Assembly: GCA_032622095.1 (NCBI GenBank)
Contig: CP136064.1
Coordinates: 5,697,512-5,761,511, forward strand
Reading direction: 5' to 3'
Source: Siphonodentalium dalli
Taxonomy: Eukaryota; Mollusca; Scaphopoda; Gadilida; Siphonodentaliidae
Length of the DNA: 64,000 nucleotides
A program made the position numbers and the translations under genes. Within the stretch, counting starts at the first letter, position 1, and every line of letters starts with the position of its first letter. The notes under the pieces were generated by a model that did no database searches, was not told where the DNA came from, and saw only the letters and a program-made list of their open reading frames with translations. Of the stretch, positions 1 through 64,000 are shown piece after piece.

Positions 1-3000
1 ACAGTGGCTGAATGGGAGAATCTATTGGTGAGAGACGGGTTAACAGTGAATGAATGGGAGAATCTATTGGTGAGAGACGGGTTAACAGTGGCTGAATGGG
101 AGAATGTATTGGTGAGAGACGGGTTAACAGTGGCTGAATGGGAGAATCTATTGGTGAGAGACGGGTTAACAGCGGCTGAATGGGAGAATCTATTGGTGAG
201 AGACGGGTTAACAGAGGCTGAATGGGAGAATCTATTGGTGAGAGACAGGTTAACAGTGGCTGAATGGGAGAATCTATTGGTGAGAGACGGGTTAACAGAG
301 GCTGAATGGGAGAATCTATTGGTGAGAGACGGGTTAACAGTGAATGAATGGGAGAATCTATTGGTGAGAGACGGGTTAACAGTGAATGAATGGGAGAATG
401 TATTGGTGAGAGACGGGTTAACAGTGGCTGAATGGGAGAATCTATTGGTGAGAGACGGGTTAACAGTGGCTGAATGGGAGAATCTATTGGTGAGAGACGG
501 GTTAACAGTGAATGAATGGGAGAATCTAATGAGGCGAGAGACGGGTTAACAGTGGCTGAATGGGAGAATCTATTGGTGAGAGACGGGTTAACAGTGGCTG
601 AATGGGAGAATCTATTGATGAGAGACGGGTTAACAGTGAATGAATGGGAGAATCTATTGGTGAGAGACGTGTTAACAGTGGCTGAATGGGAGAATCTATT
701 GGTGAGAGACGTGTTAACAGTGGCTGAATGGGAGAATCTATTGGTGAGAGACGGGTTAACAGTGGCTGAATGGGAGAATCTATTGGTGAGAGACGGGTTA
801 ACAGTGAATGAATGTGAGAATCTATTGGTGAGAGACGGGTTAACAGTGTCTGAATGGGAGAATCTATTGGTGAGAGACGGGTTAACAGTGGCTGAATGGG
901 AGAATCTATTGGTGAGAGACGGGTTAACAGTGGCTGAATGGGAGAATCTATTGGTGAGAGACGGGTTAACAGTGAATGAATGTGAGAATCTATTGGTGAG
1001 AGACGGGTTAACCGTGAATGAATGGGAGAATCTATTGGTGAGAGACGGGTTAACAGTGGCTGAATGGGAGAATCTATTGGTGAGAGACGGGTTAACAGTG
1101 AATGAATGGGAGAATCTATTGGTGAGAGACGGGTTAACAGTGGCTGAATGGGAGAATCTATTGGTGAGAGACGGGTTAACAGTGGCTGAATGGGAGAATC
1201 TATTGGTGAGTGACGGGTTAACAGTGGCTGAATGGGAGAATCTATTGGTGAGAGACGGGTTAACAGTGGCTGAATGGGAGAATCTATTGGTGAGAGACGG
1301 GTTAACAGTGGCTGAATGGGAGAATCTATTGGTGAGAGACGGGTTAACAGTGGCTGAATGGGAGAATCTATTGGTGAGAGACGGGTTAACAGTGGCTGAA
1401 TGGGAGAATCTATTGGTGAGAGACGGGTTAACAGTGGCTGAATGGGAGAATCTATTGGTGAGAGACGGGTTAACAGTGGCTGAATGGGAGAATCTATTGG
1501 TGAGAGACGGGTTAACAATGGCTGAATGGGAGAATCTATTGGTGAGAGACGGGTTAACAGTGGCTGAATGGGAGAATCTATTGGTGAGAGACGGGTTAAC
1601 AGTGGCTGAATGGGAGAATCTATTGGTGAGAGACGGGTTAACAATGGCTGAATGGGAGAATCTATTGGTGAGAGACGGGTTAACAGTGGCTGAATGAGAG
1701 AATCTATTGGTGAGAGACGGGTTAACAGTGGCTGAATGAGAGAATCTATTGGTGAGTGACGGGTTAACAGTGGCTGAATGGGAGAATCTATTGGTGAGAG
1801 ACGGGTTAACAGTGGCTGAATGGGAGAATCTATTGGTGAGAGACGAGTTAACAGTGGCTGAATGGGAGAATCTATTGGTGAGAGACGGGTTAACAGTGGC
1901 TGAATGGGAGAATCTATTGATGAGAGACGGGTTAACAGTGGCTGAATGGGAGAATCTATTGGTGAGAGACGGGTTAACAGTGGCTGAATGGGAGAATCTA
2001 TTGGTGAGAGACGGGGTTAACAGAGGCTGAATGGGAGAATCTATTGGTGAGAGACGGGTTAACAGTGGCTGAATGGGAGAATCTATTGGTGAGAGACGGG
2101 TTAACAGTGGCTGAATGGGAGAATCTATTGGTGAGAGACGGGTTAACAGTGGCTGAATGGGAGAATCTATTGATGAGAGACGGGTTAACAGTGGCTGAAT
2201 GGGAGAATCTATTGAGGCGAGACGGGTTAACAGTGAATGAATGGGAGAATCTATTGGTGAGAGACGGGTTAACAGTGGCTGAATGGGAGAATCTATTGGT
2301 GAGAGACGGGTTAACAGTGGCTGAATGAGAGAATCTATTGGTGAGAGACGGGTTAACAGTGGCTGAATGGGAGAATCCATTGGTGAGAGACGGGTTAACA
2401 GTGGCTGAATGGGAGAATCTATTGGTGAGAGACGGGTTAACAGTGGCTGAATGGGAGAATCTATTGGTGAGAGACGGGTTAACAGTGGCTGAATGGGAGA
2501 ATCTATTGAGGTGAGAGACGGGTTAACAGTGAATGAATGGGAGAATCTATTGGTGAGAGACGGGTTAACAGTGGCTGAATGGGAGAATCTATTGGTGAGA
2601 GACGGGTTAACAGTGGCTGAATGGGAGAATCTATTGGTGAGAGACGGGTTAACAGTGGCTGAATGGGAGAATCTATTGGTGAGAGACGGGTTAACAGTGG
2701 CTGAATGAGAGAATCTATTGGTGAGAGACGGGTTAACAGTGGCTGAATGGGAGAATCTATTGGTGAGAGACGGGTTAACAGTGGCTGAATGGGAGAATCT
2801 ATTGGTGAGAGACGGGTTAACAGTGGCTGAATGGGAGAATCTATTGGTGAGAGACGGGTTAACAGTGGCTGAATGGGAGAATCTATTGAGGTGAGAGACG
2901 GGTTAACAGTGAATGAATGGGAGAATCTATTGGTGAGAGACGGGTTAACAGTGGCTGAATGGGAGAATCTATTGGTGAGAGACGGGTTAACAGTGGCTGA

Positions 3001-6000
3001 ATGGGAGAATCTATTGGTGAGAGACGGGTTAACAGTGGCTGAATGGGAGAATCTATTGGTGAGAGACGGGTTAACAGTGGCTGAATGGGAGAATCTATTG
3101 GTGAGAGACGGGTTAACAGTGGCTGAATGGGAGAATCTATTGGTGAGAGACGGGTTAACAGTGGCTGAATGGGAGAATCTATTGGTGAGAGACGGGTTAA
3201 CAGTGGCTGAATGGGAGAATCTATTGGTGAGAGACGGGTTAACAGTGAATGAATGGGAGAATCTATTGGTGAGAGACGGGTTAACAGTGAATTAATGGGA
3301 GAATCTATTGGTGAGAGACGGGTTAACAGTGGCTGAATGGGAGAATCTATTGGTGAGAGATGGGTTAACGGTGGCTGAATGGGAGAATCTATTGAGGTGA
3401 GAGCGGGTTAACAGTGGCTGAATGGGTGAATCTATTGGTGAGAGACGGGTTAACAGTGGCTGAATGGGAGAATCTATTGGTGAGAGACGGGTTAACAGTG
3501 AATGAATGGGAGAATCTATTGGTGAGAGACGGGTTAACAGTGGCTGAATGGGTGAATCTATTGGTGAGAGACGGGTTAACAGTGGCTGAATGGGAGAATC
3601 TATTGGTGAGAGACGGGTTAACAGTGGCTGAATGGGAGAATCTATTGAGGTGAGAGACGGGTTAACAGTGGCTGAATGGGAGAATCTATTGGTGAGAGAC
3701 GGGTTAACAGTGGCTGAATGGGAGAATCTATTGGTGAGAGACGGGTTAACAGTGGCTGAATGGGAGAATCTATTGGTGAGAGACGGGTTAACAGTGGCTG
3801 AATGGGAGAATCTATTGGTGAGAGACGGGTTAACAGTGGCTGAATGGGAGAATCTATTGGTGAGAGACGGGTTAACAGTGAATGAATGGGAGAATCTATT
3901 GGTGAGAGACGGGTTAACAGTGGCTGAATGGGAGAATCTATTGGTGAGAGACGGGTTAACAGTGGCTGAATGGGAGAATCTATTGGTGAGAGACGGGTTA
4001 ACAGTGGCTGAATGGGAGAATCTATTGGTGAGAGACGGGTTAACAGTGGCTGAATGGGAGAATCTATTGGTGAGAGACGGGTTAACAGTGGCTGAATGGG
4101 AGAATCTATTGGTGAGAGACGGGTTAACAGTGGCTGAATGGGAGAATCTATTGGTGAGAGACGGGTTAACAGTGAATGAATGGGAGAATCTATTGGTGAG
4201 AGACGGGTTAACAGTGGCTGAATGAGAGAATCTATTGGTGAGAGACGGGTTAACAGTGGCTGAATGGGAGAATCTATTGGTGAGAGACGGGTTAACAGTG
4301 GCTGAATGGGAGAATCTATTGGTGAGAGACGGGTTAACAGTGGCTGAATGGGAGAATCTATTGGTGAGAGACGGGTTAACAGTGACTGAATGGGAGAATC
4401 TATTGGTGAGAGACGGGTTAACAGTGGCTGAATGGGAGAATCTATTGGTGAGAGACGGGTTAACAGTGGCTGAATGGGAGAATCTATTGAGGCGAGACGG
4501 GTTAACAGTGGCTGAATGGGAGAATCTATTGGTGAGAGACGGGTTAACAGTGAATGAATGGGAGAATATATTGATGAGAGACGGGTTAACAGTGGCTGAA
4601 TGGGAGAATCTATTGGTGAGAGACGGGTTAACAGTGGCTGAATGGGAGAATCTATTGGTGAGAGACGGGTTAACAGTGGCTGAATGGGAGAATCTATTGG
4701 TGAGAGACGGGTTAACAGTGGCTGAATGGGAGAATCTATTGGTGAGAGACGGGTTAACAGTGGCTGAATGGGAGAATCTATTGGTGAGAGACGGGTTAAC
4801 AGTGGCTGAATGGGAGAATCTATTGGTGAGAGACGGGTTAACAGTGGCTGAATGGGAGAATCTATTGGTGAGAGACGGGTTAACAGTGAATGAATGGGAG
4901 AATCTATTGGTGAGAGACGGGTTAACAGTGGCTGAATGGGAGAATCTATTGGTGAGAGACGGGCTAACAGTGGCTGAATGGGAGAATCTATTGGTGAGAG
5001 ACGGGTTAACAGTGGCTGAATGGGAGAATCTATTGAGGCGAGACGGGTTAACAGTGGCTGAATGGGAGAATCTATTGGTGAGAGACGGGTTAACAGTGAA
5101 TGAATGGGAGAATATATTGATGAGAGACGGGTTAACAGTGGCTGAATGGGAGAATCTATTGGTGAGAGACGGGTTAACAGTGGCTGAATGGGAGAATCTA
5201 TTGGTGAGAGACGGGTTAACAGTGGCTGAATGGGAGAATCTATTGGTGAGAGACGGGTTAACAGTGGCTGAATGGGAGAATCTATTGGTGAGAGACGGGT
5301 TAACAGTGGCTGAATGGGAGAATCTATTGGTGAGAGACGGGTTAACAGTGAATGAATGGGAGAATCTATTGGTGAGAGACGGGTTAACAGTGGCTGAATG
5401 GGAGAATCTATTGGTGAGAGACGGGCTAACAGTGGCTGAATGGGAGAATGTATTGATGAGAGACGGGTTAACAGTGGCTGAATGGGAGAATCTATTGGTG
5501 AGAGACGGGTTAACAGTGGCTGAATGGGAGAATCTATTGGTGAGAGACGAGTTAACAGTGGCTGAATGGGAGAATCTATTGGTGAGAGACGGGTTAACAG
5601 TGGCTGAATGGGAGAATCTATTGGTGAGAGACAGGTTAACAGTGGCTGAATGGGAGAATCTATTGGTGAGAGACGGGTTAACAGTGGCTGAATGGGAGAA
5701 TCTATTGGTGAGAGACGGGTTAACAGTGAATGAATGGGAGAATCTATTGGAGAGTGACGGGTTAACAGTGGCTGAATGGGAGAATCTATTGGTGAGAGAC
5801 GGGTTAACAGTGGCTGAATGGGAGAATCTATTGGTGAGAGACGGGTTAACAGTGGCTGAATGGGAGAATCTATTGGTGAGAGACGGGTTAACAGTGGCTG
5901 AATGGGAGAATCTATTGGTGAGAGACGGGTTAACAGTGGCTGAATGGGAGAATCTATTGGTGAGAGACGGGTTAACAGTGGCTGAATGGGAGAATCTATT

Positions 6001-9000
6001 GGTGAGAGACGGGTTAACAGTGGCTGAATGGGAGAATCTATTAGTGAGAGACGTGTTAACAGTGGCTGAATGGGAGAATCTATTGGTGAGAGACGGGCTA
6101 ACAATGGCTGAATGGGAGAATCTATTGGTGAGAGACGGGTTAACAGTGGCTGAATGGGAGAATCTATTGGTGAGAGACGGGTTAACAGTGAATGAATGGG
6201 AGAATCTATTGGAGAGTGACGGGTTAACAGTGGCTGAATGGGAGAATCTATTGGTGAGAGACGGGTTAACAGTGAATGAATGGGAGAATCTATTGGTGAG
6301 AGACGGGTTAACAGTGGCTGAATGGGAGAATCTATTGGTGAGAGACGGGTTAACAGTGGCTGAATGGGAGAATCTATTGGTGAGAGACGGGTTAACAGTG
6401 GCTGAATGGGAGAATCTATTGGTGAGAGACGGGTTAACAGTGGCTGAATGGGAGAATCTATTGGTGAGAGACGAGTTAACAGTGGCTGAATGGGAGAATC
6501 TATTGGTGAGAGACGGGTTAACAGTGGCTGAATGGGAGAATCTATTGGTGAGAGACGGGTTAACAGTGGCTGAATGGGAGAATCTATTGGTGAGAGACGG
6601 GTTAACAGTGGCTGAATGGGAGAATCTATTGGTGAGAGACGGGTTAACAGTGGCTGAATGGGAGAATCTATTGGTGAGAGACGGGTTAACAGTGAATGAA
6701 TGGGAGAATCTATTGGTGAGAGACAGGTTAACAGTGGCTGAATGGGAGAATCTATTGGTGAGAGACGGGTTAACAGTGGCTGAATGGGAGAATCTATTGG
6801 TGAGAGACGGGTTAACAGTGAATGAATGGGAGAATCTATTGGTGAGAGACAGGTTAACAGTGAATGAATGGGAGAATCTATTGAGGTGAGAGACGGGTTA
6901 ACAGTGGCTGAATGGGAGAATCTATTGGTGAGAGACGGGTTAACAGTGGCTGAATGGGAGAATCTATTGGTGAGAGACGGGCTAACAGTGGCTGAATGGG
7001 AGAATCTATTGGTGAGAGACGGGTTAACAGTGAATGAATGGGAGAATCTATTGGTGAGAGACGGGTTAACAGTGGCTGAATGGGAGAATCTATTGAGGTG
7101 AGAGACGGGTTAACAGTGAATGAATGGGAGAATCTATTGGTGAGAGACGGGTTAACAGTGAATGAATGGGAGAATCTATTGGTGAGAGACGGGTTAACAG
7201 TGGCTGAATGGGAGAATCTATTGAGGTGAGAGACGGGTTAACAGTGAATGAATGGGAGAATCTATTGGTGAGAGACGGGCTAACAGTGGCTGAATGGGAG
7301 AATCTATTGGTGAGAGACGGGTTAACAGTGAATGAATGGGAGAATCTATTGGTGAGAGACGGGTTAACAGTGGCTGAATGGAAGAATCTATTGGTGAGAG
7401 ACGGGTTAACAGTGGCTGAATGGGAGAATCTATTGGTGAGAGACGGGTTAACAGTGACTGAATGGGAGAATCTATAGGTGAGAGACGGGTTAACAGTGGC
7501 TAAATGGGAGAATCTATTGGTGAGAGACGGGTTAACAGTGGCTGAATGGGAGAATCTATTGGTGAGAGACGGGTTAACAGTGGCTGAATGGGAGAATCTA
7601 TTGGTGAGAGACGGGTTAACAGTGGCTGAATGGAAGAATCTATTGGTGAGAGACGGGTTAACAGTGGCTGAATGGGAGAATCTATTGGTGAGAGACGGGT
7701 TAACAGTGAATGAATGGGAGAATCTATTGGTGAGAGACGGGTTAACAGTGAATGAATGGGAGAATCTATTGGTGAGAGACGGGTTAACAGTGGCTGAATG
7801 GGAGAATCTATTGGTGAGAGACGGGTTAACAGTGGCTGAATGGGAGAATCTATTGGTGAGAGACGGGTTAACAGTGAATGAATGGGAGAATCTATTGGTG
7901 AGTGACGGGTTAACAGTGAATGAATGGGAGAATCTATTGGTGAGAGACGGGTTAACAGTGGCTGAATGGGAGAATCTATTGGTGAGAGACGGGTTAACAG
8001 TGGCTGAATGGGAGAATCTATTGGTGAGAGACGGGTTAACAGTGGCTGAATGGGAGAATCTATTGGTGAGAGACGGGTTAACAGTGGCTGAATGGGAGAA
8101 TCTATTGGTGAGAGACGGGTTAACAGTGGCTGAATGGGAGAATCTATTGGTGAGATACGGGTTAACAGTGGCTGAATGGGAGAATCTATTGGTGAGAGAC
8201 GGGTTAACAGTGGCTGAATGGGAGAATCTATTGGTGAGAGACGGGTTAACAGTGGCTGAATGGGAGAATCTATTGGTGAGAGACGGGTTAACAGTGACTG
8301 AATGGGAGAATCTATTGGTGAGAGACGGGTTAACAGTGGCTGAATGGGAGAATCTATTGGTGAGAGACAGGTTAACAGTGAATGAATGGGAGAATCTATT
8401 GAGGCGAGAGCGGGTTAACAGTGGCTGAATGGGAGAATCTATTGGTGAGAGACGGGTTAACAGTGAATGAATGGGAGAATCTATTGAGGTGAGAGACGGG
8501 TTAACAGTGGCCGAATGGGAGAATCTATTGGTGAGAGCGGGTTAACAGTGGCTGAATGGGAGAATCTATTGGTGAGTGACGGGTTAACAGTGGCCGAATG
8601 GGAGAATCTATTGGTGAGAGCGGGTTAACAGTGGCTGAATGGGAGAATCTATTGGTGAGAGCGGGTTAACAGTGGCTGAATGGGAGAATCTATTGGTGAG
8701 AGACGGGTTAACAGTGGCTGAATGGGAGAATCTATTGGTGAGAGACGGGTTAACAGTGGCTGAATGGGAGAATCTATTGGTGAGAGACGGGTTAACAGTG
8801 GCTGAATGGGAGAATCTATTGGTGAGAGACGGGTTAACAGTGGCTGAATGGGAGAATCTATTGGTGAGAGACGGGTTAACAGTGGCTGAATGGGAGAATC
8901 TATTGGTGAGAGACGGGTTAACAGTGGCTGAATGGGAGAATCTATTGGTGAGAGATGGGTTAACAGTGGCTGAATGGGAGAATCTATTGGTGAGAGACGG

Positions 9001-12000
9001 GTTAACAGTGGCTGAATGGGAGAATCTATTGGTGAGAGACGGGTTAACAGTGGCTGAATGGGAGAATCTATTGGTGAGAGACGGGTTAACAGTGAATGAA
9101 TGGGAGAATCTATTGGTGAGAGACGGGTTAACAGTGGCTGAATGGGAGAATCTATTGGTGAGAGACGGGTTAACAGTGGCTGAATGGGAGAATCTATTGG
9201 TGAGAGACGGGTTAACAGTGGCTGAATGGGAGAATCTATTGGTGAGAGACGGGTTAACAGTGGCTGAATGGGAGAATCTATTGGTGAGAGACGGGTTAAC
9301 AGTGGCTGAATGGGAGAATCTATTGGTGAGAGACGGGTTAACAGTGGCTGAATGGGAGAATCTATTGGTGAGAGACGGGTTAACAGTGACTGAATGAGAG
9401 AATCTATTGAGGTGAGAGACGGGTTAACAGTGGCTGAATGGGAGAATCTATTGGTGAGAGACGGGTTAACAGTGGCTGAATGGGAGAATCTATTGATGAG
9501 AGACGGGTTAACAGTGGCTGAATGGGAGAATCTATTGGTGAGAGACGGGTTAACAGTGGCTGAATGGGAGAATCTATTGGTGAGAGACGGGTTAACAGTG
9601 GCTGAATGGGAGAATCTATTGGTGAGAGACGGGTTAACAGTGGCTGAATGGGAGAATGTATTGGTTAGAGACGGGTTAACAGTGGCTGAATGGGAGAATG
9701 TATTGGTGAGAGACGGGTTAACAGTGGCTGAATGGGAGAATGTATTGGTGAGAGACGGGTTAACAGTGGCTGAATGGGAGAATCTATTGGTGAGAGACGG
9801 GTTAACAGTGGCTGAATGGGAGAATCTATTGGTGAGAGACGGGTTAACAGTGACTGAATGAGAGAATCTATTGAGGTGAGAGACGGGTTAACAGTGGCTG
9901 AATGGGAGAATCTATTGGTGAGAGACGGGTTAACAGTGGCTGAATGGGAGAATCTATTGATGAGAGACGGGTTAACAGTGGCTGAATGGGAGAATCTATT
10001 GGTGAGAGACGGGTTAACAGTGGCTGAATGGGAGAATCTATTGGTGAGAGACGGGTTAACAGTGGCTGAATGGGAGAATCTATTGGTGAGAGACGGGTTA
10101 ACAGTGGCTGAATGGGAGAATCTATTGGTGAGAGACGGGTTAACAGTGGCTGAATGGGAGAATGTATTGGTGAGAGACGGGTTAACAGTGGCTGAATGGG
10201 AGAATGTATTGGTGAGAGACGGGTTAACAGTGGCTGAATGGGAGAATGTATTGGTGAGAGACGGGTTAACAGTGGCTGAATGGGAGAATCTATTGGTGAG
10301 AGACGGGTTAACAGTGGCTGAATGGGAGAATCTATTGGTGAGAGACGGGTTAACAGTGGCTGAATGGGAGAATCTATTGGTGAGAGACGGGTTAACAGTG
10401 ACTGAATGGGAGAATCTATTGAGGCGAGACGGGTTAACAGTGGCTGAATGGGAGAATCTATTGGTGAGTGACGGGTTAACAGTGGCTGAATGGGAGAATC
10501 TATTGGTGAGAGACAGGTTAACAGTGGCTGAATGGGAGAATCTATTGGTGAGAGACGGGTTAACAGTGGCTGAATGGGAGAATGTATTGGTGAGAGACGG
10601 GTTAACAGTGGCTGAATGGGAGAATCTATTGGTGAGAGACGGGTTAACAGTGGCTGAATGGGAGAATCTATTGGTGAGAGACGGGTTAACAGTGGCTGAA
10701 TGGGAGAATCTATTGGTGAGAGACGGGTTAACAGTGGCTGAATGGGAGAATCTATTGAGGCGAGACGGGTTAACAGTGGCTGAATGGGAGAATCTATTGG
10801 TGAGAGACGGGTTAACAGTGACTGAATGGGAGAATCTATTGAGGCGAGACGGGTTAACAGTGGCTGAATGGGAGAATCTATTGGTGAGTGACGGGTTAAC
10901 AGTGGCTGAATGGGAGAATCTATTGGTGAGAGACAGGTTAACAGTGGCTGAATGGGAGAATCTATTGGTGAGAGACGGGTTAACAGTGGCTGAATGGGAG
11001 AATCTATTGAGGCGAGACAGGTTAACAGTGGCTGAATGGGAGAATCTATTGGTGAGAGACGGGTTAACAGTGACTGAATGGGAGAATCTATTGAGGCGAG
11101 ACGGGTTAACAGTGGCTGAATGGGAGAATCTATTGGTGAGTGACGGGTTAACAGTGGCTGAATGGGAGAATCTATTGGTGAGAGACAGGTTAACAGTGGC
11201 TGAATGGGAGAATCTATTGGTGAGAGACGGGTTAACAGTGGCTGAATGGGAGAATCTATTGGTGAGTGACGGGTTAACAGTGGCTGAATGGGAGAATCTA
11301 TTGGTGAGAGACGGGTTAACAGTGGCTGAATGGGAGAATCTATTGGTGAGAGACGGGTTAACAGTGGCTGAATGGGAGAATCTATTGGTGAGTGACGGGT
11401 TAACAGTGGCTGAATGGGAGAATCTATTGGTGAGAGACGGGTTAACAGTGGCTGAATGGGAGAATCTATTGGTGAGTGACGGGTTAACAGTGGCTGAATG
11501 GGAGAATCTATTGGTGAGAGACGGGTTAACAGTGGCTGAATGGGAGAATCTATTGGTGAGTGACGGGTTAACAGTGGCTGAATGGGAGAATCTATTGGTG
11601 AGAGACGGGTTAACAGTGGCTGAATGGGAGAATCTATTGGTGAGAGACGGGTTAACAGTGGCTGAATGGGAGAATCTATTGGTGAGTGACGGGTTAACAG
11701 TGGCTGAATGGGAGAATCTATTGGTGAGAGACGGGTTAACAGTGGCTGAATGGGAGAATCTATTGGTGAGAGACGGGTTAACAGTGGCTGAATGGGAGAA
11801 TCTATTGGTGAGTGACGGGTTAACAGTGGCTGAATGGGAGAATCTATTGGTGAGAGACGGGTTAACAGTGGCTGAATGGGAGAATCTATTGGTGAGAGAC
11901 GGGTTAACAGTGGCTGAATGGGAGAATCTATTGGTGAGAGACGGGTTAACAGTGGCTGAATGGGAGAATCTATTGGTGAGAGACGGGTTAACAGTGAATG

Positions 12001-15000
12001 AATGGGAGAATCTATTGGTGAGAGACGGGTTAACAGTGGCTGAATGGGAGAATCTATTGGTGAGAGACGGGTTAACAGTGAATGAATGGGGGAATCTATT
12101 GAGGCGAGACGGGTTAACAGTGGCTGAATGGGAGAATCTATTGGTGAGAGACGGGTTAACTGTGGCTGAATGGGAGAATCTATTGGTGAGAGACGGGTTA
12201 ACAGTGACTGAATGGGAGAATCTATAGGTGAGAGACGGGTTAACAGTGGCTGAATGGGAGAATCTATTGGTGAGAGACGGGTTAACAGTGGCTGAATGGG
12301 AGAATCTATTGGTGAGAGACGGGTTAACAGTGGCTGAATGGGAGAATCTATTGGTGAGAGACGGGTTAACAGTGGCTGAATGGGAGAATCTATTGAGGCG
12401 AGACGGGTTAACTGTGGCTGAATGGGAGAATCTATTGGTGAGAGACGGGTTAACAGTGGCTGAATGGGAGAATCTATTGGTGAGAGACGGGTTAACATGG
12501 CTGAATGATAGAATCTATTGGTGAGAGACGGGTTAACAGTGAATGAATGGGAGAATCTATTGGTGAGAGACGGGTTAACAGTGGCTGAATGGGAGAATCT
12601 ATTGGTGAGAGACGGGTTAACAGTGGCTGAATGGGAGAATCTATTGGTGAGAGACGGGTTAACAGTGGCTGAATGGGAGAATCTATTGGTGAGTGACGGG
12701 TTAACAGTGGCTGAATGGGAGAATCTATTGGTGAGAGACGGGTTAACAGTGGCTGAATGGGAGAATCTATTGGTGAGAGACGGGTTAACAGTGGCTGAAT
12801 GGGAGAATCTATTGGTGAGAGACGGGTTAACAGTGGCTGAATGGGAGAATCTATTGGTGAGTGACGGGTTAACAGTGGCTGAATGGGAGAATCTATTGGT
12901 GAGAGACGGGTTAACAGTGGCTGAATGGGAGAATCTATTGGTGAGAGACGGGTTAACAGTGAATCAATGGGAGAATCTATTGGTGAGAGACGGGTTAACA
13001 GTGAATGAATGGGGGAATCTATTGAGGCGAGACGGGTTAACAGTGGCTGAATGGGAGAATCTATTGGTGAGAGACGGGTTAACTGTGGCTGAATGGGAGA
13101 ATCTATTGGTGAGAGACGGGTTAACAGTGACTGAATGGGAGAATCTATAGGTGAGAGACGGGTTAACAGTGGCTGAATGGGAGAATCTATTGGTGAGAGA
13201 CGGGTTAACAGTGGCTGAATGGGAGAATCTATTGGTGAGAGACGGGTTAACAGTGGCTGAATGGGAGAATCTATTGGTGAGAGACGGGTTAACAGTGGCT
13301 GAATGGGAGAATCTATTGAGGCGAGACGGGTTAACTGTGGCTGAATGGGAGAATCTATTGGTGAGAGACGGGTTAACAGTGGCTGAATGGGAGAATCTAT
13401 TGGTGAGAGACGGGTTAACAGTGGCTGAATGGGAGAATCTATTGGTGAGAGACGGGTTAACAGTGACTGAATGGGAGAATCTATTGGTGAGAGACGGGTT
13501 AACAGTGAATGAATGGGAGAATCTATTGGTGAGAGACGGGTTAACAGTGGCTGAATGGGAGAATCTATTGGTGAGAGACGGGTTAACGGTGGCTGAATGG
13601 GAGAATCTATTGGTGAGAGACGGGTTAACATGGCTGAATGGGAGAATCTATTGGTGAGAGACGGGTTAACATGGCTGAATGAGAGAATCTATTGGTGAGA
13701 GACGGGTTAACAGTGAATGAATGGGAGAATCTATTGGTGAGAGACGGGTTAACAGTGGCTGAATGGGAGAATCTATTGGTGAGAGACGGGTTAACAGTGA
13801 ATGAATGGGAGAATCTATTGGTGAGAGACGGGTTAACAGTGGCTGAATGGGAGAATCTATTGAGGTGAGAGACGGGTTAATAGTGGCTGAATGGGAGAAT
13901 CTATTGGTGAGAGACGGGTTAATAGTGGCTGAATGGGAGAATCTATTGGTGAGAGACGGGTTAACATGGCTGAATGAGAGAATCTATTGAGGTGAGAGAC
14001 GGGTTAACAGTGAATGAATGGGAGAATCTATTGGTGAGAGACGGGTTAACAGTTGCTGAATGGGAGAATCTATTGGTGAGAGACGGGTTAACAGTGGCTG
14101 AATGGGAGAATCTATTGGTGAGAGACGGGTTAACAGTGGCTGAATGGGAGAATCTATTGGTGAGAGACGGGTTAACAGTGAATGAATGGGAGAATCTATT
14201 GGTGAGAGACGGGTTAACAGTGGCTGAATGGGAGAATATATTGGTGAGAGACGGGTTAACTGTGGCTGAATGGGAGAATCTATTGGTGAGAGACGGGTTA
14301 ACAGAGGCTGAATGGGAGAATGTATTGGTGAGAGACGGGTTAACAGAGGCTGAATGGGAGAATCTATTGGTGAGAGACGGGTTAACAGTGGCTGAATGGG
14401 AGAATCTATTGGTGAGAGATGGGTTAACGGTGGCTGAATGGGAGAATGTATTGGTGAGAGACGGGTTAACAGAGGCTGAATGGGAGAATCTATTGGTGAG
14501 AGACGGGTTAACAGTGGCTGAATGGGAGAATCTATTGGTGAGAGACGGGTTAACAGTGGCTGAATGGGAGAATCTATTGGTGAGAGACGGGTTAACAGTG
14601 AATGAATGGGAGAATCTATTGGTGAGAGACGGGTTAACAGTGGCTGAATGGGAGAATCTATTGGTGAGAGATGGGTTAACGGTGGCTGAATGGGAGAATG
14701 TATTGGTGAGAGACGGGTTAACAGAGGCTGAATGGGAGAATCTATTGGTGAGAGACGGGTTAACAGTGGCTGAATGGGAGAATCTATTGGTGAGAGACGG
14801 GTTAACAGTGGCTGAATGGGAGAATCTATTGGTGAGAGACGGGTTAACAGTGAATGAATGGGAGAATCTATTGGTGAGAGACGGGTTAACAGTGGCTGAA
14901 TGGGAGAATATATTGGTGAGAGACGGGTTAACTGTGGCTGAATGGGAGAATCTATTGGTGAGAGACGGGTTAACAGTGGCTGAATGGGAGAATATATTGG

Positions 15001-16452
15001 TGAGAGACGGGTTAACTGTGGCTGAATGGGAGAATCTATTGGTGAGAGACGGGTTAACAGTGGCTGAATGGGAGAATCTATTGGTGAGAGACGGGTTAAC
15101 AGTGGCTGAATGGGATAATCTATTGGTGAGAGACGGGTTAACAGTGGCTGAATGGGAGAATCTATTGGTGAGAGACAGGTTAACAGTGGCTGAATGGGAG
15201 AATCTATTGAGGTGAGAGACGGGTTAACAGTGAATGAATGGGAGAATCTATTGGTGAGAGACGGGTTAACAGTGAATGAATGGGAGAATCTATTGGTGAG
15301 AGACGGGTTAACAGTGAATGAATGGGAGAATCTATTGGTGAGAGACGGGTTAACAGTGAATGAATGGGAGAATCTATTGGTGAGAGACGGGTTAACAGTG
15401 AATGAATGGGAGAATCTATTGGTGAGAGACGGGTTAACAGTGAATGAATGGGAGAATCTATTGGTGAGAGACGGGTTAACAGTGAATGAATGGGAGAATC
15501 TATTGGTGAGAGACGGGTTAACAGTGAATGAATGGGAGAATCTATTGGTGAGAGACGGGTTAACAGTGGCTGAATGGGAGAATCTATTGGTGAGAGACGG
15601 GTTAACAGTGGCTGAATGGGAGAATCTATTGGTGAGAGACGGGTTAACAGTGAATGAATGGGAGAATCTATTGGTGAGTGACGGGTTAACAGTGAATGAA
15701 TGGGAGAATCTATTGGTGAGAGACGTGTTAACAGTGGCTGAATGGGAGAATCTATTGGTGAGAGACGGGTTAACAGTGGCTGAATGGGAGAATCTATTGG
15801 TGAGAGACGGGTTAACAGTGGCTGAATGGGAGAATCTATTGGTGAGAGACGGGTTAACAGTGAATGAATGGGAGAATCTATTGGTGAGAGACGGGTTAAC
15901 AGTGGCTGAATGGGAGAATCTATTGGTGAGAGACGGGTTAACAGTGAATGAATGGGAGAATCTATTGGTGAGTGACGGGTTAACAGTGAATGAATGGGAG
16001 AATCTATTGGTGAGAGACGTGTTAACAGTGGCTGAATGGGAGAATCTATTGGTGAGAGACGGGTTAACAGTGGCTGAATGGGAGAATCTATTGGTGAGAG
16101 ACGGGTTAACAGTGGCTGAATGGGAGAATCTATTGGTGAGAGACGGGTTAACAGTGAATGAATGGGAGAATCTATTGGTGAGAGACGGGTTAACAGTGGC
16201 TGAATGGGAGAATCTATTGGTGAGTGACGGGTTAACAGTGGCTGAATGGGAGAATCTATTGGTGAGTGACGGGTTAACAGTGGCTGAATGGGAGAATCTA
16301 TTGAGGCGAGAGCGGGTTAACAGTGGCTGAATGGGAGAATCTATTGGTGAGAGACGGGTTAACAGTGGCTGAATGGGAGAATCTATTGGTGAGAGACGGG
16401 TTAACAGTGGCTGAATGGGAGAATCTATCGAGGCGAGAGCGGGTTAACAGTG
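1..16452. repeat. 42-bp minisatellite array, about 390 units
   Basis: The unit reads GGGTTAACAGTGGCTGAATG followed by GGAGAATCTATTGGTGAGAGAC, 42 bp in all, so every unit carries a GTTAAC. The array runs off the left edge and stops abruptly at about 16452, where unrelated sequence starts. The commonest variant replaces GTGGCTGAATG with GTGAATGAATG; others change CTATTGGTG to CTATTGATG or CTATTGAGGCG. Because 42 is a multiple of 3 and the unit lacks stops in one forward and one reverse frame, very long spurious reading frames arise (14-residue units LTVAEWENLLVRDG forward and LTRLSPIDSPIQPL reverse). Units with +2 bp (CTATTGAGGTGAGAG, for example near 2507, 2887, 6882, 9408, 13860, 15208), units with -2 bp (GTGAGAGCGGG) and in-frame stops (TGAGAGAAT near 1696; CTATAG near 7476, 12225, 13148) show no coding constraint. 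It is probably in a 5' intron of, or upstream of, the syntaxin gene. Confidence 0.97.
9394..10300. repeat. Higher-order repeat inside the 42-bp array (464-bp block, two copies)
   Basis: A block beginning with the +2 variant unit (TGAATGAGAGAATCTATTGA) at 9394 recurs at 9858, an offset of 464 bp (eleven units plus 2 bp), with the same order of variant units, including consecutive units with GAATGTATTGG. Other blocks: 2493 and 2873 (380 bp, nine units plus 2); 4486 and 5032 (546 bp, thirteen units); 10398, 10818 and 11070 (420 and 252 bp); 12228 and 13151 (923 bp). These point to repeated multi-unit duplications by unequal exchange or replication slippage. Confidence 0.85.
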
Positions 16453-17226
16453 TGCAAATGTTAGCTTATTAGACTTGTAATACAAAGAAAATTTGTGGAA
16501 CCCAGACACCATTTGTCTTGGTTTATAGTTGCCCAGACATCGAGATGAGAAAATCCATGTCTCTTAATATGTTTGAACTTGCTCCACTCGTTTGTTGGAT
16601 GACTCACTCAGAATTATTGCCAGAGTTATGGGCCTTTTTTTAATCACCCAATTTTGTAGAATAAATGGGATATACTGGATTGGCTTTGACTGTCTGTCCG
16701 TCCGTCCGTTCTGTTCGTCCTGTCTTATACATGTCTGTCCGTTCGTTCTGTTCGTACGGGCTTATATCTTGTCTCTTTTGTTTGAACTTACTCTCGGGCT
16801 CCAAATAAAAGTCCAGTCCCAAATGTTAGTGCAGGGGGGAAATAAAAGGGCAGGGGGGAAATTCCATTGAAAGTTAATAAAAGTGCAGACCCAAATAATA
16901 GTGCAGGGGGAACTCTGAGCCCAAGAGTACCACACAGATATCACTATTTGTTTTATAGATGACTCACCCTGAGTTATTTGCCGTTTTTATACTCCCCAGT
17001 TATGGGAGTAAACTATATTTACTTTGTCTGTCCGTCCGTCTAGGTGTCCATTCGTCTGGAGATATATCTCAATCATCGGTTTTATCTCCATGAAAAGGAT
17101 TGTTCATCATCATGACTACTTTAAAATGAGGGGAAAATGGCATTGCTTGCATTTTCCATTCTAGAGTTATTCCTCTTTGTTTATCTGAAAGTCTTGGTTG
17201 CTTTGTCTGTCTGCACAGATACAATA
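16453..17226. other. Non-coding stretch with degenerate dispersed-repeat fragments
   Basis: No gene seen. It contains a run of TGTCTGTCCGTCCGTCCGTT-type sequence (16690-16760), two short degenerate copies of 'agtgcaggggggaa' (16829-16915), and at 16985-17200 a fragment of a dispersed element (TTTGTCTGTCCGTCCGTC, then 'tctagagttattcctctttg') that recurs at 23360-23580 and 38690-39050. Confidence 0.6.
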
Positions 17227-17332
17227 CAATAATGCCCTAAGTAATCGACTCCTTAACCACAGCAGAATTATGGGTAACTTTTCAGGATTTAGTCAGAAAT
17301 ACGGCTTGTTGCCATTCATCGGAAAGCTCTCA
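17227..17332 (+). mobile_element. Family D fold-back MITE, solo left arm
   Basis: It starts after TA with CAATAATGCCCTAAGTAATC and ends at the hairpin turn (GGAAAGCTCTCA). Only the left arm is present; full copies at 20718-20992 and 61419-61624 carry the inverted right arm. The sequence immediately after it is a short tandem array, so the right arm was lost or replaced. Confidence 0.75.
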
Positions 17333-17333
17333 C

Positions 17334-17510
17334 CGTGGTGGCATGCCAGCACCGTGGGTGTATGCCAGAGACTGGGGGTATGCCAGCACCATGGGGTATG
17401 CCAGCCAGCACCGTTGGGGTATGCCAGCACCGTGGGGGTACGCCAGCACCATGTGGGGCACTGTGCGGGGGGGGGGGGGGTATGCCAGCACCCGAGGTGT
17501 AACTTCTTGT
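17334..17510. repeat. GTATGCCAGCACCGTGGG short tandem array with poly-G
   Basis: About eight degenerate copies of a 17-19 bp unit (TATGCCAGCACCGTGGGG), interrupted near the right end by a run of about 14 G (from 17467). Open frames across it are low-complexity by-products. Confidence 0.8.
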
Positions 17511-17565
17511 TATATATGCATAACATGAATTTATCTATTGATTTTAGTGAGGGTAAATAAATGGG

Positions 17566-17932
17566 TGCACAGAGTAAATAGAATGTTTAAAGACGAGCCT
17601 TTAAAATATGGACGGGCAACAGCGGGCGGGGATTAAAACCTGTCAATTATTGTATTTAATTTTGCCTAAGGTGTGAAATATGATTTGTCAAATAGACACT
17701 AAATAATTCATAATATCAGACAGACAGCAAAACGCCTGTAAATATCTAATTATTTCTGGTTGGACATCGTTCAGTTCGACTTACTAGTACATCGTATGCT
17801 GCATCCATTGACCCCAAGAACTATAAAAGCCATTAGGATCGCGGGACTCCAGGAGAAGATGGGAATGTATATCATCTGTGATAGAATCGGTCCATATTTT
17901 AAGATGTAGCTGTTGTCAGAGATTTTCATCAT
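17566..17932. repeat. Duplicated segment, copy 1 (empty site)
   Basis: This segment is closely matched by 19817-20510. Shared landmarks are 'gaaatatgatttgtcaaata', 'cagacagcaaaa.cgcc', 'catccattgaccccaagaac', 'gccatta' and 'aggagaagatgggaatgtat'. Here 'gccatta' continues directly into 'ggatcg' at about 17830, whereas in copy 2 a 382-bp MITE sits at this point. It serves as the empty site for that insertion. Confidence 0.85.
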
Positions 17933-18650
17933 TCAATTTTTGTTTTCGAAAGTGGGGGAATTTTATTTTTTATTTTTATTTTATGACAGAATCATTACTG
18001 AATCGGAGTCTAAAAGTCAACTAATAAGGCCAAATAACAAATATTAATTGAGTCTCAGATACCACCGCATTGAAATAAATGTCCTGTTTTATTTAAATTT
18101 TTGATATTATGACCAAAACAAATCTAAAAAAATAAATAAAAAATTAAGTCCTCCCTTCCTCATTGATTTAGAAAAAAAATTGTCTGAGGCTCAAATAGTT
18201 TTTCTTCTTTTAGATTTAACTTGTTTGGAAACATATCCCCTGCAGTTTGATGCTATAAATAGGAAACATGGTAATGAGTTTGCTATAAATAGGAAACATG
18301 CTAATGAATTTACCTCCTGTGGTATGATGGCATATTTCCACTCTGTTTTTTTATTGTTGATGGGCACCCCAACCATACATGGCATGGGTACTGTCATATT
18401 TAATGGGTAATGTAGCTGAAACAATGCTACCCTATTTGTTTAATAACATACAAGACTTGTTAACAATATGAATTGTGAACGAATTACTCTCTACAGTTTA
18501 ATGTGATGTGAAACACCCGGTGATCAAATAGAAATTGAGAATAATCTTGTTCAATGCAGTAATTCTTAGAATTATTATATAATATGTCTTTAATTTTAAA
18601 TTTTTTATTACGAAGCATGATTTGATCTCAGTTTATGAATGTTACTGGTA
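17933..18650. other. AT-rich non-coding stretch
   Basis: No gene recognised. At 18040-18215 there is a fragment resembling 26725-27415 ('cctcattgatttagaaaaaa', 'ctgaggctcaaa'). A short direct repeat 'tgctataaataggaaacatg' lies at 18250-18302. Confidence 0.5.
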
Positions 18651-18658
18651 GCAAATAA

Positions 18659-19684
18659 CAAGTCTGGATACATTGTGTTCAGGGTCCGCGCTTGACAGAA
18701 ATGTACTTTTGCCAAATAATTTGCCAAATGAAAATATATTTTGCCAAATTCTTTTAGAATTTGCCAAATATTATTCCTGACAGTATCATTTTCTGCAACC
18801 TTGATTGAGTCTTATGTTTCGACACTCGCGGTTTGATATCAATAAAAAAATCAGTTAGTTAATAATTATACTCTCATCTCTATTGTGGTTTATCATACAA
18901 GAATAAACCAATCACTGAACAATACAATGGTAGAAGGGTTGCTTCATCAGAAGGGAACATCACAAGAGGATTAGCTATGTAAGCCCCACCATCACACTAA
19001 ATAGAGGTAATCCCTCCACCCATCGATACTAACGATATCAGATTAACTGCATCTTAATGGAGGTGTTAACTTTTGCGAAACAAAAAAAACACAACTAATA
19101 TAATTCCATTGTAATAATTTCCTAAAACAAATGGTATTGATTGACCGATATTTTTCAACTTTATTGAGGAATTAAAAAGTGACATGCCAAATGAAAATAT
19201 TTTTTGCCAAATGTGAATTATTTTTGCCATTGGCAAATTTGGCAAGTGGCAGCGCGAACCCTGATTGTGTCTGTCATCTGCCGAATGAGGTCCCAAGGGT
19301 GAATTTAGTGATGCTATCCTGCATCACCAAATTCACCCTCTGGGAACCTCAATTTGCTTAGACCACAAACCCTATGTGAGAGCTGGGTTAGATCGATGTT
19401 CCCCAGTTGAAGTTGGTGATGTTCAACCATTAGTCACCTCGATCATGCATTTTATCTTCTGCAAATTACAGGATATAAAAACTGAACAGAAGGGAAAAAG
19501 TACCGAAAAAAACAATGTTAATTTGAGATTATGCATGTAGATACATCCCAGAAGTTGAGGCCTGAGCAGAATGGTATCGCCAGAGGGTGAATTTGGTGAT
19601 ATGCTTGCCCTCTTGAATAGCGTCACTAAATTCATCCATGGGACCTCATTCTGTAAATGTCAAGACACACTATATCCAGGCATG
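18659..19684. mobile_element. Family E hAT-type MITE, split by a second hAT-type MITE
   Basis: The ends are CAAGTCTGGATACATTGTGT on the left and ACACACTATATCCAGGCATG on the right, flanked by a perfect 8-bp duplication GCAAATAA (18651-18658 and 19685-19692), the size typical of hAT transposition. Inside are the family E landmarks: GAATGAGGTCCCAAGGGTGA, inverted CACCCTCTGGGAACCTCA, and a central 'ccagttgaagttggtgatgt' block shared with the copies at 50987 and 63561. The left TIR is interrupted at 18680 by another element. No coding capacity is seen, so it is non-autonomous. Confidence 0.85.
18680..19263. mobile_element. hAT-type MITE, CAGGGTCCGCGCTTG ends
   Basis: The left end is CAGGGTCCGCGCTTG and the right end CAGCGCGAACCCTG. 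The flanking 8-mers are ATTGTGTT (18672-18679) and ATTGTGTC (19264-19271), 7 of 8 matching. Sub-terminal 'tttgccaaat' motifs recur at both ends. It belongs with the 1168-bp element at 23963-25130. It sits within the left terminal repeat of the family E element. Confidence 0.85.
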
Positions 19685-19815
19685 GCAAATAACCCCTGTT
19701 ATATTCACTATATCCAGGCATGGCAAATAACCCCTGTAATATTCACTATATCCAGGCATAGCAAATAACCCCTGTAATATTCACTATATCCAGGCATGGC
19801 AAATAACCCCTGTAT
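19669..19815. repeat. 38-bp tandem repeat, four copies, built from a transposon end plus its target site
   Basis: TATATCCAGG recurs at 19671, 19709, 19747 and 19785, exactly 38 bp apart. Each unit holds the right tip of the family E element, its target duplication GCAAATAA and 'cccctgtaatattcac'. Confidence 0.95.
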
Positions 19816-20043
19816 TATTCAGAGTAAAGAGAATGTGTTTCAAGATGGGGATAAACCAAGCAATTATTTCATCTTGCCTAAGTAGTGAAATATGATTTGT
19901 CAAATAGACACTAAATAATTCATAATATCAGACAGACAGCAAAAACGCCAGCAAATATATAATTATTTGTGGTCGGACATCGTTCAGTGCTACTTTCATC
20001 GAAAGCTGCATCCATTGACCCCAAGAACGAAAAAAGCCATTAA

Positions 20044-20425
20044 CCCTTTAACCAACAGAAGGGCCCTGTGCCAATGCATTCTCTTATATATGCGAGTCGA
20101 CCATAGGTCGCCTCGCATATATAAGAGAATGCATTGGCTTAACACATTAAAAATTATAAAATTGTTAAAGAATGTAAGAAAAAATGGTAAAAAGTGTTAA
20201 AAAAAGATTTTTTTTAGGCCAATGCATTCTCTTATATATGCGAGGCGACCTATGGTCGACTCGCATATATAAGAGAATGCATTGGCACAGGGCATAACTG
20301 TAACTATCACAATGTGGTCAAGGAGCCGGTTCCAATGATATCCATATTTGTATGGTTCTATTGAGACAGACCGAAGATATTTTAGGCTGTTGAAGCTTTA
20401 TTTGGCCGGTTTGTTGGGTAAAGGG
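20044..20425 (+). mobile_element. Family A piggyBac-type MITE (A1), 382 bp
   Basis: Ends CCCTTTAACCAACA and TGTTGGGTAAAGGG, flanked by TTAA at 20040-20043 and 20426-20429. Two inverted 69-nt hairpins lie inside, at 20070-20138 and 20218-20286. The stem is 33 bp with one T-C mismatch at stem position 28 and an ATA (or TAT) loop. A conserved unique 3' part follows ('caatgtggtca', 'tccatatttgtatggttcta', 'aagctttatttggccgg'). TTAA targets with CCC..GGG tips are the signature of the piggyBac superfamily. No transposase is encoded. Confidence 0.92.
20070..20138. repeat. 69-nt near-perfect hairpin module (type copy)
   Basis: The 5' arm starts GCCAATGCATTCTCTTATAT and the 3' arm ends ATATAAGAGAATGCATTGGC. 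Arms are 33 nt around a 3-nt ATA loop, with one mismatch. The reverse complement of the same module lies at 20218-20286. At least 30 copies of the module, intact or decayed, occur in the window inside families A, B and C. The frequent short ORFs containing CQCILLYMR or RIYKRMHW are translations of this hairpin and are not genes. Confidence 0.95.
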
Positions 20426-20717
20426 TTAAGATCGTGAAGCTACAGGAGAAGATGGGAATGTATATCATCCGTAATGGAATTGGTCCATATTAGGACATAG
20501 TTGTTTGCGAGAGATTTATTGGCCTTCACTACCCGATTGGCTCCATTTATTCTGCCATTCGATATAAACTGAGTGTCTGTGAAGAGAGTGGCGTGCTTTG
20601 ATAGAAAGGCTTTTCTTGTAGTATCTTTCAAATTTAAAACAGATCTGTTTGTGGAATTAGGGTTCTGTCAGTCATGTCAACAAAGGTTAATGTTTGTATA
20701 TATTGCAGAACATGCTA

Positions 20718-20992
20718 CAGTAATGCCCTAAGTAATCGACTCCTTAACCACAGCAGAATTATGGGTAACTTTTCAGGATTCAGTCTGAAATATGGCTTGT
20801 TGCCATTCATCGGAAAGCTCTCAGGGAGAGCTTTCCCCTGAGAGCTTTCCGATGAATTGCAACAAGCCATATTTCCGCAAGCTCAGGGAGAGCTTTCCGA
20901 TGAATGGCATCAAGCCATATTTCCCACTAAATCATAAAAAGTTACCCATAATTCTACTGTGGTTAATGAGTGGATTACTTAGGGCATTACTG
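20718..20992. mobile_element. Family D Tc1/mariner-like fold-back MITE, full copy
   Basis: It is flanked by TA (20716-20717 and 20993-20994) with ends CAGTAATGCCCTAAGTAATC and 'acttagggcattactg'. Inverted arms of over 100 bp meet near 'ggaaagctctc'. An extra partial arm copy ('gccatatttccgcaagctca') lies in the centre. TA targets and CAGT tips suit Tc1/mariner-type elements. No coding sequence. Confidence 0.88.
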
Positions 20993-20994
20993 TA

Positions 20995-21670
20995 GCTTGC
21001 TAACCAAGCAGGGCACATAATTTGGGTTGATAAAATTTTCCATTTGCCTTTTGTTCACCCAAGTCAAAATGTGGCAGACCTATTTTTCGTTCACCATAGC
21101 GCTGAGGAGAGTTCAGACTCAACCTTCAAAACAACTAATATGAATCGTACGTGACACGTAGTGGAGCAACCACACACACTGTGCCTCGAATTTTTATCGG
21201 CGACATAACACTAATAATAATTTAAGTAACAACATGCAATGGCCCTGGTGGAGACGACATGACAAGTATTATCATGGATTGTGCAATATTCTCGGGATTC
21301 TGGCCCGCAAAGCCAGCATGACGTAAATGATGTCATGAACCGTGCCATGACGTCTTCTCTGGTTTTCATTAAGCTAACTAACGAAATTGGTATAAATGAA
21401 ACTAATATGCCTAAATCACATGGGAATTCTTCGGAAGTTGACAATTTTTTTTCATCTAGTTGAAATCAATTTCAGAAAAAAACATACACGTCACCAGCAT
21501 TTGGCTCATCGCTATAGAAAATACAGAAACAAATATATGATGTCATCATTCACTAATGCGTGCTTCGTGCACTTGTGGTTGCTATCAATCATGAATCTTT
21601 CATTTTGAGATAAGTTCCAAGCACTAGAAAATCATCATCAGCTAACAAATGCATGAAATGGCCTTGGAAA
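20995..21670. other. Non-coding stretch with a degenerate dispersed repeat
   Basis: No gene recognised. Pieces at 21010-21140, 21610-21660 and 21955-22080 resemble 35950-36165 and 36726-36800 (shared landmarks 'cagactcaacc', 'agttccaa..actagaaaatcatcatca', 'cacaggtcaccatag'-like). An old dispersed repeat appears to have been split by later insertions at both places. Confidence 0.5.
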
Positions 21671-21949
21671 AAATTCATTGGAAAGTTCTCACTAAATCCT
21701 GAAAAGTTACCCATAATTCTGTTGTGGTTAACCCTTTGAGTGCCAGGGGCCGATCTCATCGGCCCTAAACCTACATAATAAGTCTGTTAAAGAATATAAG
21801 AATAAATTATAAAAATTGTAAAAAATTGTAAAAAAAATATGGTCGACTCGCATATATAAGAGAATGCATTGGCACAGGGTATATGGGTTGATACAAAAAT
21901 CGACCTGGCACTCAAAGGGTTAAGGAGTCCTTTATTTAGGGCATTACTG
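21671..21949. mobile_element. Family D fold-back MITE, right arm, interrupted by family B MITE
   Basis: The right arm ('actaaatcctgaaaagttac', 'cataattctgttgtgg') runs into TTAA. It is interrupted by the family B element at 21732-21919, resumes with 'ggagtcctttatttagggca' and ends at ATTACTG followed by TA. Uninterrupted copies read 'ctgtggttaaggagt', so the insertion duplicated exactly TTAA. Confidence 0.9.
21732..21919 (+). mobile_element. Family B piggyBac-type MITE (B1), 188 bp
   Basis: The left end is CCCTTTGAGTGCCAGGGGCC and the right end 'cctggcactcaaaggg', flanked by TTAA at 21728-21731 and 21920-21923. It holds only half of the shared hairpin ('ggtcgactcgcatatataag'), so it is a deletion derivative. 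Confidence 0.9.
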
Positions 21950-22230
21950 TAAGTCTAAGGTGCTACATCATCTGGGATCCAGTGTGGGCTCCCAGACCCC
22001 ACCCTCGGGAGCTCACTTCTGTGAGGGGCGACCTGTTGACAGGTCATCATAACTTTTCCATTCGCCCCAAATTTCATTGCCTGGCCAGCTGGCCTGGCCT
22101 AGTAGTAAAAAAGGCCCTTTAAATTTATAAGGGTTGTTCTAACCTAGTATATAAAGGGTCTTGTGCATTTAGAGGGTGGTCTGTTTGGTCCATGCTAGCT
22201 GAGTCAACAAATGGCAGTGTATGAGCATGG
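21950..22230. other. Non-coding dispersed-repeat remainder
   Basis: Contains 'ggacctgtt.acaggtca'-like palindromic sequence resembling 36726-36800. No gene. Confidence 0.4.
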
Positions 22231-22234
22231 TTAA

Positions 22235-22626
22235 CCCTTTACCCAACAGAACGGCCCTGTGCCAATGCATTCTCTTATATATGCGAGTCGACCATAGGTC
22301 GCCTCACATATATAAGAGAATGCATTGGCGTAACACATTAAAAATTATAAAATTGTTAAAGAATGTAAGAAAAAATGGTAAAAAGTGTTAATTTTTTTTT
22401 TTTTTTAGGCCAATGCATTCTTTTATATATGCGAGGCGACCTATGGTCGACTCGCATATATAAGAGAATGCATTGGCACAGGGCATAACTGTAACCATCA
22501 CAATGTGGTCAACGAACCGGTTCCAATGATATCCATATGTGTATGGTTCTATTGAGACAGACCGAAGATATTTTAGGCTGTTGAAGCTTTATTTGGCCGG
22601 TTTTGGCCGGTTTGTTGGGTAAAGGG
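22235..22626 (+). mobile_element. Family A MITE (A2), 392 bp
   Basis: Ends CCCTTTACCCAACA and TGTTGGGTAAAGGG; TTAA on both sides (22231-22234, 22627-22630). Two inverted hairpin modules and the unique 3' part are as in A1. Confidence 0.93.
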
Positions 22627-22809
22627 TTAAACTGTATCATATATATTACAGAGGGAGGAACTGTGAAACTGTCGGACTTTACTTTGAATGCAATGATGCA
22701 GTTCTGATATACATAAGAATCTATTACATACAATTATATGTTCTAGCATCATGCTGTGATACAGGAAATTGACAGCTAGGGTCTGCTAACTTCAGATTGA
22801 GTTTTCACA

Positions 22810-23053
22810 CCCTTTCATGATGGGAGCTGCGCTGGCGCAACATAAAAGACCCTATGCCAATGCATTATCTTATATATGCGAGTCAACCATATATAAGAGA
22901 ATATATAAGAGAATTGTAAAAAATAATATAAAATTTGTTAGGCCAATGCATTCTCTTATATACAGTAGGCGAGGTGACCTATGGATATATACAAGAGAAT
23001 GCACTGGCACAGGATTTTTAATGTTGCACCAGCACGGCTCCCGCCATAAAGGG
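22810..23053. mobile_element. Family C MITE (C1), degenerate
   Basis: The left end CCCTTTCATGATGGGAGCTG mirrors the right end 'acggctcccgccataaaggg'. One decayed and one partial copy of the TTATATATGCGAG hairpin lie inside. The flanks are no longer clear TTAA. Confidence 0.7.
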
Positions 23054-23544
23054 TTTAAGGATACGGATGGCCTTCACAATGGGTATTGCTGTTAAAAAAA
23101 AGTTACATCCGTTAAAACTGCCATAAACAGAAAGAATATTAAAATATAGACAGATTTTGTTCTTATACCAATCGTAAATATCGCATAAATATCATGTTAT
23201 TGTCAAGATTGTTCGCCATGTTAGTAAATAAAAACCATATTATGATACAGTACAGTGCATAAAGTGGGTGTGATATGCAAAACACTCAACACCGGGGAGA
23301 CCCCACTAAATGTACTTTGGTTAAAATTGACACCGATATACCGATAATGCCCCCCCCCCCCAATGATGTTCACTACTATGAGAGCATTCAATGGAGTGTT
23401 CAACCGTTTTGTCCAGATGTTTTATTTTAGAGTTATTCTTCTTTGTTTATCTGGAAATGTTTTTTTTTTTGTCCTTCGGAGCAGATATCTCCTTCACCGT
23501 TTGACGAATATCAATGAAAATTCAGTATGGATGTTCACTGCTAC
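23054..23544. other. Non-coding stretch, dispersed repeat fragment
   Basis: No gene. From about 23360 it carries the 'gagttattcttctttgttta' dispersed element also at 17150 and 39000. Its end is the probable source of the unit amplified in the following array. Confidence 0.5.
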
Positions 23545-26432
23545 CAGGGCATTCAATCGTTTTGCCTGATTTTCCATTCTGGTTGTGACAGCCCTCATGT
23601 TGAGTCATGTGTTTGGTAATCCCCCCCCCCCCACCCAATGAGTATGATCACTGCTATTCAATCGTTTTGCCTGATTTTCCATTCTGGTTGTGACAGCCCT
23701 CATGTTGAGTCATGTGTTTGGTAATCCCCCCCCCCCCACCCAATGAGTATGATCACTGCTATTCAATCGTTTTGCCTGATTTTCCATTCTGGTTGTGACA
23801 GCCCTCATGTTGAGTCATGTGTTTGGTAATCCCCCCCCCCCCCCCCCCACCCAATGAGTATGATCACTGCTATTCAATCGTTTTGCCTGATTTTCCATTC
23901 TGGTTGTGACAGCCCTCATGTTGAGTCATGTGTTTGGTAATCCCCCCCCCCCCCCCCCCCACCAGTGTTCGCGCTGGACCGAAAAAAACTTTAGCCAAAA
24001 GTTTAGCCAAATGAAAATTTTATTAGCCAAATGAAAAAAACTTTAGCCAAATGTTTTTTGGCCAAATTAAAAAAAACTTTGGCCAAATTAAATCACCGTT
24101 TTCTGGTCGGTTCACAATTAATGACTAAAACGTAAAATCTAACAGACACAGGTAAAATACACAATAATTGAAACAATTTTGATGAACTAGAAGTATTTTT
24201 ATATATATCATTTATTACAAATTTATTAATCTTTATGTGAAAGAGTGATTTGGGGGGGGGGGGGGGGGGGGGGGGGGGGTAACCCGGGATTGTCCTTCTT
24301 AATGTAATTATTTTTTGGTTTTATATCAATATCTTTTTTTTAAATCATTAAATATTTATCCAAGGATAAATATTTAAGTGACATCTGGAAACTAATAACT
24401 TAATATTGTTACGCCATTATCAAATTACAATCTGTCATAAAAGCATGCATATTATTTTGACTGTATCGGTATTGACGACAAATAGCCACAACATATCTGT
24501 CGTGATTCACATTTGGCTGATTAAGCTATTGTCTTACACTTGGTGCTCATAAACCTCGACCGTCATAAATACAATGTCATCATATACATGCATTGTGCAG
24601 GCGCGCCGTGAGTGATCAGACAGACAATGGGCTGAATGGGGGATTAGGGGATTAAATGTAAAAATTAATAATGACCTTTTGCTGCTTCGCGCAGGGTGAC
24701 ATAATCTTTCTCCAGATTAAAACAGCCTGTTACGAACAAATTGCTTATATACCGGCGTCAATGCACTTTACAAAACATAGCTTTCTTCACATTGTCATAA
24801 TTCAACCTTTGAATGTCCGTCTTGTGAAAACTAAAGATGATTGCATATCACTTTGTGATCGCTTGGTTGGTTGATAGAGTTGTCGATCGGGGTTCCCTTT
24901 GTACGATATTTCATAAGTACGAAAATAATGAAATACATTCGTCACCTAACTTCGTCTTGAATGTCGATCTATTGAGCGCTTTTATTAATTAGCTTTCTGG
25001 CTCCATGCTTTCAGTCTCCATTTGGGTTCAAAAAAAGTTTAGCCAAAAGTTTAGCCAAATGAAATTTTTATTAGCCAAATTCGAAAATATTAGCCATTGG
25101 CTAATTTGGCTACCGACAGCGCGAACACTGCCCCCCACCCAATGAGTATGATCACTGCTATTCAATCGTTTTGCCTGATTTTCCATTCTGGTTGTGACAG
25201 CCCTCATGTTGAGTCATGTGTTTGGTAATCCCCCCCCCCCCCCCACCCAATGAGTATGATCACTGCTATTCAATCGTTTTGCCTGATTTTCCATTCTGGT
25301 TGTGACAGCCCTCATGTTGAGTCATGTGTTTGGTAATCCCCCCCCCCCCCCCCACCCAATGAGTATGATCACTGCTATTCAATCGTTTTGCCTGATTTCC
25401 ATTCTGGTTGTGACAGCCCTCATGTTGAGTCATGTGTTTGGTAATCCCCCCCCCCCCCCCCCCCCCCCCACCCAATGAGTATGATCACTGCTATTCAATC
25501 GTTTTGCCTGATTTTCCATTCTGGTTGTGACAGCCCTCATGTTGAGTCATGTGTTTGGTAATCCCCCCCCCCCCCACCCAATGAGTATGATCACTGCTAT
25601 TCAATCGTTTTGCCTGATTTTCCATTCTGGTTGTGACAGCCCTCATGTTGAGTCATGTGTTTGGTAATCCCCCCCCCCCCCCCCACCCAATGAGTATGAT
25701 CACTGCTATTCAATCGTTTTGCCTGATTTTCCATTCTGGTTGTGACAGCCCTCATGTTGAGTCATGTGTTTGGTAATCCCCCCCCCCCCCCCCCCACCCA
25801 ATGAGTATGATCACTGCTATTCAATCGTTTTGCCTGATTTTCCATTCTGGTTGTGACAGCCCTCATGTTGAGTCATGTGTTTGGTAATCCCCCCCCCCCC
25901 CACCCAATGAGTATGATCACTGCTATTCAATCGTTTTGCCTGATTTTCCATTCTGGTTGTGACAGCCCTCATGTTGAGTCATGTGTTTGGTAATCCCCCC
26001 CCCCCCACCCAATGAGTATGATCACTGCTATTCAATCGTTTTGCCTGATTTTCCATTCTGGTTGTGACAGCCCTCATGTTGAGTCATGTGTTTGGTAATC
26101 CCCCCCCCCCCCCCCCCACCCAATGAGTATGATCACTGCTATTCAATCGTTTTGCCTGATTTTCCATTCTGGTTGTGACAGCCCTCATGTTGAGTCATGT
26201 GTTTGGTAATCCCCCCCCCCCCCACCCAATGAGTATGATCACTGCTATTCAATCGTTTTGCCTGATTTTCCATTCTGGTTGTGACAGCCCTCATGTTGAG
26301 TCATGTGTTTGGTAATCCCCCCCCCCCCCCCACCCAATGAGTATGATCACTGCTATTCAATCGTTTTGCCTGATTTTCCATTCTGGTTTTGACTGCCCTC
26401 ATGTTGAGTCATGTGTTTGGTAATCCCCCCAA
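23545..26432. repeat. About 107-118 bp poly-C tandem array, split by a hAT-type element
   Basis: The unit runs from 'acccaatgagtatgatcact' through 'gttttgcctgattttccatt' and 'gagtcatgtgtttggtaatc' to a run of about 12-25 C. Four units lie left of the insertion (23545-23962) and about twelve to its right (25131-26432). The non-poly-C part is nearly identical between units; poly-C length varies most, and that may be partly sequencing error. Confidence 0.95.
23963..25130. mobile_element. hAT-type non-autonomous element, 1168 bp
   Basis: The ends CAGTGTTCGCGCTG and CAGCGCGAACACTG are exact 14-bp inverted repeats. The target duplication is a perfect CCCCCCAC (23955-23962 and 25131-25138). Sub-terminal 'ttagccaaat' motifs recur at both ends, as 'tttgccaaat' does in the 584-bp relative at 18680-19263. 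A long run of G lies at 24252-24280. The interior has no recognisable transposase; the 67-residue frame at 24671-24874 matches nothing I know. Confidence 0.92.
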
Positions 26433-26512
26433 AGAGTATTACATACTCAACCTTCATACATGTATTGACATAGATTTAATTTAATAAATATAATTTTAAT
26501 TTATTTTTGCAG

Positions 26513-26587
26513 AAATGAAAGGCGAGTTGGAGGAACTGATGGCAGATATTAAAAAGACAGCAAATAAAGTTAGGGGGAAACTAAAAG
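26513..26587 (+). CDS. Stx1: Syntaxin-1 exon (helix Hb region)
   Basis: This is an internal coding exon of a syntaxin-1 (Syx1A/STX1A) orthologue, the plasma-membrane SNARE for neurotransmitter release. After acceptor ttatttttgcag (AG at 26511-26512), two bases complete a split codon, then 24 codons read MKGELEELMADIKK through TANKVRGKLK, and one base (g, 26587) carries over; the donor is GTACGT. The protein aligns with rat syntaxin-1A residues 70-94 ([20 protein letters not shown]), in the second helix of the Habc domain. The phase (1) matches the start of the next exon. The intron upstream reaches at least to 16453 and probably through the minisatellite; the downstream intron is 9188 nt. I saw no earlier exon (helix Ha, DEFF motif) in the window, so it should lie to the left. 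Confidence 0.95.
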
Positions 26588-27420
26588 GTACGTTTTGAAC
26601 TACGTGATATACCTACAAAAGGGACTACAATGCTTGTAACCTCTTGTGAAAATATAGTTCCAAGTTGGCACTTTAATAAACTGTTAACAAAACGTTAATT
26701 ATAGTTTCATAAATTTGTGATATTAGGCCAAAACAAAAAAAGGTTTTGGTTCTCAGGCCTTGCCGCATTGAATAAAAAGGGCCGCATTAGGCCTTTTTAT
26801 TGCAATGCCTGATGTTATGACAAAAAAACTTAAGAAAAATAAATTTGAAAAAAACAATTTTTATTTTTTTTATTTTTTAGTTTAGCAACATGTCCATAGC
26901 AGATATGTGTTGAATATTAGTGTGCATTGAGCTCTAACATGTAATGTGTTAAAAAGTGACTTGCAGGCTTACAACATGAAGTAGATGACTACAATTAAAA
27001 AAATGATTAGGTGATCCTCATGCTCTTCTTACAATTAGTCATTGTGAACAACTTACACTAATTGTAACTTTATACAATTGAAAGGCACAGGACTAAATAA
27101 AGGATCACATATTAAAATGGGGAGGTATCAGTTTTTAGACAACAATAACAGTAGTTAATGTCAGGGGCATTATATATTGTTAGGTAATCCCAGTCATACA
27201 CTGGTAGTACAATGTCATTTTTATATAAGACTAAATGAGTTTATATGCATAACAGTTCCATCTACCTTTCTGGTTATTACTAGACAGAGGAAGGTATCTT
27301 TGTCCATGCTTACTATGCGCAGAAAAAAATAAAAAATAAAAATCAAACCCTCCCTCATTGATTTGAAGAAAAAAATTGCCCGAGAACCAAAACACTTTTT
27401 TTTTTGGCCTTATATAACCA
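26588..27420. repeat. Intronic sequence with a terminal-inverted-repeat element
   Basis: From about 26725 ('ttaggccaaaacaaaaaaag', 'gttttggttctcaggc') to about 27410 ('gcccgagaaccaaaacac', then 'ttttggcctta') the two ends are inverted copies of roughly 35 bp, suggesting a non-autonomous DNA element. A fragment of the same family lies at 18040-18215. The target duplication is unclear (TAT or ATAT). Confidence 0.55.
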
Positions 27421-28568
27421 AAAAAAATTTCTTCAGAAAAATTCTTTTATTATACACTTTTGCCAAGTAATAGAACTAATGTACTGAGTTGCCGTGGGGT
27501 CAACGGAGGGTTGAAGTGTTTAAAATTTCTTCGATTGGTGTAAGTTCTAACTTTCTAATATTATTATTATCTGGTAGGATCATTGTATAAACAAAATACA
27601 CACGTATTGTTTCTGAATACCAAATTAACACTAACCCTGGGATTGATGATTTACTGCAGTCACTAAAGCCCATGCAGTATAATTTATCAATCCCACTCGT
27701 GGTATCAAGTTGGCATGATCATATAATAAAACACTTATTGCATGGTTTCGAGGTTGACATGAGGATTTATAAACCCTTGGAAGTTAATATTCAACTCAGT
27801 CGGTGAATATTAACTTACATATGGAACTTTTGAATATTCATGACTTAATTCCATATATGGAAATGCTACTCCAGAACTTTGACCTGTTGCACTAAACCCA
27901 TGGATGGATCCAATATACCGTCGCATTGATCAGTGCTATAATGTCGTAACCCACATTTTCAACTTTCCGAGAAAATGAAGGTTGAAGTTTTCAGTCAGAC
28001 AACATTTCTCCTAATACTGACAAAGTATGATGTATTGTTGTATTTATCCCAATGAAAACTGACATTAGCTGTCCACTGAACCACATATTGTTTCTGTTTA
28101 CTCCCTCGTTTTCTTTTAAAAAGCAATATCTTGTTTGGAGATACGACCTTTTGCGTGGTATCAAGTTGGCATTCGAAACACTACATGTGTATTCTATATT
28201 TACACTAAATCTGGTAATAATTGTAGCAGCTTTTCATGCTGGCATACATGTACTACCAGAATACTCACATATATATTTTGACACATGATCCTTTTCAGTA
28301 TTTACTCCAATTCAAACTACTGCTCTTGATACTAAAAATCTCTGTGTCATTTACATGTATGCCAGTTCACCAGGTTGAAATTTAGAAATTTTATTATGTT
28401 CCACGGAATAAATGAAACTAATGCAGAGCAATTAGAATCGATATGCTATAAAAACCACCTAGTATTTGCATAACTCCAATTTGTTGTTCGGTGTGTGCAT
28501 AATAGCCTTTAATCTGGAGGTTGCACTCACTATTACCAATAAGTTTTAAGTGTTATGAATTTGATTCA
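27421..28568. other. Intronic sequence without recognised features
   Basis: AT-rich. A short phrase 'gtggtatcaagttggcat' occurs twice (27699 and 28156). The 78-residue frame at 28052-28288 has no recognisable family. Confidence 0.4.
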
Positions 28569-29689
28569 CTGGGAGGACCAAGTCTGAGTTTAGTGTGCCT
28601 GTCATTGGCAGAATGAGGTCCCCAGAGGGTGAATTTAATGACATTCTCCCGCATAATGGGCTAGCATCACTAAATTCACCCTATGGGGACCTCATTCTGC
28701 TTAGGCATCATCTTCTCTGGAAAGTTTTATTATCAAATTTCTATAGAAACTTCTTCACATAGATTTTATTTCTTTTTTATTTAGGTTTTCTATATCTTCA
28801 AATTGACAGACGACACATTGAATAGTCAAGTACCCAGCAAGCCTTGAAGTAGGGTGTCTGTCATTTGCAGAATAGCGGGCTAGCATCACCAAATTCACCC
28901 TCTGGGAACCTCATTCTGCTGAGGTGTAAGCAGAATGAGGTCCCCAGAGGGTGAATTTTGTGATGCTAGCCCGCTGTGCACTATAGGGTTACTAAATTCA
29001 CCATCTGGGGTAGGGCTGGGCGATATTTCAATATATTGACTATAGTTGGTTTGGAAAAGGAAAACCGTATTGAAACCGTGTGTAAAGTAAATATTCAATA
29101 TAATGCAACCGCAATGTTATCGCCTCATAAGGCGGTTTCAAATTGACCACTGATTGAAAGCAGCCTTTACCGGTCGCTTCTGAGTCTCCATTGTCTTATC
29201 TTATGGTAACCAATGGCGACAGACATGTACATTGACAGCGACTGTTGTATTTTTGGCTGAATTAGAGCGATGGAGTATCTTCTTCCAAATACAATCTGGT
29301 AGCGGTGTAACTTCACAAGAGCGATACCTCATCCAAACTTTTGCATCCCTGCGACAAGTTGTGACTAAAGTTAACATATTAGTGTTCCTTGCCAAGAATT
29401 TGGACAAATAAACTTACGAACTGCATTATTGTATTACTGTTCAATGATCAATTATGATTATCTTGTTCCCATGTTCAATAGTTAATTTAAAAATGTTCGT
29501 AATTTAACGTGTGTGATAAACCGCAGACAGCCCAAAATGAACCATCTCAGCCCAATTCCATAGGTCCTCTATTAATCTATGAGCATGTGCTTTGCTATGT
29601 ATGACATAACGAGAATGTGCATCGCATGCTGATGTCTCATTAAGTAAACAAGGAAGTAATCAGGACATCATGAGCCTGTAATTCATTAA

Positions 29690-29933
29690 CCCTTTACCCA
29701 ACAGAACGGCCCTGTGCCAATGCATTCTCTTATATATGTGAGTCGACCATAGGTCGCCTCGCATATATAACAGAATGCATTGGCACAGGGCATAACTGTA
29801 ACCATCACAATGTGGTCAATGAACCGGTTCCAATGATATCCATATTTGTATGGTGTTATTGAGACAGACCGAAGATATTTTAGGCTGTTGAAGCTTTATT
29901 TGGGGGTTTTTGGCCGGTTTGTTGGGTAAAGGG
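29690..29933 (+). mobile_element. Family A MITE (A3), single-hairpin form, 244 bp
   Basis: TTAA at 29686-29689 and 29934-29937; ends CCCTTTACCCAACA and TGTTGGGTAAAGGG. It has only one hairpin module, so it lacks the central AT-rich spacer and the second hairpin. Flanking sequence is a local duplication ('aaacaaggaagtaat' on both sides). Confidence 0.92.
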
Positions 29934-30149
29934 TTAAGTCGAATCCGAAGCGATGTCTTCTAAACAAGGAAGTAATGAGGGCATCGTGAGCCTGTAATTC
30001 ACTCAATGTTGTTGCAAACTCAGGATGACAGGAACTTTATAGAATATTGGCATCTGCCATTCGGAGAATAGTTTATCATTTACTGCGATATTGTTTACAA
30101 TTTTAAATCCCTTATAACAAACACCTGGAATGTTATAACTCTTGTTTAA

Positions 30150-30397
30150 CCCTTTCAGTGCCCTAATTTACAGTCTGTAGAGTGCCAGGGCCGATAAAAA
30201 TCTGGCACTGAATGAGTTAAAGAATATAAGAAAAAATTATTAAAATTGTAATAAATAATAACAAATGATGAAAAATTGATAGGCCAATGCATTCCTTATA
30301 TATGCGAGGCGACTTATGGTCGACTCGCATATATAAGAGAATGCATTGGCACAGGGTGTATGGGTTGATACAAAAATCGGACTTGGCACTAAAAGGG
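30150..30397 (+). mobile_element. Family B MITE (B2), 248 bp
   Basis: TTAA on both sides (30146-30149, 30398-30401); ends CCCTTTCAGTGCC and GGCACTAAAAGGG. One hairpin module ('attccttatatatgcgaggc') lies inside. Confidence 0.9.
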
Positions 30398-30576
30398 TTA
30401 AAATGTGATTTCATGTTGTATCTTTCACTAGTAAAATAATACTCAATAAAACCTTATATTGTGGTGTTATTTTGGAAAAATCGCGGTTTTTATAAAGGTC
30501 AATACCGCCCAACCCCAGTCTGGGGACCTCATTCTGCAAATGACAGGCACACTAAACACAGACTTGGTCCTCCCAG

Positions 30577-31373
30577 GAGGACTGCAGAATGAAATAGAAT
30601 ATTCTAATGCAGATTTTTTTGTAGATAGTTCAGACATCATTTATGAAATTGGATAAAATGTCATATAATTACCATTATATGCCGTAAAATTCCATGTTCT
30701 ATTATTTAGATATATGGAAAATTCCACTTTGTTCTCTAATTCCGCCAGGGACTATTATTAAGCACTTGAGTACCCACACACTACTACACAAACAGTGATA
30801 ACTCCTCCCCTTTTAACAGGCAATTACTGCTTGAATATTATCATACAAATATGCGAACATCTTGACACAAGTCAATTTTTCCGGCAACTGTTGCATTAAA
30901 TTCTGATCACTATCATGTGTCTATTGACTTCTGGATGTTGAAGCAGTCTGTGTTGGCTTTCAGATTCTAATGAATAAGAGAATGAAACGTAATTTTCCAA
31001 AGTGTCTAAAAATCAATAAATGTACCGTCATGATTGAATGAGTGTCGCGGTTGTCGAAAGCAATTGAATTAAAGCGATCAAGAGTGAGCGGTGATGTAAT
31101 AACATTGTATCACTCTAGCTGTCAACACGCGATGCATTTCGATTGCGATTGGCAGGTGAATTCGACTTCTTCTATAGGTCGTGCAGCGCCATCTGTGATT
31201 GGTTTTGTAATTGTAGAATTATTCCTTGCCCACAGGTGTGACGAGTCTGACACTTATGACATGAATATGACGTCTAAATCAATATCGAAATCATTACGTA
31301 GACATGATATTTTGATTTCTTGTGTTTATTAACTTAACTTGATGAAGTCATGCTGAGATATTTTGACAAGCCT
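30577..31373. other. Intronic sequence without recognised features
   Basis: No repeat structure or gene recognised. The 96-residue frame at 31042-31332 has no recognisable family and no splice or codon evidence. Confidence 0.4.
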
Positions 31374-31377
31374 TTAA

Positions 31378-31769
31378 CCCTTTACCCAACAAACCGGCCA
31401 AAACCGGCCAAATAAAGCTTCAACAGCCTAAAATATCTTCGGTCTGTCTCAATAAAACCATACAAATATGGATATCATTGGAACCGGCTCCTGGACCACA
31501 TTGTGATAGTTACAGTTATGCCCTGTGCCAATGCATTCTCTTATATATGCGAGTCGACCATAGGTCGCCTCGCATATATAAGAGAATGCATTGGCCTAAA
31601 AAAAATCTTTTTTTAACACTTTTTACCATTTTTTCTTACATTCTTTAACAATTTTATAATTTTTAATGTGTTAAGCCAATGCATTCTCTTATATATGCGA
31701 GGCGACCTATGGTCGACTCGCATATATAAGAGAATGCATTGGCACAGGGCCGTTCTGTTGGGTAAAGGG
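31378..31769 (-). mobile_element. Family A MITE (A4), 392 bp
   Basis: TTAA at 31374-31377 and 31770-31773. Reverse orientation to A1, with both hairpin modules intact. Confidence 0.93.
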
Positions 31770-31859
31770 TTAACCCCTCATTACTGAATTGATTCTTCCA
31801 ACTCAGTTATAAAAGTATACATTTGAATGATAGATTTAAAGACCCACTTAATTGTTGAG

Positions 31860-31959
31860 TCGCTGATTACTTTTTATGTTTACCCATACCATAGTATGGT
31901 AAACATAGTGTCGTTGCCCGGATTGACCACTCGTCGTTAGTCCGTCCGTCCGTCCGTCC

Positions 31960-31997
<38 letters not shown>

Positions 31998-33440
31998 AGA
32001 CACTTTACGCATGGTGCGATAACTGAAATATTATCTATCTGATCGGAACCAAATTTAGTATGTAAGTTTCTTGGCCCAAAATACAGATCGAGTTCGAATA
32101 TGGATTTGATCGGAATTTTATTTACGGAGTTATGGCCCTTTTTCGACTTAGAATTCACGAATTCTATGATAACTAAAAAAAAATGATTTGATCAGAACTG
32201 ATCAGAACCAAATTTGGTATGTCAGTTTCTCCACCTAACATACAGTTCGAGTTCGAATATGGGTTTGATCAGATTATTTTTAATGGAGTTATGGCCCTTT
32301 GACATAGAATTAATGCATGCTTCAATAAATCTACTAGTTTTCATCTGATAGGAACCATATTTGGTATGTGAGTTTGTCAACTCAAAATACAGATCGAGTT
32401 TGAATATGGGTCAGATCCTGTTTTTTATACCAGAGTTATGGCCCCGTTTTAACTTAGAATTGAACAGATTTGATATTTGCTTGCAACATATAACCAGAAG
32501 CAGCTTATAATTAACTGTGGTATCTGTGAGAAAGAGACTAGAGTTAAACTCTATTATTGATAATGAAATCTGATACTCACTGCTGCTAGACATCTGTTTA
32601 TTGCATTTCCATAGTGTGTGGACCCTGTTGGCTCAGGACTCCCAGGCAGCTCTTTGTCAGATTTAGGCTGCCTATCAATGCATTGTTCAAGTGACATACA
32701 GTCCCCTAATTTTATAGAGTTAAAATTGTTAACCCTGGTCATCAATTTTATGCTTTTGTATATTTTTCATGTAGTCATTCTCCTATTATATCCCATTCGA
32801 TTGTACAGTATGGACTTTTGTAGTTAAAATGAACCCTTCTCAACATTCCTGATACTTAATAGAATTGAGATGTATGTAAATTTGGTATGTGAGTACATAA
32901 TGCGATAACTCAAACATTTTCTATCCGATCGGAACCAAATTTTGTATATGGGTTTCTCAGCCCAAAATACATATCGAGTTTGAATTTGGATTTGATCCGA
33001 GATTTTGTTACAGAGTTATGGCCCTTTTTCCACTCAGAATTAACACATTGCCATAACTCAAACATTTTTTATCTGATTGGAACCAAATTTGGTATGTGAG
33101 TTTCACACCCCAAAATACTGAGTGAGTTGAATATGGGTTTGATCCGATTTATTTTAAAGGAGTTATGACCCTTTTTTGAAAGAATTATTATTTTTTTTTA
33201 CTTTTATAATAATAATAAAAAAAATGTCATTGACTCTTTCATTTGTTTTCATTTAGATATTGATGATTATGATACAAGTTGATAAAATGGTTCCCAATGT
33301 GTCCAAATTTTTTTTAAAAACTAACATCATTATAACTCTGCCAATGGTACCCCCGAATCACCACACCAAATTTGTTTAAATCGGTTCAAAATCATCGCCA
33401 AGGGATGGGTTAACATCTGCCGATCGTGATCGGCCTCTCG
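31860..33440. repeat. Dispersed element with internal about 135-bp modules and (GTCC/GTCT)n
   Basis: It begins 'tttacccataccatagtatg' with a tetranucleotide run at 31939-31998. It then repeats modules of 'ggaaccaaatttggtatgtg', 'aaaatacagatcgagtt' and 'gagttatggccctttttcga' four to five times, and ends near 'gatcgtgatcggcctctcgt'. Shorter fragments occur at 37975, 38390, 45220-45310, 54430-54600 and 55330-55530. A foreign-looking segment sits at 32555-32750. Confidence 0.7.
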
Positions 33441-33778
33441 TTTTATAGTCCCTTGATATACAGTTTAAAAACAATCTATGACATCAAATATTAAAATACA
33501 ATAATTCATCACCATTTGAAGCATCTGCCTCCGAAAATGCCGATAGAGAAATAAAAAACAGCTGAAATCATATAAAGTTTAACCCCCTTTTGGCTCCCAG
33601 AATGCATCAGAATTCAAACTAAAAATGTATTTTCAATGGAAGGGGAATAACTATATATTAAGATTTTGAGTTATTCCCCCTCCATTGAATGTAATTTGAA
33701 CTACAATCCAGATGAAAAAAAACACATCAGTAACTCGACAAAAACAATATGTTCACAGTTTATTACACCGAATAAGTT
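33441..33778. other. Intronic sequence without recognised features
   Basis: Only an imperfect inverted pair around 33620-33690 ('attttcaatggaaggggaat' against 'attccccctccattgaatgt') stands out. Confidence 0.4.
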
Positions 33779-33779
33779 G

Positions 33780-33813
<34 letters not shown>

Positions 33814-34180
33814 GTTTTTATATAGCGCTTTATCCCATATGGCCCAGAGCGCTTACATTCCTACTAGTACCCTGCCCTCTATCATACGTGATATACATAC
33901 ATCTATACACACCACATACCTATAGATATACACATACATCAAAATAATTAAACAACATCTGAGGTAACTTCCCCATAGTGAGCACAGAATAATTCACTCT
34001 TTAACAACGTTTTGAATTCGGTCAGAGAGTTTGCAAATCTTGTGTCGTGTCTCGGTGAGTTCCAAACGTTTGGCGCATATGAATCAAATGCTCTATCGCC
34101 ATAAGTTTTTTAATTTTTTGATGGAATATCCATTAGAGCTAGTGCCTTTGACCTCAGATTCGTAGGTGGAACATACATAC
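33779..34180 (-). pseudogene. LINE (non-LTR retrotransposon) 3' end, RT C-terminus
   Basis: On the minus strand a decayed frame reads PPTNLRSKALALMDIPSKN, a stop, then KTYGDRAFDSYAPNVWNSP, then SLTEFKTLLKSELF, ending at a stop at 33948-33950. YGDRAF..AP..WN followed by S...FK..LK..LF is the usual C-terminal signature of non-LTR retrotransposon reverse transcriptases. It is followed (minus sense) by 'tgtaagcgctctgggcca', 'agcgctatataaaaac' and a (TTA)n tail at 33779-33812, as expected for a LINE 3' end. The RT catalytic domain is absent, so this is a 5'-truncated dead copy inside the syntaxin intron in antisense. Confidence 0.82.
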
Positions 34181-34813
34181 TTAAAAGTTTATCAAAATAT
34201 TGAGGCAATACAGGGAGAATACTTGAACTAGATTCTGATTTTTTATAACAGAATAACGCACACTTGTAGTAATACAAATACTTGCCATGATCACATCTAT
34301 TTTCCAGTTGTTATAAATTTTTCGCACAGTGAAATAAACGGTCTTTATTTCTACCATGCCGTGCAAATGGCTGTTCAGTGTTTGAAACCCAAACATCGTG
34401 TTAAAATTTGTATCCTTTTATGACTTTATTGCGTCTTTCTGGAACATATAATGTTCTTAGAAAGGTATGTTTGTAGTATTTCAATAATTATAGGCATCAC
34501 TGACATGGAACAACTGAGCATTGTTCAGACAATGTTTTCTATGGAGTGGTACGGTCGATTTGATTCAGATTTTTGCCGATGTTAGTAGAATGCTACGTTC
34601 CTCCAGTTGGCATAATGCCCGAATACTAACTTAACATTTTAATGCACCTGAACAAGTCCATAATATGTCTTTAAATTGCCACTCGAGCCTTTTACTTATA
34701 TTATTTTTGTGAAATATAACAAATTACAGAGTAAATCAAATTGTTCAATAAAAAAAATTATTCTGTCCTTGAACAATACAAACCAGTCAATAATGTCATT
34801 GGTGACGTCAACT
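34181..34813. other. Intronic sequence, possibly further LINE-derived
   Basis: Phrases such as 'gaacatataatgttcttaga' and 'catcactgacatggaacaac' may belong to the same LINE or a related one, but no frame could be followed. Confidence 0.35.
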
Positions 34814-34817
34814 TTAA

Positions 34818-35277
34818 CCCTTTGAGTGCCAGGGGCCGATCTCATCGGCCCTAATTTACGGTCTGTAAAATCGGCCCTAAAAAATAAAAATAAATTGTTT
34901 TGTTTTTTTGGTTGAATTTTTTTGGGTATACTTAAGCATGCTATAGCGAATTTAAAAACAAACTGGATAAAACCTTAGGGCATGTTATAACTCAAAACTA
35001 TCACCAAGTATTCATAGTAATAATTTTGATGCCCATGAAAAACGTAAGATTCCCTGGCACTATTAAAACCTACAAAATAAGTCTGTTATAAATATAAGAA
35101 AAAATTATTAAAATTGTGAAAAATTGTAAAAAATAATAACAATTGATGAAAAATTGTTAGGCCAATGCATTCTCTTATATATGCGAGGCGACCTATGGTC
35201 GACTCGCATATATAAGAGAATGCATTGGCAAAGGGTATATTGGTTTGATACAGAAATCGGACCTGTCACTCAAAGGG
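34818..35277 (+). mobile_element. Family B MITE (B3), long form, 460 bp
   Basis: TTAA at 34814-34817 and 35278-35281; ends CCCTTTGAGTGCCAGG and CCTGTCACTCAAAGGG. It carries an internal segment ('gggtatacttaagcatgcta', 'ttttgatgcccatgaaaaac') that is absent from the short copies but present in B7. One full hairpin module. Confidence 0.92.
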
Positions 35278-35422
35278 TTAACAGAAAATTTCTTCACAAA
35301 ATTATGCGGTATAGTCTACATAAATCACACGTTTGTTCAAATAAAAAAAACGATATTAACCTAAATATCAGTATATTACAAATTACAATTTACAATCTTC
35401 AGAGTGTGCAATAAACAGAGAA

Positions 35423-35589
35423 CAGTAATGCCCTAATTAATGGACCCCTTAACCACAGCAGAATTATCGCTAACTTTTCAGGATTTAGTCGGAAATATGG
35501 CTTGTTGCCATTCATCGGAAAGCTCTCCCCGAGAGCTTTCCGATGAATGGCTTACAGGCTTAAAGGGGGCATTACTTAGGGCATTACTG
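35423..35589. mobile_element. Family D fold-back MITE, shortened copy, 167 bp
   Basis: CAGTAATGCCCTAATTAATG on the left; 'acttagggcattactg' followed by TA on the right. The right arm is mostly deleted after 'cgatgaatggctta'. Confidence 0.85.
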
Positions 35590-35775
35590 TAGTTGTGTGA
35601 AAATTTTAACGTTATTGCACGCATTTGTCGTGAGGTAAAACTCGAATCTACAGTTCTCTTTTTACCGTCGCACCACAACAAACTCGCGCAATAATGTTAA
35701 CCAGTTCACCCACTTGTCACACACTTGTGTCGTTCTAATTATTATTTCATCCATTTTTTTCTTGCTCGTTTACAG

Positions 35776-35849
35776 TTATTGAAAACAATATAGAACAGGA
35801 AGAACATTCTAACAAATCGTCAGCCGATCTGAGAATACGGAAAACCCAG
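35776..35849 (+). CDS. Stx1: Syntaxin-1 exon (Hb end to Hc start)
   Basis: Internal coding exon of the same syntaxin-1 gene. Acceptor 'ctcgtttacag', donor GTGAGT. With the carried-over g it encodes V IENNIEQEEHSNKSS then ADLRIRKTQ, 25 codons ending in phase 0. It aligns with rat syntaxin-1A residues 95-119 (SIEQSIEQEE.. SSADLRIRKTQ), the loop between helices Hb and Hc and the start of Hc in the regulatory Habc domain, which folds back on the SNARE motif and binds Munc18. The SSADLRIRKTQ block is nearly invariant in syntaxin-1 proteins, which argues for an intact gene. The following intron (10099 nt) ends at the first of two alternative exons, both of which start in phase 0. Confidence 0.96.
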
Positions 35850-36194
35850 GTGAGTAAGATGGGTTATTATAACGTACAAATCAAATGTCTAATATTATCA
35901 GATGAAATATTCTTAACTCCAGAAACGACCAGATCGGTCCTAAAATAGCAGCTCTCAGGGCACGAAATGTTGGGTGAAAAGATTTTCCATTCGACGTAAT
36001 AGATTTCAGACTCAACCATAAAAAAAAACTGTCCATGTTCGGGAAAAATGTACAGATAAATATACCTAATATTTCGTGAGAAGTTCCAAATTCTAGGAAC
36101 TCATCATCAGATCACAAATAGAGTAAATGGTCTCTGAAATGCAGTAAGGTCAGGGTTCCTGTGTGGGCCCAGACCCCCGCCCGACCTGAGGCAC
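35850..36194. other. Intronic sequence with dispersed repeat fragment
   Basis: 35950-36165 resembles pieces of 21010-22080 ('cagactcaacc', 'gttccaaattctaggaactc'). Confidence 0.4.
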
Positions 36195-36198
36195 TTAA

Positions 36199-36721
36199 CC
36201 CTTTCAGTGCCAGGGGCCGATCTCATCGGCCCTAATTTACGGTCTGTAAAATCGGCCCTAAAAAAATAAAAAACATTTTTTTTATTTTTTAGATTTTTAA
36301 AAAATTATTAAAATTGTAAAAAATAATAACAAATGATGAAAAATTGTTAGGCCAATGCATTCTCTTATATATGCGAGGCGACCTATGGTCGACTCGCATA
36401 TATAAGAGAATGCATTGGCACAGGGTATATGGGTTGATACAAAAATCGGACCTGGCTAAACCTTCTATGACTGGAGCTTCCTGAAATTTTGCGAAAACCC
36501 TGTGCCAATGCATTCTGAGTTCTCTTATATATACGAGTCTCCAACAGGTAGCCTCGCATATATAAGAGAATACATTGGCCTAACACTATTTACCTTGATC
36601 TTGCAAGTCAGTGCATTCTCTTATATATGCGAGGCTCCCTATGGGGGACTTGCATATATAAGAGAATGACCTGGCACAGGATCTTAAATGCTGCACCAGC
36701 GCAGCTCCGGTCATGAGAGGG
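36199..36721. mobile_element. Chimeric B/C MITE with TTAA flanks
   Basis: The left end is family B (CCCTTTCAGTGCCAGGGGCC after TTAA at 36195-36198). The right end is family C ('gcgcagctccggtcatgaga', then GGG and TTAA at 36722-36725). In the middle the B right tip is missing: 'atcggacctggc' passes straight into 'ctatgactggagcttcctg' at about 36456, a family C end. Hairpin modules of the B type (GTCGACC loop) and C type (GTCTCC loop) are both present. Confidence 0.85.
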
Positions 36722-36880
36722 TTAAGGGTCATTAAGGGGACCTGTTCACAGGTCACCATAGTTTTTCTCTTAGCCCAAAATTGAATGCCCTGATTTCCGC
36801 TCCCTCGTATCTCAGATTATATATTATGCAAAGTTACTTTACTGTTGAATATTTTATGAGATGTTTCACTCAACAGTTAA

Positions 36881-37070
36881 TTGTATTTTATTGTACATCT
36901 GTTGGGGTGAGACTCATTAATTAATAAATTGTATTTTATTGTACATCTGTTGGTGTGAGACTCATTAATTAATTAATTGTATTTTATTGTACATCTGTTG
37001 GGGTGAGACTCATTAATTAATTAATTGTATTTTATTGTACATCTGTTGGGGTGAGACTCATTAATTAATT
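36881..37070. repeat. 48-bp tandem repeat, four copies
   Basis: GTATTTTATTGTACATCTGT starts at 36883, 36931, 36979 and 37027. The unit ends 'gagactcattaattaatt'. Confidence 0.96.
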
Positions 37071-38036
37071 GAATCACTGCCATTGAGTACGTAGAGGATC
37101 TACAACGAGTCCCCAGTTTATATCAGAACTTACAAAACGAGTCCATTAAATTTTGTCTTGACCGAGCCTTTGTAAATTCCGCTATAAACATGGGGATTAG
37201 TTGCAGCTTCTATTTATTACATGATCCAAAACCTCGACAAAATATACTTAAATCAACAAATGGGACGCGAAACTATAAGGCATGCGATGGCGTTTCACGT
37301 ACATGTAACTATGCATTGTTTGCCTATGTAAGTAAATAGTCCCAGATAAATAAAGACTCTTTGGCGCATTTAATGGCGTATATTTAATGACATAACTTTT
37401 AAAACTCTTCATTCATTATAGTTTATTCTAAAAATATTGGAAGCCATAGTATTTTGAGACGTTGCATATACGGAATGTAAACAGACGACCAACTGGAAGT
37501 CAAAAGTCACCTGGCACTATTTCATGTTATTAAACGAATGTTTAATATCACAATTTTTAGAATGGGTTTATTGAATGGAATAAGGGTAGGATCATGTAAT
37601 AAATATTATTTTATACCACACATTGAAATACATGTTGATGTCGCCATGAGTGATGACTTGCATTACATCAACAATTCGCTTCATGTGGTGCCCGAAGAAT
37701 TATTGATTTTACATTTGATTTATATCTCATATATTATAGGTTGTTATAGTATCAATGGAGGTCACAGTCAAGGGTGTGGAATAAATACAAAACACAACTT
37801 GTATCATAATCTCAATGTTTTAATTCAACTCGTTGCGGCTAGCACATACATGTAGTTACATTTCACTCGAGCTCTGTGCTCATGAAATATATCCTTGCGC
37901 TGTCAGCTGTCAGTCAATAAAAGATTATCGATTAAGATACACATTGTGTTTTTGATTTGAACATATTCTATGACTGACTTATTTAGTGGAGTTATCCCCT
38001 TTTTCGACTTAGAATTTTTTTGCAACATGCTTAAAA
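37071..38036. repeat. Intronic dispersed repeats
   Basis: 37085-37270 resembles 49440-49640 ('gatccaaaacctc', 'gtacttaaat'). 37735-37960 resembles 40180-40400 ('gttatagtatcaat', 'aataaatacaaaacacaact', 'aaatatatccttgcgctgt'). The 105-residue frame at 37538-37855 overlaps this repeat and is not credible as a gene. Confidence 0.6.
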
Positions 38037-38264
38037 CCCTTTGAGTGCCAGGGGCCGATCTAATCGGCACTAAACCTACACAATAAGTCTGTTAAAGAAT
38101 ATAATAAAATATATTAAAATTGTAACAAAAAATAAAAAAATATTGTTAGGCCAATTCATTCTCTTATATATGCGAGGTGACCTATGGTCGACTCGCATAT
38201 ATAAGAGAATGCATTGGCACAGGGTATATGGGTTGATACAAAAATCGACCTGGCACTCAAAGGG
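38037..38264 (+). mobile_element. Family B MITE (B5), 228 bp
   Basis: Left CCCTTTGAGTGCCAGG, right 'cctggcactcaaaggg' then TTAA at 38265-38268. The left flank is TTAAAA, so the left junction has two extra bases. One hairpin module. Confidence 0.88.
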
Positions 38265-39087
38265 TTAATTTTGTCCAAGCTTTTATTCCTACATTCTCCA
38301 GTAAATATTTTTTAAAACTTCGCACAAACATTTACCACTGTGCGATCTTGTGCAACTGGGATGATGAGCTCAATTGGACTTTTGTAGTAGAGTTATCCCC
38401 CTTTTTAGGTAATTAGATTATTTGACACTTTGATAGAACCATCACCCATGTGCATATAGAAAAATCATATAATTACATCACATTAGAAATATGATGCTGC
38501 AAATTGAATTTGAAGATTGAAATATATTTGATTGTTTAGAACTTTGACATTGCTATGATTTTGTATGCTGCTGTTGATTCAAATGATGACATTCCTCACA
38601 AGCTCCACATTTGCCTTGATGTCATCATCATTTTGTGACACCTCAGTAGTTGCTTCTTGAAAAGAACTTATTATGCCCCCACTTTTCATGGAAATAGAGG
38701 TTCGAAAAATTAGGGTATACGGAAATAACATTGTCCGTACATCCTGGGCATATATCTCAGGGTATCGGATCTGAATCAAATTTGTTACGGAGGTTCGCCA
38801 TCGTGGCTGCTTTCAAAAGAGGGGCAAATGACATTGTTTGCATTTTCTCATCTAGAGTTTTCATTCTTTGTTCATCTGGAAATATAGGTTGTCCATCCGG
38901 GGTAGATATCTCAGCAGTGGATTATCCAATCTCAATGAAATTTGGTTTCGATGTTCGTCTTTATGACTCTCACAATGATGTTTGCATTTTCCATTCTAGA
39001 GTTATCTTTCTTTGTTTATTTTAAAATTGGTTTCTTTCCTTCTCATGTTTATATTTGGCACTGTGGGGGTGCTAGCTAGTTGTTAGT
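38265..39087. repeat. Intronic dispersed repeat fragments
   Basis: 38690-39060 is a copy of the 'gagttatctttctttgttta' element also seen at 17010-17200 and 23360-23580, with its start 'gcccccacttttcatggaaa'. The 97-residue frame across it is not a gene. Confidence 0.55.
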
Positions 39088-39351
39088 CCCTTTCATGAAT
39101 GGAGCCTAAAGATCCTGTGCCAATACATTTTGTGAAAACCCTGTGCCAATGCACTCTCTTATATATGCGAGTCTCCCATAGGAAGCCTCGCATATATAAG
39201 AGAATGCACTGGATTACAAAGTCAATGTAAATATTGTTAGGTCAATGTATTCTGTCATATATGAGAGGCTGCCTATGGAGACTCGCATATATAAGAGAAT
39301 GCATTGGCACAGGGTATTCGCAGAATTTCAGGAAGCTCCAGTCATGGAAGG
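39088..39351. mobile_element. Family C MITE (C2)
   Basis: Ends CCCTTTCATGAATGGAGCC and 'gaagctccagtcatggaagg'. Two hairpin modules of the GTCTCCCATAGGAAGCC loop type. Flanks are no longer TTAA (TTAG on the left). Confidence 0.82.
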
Positions 39352-41170
39352 AATATTTGTTGGCAATCTCAGCTGTAATTGAAATTCAAAGATTTTTGGC
39401 AGTTAATGGAGAGTCTGATTGAGAAACTTCTAACTTCAAGCAGCAACAGACTGTGATATTCTGTATTGCGATTTTGTCCATTTAAGAACTGGATTTTGAT
39501 TTGCTTTGATTCCATGAGTAAAAGTTGGTCTGAAGTTTGTGTGGGACGGGAAGGACTAACTCGCATTCTCCATGAAACGCAACAACATCAACATCAATTT
39601 CTTATATTTACACTCAACTTGCTAATTAAAAGAGATAGTTTTGAATGATATTCCGATTGTAAGATGGAAGATGTGTCCATACAATATGAAATCAAGTTGG
39701 AGCCTGGGTGCGGCGTCACATGACACAATTTCAACCAACCAACATCCCCCACTCACATTCCACAGTGTGAATTAATGCATGTAGAGTGTATTGGTATGCA
39801 AACTTATAATCCATTGAAATACTCCACATAAGACCGATTGTCAATGGTTAGACAAATGTAGCAGCCTCATTTAATACTGACTAGAATATGGCATGTTTCG
39901 TGTCTCACTGTCAACCAAAGCAACCACTGTGGAATGTTGCACAGACTTTATTTGGAAATAGAACAAAGCTGTCTCAATACTGGATATTATTCCACACCTG
40001 TTGGTGTGAGGCTCATGCATTCAACGAAATCCCAGCCATTGTATACATATTGTTGTATATCATCAGTGGAATTCCGGAACTAATTCGAGTTGACGTTGTT
40101 GTTAATAATGATGATGTTACGTCAAAGATCGGCTTTGGGCACAGCACAGATAATTACCAATTTTTCATCAGACGTAATCCACAATAAAGGTAGTTATAGC
40201 ATCAATAGTAGTAACATTCATGGATTAAACTTATCCGACACAAGTGTGTGCAATAAATACAGAACACAACTTACTTCATAATCTAAATTCTTTTATCAAA
40301 CTCGTTGTGGACCGCCCATTGTCACATTTCACTCTAACTCCACCTTCGTGAAATATATCCTTGCGCTGTTGGCAACTCATTGATAACAGATTCTTGATGT
40401 TGTGTTCTGTCTAATTTAGTGTATCATGATGTATCGTGATTTATCTACCATTTCCTATGAAATTCCCTGATACAATGGGCGATAACGAATGGGCGATAAA
40501 AGCATCCGTATCGTTACTGCAGTTGCGATACAAGGCGCTCGTGACGTCGTTGACTGATCAAAATCATGAATGAACTGACGTCACATCAATCGCGTGAAAA
40601 ATCAAAACGACATTCCAACGTATATTCTTGCGTACTATAAACAAATAGTTCCAATGTTTTAACATTATTTGATTGCCTACCGGGTAACCATCACGGGTAT
40701 TATGGTATAACCCATCACAAGGGAACTAATATGTATGTGTTCAGTATGTATTATAAGTGTAAGAAATTGTGTCCATTGAATACATTTCCGTTAGGCATAT
40801 TCGCGTGAACAGGCAGGTTGTGAGAATTTAGCAAAGCGAGCTAATCGCGTGACACAGATACCTTTGCAGGTTGGGAGAATTTACTCAAGAAAGCGAATCA
40901 AGAAAACTTGCCTCGTCGCAATACATGAATCGTTACAAACATATTGTGTATATAACACATATGTATCGTATCATTGATCATGTATCGTTATTCGTGTCAT
41001 GATCATGTGTTTCGTTATAGCCCTGATTAAGATACTGTTGTGTTCTGTCTTTATATTTTCCCACCGAATGTTATAGTCTGTGGCTGCTTGACAGTAAAAT
41101 TAGAAGTTTTAATATCAATCTATACATGTACCTCACAATTATTCGTTTAGATGGGTCTCATCACTGGATT
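39352..41170. other. Long intronic stretch, mostly unrecognised
   Basis: 40180-40400 is the second copy of the repeat at 37735-37960. 40380-41010 is rich in 'atgtatcgt' and 'cgcgtga' phrases and may be an old DNA element, with no clear ends. No gene; the frames at 39888-40281 show no known motif. Confidence 0.4.
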
Positions 41171-41173
41171 GAA

Positions 41174-41385
41174 CCCTTTCAGTGCCAAGTCCGATTTTTG
41201 TATCAACCCATATTTCCTTGATCATTTTTCAAATTTATTGATTAAAATAATGTGATACATTGATGGAAAGAGCTCTATAGAGCTCAATCCATCAATGTAT
41301 CACATTATTATATAAATCAATAAATTTGAAAAATGATCAAGGAAATATGGGTTGATACAAAAATCGGACTTGGCACTGAAACGGG
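41174..41385. mobile_element. Family B-ended palindromic MITE with a different core (B6), 212 bp
   Basis: The ends CCCTTTCAGTGCCAAGTCCG and CGGACTTGGCACTGAAACGG-G are family B-like, with TTAA on the right (41386-41389) and TGAA on the left. The whole element is one long palindrome centred on 'agagctctatagagctc' near 41275, with arms containing 'caaatttattgatt' and 'tccttgatcatttttc'. The TTATATATGCGAG hairpin is absent. Confidence 0.88.
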
Positions 41386-41463
41386 TTAAACATGTCAGAT
41401 GTGAATGCTTTACTATTTATAGAATATTACAACATATTTTATTGCTATTCTATCATTTAAACC

Positions 41464-42760
41464 TTTCTATACTAAAGCATCATTGATGAGTAGTTATCTT
41501 TAGGAAATATTCAGATAATAAGTTAAACAAACCATAGGTTGTTTGTTGAACTTATTATCTAAACATTTCCCTCAATAAATAGGACTGCTTCTGTACTTTT
41601 ATTTATCTGTCGTATGCTGATATTACCTCTATGTCAATAATAGACCATTCCAATGTTACACTTTTTAACAAAAGGGAGAATCCATTTAATATAGAAAGGT
41701 TTACAAGACGTTTCTCCTGTATTTTTGGAAATAATGATGCAAAAGTTCTTCCAAAGATTTTTATAGAAATTTCACACTCAAGCAGGGGGGGGGGGGGGGT
41801 CGGAAAAAAATTGCAGGCACGTATGCTGATTTTTTACTTTCGACCCTTGTTGGGACCCACACACCCCCGCGTCCAATTTTGTTTCCGTTTTCGGCAGTTT
41901 TTTCCCGAAATTTTTGGACACCCACCCCCCTCTTTTAACACTAAAACAGAGATTTGCGGGGGGGGGGGGGGGGGGGGGGGGGACAGCTGTAAATGAATTT
42001 CTGTGCATACCATTAGTCATGGATGTTAACGTTGATATGTAGATAGGAACAAGTAATTTTGGGGTCATTCGGTCAAAAAAAACATGGGCTACAGGCTATA
42101 CTGTTTGTCTGATCATCATGAAATTTGTCATTTATGTTAATATTGACATATAGATGTGTTTTAAGCCAAACTCATTGCAAAAACAGTCATAAAGACTTGC
42201 AGGAAAAATATTTTTGAGTTGCGGAAAAATTTGTTTGTTGGTCCTATCGACCACCCACCCACCTCGGCATACGTGCCCGGAAAAAACTTTTTTCCACCCC
42301 CCTGACTCAAGAGGATAAATTAAAAAACTATCTCTATTGCTTTGAATTTAAAATTACCTGTTTCTATACTAAATGGATTCTCCCATCAGTTATAAAAGTA
42401 AACATTGGAAGGGTCTATTATTTATCTGGAGGGTTGTTCAGGAAATATGAGCAGACGACAGATAATAATTCAAAGTCGTTTGTTGAACTTATTGTCTGAA
42501 CATTTTATTTTGGATAACTACTCGTCATTCCTCACATGAACCCAAGCAGACGACAGTCATCGGTGCATCATTCTCTCAGTCTGGGGCTCCATAGAGGTGT
42601 CATCAAAAAGTGTTTAGTATAGAAATTGTTCCTTTATATAACATTCCTGTATGGAGCCTCACATGGACCCAAGCAGACGAGAGTCATCAGTGCATCATTC
42701 TCTCAGTCTGGGGCTCCATAGAGGTGTCATTAATGAATATTTAGTATAAAAAGGGTTAAT
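41464..42760. repeat. Large inverted-repeat (fold-back) element with inserts
   Basis: 'tgatgagtagttatcttta' (41485) and 'ataagttaaacaaac' are mirrored by 'gtttgttgaacttattgtct' and 'ggataactactcgtca' (42477-42525). 'ataatagaccattccaatgt' and 'agaatccatttaatatagaa' (41638-41697) are mirrored by 'tctatactaaatggattctc' and 'acattggaagggtctattat' (42363-42422). Another insertion lies in its centre. A 124-bp duplication ('cctcacatg', 'cagtctggggctccatagag') follows at 42532-42745. Confidence 0.75.
41783..42304. mobile_element. hAT-like insert with CAGGGG tips, 522 bp
   Basis: Tips CAGGGGGG and CCCCCCTG, with ACTCAAG on both sides (41776-41782 and 42305-42311). Sub-terminal 'ggaaaaaa' and 'ttttttcc' are also inverted. 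It contains two runs of G (41785 and 41957) and a partial copy (42000-42170) of the module that forms the array at 55.5-57.2 kb. Confidence 0.7.
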
Positions 42761-42770
42761 GTCTTAATTG

Positions 42771-43036
42771 ATTCAATTAACATGATTTATTTATAATCCA
42801 GGTATGTAGAGAGATTGCGGCTTCATCCGAAACACTTTTAATGCGACAATTGTTGAAATATTTATGATAACTCTGTCAAGAGTCTGTTATCTGTATAAGA
42901 TTACGTTGTTACCAAATTATTACATTAATATTTCACTATGATCAAAATAACTTTTTATATATTCATGATATCACTGTGATGTAGGATAATTGCCACAACT
43001 TGCTTTTAGAATTCTTAGAATAGTTTATTCACTTAA
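42771..43036. other. Intronic sequence without recognised features
   Basis: No repeat or coding signal seen. Confidence 0.35.
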
Positions 43037-43290
43037 CCTTTCATGACGGGGAGCTGCGCTGGTTCAGCACTAAAGATCCTGTGCCAGTGCATTCTCTTAT
43101 ATATGAGAGTCTCCCATAGGGAGTCTCGCATATATAAGAGATGCACTGGCTTACAAGGTCATGGTAAATATTGTTAGGCTAATGTATTTGCTTATATATG
43201 CAAGGCTCCCTATGGGAGACTCGCATGTATAAGAGAAAGCATTGTCACAAGGTTTTCGCAAAATTTCAGGAAACTCCCGTCATGGTATGG
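43037..43290. mobile_element. Family C MITE (C3), 254 bp
   Basis: TTAA at 43033-43036 and 43291-43294; ends CCTTTCATGACGGGGAGCTG and 'aaactcccgtcatggtatgg'. Two hairpin modules of the GTCTCCCATAGGGAG loop type. This copy shows that family C also targets TTAA. Confidence 0.9.
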
Positions 43291-43369
43291 TTAAATTTGT
43301 GCCAAGTAGTCGTAAACTCAGAAATATTTGTGTATTTAATTTGATATTTTCATTTGATCATAGTATGAT

Positions 43370-43465
43370 TGTTTGATCGCCACCTAACGGCACTGGTAGG
43401 GTCAGGTTACTATAGTATGATTGTTGGAACGCCACCTAATGGCACTGGTAGGGTCATGTTACTAT
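43370..43465. repeat. 46-bp tandem duplication
   Basis: 'cgccacctaacggcactggt' and 'cgccacctaatggcactggt', each with 'agggtca.gttactat', follow each other. Confidence 0.85.
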
Positions 43466-43469
43466 TATT

Positions 43470-43770
43470 CAGGTACACGAGAGTACATACACCAAATTCC
43501 ACGATTTACAATTAACATTATTCTTAACATGGAAATATGTATCAGCTGATGTATTAGTGATTTGGTCGAAATTTACAATAGTGCACATTTTGCATGTATC
43601 AGTACATAATATCACAGGGGGAGTTGTCAATATGCTTGTCTTTTTCCTTCCCACAAATTCTCCTTACCCTAAGACCGAGACCATATACAACAACTCTAGT
43701 TGTGTCTTCAATAACTTGCGATGCCTTTTGTAATCTTTTTCTTTCGCACAAATTCTCCTTACCCTAAGAC
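43470..43770 (-). pseudogene. Penelope-like element, inverted partial copy
   Basis: On the minus strand 43472-43655 matches 44568-44745 of the forward copy: TSILTTPPVILCTDTCKMC and NLVYVLSC. 43660-43770 mirrors 43771-43860 ('ttctccttaccctaagaccg' against 'cggtcttagggtaaggagaa'). The two pieces are joined head to head with the forward copy near 43771. Such inverted, truncated flanking copies are known for Penelope-like elements. Confidence 0.8.
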
Positions 43771-44900
43771 CGTTGTATATGGTCTCGGTCTTAGGGTAAG
43801 GAGAATTTGTGTGAAGGAAAAAGATTACAAAGGCATCGCAAGTTATTGAAGACACACTCAGAAGGAGCGGATATTGTTCGTATATCATCGAATGGGAACT
43901 GTTGAAGGTAGATAATGTTGAAAGGAAAGGCATTTTGGAACTTAACCCCTTCAGTGCCAGGGGCCGATCTCATCGGCCCTAATTTACGGTCTGTAAAATC
44001 GGCCCTAAAACAATAAAAAAATAAAAAAAAACATTTTTGGTTGAATTGTTTTGGGTATACTTAAGCATGCTATAGCGAATTTTAAAAAAACTGGATAAAA
44101 CCTTAGGAGCATGTTATAACTCAAAACTATTACCAAGTATTCATAGTAATAATTTTGATGCCCATGAAAAACGTAAGATTCCCTGGCACTAAACCTACAA
44201 AATAAGTCTGTTAAAGATTATAATAAAAAATTATTAAAATTGTAAAAAATTGTAAAAAATAATAACAAATGATGAAAAATTGTTAAGCCAATGCATTCTC
44301 TTATATAAGAGAATGCATTGGCACAGGGTATATGGATTGATACAAAAATCGGACCTGGCACTGAAAAGGTTAAAGCACACAAGAAATAGAAGTTTGAGCG
44401 AGTTCCCCTCGTAGCAACATACATGTATAACGAGTCCTTACCGGATATTGGTGGAATATGTAGAAAATATATGGACATTCTATACATGTCGGAGAGAATG
44501 AAACGGGTATTCGATTCACCACCACTTGTTGCGTGTCGACATGATAGGAATCTGGCAGACATTTTGGTGCACCAAAAGACGAGCATATTGACAACTCCCC
44601 CTGTGATATTATGTACTGACACATGCAAAATGTGCACTATTGTAAATTTCGACCAAATCACAAATACATCAGCTGATACATATTTCCATGTTAAGAATAA
44701 TGTTAATTGTAAATCACGGAATTTGGTGTATGTACTCTCGTGTAAAAAGTGTGAATGTGCGGTATATGTGGGGGAGACAGCTCTCGTAGAGGATTGAAGA
44801 ACACTCCCGGGACATAAGGCTGCATCCAGATAAGCCAGTTTACCACACTCCCGGAACATAAGGCTGCATCCAGATAAGCCAGTTTACCAACATTCTATTA
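43771..44900 (+). pseudogene. Penelope-like retroelement remnant: RT thumb, linker and GIY-YIG endonuclease start
   Basis: This remnant is split by a family B MITE at 43946-44369. Before the MITE, fragments YIIEWELLKV and ERKGILEL can be read. After it, a frame from 44385 reads YNESLPDIGGICRKYMDILY, then PPLVACRHDRNLADILV, a Cys-rich linker (LCTDTCKMC), and LVYVLSCKKCECAVYVGETA. The RxRNLxDILV block and the VYV...YVGET pattern are typical of the RT C-terminus and GIY-YIG domain of Penelope-like elements. Frameshifts occur before the MITE, after it (near 44398) and after GETA, where EHSRDIRLH continues in another frame. A 46-bp tandem duplication (44806-44896) lies within the endonuclease. The copy is dead. 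Confidence 0.85.
43946..44369 (+). mobile_element. Family B MITE (B7) inside the Penelope-like remnant, 424 bp
   Basis: TTAA at 43942-43945 and 44370-44373; left CCCCTTCAGTGCCAGGGGCC, right 'cctggcactgaaaagg'. It shares the long-form interior with B3. Its hairpin is reduced to a perfect 36-nt palindrome made of the outer stem only (GCCAATGCATTCTCTTAT and its complement, 44286-44321). Confidence 0.9.
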
Positions 44901-44934
44901 AGGACATGATTGTTTCGGTGGTAGAGATAGTCAG

Positions 44935-44935
<1 letters not shown>

Positions 44936-44986
<51 letters not shown>
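44936..44986. repeat. Poly-G tract, about 50 nt
   Basis: An uninterrupted G run directly after the Penelope-like endonuclease fragment. The length is likely unreliable in an assembly. Confidence 0.95.
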
Positions 44987-45200
44987 AGCAACATAGACTT
45001 ATAAAAGAGAATTCATGGATTTAAAAACCCGACACACGAAATGGCAGAGGGTTCAATTCCCGTGCCAGTGTGATTACGCCATTGTTCAACCGATTGTCAT
45101 TTAGATAAGTAATCTTGTAACATGTAGCCGAAAGTGTATTTTGGATCATCACTGAGGAAGGCCTGTGGCCAAAAGATTTGATATTGAGCAGCTATTATAT
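44987..45200 (+). other. Likely Penelope-like 3' region
   Basis: It continues after the poly-G with 'gggttcaattcccgtgccag' and, at 45151-45180, 'actgaggaaggcctgtggcc' then 'aaaagattt'. This resembles the ACTGAGGAAGGCC.GTGGCCGAAA phrase common at 3' ends of such elements; see findings for a weak hammerhead-ribozyme reading. Confidence 0.45.
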
Positions 45201-45408
45201 ATTAAATGCTGAATTTCATTTATATTTGGTATGTGGATCTTTCACAACAATATCTCGATCAAGTTCGAAAATAAGTTTTGTCCGATTTCTTTTACCCTTA
45301 CGGCCCTTAGTTTGTATATTTTTTTAAAAGCAATTTTAGGAAATTTTATGTCCATTATCGCGATAACTTGTTTGTAACTGTTCTGTCTGTTCATTGGTTC
45401 CTGATTAA

Positions 45409-45801
45409 CCCTTTACCCAACAAACCGGCCAAAACCGGCCAAATAAAGCTTCAACAGCCTAAAATATCTTCGGTCTGTCTCAATAGAACCATACAAATAT
45501 GGATATCATTGGAACCGGCTCCTTGACCACATTGTGATAGTTACAGTTATGCCCTGTGCCAATGCATTTTCTTATATATGCGAGTCGACCATAGGTCGCC
45601 TCGCATATATAAGAGAATGCATTGGCCTAAAAAAATATCTTTTTTTAACACTTTTTACCATTTTTTCTTACATTCTTTAACAATTTTATAATTTTTAATG
45701 TGTTAAGCCAATGCATTCTCTTATATATGCGAGGCGACCTATGGTCGACTCGCATATATAAGAGAATGCATTGGCACAGGGCCCTTCTGTTGGGTAAAGG
45801 G
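45409..45801 (-). mobile_element. Family A MITE (A5), 393 bp
   Basis: TTAA at 45405-45408 and 45802-45805. Reverse orientation, both hairpins present. It is the last mobile element before the alternative exons; 148 bp separate it from exon A. Confidence 0.93.
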
Positions 45802-45948
45802 TTAAAAACTGGAACTTTCTAGTCATAGTAGCCTGATCCTATCAGAACTTAATTAAAACCAAATTGTTAAATATGACTCAACTTGTTTGATCCGAATATA
45901 ATATGACTGTTATTTTCTCCAACTAAACAATGTTATGTATTTTTGTAG

Positions 45949-46057
45949 TACTCGACTATATCTCGTAAATTTATCGAAGTTATGACAGAATACAATCAGC
46001 AACAAATCAATTATCGAGACGGCTGCCTAAATCGCATTAAACGGCAAATGGAGATTA
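45949..46057 (+). CDS. Stx1: Syntaxin-1 alternative exon A (helix Hc)
   Basis: First of two tandem versions of the Hc exon. Acceptor 'ttatgtatttttgtag', donor GTAAGC, 109 nt, phase 0 in and phase 1 out. It encodes [19 protein letters not shown] and then [17 protein letters not shown], aligning with rat syntaxin-1A residues 120-155. The conserved core S-RKF-EVM--YN---YR--C--RI-RQ-EI is retained, including the cysteine equivalent to rat Cys145. It departs from the canonical protein at otherwise conserved places: E-R-C-K-G becomes D-G-C-L-N (rat 143-147) and Q becomes K (150). Its polypyrimidine tract is weaker than that of exon B. The uninterrupted frame, intact splice sites and conservative changes argue for a used alternative exon, not a pseudo-exon. 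Helix Hc takes part in the closed conformation and Munc18 contact, so the swap could tune regulation. Confidence 0.93.
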
Positions 46058-47150
46058 GTAAGCAGGCATATAGATAGATCGTACAGCTTTGTCTAAGTTA
46101 TTTATCACGTAGTTTACAGTAGATGAAAACTATATCAAGCCATATTCATATTATGTTTATTACGAATAAAACAAGATTTTCAATTGGCTAATTGTATTCA
46201 CTGTGGCTCATTTACTAAAAGCGTAACGTATAAAACAAACTATTTTATTCAATTAACTAACATAATTGTAAAAACTTACTTAATAGAAGTGAGGACTTCT
46301 GTATTTCCCATTTTACTGATTGCTTTCAATGACAGAAATTTGCATCATAATAAATTTCTAGTTTCAATCACATCAGAAAAGATATATTCCTATAATCACA
46401 CATCGCTTCTTTGGGTATTTAATTATTATTATAAAATTGTAATTTCTAAAACAATTTTCCTCTGAAGAGAAATCATGATGTTATAGTTTATTGCTTATAA
46501 GATGAGAGCATTCCAGCATATTTATCAAAATGTTTGTGATTTTATTTGGATAAGATAAACTTGGATTTCTTTCGACGGCTCTTATTTTACCAGTATAATT
46601 GACTGAGAATACAAAAATTTTCCTTTACTGATATAATACCTGGTTTTGGATAAATTTTAACAAGGAGTTGATGGCATTTAATATTACTTGTATCTTACAA
46701 GAATATTACCTCAACAGATCAAAATTTACAACAGCTATGTGTTGCAGAATGTTTTTTTTATACATTTTCAGTTACATTTTGAAAATATTCCGCAGAACCT
46801 AAAAAAGATACTATGTTTGACTAAAAAGTTTGTAAAATTCCTTTCCCAATTGAATTAGTCCAGATGTTTCTGAAGCGGTGTTGACATATGGAAAGCGGTG
46901 TAGACACTTGAAAAGCAAGCTCTATCTATATGCCTCTATCCTGAGAGAGAAAAAATATTTCAGGTTAATTTATTACTTATAACAGCCACATACAGTTGAA
47001 TATATTCCAATTGAAACTTGTTTTTGTCTCTGTATTTTATTAAACTTGCTGAATTTAAATATCATTTCATAATTAATCTATTAAATTATTCCGATGTTTA
47101 ATATCTTAATTTCGCACTGTATCTTGTTTTGTTTTCTTTCTTTTTGTTAG
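46058..47150 (+). other. Short intron between the two alternative exons, mobile-element free
   Basis: 1093 nt, AT-rich, with no MITE, hairpin module or tandem array, unlike the flanking introns. It ends with a long pyrimidine tract before exon B. It could hold regulatory RNA sequences for exon choice; none was identified by eye. Confidence 0.6.
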
Positions 47151-47259
47151 CACGCCACATTATCTCGTAAATTTGTCGAAGTTATGAACGATTATAATGC
47201 CTGTCAAATTGACTACCGGGAGAGATGCAAAGGCCGAATTCAACGCCAACTGGAAATCA
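47151..47259 (+). CDS. Stx1: Syntaxin-1 alternative exon B (helix Hc, canonical version)
   Basis: Second version of the Hc exon: acceptor 'ttttctttctttttgttag' with a strong pyrimidine tract, donor GTAAGA, 109 nt, phase 0 to phase 1, exactly as exon A. It encodes [19 protein letters not shown] then [17 protein letters not shown]. It is close to the rat and fly sequence ([31 protein letters not shown]), so this is the default exon. Identity to exon A is 21 of 36 residues. The carried-over base 'a' suits the next codon (Thr156 of TGR in the canonical protein) for either exon. The next exon was not found before the right edge of the window. Confidence 0.96.
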
Positions 47260-47423
47260 GTAAGACATCTGTGTTCATTGTTGTAAACTCTTAGTCCTTT
47301 GCGATAGTGACTGACTAACTACCAGTTCTGATTTAAATCTTACTTGGGACGCTTCAGATACTGAGTCTGATGAAATTGGGTCGGGATTCCATTACTACAA
47401 GCAGGAATTACGTAATTGTCAGC
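47260..47423. other. Start of next syntaxin intron
   Basis: No features. The rest of the window to 64000 is this intron, unless an exon was missed. Confidence 0.5.
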
Positions 47424-47677
47424 CAAGCCTTGAAATAGTGTGTCTGTCATTTGCAGAATGAGGTCCCCAGAGGGTGAATTTAGTGATGCTACCCCGCATA
47501 GCAGGCTAGCAACACCAAATTCACCCTCTGGGGACCTCATTCTGCTTAGAACTCAGCAGAATGAGGTCCCCAGAGGGTGAATTTAGTGATGCTATCCCGC
47601 TATGCGGGGTAGCATCACTAAATTCACCCTCTGGGGACCTCATTCTACAAATGACAGACACACTATTTCAAGGCTTG
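47424..47677. mobile_element. Family E MITE, compact palindromic copy, 254 bp
   Basis: Ends CAAGCCTTGAAATAGTGTGT and ACACACTATTTCAAGGCTTG, flanked by ATTGTCAGC on both sides (47415-47423, 47678-47686; nine bases, one more than the usual hAT eight). Inside, two nested palindromes of GAATGAGGTCCCCAGAGGGT and its complement are separated by a short spacer. Confidence 0.9.
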
Positions 47678-47689
47678 ATTGTCAGCCAA

Positions 47690-48015
47690 TCACAATATCA
47701 TCAGTAAAGCGATGTAACCAATCAGGCGATAGTCGCATCGAATACCCAAGACAAGGGGAATTTCTTCAGCCAGCGTGATTCCAGTGAACCGCGCCCATTA
47801 GCTAAAATAGCTTAAAGAACTTTTCCGCTGCATGGCTAATTTCACACAGTATTTACAAATTCAGAGTTTCCGACATGCAATTAAACACTAGCTGAAAGGC
47901 GTATATAAAGAGTCCAGAATTGACCAATTATATTACCAGCTAACATGTCTAATAGAATTGAATTTCAACATTTAGAACCAAGCAATAAGAGGTAGATTTA
48001 ACTTTTGGATTTTGC
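47690..48015. other. Intronic sequence without recognised features
   Basis: Nothing recognised. Confidence 0.35.
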
Positions 48016-48019
48016 TTAA

Positions 48020-48405
48020 CCCTTTACCCAACAGAAGGGCCCTGTGCCAATGCATTCTCTTATATATGCGAGTCGACCATAGGTCGCCTCGCATATATAA
48101 GAGAATGCATTGGCTTAACACATTAAAAATTATAAAATTGTTAAAGAATGTAAGAAAAAATGGTAAAAAGTGTTTTAGGCCAATGCATTCTCTTATATAT
48201 GCGAGGCGACCTATGGTCGACTCGCATATATAAGAGAATGCATTGGCACAGGGTATAACTATAACCATCACAATGTGGTCAATGAGCCGGTTCCAATGAT
48301 ATCCATATTTGTATGGTTTTATTGAGACAGACCGAAGATATTTTAGGCTGTTGAAGCTTTATTTGGCCGGTTTTGGCCGTTTTGGCCAGTTTGTTGGGTA
48401 AAGGG
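48020..48405 (+). mobile_element. Family A MITE (A6), 386 bp
   Basis: TTAA at 48016-48019 and 48406-48409; both hairpins. The 3' end has a small expansion (ggccggttttggccgtttt). Confidence 0.93.
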
Positions 48406-48560
48406 TTAATAGAATAAGAAGTCATGTTTTTCTTTTGCGAAAACGAGAGTCGTTTTCAGAAAAAAAACCAAAAGGACATTATGTCAATCAAAGCTATTTT
48501 AAATAAAAATGTGGGCAGTGATGTCATACTGCAGGTGTTGTCTTTGGAAGTAATTGTGAA

Positions 48561-48685
48561 AGTGTAGCGTGTTTCGTCAGACTCAGTCTGACAGTGTAGC
48601 GTGTTTCGTCAGACTCAGTCTGACAGTGTAGCGTGTTTCGTCAGACTCAGTCTGACAGTGTAGCGTGTTTCGTCAGACTCAGTAC
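48561..48685. repeat. 32-bp tandem repeat, about four copies
   Basis: AGTGTAGCGTGTTTCGTCAG starts at 48561, 48593, 48625 and 48657; each unit contains the small palindrome CAGACTCAGTCTG. Confidence 0.96.
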
Positions 48686-48747
48686 CTGAAGCGTCTCAGT
48701 ATGATTTTAATCAGGACTGACTAACTACATATTCCCCTAAAAAGATA

Positions 48748-48985
48748 GAGCCACTAATCCTTTAAGCCACTAATCCCTTAAGTCTAGTTAGCAGCTCAAT
48801 AGTCTCTTTATAAAGCCAGTGATAATGTTACAGACTATTTAGTATAGAGCCACTAATCCTTTAAGCCACTAATCCTTTAAGCCACTAATCATTTAAGCCA
48901 CTAATCCTTTAAGTCTAGTTAGCAGCTCAATTGTCTCTTTATAAAGCCAGTGATAATGTTCCAGACTATTTAATATTCAGCCCTT
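48748..48985. repeat. About 132-bp duplication with 16-bp sub-repeats
   Basis: 'aagtctagttagcagctcaa' occurs at 48779 and 48911. 'gccactaatcctttaa' repeats two to four times before each. Confidence 0.9.
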
Positions 48986-49350
48986 CGTATATTTTTCAGA
49001 GTTATCTTTCCTTGGAGCGGTAACTTTCACACTAGCCGTCTGCTCCATTTCGCAGGCATTTTATCTACTAGATAGCTATATATAGATAGTTAGATAGATA
49101 GATGTTTTATTATCAAAATGCCCCAACTACATGATGATTTTACAGTTTAGAAATAGGTGATATAATGGAATCATTATAATAATAATGTTTAACGATAATA
49201 TATAATAATTTAATGTTCAGAAGAAAAGTATTTTGCCTGGTATTGGCATACTAGTAGCTATGCTCTGGGTTGTCTTCCGGTCCATCACAACTAACATTTA
49301 AGTCCATGTATAACTCTGACCTTCGTAATCAAGTGCGTGATTGTACTCAA

Positions 49351-49442
49351 ATACATTAAAGTGATACATGTATGTGTGAATACATTAAAGTGATACATGT
49401 ATGTGTGAATACATTAAAGTGATACATGTATGTGTTAATACA
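49351..49442. repeat. 29-bp tandem repeat, three copies
   Basis: GTGATACATGTATGTGTGAA starts at 49361, 49390 and 49419. Confidence 0.95.
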
Positions 49443-50065
49443 TAGAGGATTTCCAACTAGCGAAATTTACAACATGAGTCGAGTATATTCAGTCTGGACC
49501 AAGTCGCTGGCGAGATCCAGAACTAATTTACTGGCCGAGTTTCGTAATTTTCGCTATTTGGGGTCGAGTTGAAGATATATTTATTACTTGATCCAAAACC
49601 TCCATAAAATCCATAAACGTACTTAAATTGGATGAGAAACTAAAGATGGCTTCTATAAATATTTATATTAATAATATTATTAATTTATAAAACACAAACA
49701 ATATTAGTTTTATTCAATTCAATAATATTCATCAATCATCATGATTCATGTAAAATACGATGTTAGACCAGCACTGTGTTGCAAACTAAGATTTTGCATG
49801 TGGGGTCCTCAAAGGTAATTAAGCCAAGGACCAAGTTTTTGTGTTAAAACATCACAAGCTCCCTGGGACTACTGTCAGGTGTACACGCTACCACTATCTC
49901 TACCAGAGTGCACCAGTCATATTTCCTATCTAACCATGTCATCGTCTGGGTACCAATATGTGGCTTTCTATATTTAGCACAGGGTTTTCCAGCTAAAATG
50001 ACGAAACCGATCGCCCCAAAGTAAAATTTCCTGTGTGCTTTGAGAACTCTTCCCGCACTAAAAAC
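49443..50065. other. Intronic sequence with a dispersed repeat
   Basis: 49440-49640 resembles 37085-37270. Nothing else recognised. Confidence 0.45.
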
Positions 50066-50069
50066 TTAA

Positions 50070-50451
50070 CCCTTTACCCAACAAACCGGCCAAAACCGGC
50101 CAAATAAAGCTTCAACAGCCTAAAATATCTTCGGTCTGTCTCAATAGAACCATACAAATATGGATATCATTGGAACCGGCTCCTTGACCACATTGTGATA
50201 GTTACAGTTATGCCCTGTGCCAATGCATTCTCTTATATATGCGAGTCGACCAGAGGTCGCCTCGCATATATAAGAGAATGCATTGGCCTAAAAAACATCT
50301 TTTTTTACCATTTTTTCTTACATTCTTTAACAATTTTATAATTTTTAATGTGTTAAGCCAATGCATTCTCTTATATATGCGAGGCGACCTATGGTCGACT
50401 CGCATATATAAGAGAATGCATTGGCACAGGGCCCTTCTGTTGGGTAAAGGG
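50070..50451 (-). mobile_element. Family A MITE (A7), 382 bp
   Basis: TTAA at 50066-50069 and 50452-50455; both hairpins, reverse orientation. Confidence 0.93.
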
Positions 50452-50819
50452 TTAATGACAGAATGGAGAATTAGAGCAGTAGTTTCGTAATGATTTTCGC
50501 AAGCTACTCGTCAAAATAGCAGCAAATTAGAACTCTTGTGTTTGACTTGCCATGTGTATTGTCGTGACAGTGTCGTCAATGTGCATTTAGATTTTGTGTT
50601 GATAAATTAATCAGAGAACTAAATCACACTTTTTCGCAATATAGTTCTTCGGTTCTAGTGAAACTTTCCAAACTTAAGGTACGAAATTATACAAATTTTG
50701 TTCGATATTTTGTGTGCTTAATGATGGCAACATGTTGCTCTGTTCGCTTAGTATATATCTTAATATCACGGAAGTCTGCTAAATGTGGGTGAAATGTCAC
50801 CTGTAGCAGTGGTCTTACT

Positions 50820-50915
50820 GAGTCATCAAGGGAGGTAAACCCTGCATGGTTACCGAGTCATCAAGGGAGGTAAACCCTGCATGGTTACCGAGTCATCAAG
50901 GGAGGTAAACCCCGC
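50820..50915. repeat. 35-bp tandem repeat, three copies
   Basis: GAGTCATCAAGGGAGGTAAA starts at 50820, 50855 and 50890. Confidence 0.95.
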
Positions 50916-50986
50916 CTGTAGTTTGTTTCAGTACATGTATCTCGAAGCTTGATAATGTGTTAGTTGGTTTCCACAAAGTCTAGACA

Positions 50987-51885
50987 CAAGCCTGAAAATA
51001 GCGTGTCTGTCATTAGCAGAATCAGGTCCCCAGAGGGTGAATTTAGTGATGCTATCCCGCACAGCGGGTTAGAAACACCAAATTCACTCTCTGGAGACCT
51101 CATTCTGCTTATAGGCCTCATCTTCTGGGAAGTATCTGTATAGTATCAAATTAAGATTGTTTTTAGTTACATTTCCCTTCTAGGAAGTTTCTATATCCCC
51201 TAATTTGCAGAAGATAAAATCCATAATTGAGGTGCCCAATGGGTGAACATCACCAACCTCAACTGGGAAAGTACAATCTGATCCTAGGTCTGCCATAGCA
51301 GTTGACGGCCTAAGCAGAATGAGGTCCCCAGAGGGTGAATTTAGTGATGCTAGCCCGCTATGCGGGATAGCGTCACTAAATTCACCCTCTGGGGACCTCA
51401 TTCTGCAAATGACAGACACACTGATAAAGTTTAATGTTTAACCCACAGGGAGCCTCACACAGATGGTAGCCTGCACTACACACTGTCGTCTGTTCCAGTC
51501 TATGTGGGGCTCTCTATGGGTGTTAAATGACAGACATGCTGTTTGCAGGCTTGGTCAGTAATGTTAGACATCCATCTCAAACCTCACTGATAAAGTTTAA
51601 TGTTTAACCCACAGGGAGCCTCACACAGATGGTAGCCTGCACTACACACTGTCGTCTGCTCCAGTCTATGTGGGGCTCTCTATGGGTGTTAAATGACAGA
51701 CACGCTGTTTGCAGGCTTGGTCAGTAATGTTAGACATCCATCTCAAACCTCACTGATAAAGTTTAATGTTTAACCCACAGGGAGCCTCACACAGATGGTA
51801 GCCTGCACTACACACTGTCGTCTGCTCCAGTCTATGTGGGGCTCTCTATGGGTGTTAAATTACAGACACGCTATTTGCAGGCTTG
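50987..51885. mobile_element. Family E hAT-type MITE carrying an internal 166-bp satellite, 899 bp
   Basis: Ends CAAGCCTGAAAATAGCGTGT and ACACGCTATTTGCAGGCTTG, with a perfect 8-bp duplication TCTAGACA (50979-50986 and 51886-51893). The left 430 bp is a normal family E body with paired GAATGAGGTCCCCAGAGGGT palindromes. The right part is a three-copy 166-bp tandem array that itself contains the element's terminal sequence. Confidence 0.9.
51421..51885. repeat. 166-bp tandem repeat, nearly three copies
   Basis: CTGATAAAGTTTAATGTTTA starts at 51421, 51587 and 51753. Each unit contains an imperfect palindrome (GGGAGCCTCACACAGATGG ... TGTGGGGCTCTCTATGGG) and the element tip 'ctgtttgcaggcttg'. Confidence 0.96.
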
Positions 51886-52041
51886 TCTAGACATCAAGCA
51901 TCATTCTCAAGAAGCTTAGGATTTTTCCTCAATGAATCTAATCTGATTTGAATTATATTAGATTACTGTCGAAATGGAGTCTGCTTCGGAACTCCTGAGA
52001 AATTAGTCTGTAGGATTACCATTGGCTTTATATTAGAGGGT

Positions 52042-52915
52042 ATTAGCTGACTGGTTTATGTAGGCCCCCAGTAGAAATCGGAATTCCCTCTAACTAATGC
52101 TAACACATATAGTACTCGGTGACTGGTTTATGTAGGCCCCCAGTAGAAATCGGAATTCCCTCTCACTAACGCTAACACATATAGTACTCGGTGACTGGTT
52201 TATGTAGCCCCCCCCCCCCCTGGTAGAAATCGGAATTCCCTCTCACTAACGCTGACACATATAGTACTCGGTGACTGGTTTATGTAGGCCCTCAGTAGAA
52301 ATCGGAATTCCCTCTAACTAATGCTAACACATATAGTACTCGGTGACTGGTTTATGTAGGCCCTCAGTAGAAATCGGAATTCCCTCTCACTAACGCTAAC
52401 ACATATAGTACTCGGTGACTGGTTTATGTAGGCCCTCAGTAGAAATCGGAATTCCCTCTCACTAACGCTAACACATATAGTACTCGGTGACTGGTTTATC
52501 TAGGCCCTCAGTAGAAATCGGAATTCCCTCTCACTAACCCTTAACACATATAGTACTCGGTGACTGGTTTATGTAGGCCCTCAGTAGAAATCGGAATTCC
52601 CTCTCACTAACGCTAACACATATAGTACTCGGTGACTGGTTTATGTAGCTCCCCCCCCCCAGTAGAGATCAGAATTCCCTCTCACTAACGCTAACACATA
52701 TAGTACTCGGTGACTGGTTTATCTAGGCTCCAGTAGCTAACGAACTCCTTCTTACCAACCTTTAACACATATAGTACTTGGTGACTCTTTTATGTATGCC
52801 CCAGTAGTTAACGGACATCCTTGTCACCATAACACATATAGTACTCTGTGACTCTTTTATGTATGTCCCAGTAGTTAACGGACGTCCTTGTCACCATAAC
52901 ACATATAGTACTCTA
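52042..52915. repeat. About 71-73 bp tandem array, roughly 12 copies
   Basis: The unit contains 'gactggtttatgtaggcc', 'agtagaaatcggaattccct' and 'acacatatagtactcggt'. The last three units (from about 52725) are clearly diverged ('cagtagttaacgga'). Confidence 0.95.
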
Positions 52916-52998
52916 GGTAACAACGTGAATGTTATTCTGTGGTTTATGACAGACAAGGAAGTTACTCCTTATTTTAGGAGCAAATTACTTCAAGTTAA

Positions 52999-53421
52999 CC
53001 CTTTACCCAACAAAACGCCCAAATAAAGCTTCAACAGCCTAAAATATCTTCGGTCTGTCTCAATAACACCATACAAATATGGATATCATTGGAACCGGTT
53101 CATTGACCACATTGTGATGGTTACAGTTATGCCCTGTGCCAATGCATTCTCTTATATATAGGTCACCTCGCATATATAAGAGAAAGCATTGGCCTAAAAA
53201 AATTTCTTTTTTTTAACACTTTTTACCATTTTTTCTTACATTCTTTAAGAATTTTATAATTTTTTCTTACATTTTTTATAATATTTTTCAACATTCTTTG
53301 ACAATTTTATCATTTTTAATATGTTAAGCCATGCATTCTCTTATATATGCGAGGCGACCTATGGTCGACTCGCATATATAAGAGAATGCATTGGTACAGG
53401 GCCGTTCTGTTGGGTAAAGGG
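52999..53421 (-). mobile_element. Family A MITE (A8), 423 bp
   Basis: TTAA at 52995-52998 and 53422-53425. One hairpin is decayed (lacks the loop side); the central spacer is expanded by extra copies of 'ttttttcttacattcttt'. Confidence 0.92.
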
Positions 53422-53444
53422 TTAATGTAGTTCACAAATAGCAA

Positions 53445-54330
53445 TTCTAAGAAATCCCATGTATTTATAATAATAATAGATCACTTCAGGGTAGCTTTAT
53501 ATAGCAATTATAATAATATTTATAATAATAGTAGATCACTTAAGGGTAGCTTTATATAGCAATTCTAATAATATTTATAATAATAGTAGATCAATTAAGG
53601 GTAGCTTTATATAGCAATTCTAATAATATTTATAATAATAGTAGATAACTTAAGGTAGCTTTATATAGCAATTCTAATAATATTTATAATAATAGTAGAT
53701 CACTTAAGGGGAGCTTTATATAGCAATTATAATAATATTTATAATAATAGTAGATCACTTAAGGGTAGCTTTACCAAGCAATTATAATAATATTTATAAT
53801 AATAGTAGTTCACTTAAGGGTGGCTTTATATAGCAATTCTAATAATATTTATAATAATAGTAGATAACTTAAGGTAGCTTTATATAGCAATTATAATAAT
53901 ATTTATAATAATAGTAGTTCACTTAAGGGTAGCTTTATATAGCAATTCTAACAATATTTATAATAATAGTAGATAACTTAAGGTAGCTTTATATAGCAAT
54001 TATAATAATATTTATAATAATAGTAGATCACTTAAGGGTAGCTTTATATAGCAATTCTAACAATATTTATAATAATAGTAGATAACTTAAGGTAGCTTTA
54101 TATAGCAATTTTAATAATATTTATAATAATAGTAGTTCACTTAAGGGTAGCTTTATATAGCAATTCTAATAATATTTATAATAATAATAGATCATTTAAG
54201 GGTAGCTTTATATACCAATTATAATAATATTTATAATAATAGTAGATAACTTAAGGTAGCTTTATATACCAATTATAATAATATTTATTATAATAGTAGA
54301 TAACTTAAGTGTAGCTTTACCTAGCAATTC
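53445..54330. repeat. About 55-57 bp AT-rich tandem array, roughly 15 copies
   Basis: The unit is 'tttataataatagtagatca', 'cttaagggtagctttatata', 'gcaattctaataata'. Two sub-types alternate irregularly: AGATCACTTAAGGGTAGC and AGATAACTTAAGGTAGC. Confidence 0.95.
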
Positions 54331-54689
54331 TGATAAAAGCTACTAATCGTGTTTGATATATCAGTAGATTATTACAGGGTATAGTTTACTCATAGTAATT
54401 ATAGAATCCCTCCTCCTGATTTATATATGGTTGATTTAAAAAAAATGTGTGTATTACTGTCTGTCTGTCTGTCCGTCTGTCCATCACTTTTTGTTTCTGG
54501 ATAATTACTTTCGTTCTACTGATCAGAATGCATCACAATTTTGTATGTTTTACTACCACCAACTAAATTCCGGTTCAGGCTGCCAAATTAATTAAGAGTT
54601 ATTGGACTTTTAAAACTTAGATTTGAATTTGAATTTGTAACAAAACAACAGCTATATTATAATATAGGTGCTGTTAGGAAATTCTTTAT
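54331..54689. other. Intronic sequence with a GTCTGTCC dispersed-repeat fragment
   Basis: 54450-54600 belongs to the 'gatcagaatgcatcacaatt', 'aagagttattggacttt' dispersed family. Confidence 0.45.
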
Positions 54690-55052
54690 CCCTTTCATGA
54701 CAGGACCAGCACTAGTGCAGCATTAATGATCATGTGCCAGTGCATTCTCTTATATATGTGAGTCTCCCATAGGGAGCCTCACATATATAAGAGAATACAC
54801 TGGCTTATAAGGTCAAGGTAAATAGTGTTAGGCCAATGTATCCAATGTATTCTCTTATATACATGTATGTGAGGCTCCCTATAGGAGACTCACATATAAG
54901 AGAATACACTGGATTACAAGGTCAAGGTAAATAATGTTAGGCCATGTATTCTCTTATATATGCGAGGCTTCCTATGGGAGACTCGCATATATAAGAGAAT
55001 GAATTGGCACAAGGTTTTTGCAAAATTTCAGGCAGCTCTAGTCATGGAAGGG
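54690..55052. mobile_element. Family C MITE (C4) with three hairpin modules, 363 bp
   Basis: Ends CCCTTTCATGACAGGACCAG and 'gcagctctagtcatggaagg'. Three GTCTCC-loop hairpins follow in series (near 54737, 54845 and 54945), one more than other copies. Flanks TTAT and TCAA are decayed. Confidence 0.85.
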
Positions 55053-55092
55053 TCAAATCACAATGTTGTCAAATTATGTCAATATGAATGTA

Positions 55093-55305
55093 CCTTAATG
55101 CCCTAAATAATCGACTCCTTAACCACAGAAGAATTATGGGTAACTTTTCAGGATTTAGTCGGAAATATGGCTTGTTGCCATTCATTGGTAAGCTCTCAGT
55201 GAGAGCTTTCCAATTGAATGGCAACAAGCCAATTTTCCAACTAAATCCTGAAAAATTACCCATAATTCTGCATGGTTAACGAGTCGATTATTTAGGACAT
55301 TACTG
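55093..55305. mobile_element. Family D fold-back MITE, 213 bp
   Basis: TA flanks (55091-55092, 55306-55307). Two long arms meet at the 'aagctctcagtgagagcttt' turn near 55200. It forms an almost complete hairpin. Confidence 0.9.
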
Positions 55306-55539
55306 TACATGTAGTGGAAAAATCTCAGATGCTTAAGTCACCATCCAAATTAATAATATTTGTCCCCGAAATTATTTTTCCTTGGTCCTTGTTGACTTAG
55401 AACTTGCCAATTATTTTGGTATTCGGGTGATAAAACTTTAGTTTTAGTTATCTGATTGTTTTCAATTTTGATATATTGATTACTCATATGAAAATACAGG
55501 TCAAGTTTGAATTTTGGTTCCGTCCACCTATTTTTAGCT

Positions 55540-57240
55540 CAACTTACTTTGAGCTATTGCCATGGTTTGGCGTCCGTCGTCCGCGTGTGCGTGTATGCGT
55601 GTGTCCGTCAACAATTTCCTTTGGCGCGGGCTACAGGTCATGCCTTTGATCTGATCTTTATGAGATTTGTCATGAATGTTGACATTGACATTTAGATGGG
55701 AACGAGTCATTTTGGTGTCATTCGGCCAAAAAACATGGCCGCTGGCAGCCATCTTGGATTTCAAAATTCAATCCATTGGCGCGGGCTACAGGTCGTACTG
55801 TTTGTCTGATCATCACGAAATTTGTCATGGATGTTAATATTGACATGTAGATGGGAACGAGTGATTTTGGGGTCGTTCGGGCCAAAAAACATGGCCGCCA
55901 GCAGCCATCTTGGATTTTACTCTTTGCATGACTAAATCCTTTGGCGTGGGCTACAGGTTGTAGCTTTGGTCGGAACTTCATGAAATTTGTCATGGATGTT
56001 AACAATGACATGTAGATGGGAACGAGTCATTTTGGGGTCGTTCGACCAAAAAACATGGCCGCCAGCAGCCATCTTGGATTTTACTCTTTGCATGACTAAA
56101 TCCTTTGGCGCGGGCTACAGGTCGTACCTTTGGTCCGATGTTTATGAAGTTTGTCATGAATGTTGCCATTGACATGTAAATGGGAATGAGTCATTGTGGG
56201 GTCATTCGGCAAAAAAACATGGCTGCTGGCAGCCATCTTGGATTTCAAAATTCAATCCATTGGCGCGGGCTACAGGTCGTACTGTTCGTTTGATTATCAT
56301 GAAATTTGTCATGGATGTTAGTATTGACATGTAGATGGGAACGAGTGATTTTGGGGTCGTTCGGCCAAAAAACATGGCCGCCAGCAGCCATCTTGGATTT
56401 TACTCTTTGCATGTCTAAATCCTTTGGCGCGGTCTACAGGTCGTAGCTTTGGTCAGAACTTCATGAAATTTGTCATGGATGTTAACAATGACATGTAGAT
56501 GGGAACGATTCATTTTGGGGTTGTTCGGCCAAAAAACAATGGCCGCTGGAAGCCATCTTGGATTTCAAAATTCAATCCATTGGCGCAGGCTACAGGTTGT
56601 ACTTTTCGTCTGATCATCATGAAATATGTCATAGATGTTAATATTGACATGTAGATGGGAACGAGTGATCTTGGGGTCGTTCGGCCAAAAAACATGGCCG
56701 CCAGCAGCCATCCTGGATTTTGCTCTTTGCATGACTAAATTCTTTGGCACGGGCTACAGGTCGTAGCTTTGGTCGGAACTTCATGAAATTTATCATGGAT
56801 GTTAACAATGACATGTAGATGGGAAACAAGTCATTTTGGGGTCATTTGGCCGAAAAACATGGCCGCTGGTGGCCATCTTGGATTTCAAAATTCAATCCAA
56901 TGGCACGGGCTACATGTCGTACTGTTCGTCTGATCATCATGAAATATGTCATAGATGTTAGTATTGACATGTAGATGGGAACGAGTGATTTTGGGGTCGT
57001 TCGGCCAAAATACATGGCCGCCAGCAGCCATCTTGGATTTAACTCTTTGCATGACTAAATCCTTTGGCACGGGCTACAGGTTGTAGCTTTGGTCGGAATT
57101 TCATGAAGTTTGTCATGGATGTTAAAAATGACATGTAGATCGGAACGAGTCCTTTTGGGGTCAATTGGCCAAAAAACATGGCCACCAGCAGCCATCTTGG
57201 ATTTTACTCTTTGCATGACTAAATCCTTTGGCACATGTTA
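55540..57240. repeat. Dimeric tandem array, 155-165 bp monomers, about ten copies
   Basis: It opens with 'agctcaacttactttgagct'. Each monomer contains 'ggcgcgggctacaggtcgta', 'gtcatggatgttaa.attgac', 'atgtagatgggaacgagt' and 'aacatggccgccagcagcca'. Spacings of the last motif alternate between about 155 and 165 bp (55734, 55890, 56053, 56217, 56371, 56540, 56692, 56858, 57013, 57177). Two sub-types (ending 'atttcaaaattcaatcca' or 'attttactctttgcatgact') alternate. 'aagttgagctac' closes it at about 57307. Confidence 0.93.
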
Positions 57241-57921
57241 GACATTTCAATTAGCACCTTTCCTATTCCTCCATTTACTGTCAACCATTAAATTATTCCC
57301 CTACCTAAGTTGAGCTACAGTGTCATTGACACTTTCATTACCAGAATTATGGTCCTTGGAAGAATCAGATCCCTGGAGTTCAAATCTGGGCTACGTCCAA
57401 TGAATTTTGTGTGATGGGTTATAATTTGAGAATACATTAGATGAATTTTGCATTAGTCATTGCGTGATTCAGAAATAGATAACATATACAGTTGGAAGCA
57501 AAGAAAAAAAAGCCACCGGTCAAATAAAACTACCTTATTCTGGTGACATGTGGCCCAGCGGGCTTTTATTTAATATATCTTAAAATAAGTTAAATAAATT
57601 ATTATTTGTAAATCATGAAATCATGGTTGCCAATTTTTACCCTGTGCCAATGCATTCTCTTATATACGCGAGTCGACCATAGGTCGCCTCGCATATATAA
57701 GAGAATGCATTGGCCTAACAATTTTTTATCATTTTTTTTAAATAAAAGTTTCTCACAATTGATGTCTGAAATGAAATCTTTTGCGATAGTTTTCCAAAGT
57801 GCCTGGTTTTGTTAACATATTGACAACTTAACTTAGATAATTTTGTACTACATGTATTGTACTCAAACTCCGAAAAGCTTCTACAGATTTGATCTGAAAG
57901 CAATAAAACTATTTTCATTAA
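57241..57921. other. Intronic sequence with a solo hairpin module
   Basis: 57643-57714 is a lone hairpin module with 'taccctgtgcc' before and 'ctaacaattttttatcattt' after, a MITE fragment without ends. 57600-57640 and 57740-57915 resemble 58755-58945 ('aaatcatggttg', 'ttgatgtct.gaaat', 'tctgaaagcaa'). Confidence 0.6.
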
Positions 57922-58313
57922 CCCTTTACCCAACAGAATGGCCCTGTGCCAATGCATTCTCTTATATATGCGAGTCGACCATAGGTCGCCTCGCATATAT
58001 AAGAGAATTCATTGGCTTAACACATTAAAAATTATAAAATTGTTAAAGAATGTAAGAAAAAATGGGAAAAAGTGTTAAAAAAAGATTTTTTTTAGGCCAA
58101 TTCATTCTCTTATATATGCGAGGCGACCTATGGTCGACTCGCATATATAAGAGAATGCATTGGCACAGGGCATAACTGTAACTATCACAATGTGGTCAAG
58201 GAGCCGGTTGCAATGATATCCATATTTGTATGGTTCTATTGAGAGAGACCGAAGATATTTTAGGCTGTTGAAGCTTTATTTGGCCGGTTTTGGCCGGTTT
58301 GTTGGGTAAAGGG
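57922..58313 (+). mobile_element. Family A MITE (A9), 392 bp
   Basis: TTAA at 57918-57921 and 58314-58317; both hairpins. Confidence 0.93.
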
Positions 58314-58329
58314 TTAATAATACAAATAC

Positions 58330-58540
58330 CCCTGCAATACCTGTGTCTTTTTATCTTCACGGTCTGGTTTCATCAGTAACATCAATGTCATCCTTTGTGT
58401 TTATAAATAGATTTTCCTTTCTGGTCATGATAGTTGGTTGATAATTACATGGCGGGGGATACACATGATTAAGTTTGCTTTGATACCTCCTCGTTATCAG
58501 TAATCAATAGAAACACATCATTTTACCTGTCAAATTGTCT
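58330..58540. repeat. Direct duplication, copy 1
   Basis: Matches 60740-60955: 'tgtcatcctttgtgtttata', 'aatagattttcc.ttctggtc', 'ttacatggcgggggatacac', 'ctcgttatcagtaatcaata'. The two copies flank the 59.3-60.7 kb array, about 2.4 kb apart. Confidence 0.9.
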
Positions 58541-59279
58541 CAATACGAGCATCTGGTGGAGTTTACACTATTCTTGGACATCAGTGGTAGAATTTATGTT
58601 GGAAGGGGAATGTATCGGAAAAGCCAAATTGCATCAAGAGGTTTATGTAGAACACTGAGATGATGTGAATTAGTTGGGTTGTTTGATCTTGTTTAAATCA
58701 CCACAGTGATAAAACTATGCTACTTCCATCTCTGGATAAGGGAATGCTTTTGAAGTTTAAAATTATTATTTGGAAATCATGGTTGACAGTTGATGTCTTG
58801 AAATAAAAAAAATTGTGATAGTATTCCCAACTGTCCAATAATTTTATAACATCCGTAGCAACATCCATATCAACATCCATAGCAACATCCTTAGCAGTGA
58901 TACAAACTCCAAATGGTATCTGAAAGCAACACAAAGCATTAACAGTACAATACCAGCGGGGACCAGCATAGAGGTTTCAAATTGGGAGAAGTTCATTTTT
59001 CCGTGTTTGTTTATTGGGGAGAAGTGGACTGTTATCAGGGAGAAGTCCAGGTAACAATGGCTGAAGTTCAATTTACATTCCAACATCATCCTGCCAACAT
59101 CACCCTGCTGTGATCAAATAAGTATAATGCAACAATTTATGAAACTATTATAGTGAGTAAGTATAATACCAATATAATCAGTAAATATACTTTACATATG
59201 CTGTTGGGACACATGTTGGTTTATGAGAGTGAAGTCACTTCTCCCTGGGTCAAAAATAGGTAAAACTGACTCATTTCAG
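58541..59279. other. Intronic sequence without gene
   Basis: A small 'caacatccatagcaacatcc' repeat at 58850-58895. Otherwise unrecognised. Confidence 0.4.
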
Positions 59280-60730
59280 GGAGAAGATCTCTCCCAAGTC
59301 CCCCTCTAGACTGGCCCCATGCAGTCTCCCAAGTCCTCCTCTAGGCTGGTCTGTCTCACAAGTTCCCCTCTAGACTGGCCCCATGCAGTCTCCCAAGTCC
59401 TCCTCTAGGCTGGTCTGTCTCACAAGTTCCCCTCTAGACTGGCCCCATGCAGTCTCCCAAGTCCTCCTCTAGGCTGGTCTGTCACCCAAGTCCTCCTCTA
59501 GGCTGGTCACTGTCTCCCAAGTCCTCCACTAGGCTGGTCACTGTCACCCAAGTCCTCCTCTAGGCTGGTCACTGTCACCCAAGTCCTCCTCTAGGCTGGT
59601 CACTGTCACCCAAGTTCCCCTCTAGACTGGTCTCTGTCTCCCAAGTCCTCCTCTAGGCTGGTCACTGTCACCCAAGTCCCCCTCCAGACTGGTTTCTGTC
59701 TCCCACGTCCTCCTCTAGGCTGGAAAACTGTCTCTCAAGTTCCCCTCTAGGCTGGAAAACTGTCTCTTAAGTCCCCCTCCAGACTGGTCTCTGTCTCCCA
59801 AGTCCCCCTCTATACTTGTCTCTTTCACCCAAGTCACCCTCTAGACTGGAAAACTGTCTCTCAAGTCCCCCTCTAGACTGGTTCCAGTCTCCCAAGTCCC
59901 CCTCTAGGCTGGTCTGTCTCACAAGTTCCCCTCTAGACTGGCCCCATGCAGTCTCCCAAGTCCTCCTCTAGGCTGGTCTGTCTCACAAGTTCCCCTCTAG
60001 ACTGGCCCCATGCAGTCTCCCAAGTCCTCCTCTAGGCTGGTCTGTCTCACAAGTTCCCCTCTAGACTGGCCCCATGCAGTCTCCCAAGTCCTCCTCTAGG
60101 CTGGTCTGTCTCACAAGTTCCCCTCTAGACTGGCCCCATGCAGTCTCCCAAGTCCTCCTCTAGGCTGGTCTGTCACCCAAGTCCTCCTCTAGGCTGGTCA
60201 CTGTCTCCCAAGTCCTCCACTAGGCTGGTCACTGTCACCCAAGTCCTCCTCTAGGCTGGTCACTGTCACCCAAGTCCTCCTCTAGGCTGGTCACTGTCAC
60301 CCAAGTTCCCCTCTAGACTGGTCTCTGTCTCCCAAGTCCTCCTCTAGGCTGGTCACTGTCACCCAAGTCCCCCTCCAGACTGGTTTCTGTCTCCCACGTC
60401 CTCCTCTAGGCTGGAAAACTGTCTCTCAAGTTCCCCTCTAGGCTGGAAAACTGTCTCTTAAGTCCCCCTCCAGACTGGTCTCTGTCTCCCAAGTCCCCCT
60501 CTATACTTGTCTCTTTCACCCAAGTCACCCTCTAGACTGGAAAACTGTCTCTCAAGTCCCCCTCTAGACTGGTTCCAGTCTCCCAAGTCCTCCTCTAGGC
60601 TGGTAACTGTCTCTTAAGTCCCCCTCCAGACTGGTCCCTGTCTCCCAAGTCTCCTCTAGACTGGTACCTGTATCCCAAGTCCCCCTCTAGACTGGTCCCT
60701 GTCTCCCAAGTCCCCCTCTTGGCTGGTCCC
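59280..60730. repeat. CT-rich tandem array, about 28-32 bp unit, with a 691-bp higher-order duplication
   Basis: The unit is 'tcccaagtcctcctctaggc' followed by 'tggtcactg'. The order of variant units from about 59340 to 59885 recurs from about 60030 to 60576; for example 'gtcacccaagtcctcctcta' after 'tggtct' lies at 59481 and 60172, 691 bp apart. Confidence 0.95.
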
Positions 60731-60739
60731 TGAATACCT

Positions 60740-60955
60740 GTGGTTTTACCTTTGTTGCTGTTCATGGCCTGATTTCCTCAATGACGTCAATGTCATCCTT
60801 TGTGTTTATAAATAGATTTTCCGTTCTGGTCATGATAGATGGATGATAATTACATGGCGGGGGATACACATGGTTAAGTTTGCTTCGATACCTTCTCGTT
60901 ATGTTTCTCCTCGTTATCAGTAATCAATACGAAAACAGCTTTTTACCTGCCGTAG
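60740..60955. repeat. Direct duplication, copy 2
   Basis: Second copy of 58330-58540, with a small internal insertion ('ctcgttatgtttctcctcgt'). Confidence 0.9.
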
Positions 60956-61418
60956 AAGAGATAATTATAACTTCAGACGATCTGGTCTGTTCCTTCGACC
61001 TACAGATCAGCCTTATTATCGTTGTCTCAGCAGACACAGCGTTTATGCGGCATTGATTGTTGTGAGAACTCTGTAGTTGGTTCCAGTCTGGGACATCAGT
61101 TGCATTATTCCATGGCAGAGTCAGAATGTCAAACCATTTATAAAATCATGCCATCAATCTCTATTCTATCAATATGCCCGGAGAGATCATACTTTACCAG
61201 TTAAAAACCTGGGAACCATTTAATGTTCTGGCCCTTTCTGACAGGGAACTTTATAACATTGAGCAAACAAGGCAGGGAATATATTTCTTTGTTAATAGTT
61301 GTTCCTCAAAAATATACTTCATAGTAGGGGGTGGTCCCAGCTCAAGATCGCATGCTTTTTTGCGAGCCGATATCGCAATAAACATTGAATTAATTACCTG
61401 GGAGAAATTCTATGTTTA
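60956..61418. other. Intronic sequence without recognised features
   Basis: The frames at 61022-61569 have no recognisable family, and the second runs into a family D element. Confidence 0.4.
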
Positions 61419-61624
61419 CAGTAATGCTCTAAATAATCGACTCCTTAATCACAGCAGAATTATGGGTAATTTGTCAGGATTTAGTCAGAAATATGGCTTG
61501 TTGCCATTCATCGGAAAGCTCTCACTCTCCGATGAATGGCAACAAGCCATATTTCCGACTAAATCCTGAAAAATTACCCATAATTCTGCTGTGGTTAAGG
61601 AGTTGATTATTTATGGCATTACTG
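61419..61624. mobile_element. Family D fold-back MITE, 206 bp, near-perfect
   Basis: TA flanks (61417-61418, 61625-61626). Arms of about 100 bp with few mismatches turn at 'ggaaagctctcactctccga'. Confidence 0.93.
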
Positions 61625-61702
61625 TATAAGCAAAGCAAAATCGCTCACATCACTTAAATTGTGCAATTTCATGTTGGGACCTACAGTGAAAGTCATTATT
61701 AA

Positions 61703-61940
61703 CCCTTTGAGTGCCAGGGTTCGATCTCATCGGCCCTAAACCTACAAAATAAGTCTGTTAAAGTTAATAAGAATAAATTATTAAAATTGTAAAAAAAAAA
61801 AAAAAAAAAAATGTTAGGCCAATGCATTCTCTTATATATGCGAGGCGACCTATGGTCGATGGTCGACTCGCATATATAAGAGAATGCATTGGCACAGGGT
61901 ATATGGGTTGATACAAAAATCGGACCTGGCACTCAAAGGG
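61703..61940 (+). mobile_element. Family B MITE (B8), 238 bp
   Basis: TTAA at 61699-61702 and 61941-61944. The hairpin loop contains a duplicated 'ggtcgat', and an A run of about 20 lies before it. Confidence 0.92.
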
Positions 61941-61944
61941 TTAA

Positions 61945-62531
61945 GGAGCATTAATTATAAAGGTTTAACTAAGAAATATATTATCAGCACTGTTTTTTCA
62001 CTGTAATAAACTTCCCTGTTGCAACATCAAAATGTTCCTATGTTTTGAACTGGTGGAGTATGATGTCTACGGGCGTTTTGCTAATTCAAGCCATTTATCT
62101 GATAATGTATAGTTCAATCACACTGGTTTAATTTCCCCGACACAGGCAGGGGTCTCCTGAAATTAAATGCCCAAAAATAATGTTAACCACAGTCAACTAT
62201 AGTATAAAATTGCCCGAAACGTGCTATTTATTATATTTATTATAGCAAACGTAAACAGAAAATACACATCAATTAAAACAAATTATTGGACCTGTTTGAC
62301 CCAAATTTGTTAATGATTATTGACGTTGACGTTTAACTCACGGATGACATCATGAATGCTTAAGGGCTAAAGCAAACCAAACAAAACCGGAGGGGGGTGT
62401 GAGGTACATGTATGCATCTAAACCATAATAACCAAACAAAACCGGAGGGGGGGTGTGAGGTAAACCATAATAACCAAACAAAACCGGAGGGGGGTTTGAG
62501 AATTATGAAGGTATGCATCTAATATTCTATG
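61945..62531. other. Intronic sequence with a short tandem repeat
   Basis: 'accaaacaaaaccggagggg' occurs three times at 62375-62495. Nothing else recognised. Confidence 0.5.
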
Positions 62532-62535
62532 TTAA

Positions 62536-62938
62536 CCCTTTACCCAACAAAACGGCCAAAAACGCCCAAATAAAGCTTCAATAGCCTAAAATATCTTTGG
62601 TCTGTCTCAATAACACCATACAAATATGGATATCATTGGAACCGGTTCATTGACCACAGTGTGATGGTTACAGTTATGCCCTGTGCCAATGCATTCTCTT
62701 ATATATGCGAGTCGACCATAGGTCGCCTCGCATATATAAGAGAATGCATTGGCCTAAAAAAATCTTTTTCTTACATTTTTTAACAATTTTTATAATATTT
62801 TTCTACATTCTTTGACAATTTTATCATTTTTAATATGTGTTAAGCCAATGCATTCTCTTATATATGCGAGGCGACCTATGGTCGACTCGCATATATAAGA
62901 GAATGCATTGGCACGGGGCCGTTCTGTTGGGTAAAGGG
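62536..62938 (-). mobile_element. Family A MITE (A10), 403 bp
   Basis: TTAA at 62532-62535 and 62939-62942; both hairpins, reverse orientation, with a spacer variant shared with A8. Confidence 0.93.
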
Positions 62939-62942
62939 TTAA

Positions 62943-63560
62943 CAATATGGCTGTGCTCTGATCGATCAGTATGATTTAAATTAGTTTTCTAGGAATATCG
63001 ACAAGAACATGCAATTAGATAATAAATGTAATAAAGTTTAATGTACTTCATTCATAGATATATCTAAATAGCAGCACGCTGATGTAATGTAGAAATCAAT
63101 TTAACATGTACTACTGTGAACTGGTCTCCTATGGTTCCCGCGTCGCGTTGAAAACCTGGAAAAGCCTTCAATTTGACAAATAACCATTCAAGTCCTGAAA
63201 AATGCTGGAATTACCATGGAATCTTTCATGATATAATGGTATTTAGGAATATGATAATATATAGGATAGGGTCCTGCAAATCAGGTTTACAGTCGAATTG
63301 AATCTCGAATCGAATCAGGGCTGAGATTGACGATCAAATCTTGAATAAAATATTTACATACCAAACCTGGGTATAAAAAAAATAGTTTCAGCTAACCGGG
63401 GTAGCATAATAACAGTTTCGTGAATCTCGGAAATTTAGTGGACAAAAACATGCGTTAAAGGTCAATTCAGCATCATTACTATGTATACTGGGATAAAATA
63501 CGGTATGCATTTACAAGGGCGTCCGATGGGCAATGCAGCATGCTACAACATATAAGACCT
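62943..63560. other. Intronic sequence without recognised features
   Basis: No repeat or gene recognised. Confidence 0.35.
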
Positions 63561-64000
63561 CAAGCCTGCAAATAGTGTGTGTGTCATTTGCAGAATGAGG
63601 TCCCCAGAGGGTGAATTTAGTGATGCTATCCCGCACAGCGGGCTAGCATCACTAAATTCACCCTCTGGGGACCTCATTCTGCTTAGGCCCTCAACTGCTA
63701 TAGGAGACTTAGGATCAGATTGAAGCTTCCCAGTTGAAGTTGGTGATGTTCACCCATTGGGCACCTCAATTATGAATTGTATCTGCTGCAAATTAGGGGA
63801 TATAGAAACTTCCCAGAAGGAAAAATGTAACTAAAAACAATGTTAATTTGAGACTATACTCACTATATTTCCCAGAATATTAGGCATAAGCAGAATGAGG
63901 TCTCCAGAGGGTGAATTTGGTGATGCTAGCCCACTATGCGGGATAGCATCACTAAATTCACCCTCTGGGGACCTCATTCTGCAAATGACAGACACACTAT
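63561..64000. mobile_element. Family E MITE, truncated by window edge
   Basis: Left end CAAGCCTGCAAATAGTGTGT. Full body with paired GAATGAGGTCCCCAGAGGGT palindromes and the 'gaagttggtgatgttcaccc' centre; it runs off the right edge at 'tgacagacacactat', a few bases before the expected end. Confidence 0.88.

Follow-up and report, generated by a model that had tools for sequence, protein, structure and literature searches.

The window, i.e., the whole stretch of 64,000 nt that was analyzed, contains a part of a syntaxin-1 gene on the plus strand. Two upstream exons were localized with tblastn. One has a length of 75 nt (26513..26587, +), its splice sites were read and scored, and it encodes the counterpart of rat residues from about 70 to 95. 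It is followed by an exon of 74 nt (35776..35849, +), the splice sites of which were also scored, and which encodes rat residues 95-119 and ends in phase 0. According to tblastn, each of them is present once in the window. Further downstream lie two exons of 109 nt each, exon A (45949..46057, +) and exon B (47151..47259, +), which are candidate alternative exons for helix Hc, A being of a squid-like type and B of a rat-like, canonical type. The introns have lengths of 9188, 10099, and 1093 nt, the third being the one between A and B. The upstream exons can be joined to A or to B, and the reading frame is open in either case. The Habc domain (PF00804) was found with 86 residues in the window, with E values of 1.3e-18 for the A form and 1.9e-22 for the B form. 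The top PDB matches of the A form (upstream exons plus A) were squid s-syntaxin and syntaxin-1A. The human STX1A splice variant c.284-1 is given in an excerpt of PMC9995539, and simple arithmetic then places a human intron within codon 95, after the first base. The intron between the 75-nt and the 74-nt exon has the same position, and thus this position is conserved.

A tblastn search with rat syntaxin-1A, which could miss very short or diverged exons, revealed no exon in the window for the N-terminal region (rat residues 1 to about 70), and none for the linker, the SNARE motif, or the anchor. No exon was recognized in the 16741 nt from exon B to the end of the window. ARAGORN detected no tRNA in the window, and the region 16400-64000, i.e., excluding the satellite, had no Rfam match at the gathering score. 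The satellite (1-16452) begins at the left edge of the window and consists of about 391 copies of a 42-nt unit with 96% match. Because 42 is a multiple of three, it contains spurious long open reading frames of up to 1201 amino acids. It may be located inside a syntaxin-1 intron, as the N-terminal exon was not found in the window. A tandem array with a unit of 105-106 nt and a C-run (25131-26430, also 23551-23957) ends 82 nt before the 75-nt exon. In addition, an open frame without a Pfam match was seen at 44390-44797, the end of which we take to resemble the GIY-YIG endonuclease of a Penelope-like element.

The first-pass annotation had described A and B as two open 109-nt exons, 1093 nt apart and both running from phase 0 to phase 1, and the coordinates and figures were exact. 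The same was true for the identity of 21 of 36 residues, which was recomputed. The proposal that both encode the same Hc block, i.e., rat residues 120-155, was borne out by gapless alignments to this part of the syntaxin-1A chain 9ojz_G (E 8.6e-10 for A and E 7.3e-16 for B). When A and B were compared within the window, the E value was 2.5e-12, and the remaining matches had E values of 0.35 and 0.93 (tblastn, E up to 1). No convincing copy of the Hc block other than A and B is present in the window, and a chance resemblance is excluded. At the nucleotide level 74 of 109 positions are identical, and the 35 differences are distributed over the codon positions with 12 at the first, 5 at the second, and 18 at the third. 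The values of dN and dS are 0.30 and 1.40, respectively (dN/dS about 0.21). The two copies are homologous only over the exon with its splice sites, and the flanking introns have no clear homology (best flank match E 0.014). That the homology ends at the exon borders indicates an old duplication. The two exons are thus adjacent, homologous, of equal length and phase, and each has its own splice sites, as is typical for tandem exon pairs. The blocks of A, B, rat, and squid were aligned to derive a pattern for a contig scan, and none of the 47 matches in viral_contigs and 39 matches in genome_contigs encoded a relative, as checked by tblastn.

The splice sites were ranked over the region 16460-64000 with approximate weight matrices. 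The acceptor of A was 46th and that of B 4th among 2390 AGs, and the donors were 194th (A) and 229th (B) among 2710 GTs. For the upstream exons the acceptors were 7th and 9th and the donors 4th and 1st. Both A and B had been credited with good splice sites. This applies to the acceptor of B, but the ranks of the A acceptor and of both donors are only moderate. It had also been noted that the pyrimidine tract of A is weaker than that of B, and the acceptor of A also has the lower rank. The GT-AG dinucleotides are intact at A and B, and both donors lack a G at -1, but have GTAAG. As the acceptor of B is stronger, B is likely to be the default exon.

Mutually exclusive splicing had been deduced from the length of 109 nt, and this deduction could be retained in part. 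When the upstream exons, A, and B are translated together, a TAA is encountered at bases 18-20 of B, and thus only use of one exon at a time would be productive. A physical bar to the joining of A and B was not found in the sequence, which has a 1093-nt intron with GT-AG sites, and therefore exclusivity would need a regulated choice of sites or the decay of bad products. The sequence is best explained by A and B being used alternatively, with only their exclusive use being productive, and we consider it quite likely that both are functional, alternatively used exons. In this model a single exon for most of helix Hc of the Habc domain would have been duplicated in tandem long ago, and both copies would have been retained as alternatives. 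The exon ending at 35849 would be spliced either to A or to B, and next to a shared exon further downstream, beyond the window. Skipping of both would shift the frame and would be unproductive. As the length of 109 nt is not divisible by three, protein would be expected from the two single-exon forms only. The region 45405-48409 was also inspected for splicing-factor motifs. It contains one TGCATG (47829), one CELF-like site, and, as raw counts, numerous YCAY and YGCY sites. The TGCATG and CELF-like sites are too few for an argument, which was therefore dropped.

Exon A resembles a squid protein. Its top match among 177,635 distinct PDB sequences was s-syntaxin (1s94, E 2.7e-12, 27 of 36 residues identical), which we take to be the squid protein. 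The top matches of B were syntaxin-1A chains (E 5.8e-16), presumably from rat, and 1s94 was ninth of 12 (E 1.3e-13). An excerpt of PMC7024357 lists UniProt O46345 as S-syntaxin of Doryteuthis pealeii, a name that agrees with the label of 1s94. Over the 36 residues, A has 27 identities with squid, 22 with rat, and 21 with B, whereas B has 31 with rat and 26 with squid, and rat and squid share 27. At five positions (120, 123, 143, 150, and 153) A is identical to squid and B to rat, the A-type residues being Y120, I123, D143, K150, and M153. The reverse pairing (A with rat, B with squid) was found at position 133, and no site unites A and B against squid and rat. In a quartet likelihood test with these four sequences (LG+G4, 36 sites) the tree joining A and squid was ahead by 9.7 log units, and the alternatives were rejected (AU p 0.022 and 0.0085). 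By reasoning, an origin of the squid differences from RNA editing was discarded, because none of Y/H, K/Q, and L/M corresponds to an A-to-I change.

In the two upstream exons 44 of 49 residues are identical to squid and 39 of 48 aligned residues to rat, which would suit, but not establish, a mollusc or a close relative of molluscs. The gene is that of an invertebrate, probably a lophotrochozoan. Differences from squid were counted at 9 of 36 sites in A and at 5 of 49 in the upstream exons, which indicates that A evolves faster. A seems to belong to an older exon type, which is also represented in squid s-syntaxin, and to have diverged from it. The known squid protein thus appears to carry an A-type Hc block, which would mean that A is expressed in a relative and that the duplication is older than that split. 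The simplest history would be a duplication before the split between this animal and squid, with the squid protein using the A exon. The duplication would be younger than this suggests if the animal were itself a cephalopod closely related to squid.

Several other explanations of the pair have to be weighed. An assembly artefact, i.e., two haplotypes or collapsed paralogues that were set side by side, would draw on the general risk of repeat-rich assemblies only. Haplotypes are expected to be nearly identical, but A and B are alike at about two thirds of the nucleotides and have unrelated flanks, and no upstream exon was found twice, so that the probability of this explanation is practically negligible. 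Exon A could also be a relic, which was formerly used, is now spliced rarely or never, and is drifting. The weaker acceptor, the faster change, and the loss of R144 and K146 would fit to a relic, while the lack of a stop, the intact splice dinucleotides, and the low dN/dS speak against it. Unconstrained copies of B were simulated in 20,000 runs at each of five distances. The frequency of stop-free copies that kept 21 or more of the 36 residues was 0.080 at distance 0.3 and 0.0011 at 0.5, and it was 0 at 0.7, 1.0, and 1.4. The absence of a stop alone had a frequency of 0.24, falling to 0.09, over distances 0.3-1.4. The open frame by itself is thus weak evidence, because 9 to 24% of unconstrained copies stay stop-free. 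The 8% of copies that keep an A-like identity at distance 0.3 leave room for a recent loss of A use, and the constraint that is seen may be mostly old. However, at distances of 0.7 and above not a single neutral copy retained such an identity. As simulated neutral copies rarely keep it, A was probably maintained by selection as a coding exon during most of its life, and we regard a relic as quite unlikely.

Alternatively, A could be mainly a poison exon, i.e., A would be joined to B, the premature stop would lead to nonsense-mediated decay and lower the level of syntaxin-1, and little A-only protein would be made. The TAA in the joined product and the apparently unhindered joining across the 1093-nt intron are in line with such a role. 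It would not require, however, that 36 Hc codons are kept, and an A-type block is present in the squid protein. Therefore, we consider it very unlikely as the main role of A, but as a side effect it is compatible with alternative use of the two exons. Lastly, the resemblance to squid could be due to convergence, in which case the duplication would be local to the lineage and A would still be an alternative exon. The comparison comprises just 36 sites, and of the five replacements shared with squid, three (I/L, D/E, M/L) are conservative. In contrast, Y120 versus H and K150 versus Q are not conservative, and the alternative trees were rejected in the quartet test, which makes convergence unlikely. 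The pair is real, probably functional, and of a known kind, a tandem exon swap in a neuronal SNARE.

The substitutions in A had been reported correctly, i.e., E-R-C-K-G is changed to D-G-C-L-N and Q150 to K, while Cys145 is kept. Both neighbors of Cys145 are altered in A (R144G and K146L), in addition to G147N and Q150K. R144 and K146 are common to rat, squid, and B and are lost in A, and G144, L146, and N147 are private to A among the four compared sequences. Tyr141 and Cys145 are retained by both exons. Exon B encodes an additional cysteine at the place of rat residue 137 (47202-47204), near the constitutive Cys145. This additional cysteine is absent from A, rat, and squid. We take Arg198 to be located in the SNARE helix. 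For closed human syntaxin, PMC9995539 describes a model in which a Trp at position 145, known from the reported disease variant Cys145Trp, collides with Tyr141 and Arg198, which indicates that this stretch of Hc adjoins these two residues. According to an excerpt of PMC5595989, Cys145 is required for clustering with Cav1.2, and a single cytosolic cysteine, Cys145, is typical of neuronal syntaxin isoforms. Cys145 is present in A and B, but a single cysteine does not apply to the B form because of Cys137, and most of the protein is encoded beyond the window. The changes around Cys145 place the exchange at a site where the closed state, Munc18 binding, or channel coupling could be tuned. The two forms would differ in the packing of Hc on the SNARE helix and in how the Cys145 stretch meets Munc18 or calcium channels, and the choice would tune the ease of syntaxin opening. 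B would be the canonical form and A a form for some neurons or stages. With regard to the closed state, such an effect is tentative.

The closest analogue, as far as the excerpt of PMC2581893 describes it, is the exon pair 5a/5b of SNAP-25 in vertebrates, which is tandem duplicated and mutually exclusive, with 5b dominating in adult mouse brain. Here as well, one coding block of a core neuronal SNARE would be exchanged. The present pair concerns another SNARE and another animal group, with the block being part of the regulatory Habc domain. There are 15 differences in 36 residues between A and B, compared with 9 in 39 between the SNAP-25 exons, and splicing has been demonstrated for SNAP-25, whereas it is predicted for A and B. 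Alternative exons inside a syntaxin-1 gene are also found in Caenorhabditis elegans, where, according to an excerpt of PMC4946901, exons 8a/8b of unc-64 are chosen neuron-specifically under regulation by UNC-75/CELF. In contrast to A and B, which would swap helix Hc, they are located at the 3' end and encode the C-terminal part and the membrane anchor. Squid s-syntaxin is similar to A in the Hc block and to the two preceding exons, but R144-C-K146 is kept as in B and rat, and the comparison is one of protein sequences alone. In the titles and abstract openings of the retrieved open-licence PMC papers, an Hc exon pair was not described for syntaxin-1; automatic annotations of mollusc genomes may list both isoforms.

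The exon pair is enclosed by two copies of a TTAA-bounded MITE of roughly 400 nt. One copy is located 143 nt upstream of A (45405..45805, +), and the second, which is inverted relative to the first, 756 nt past the end of B (48016..48409, -), and thus they form an inverted repeat. The TTAA ends suggest what we take to be a piggyBac-type element. The arms are complementary to 97% over 212 nt and to 100% over 159 nt, and the predicted duplex has -693 kcal/mol. In the pre-mRNA, the two copies would pair into a long hairpin with A and B in its loop. Elsewhere, such a location of exons promotes the formation of circular RNA, joint skipping, or editing, and the MITE pair is a possible substrate for these processes. 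The window contains at least eight near-full-length copies. Two others have identities of 99.2% (374 nt) and 98.8% (401 nt) to the upstream copy, compared with 94.0% (385 nt) for the downstream copy. An origin of the MITE pair together with the exon duplication is disfavoured, because other copies are closer to the upstream one. The copy number and the closer relatives elsewhere make chance insertion more likely, and the placement around the exons is likely due to chance. Another long hairpin element (47417-47684) with 133-nt arms, which are 93% complementary and 2 nt apart, begins 157 nt past exon B.

The synaptic interest of the pair follows from the identity of the gene and the link to squid. 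Syntaxin-1 is strongly conserved, and neurotransmitter release depends centrally on how its closed state is controlled. If Hc is naturally swapped within one gene, this would be a ready test of the role of this helix, as SNAP-25a/b is for SNAP-25. With an A-type exon that resembles squid syntaxin, the animal can probably make two forms of a synaptic protein. It is conceivable, though somewhat doubtful, that Hc exons of the A and B types already existed in the common ancestor of this animal and squid, and that the choice between them sets the exit from the Munc18-bound closed state or the coupling of the Cys145 region to calcium channels. If this were true, the classical squid syntaxin would be the A isoform, a B isoform would be expected also in squid, and the structural and physiological work on squid syntaxin would cover one of two forms.
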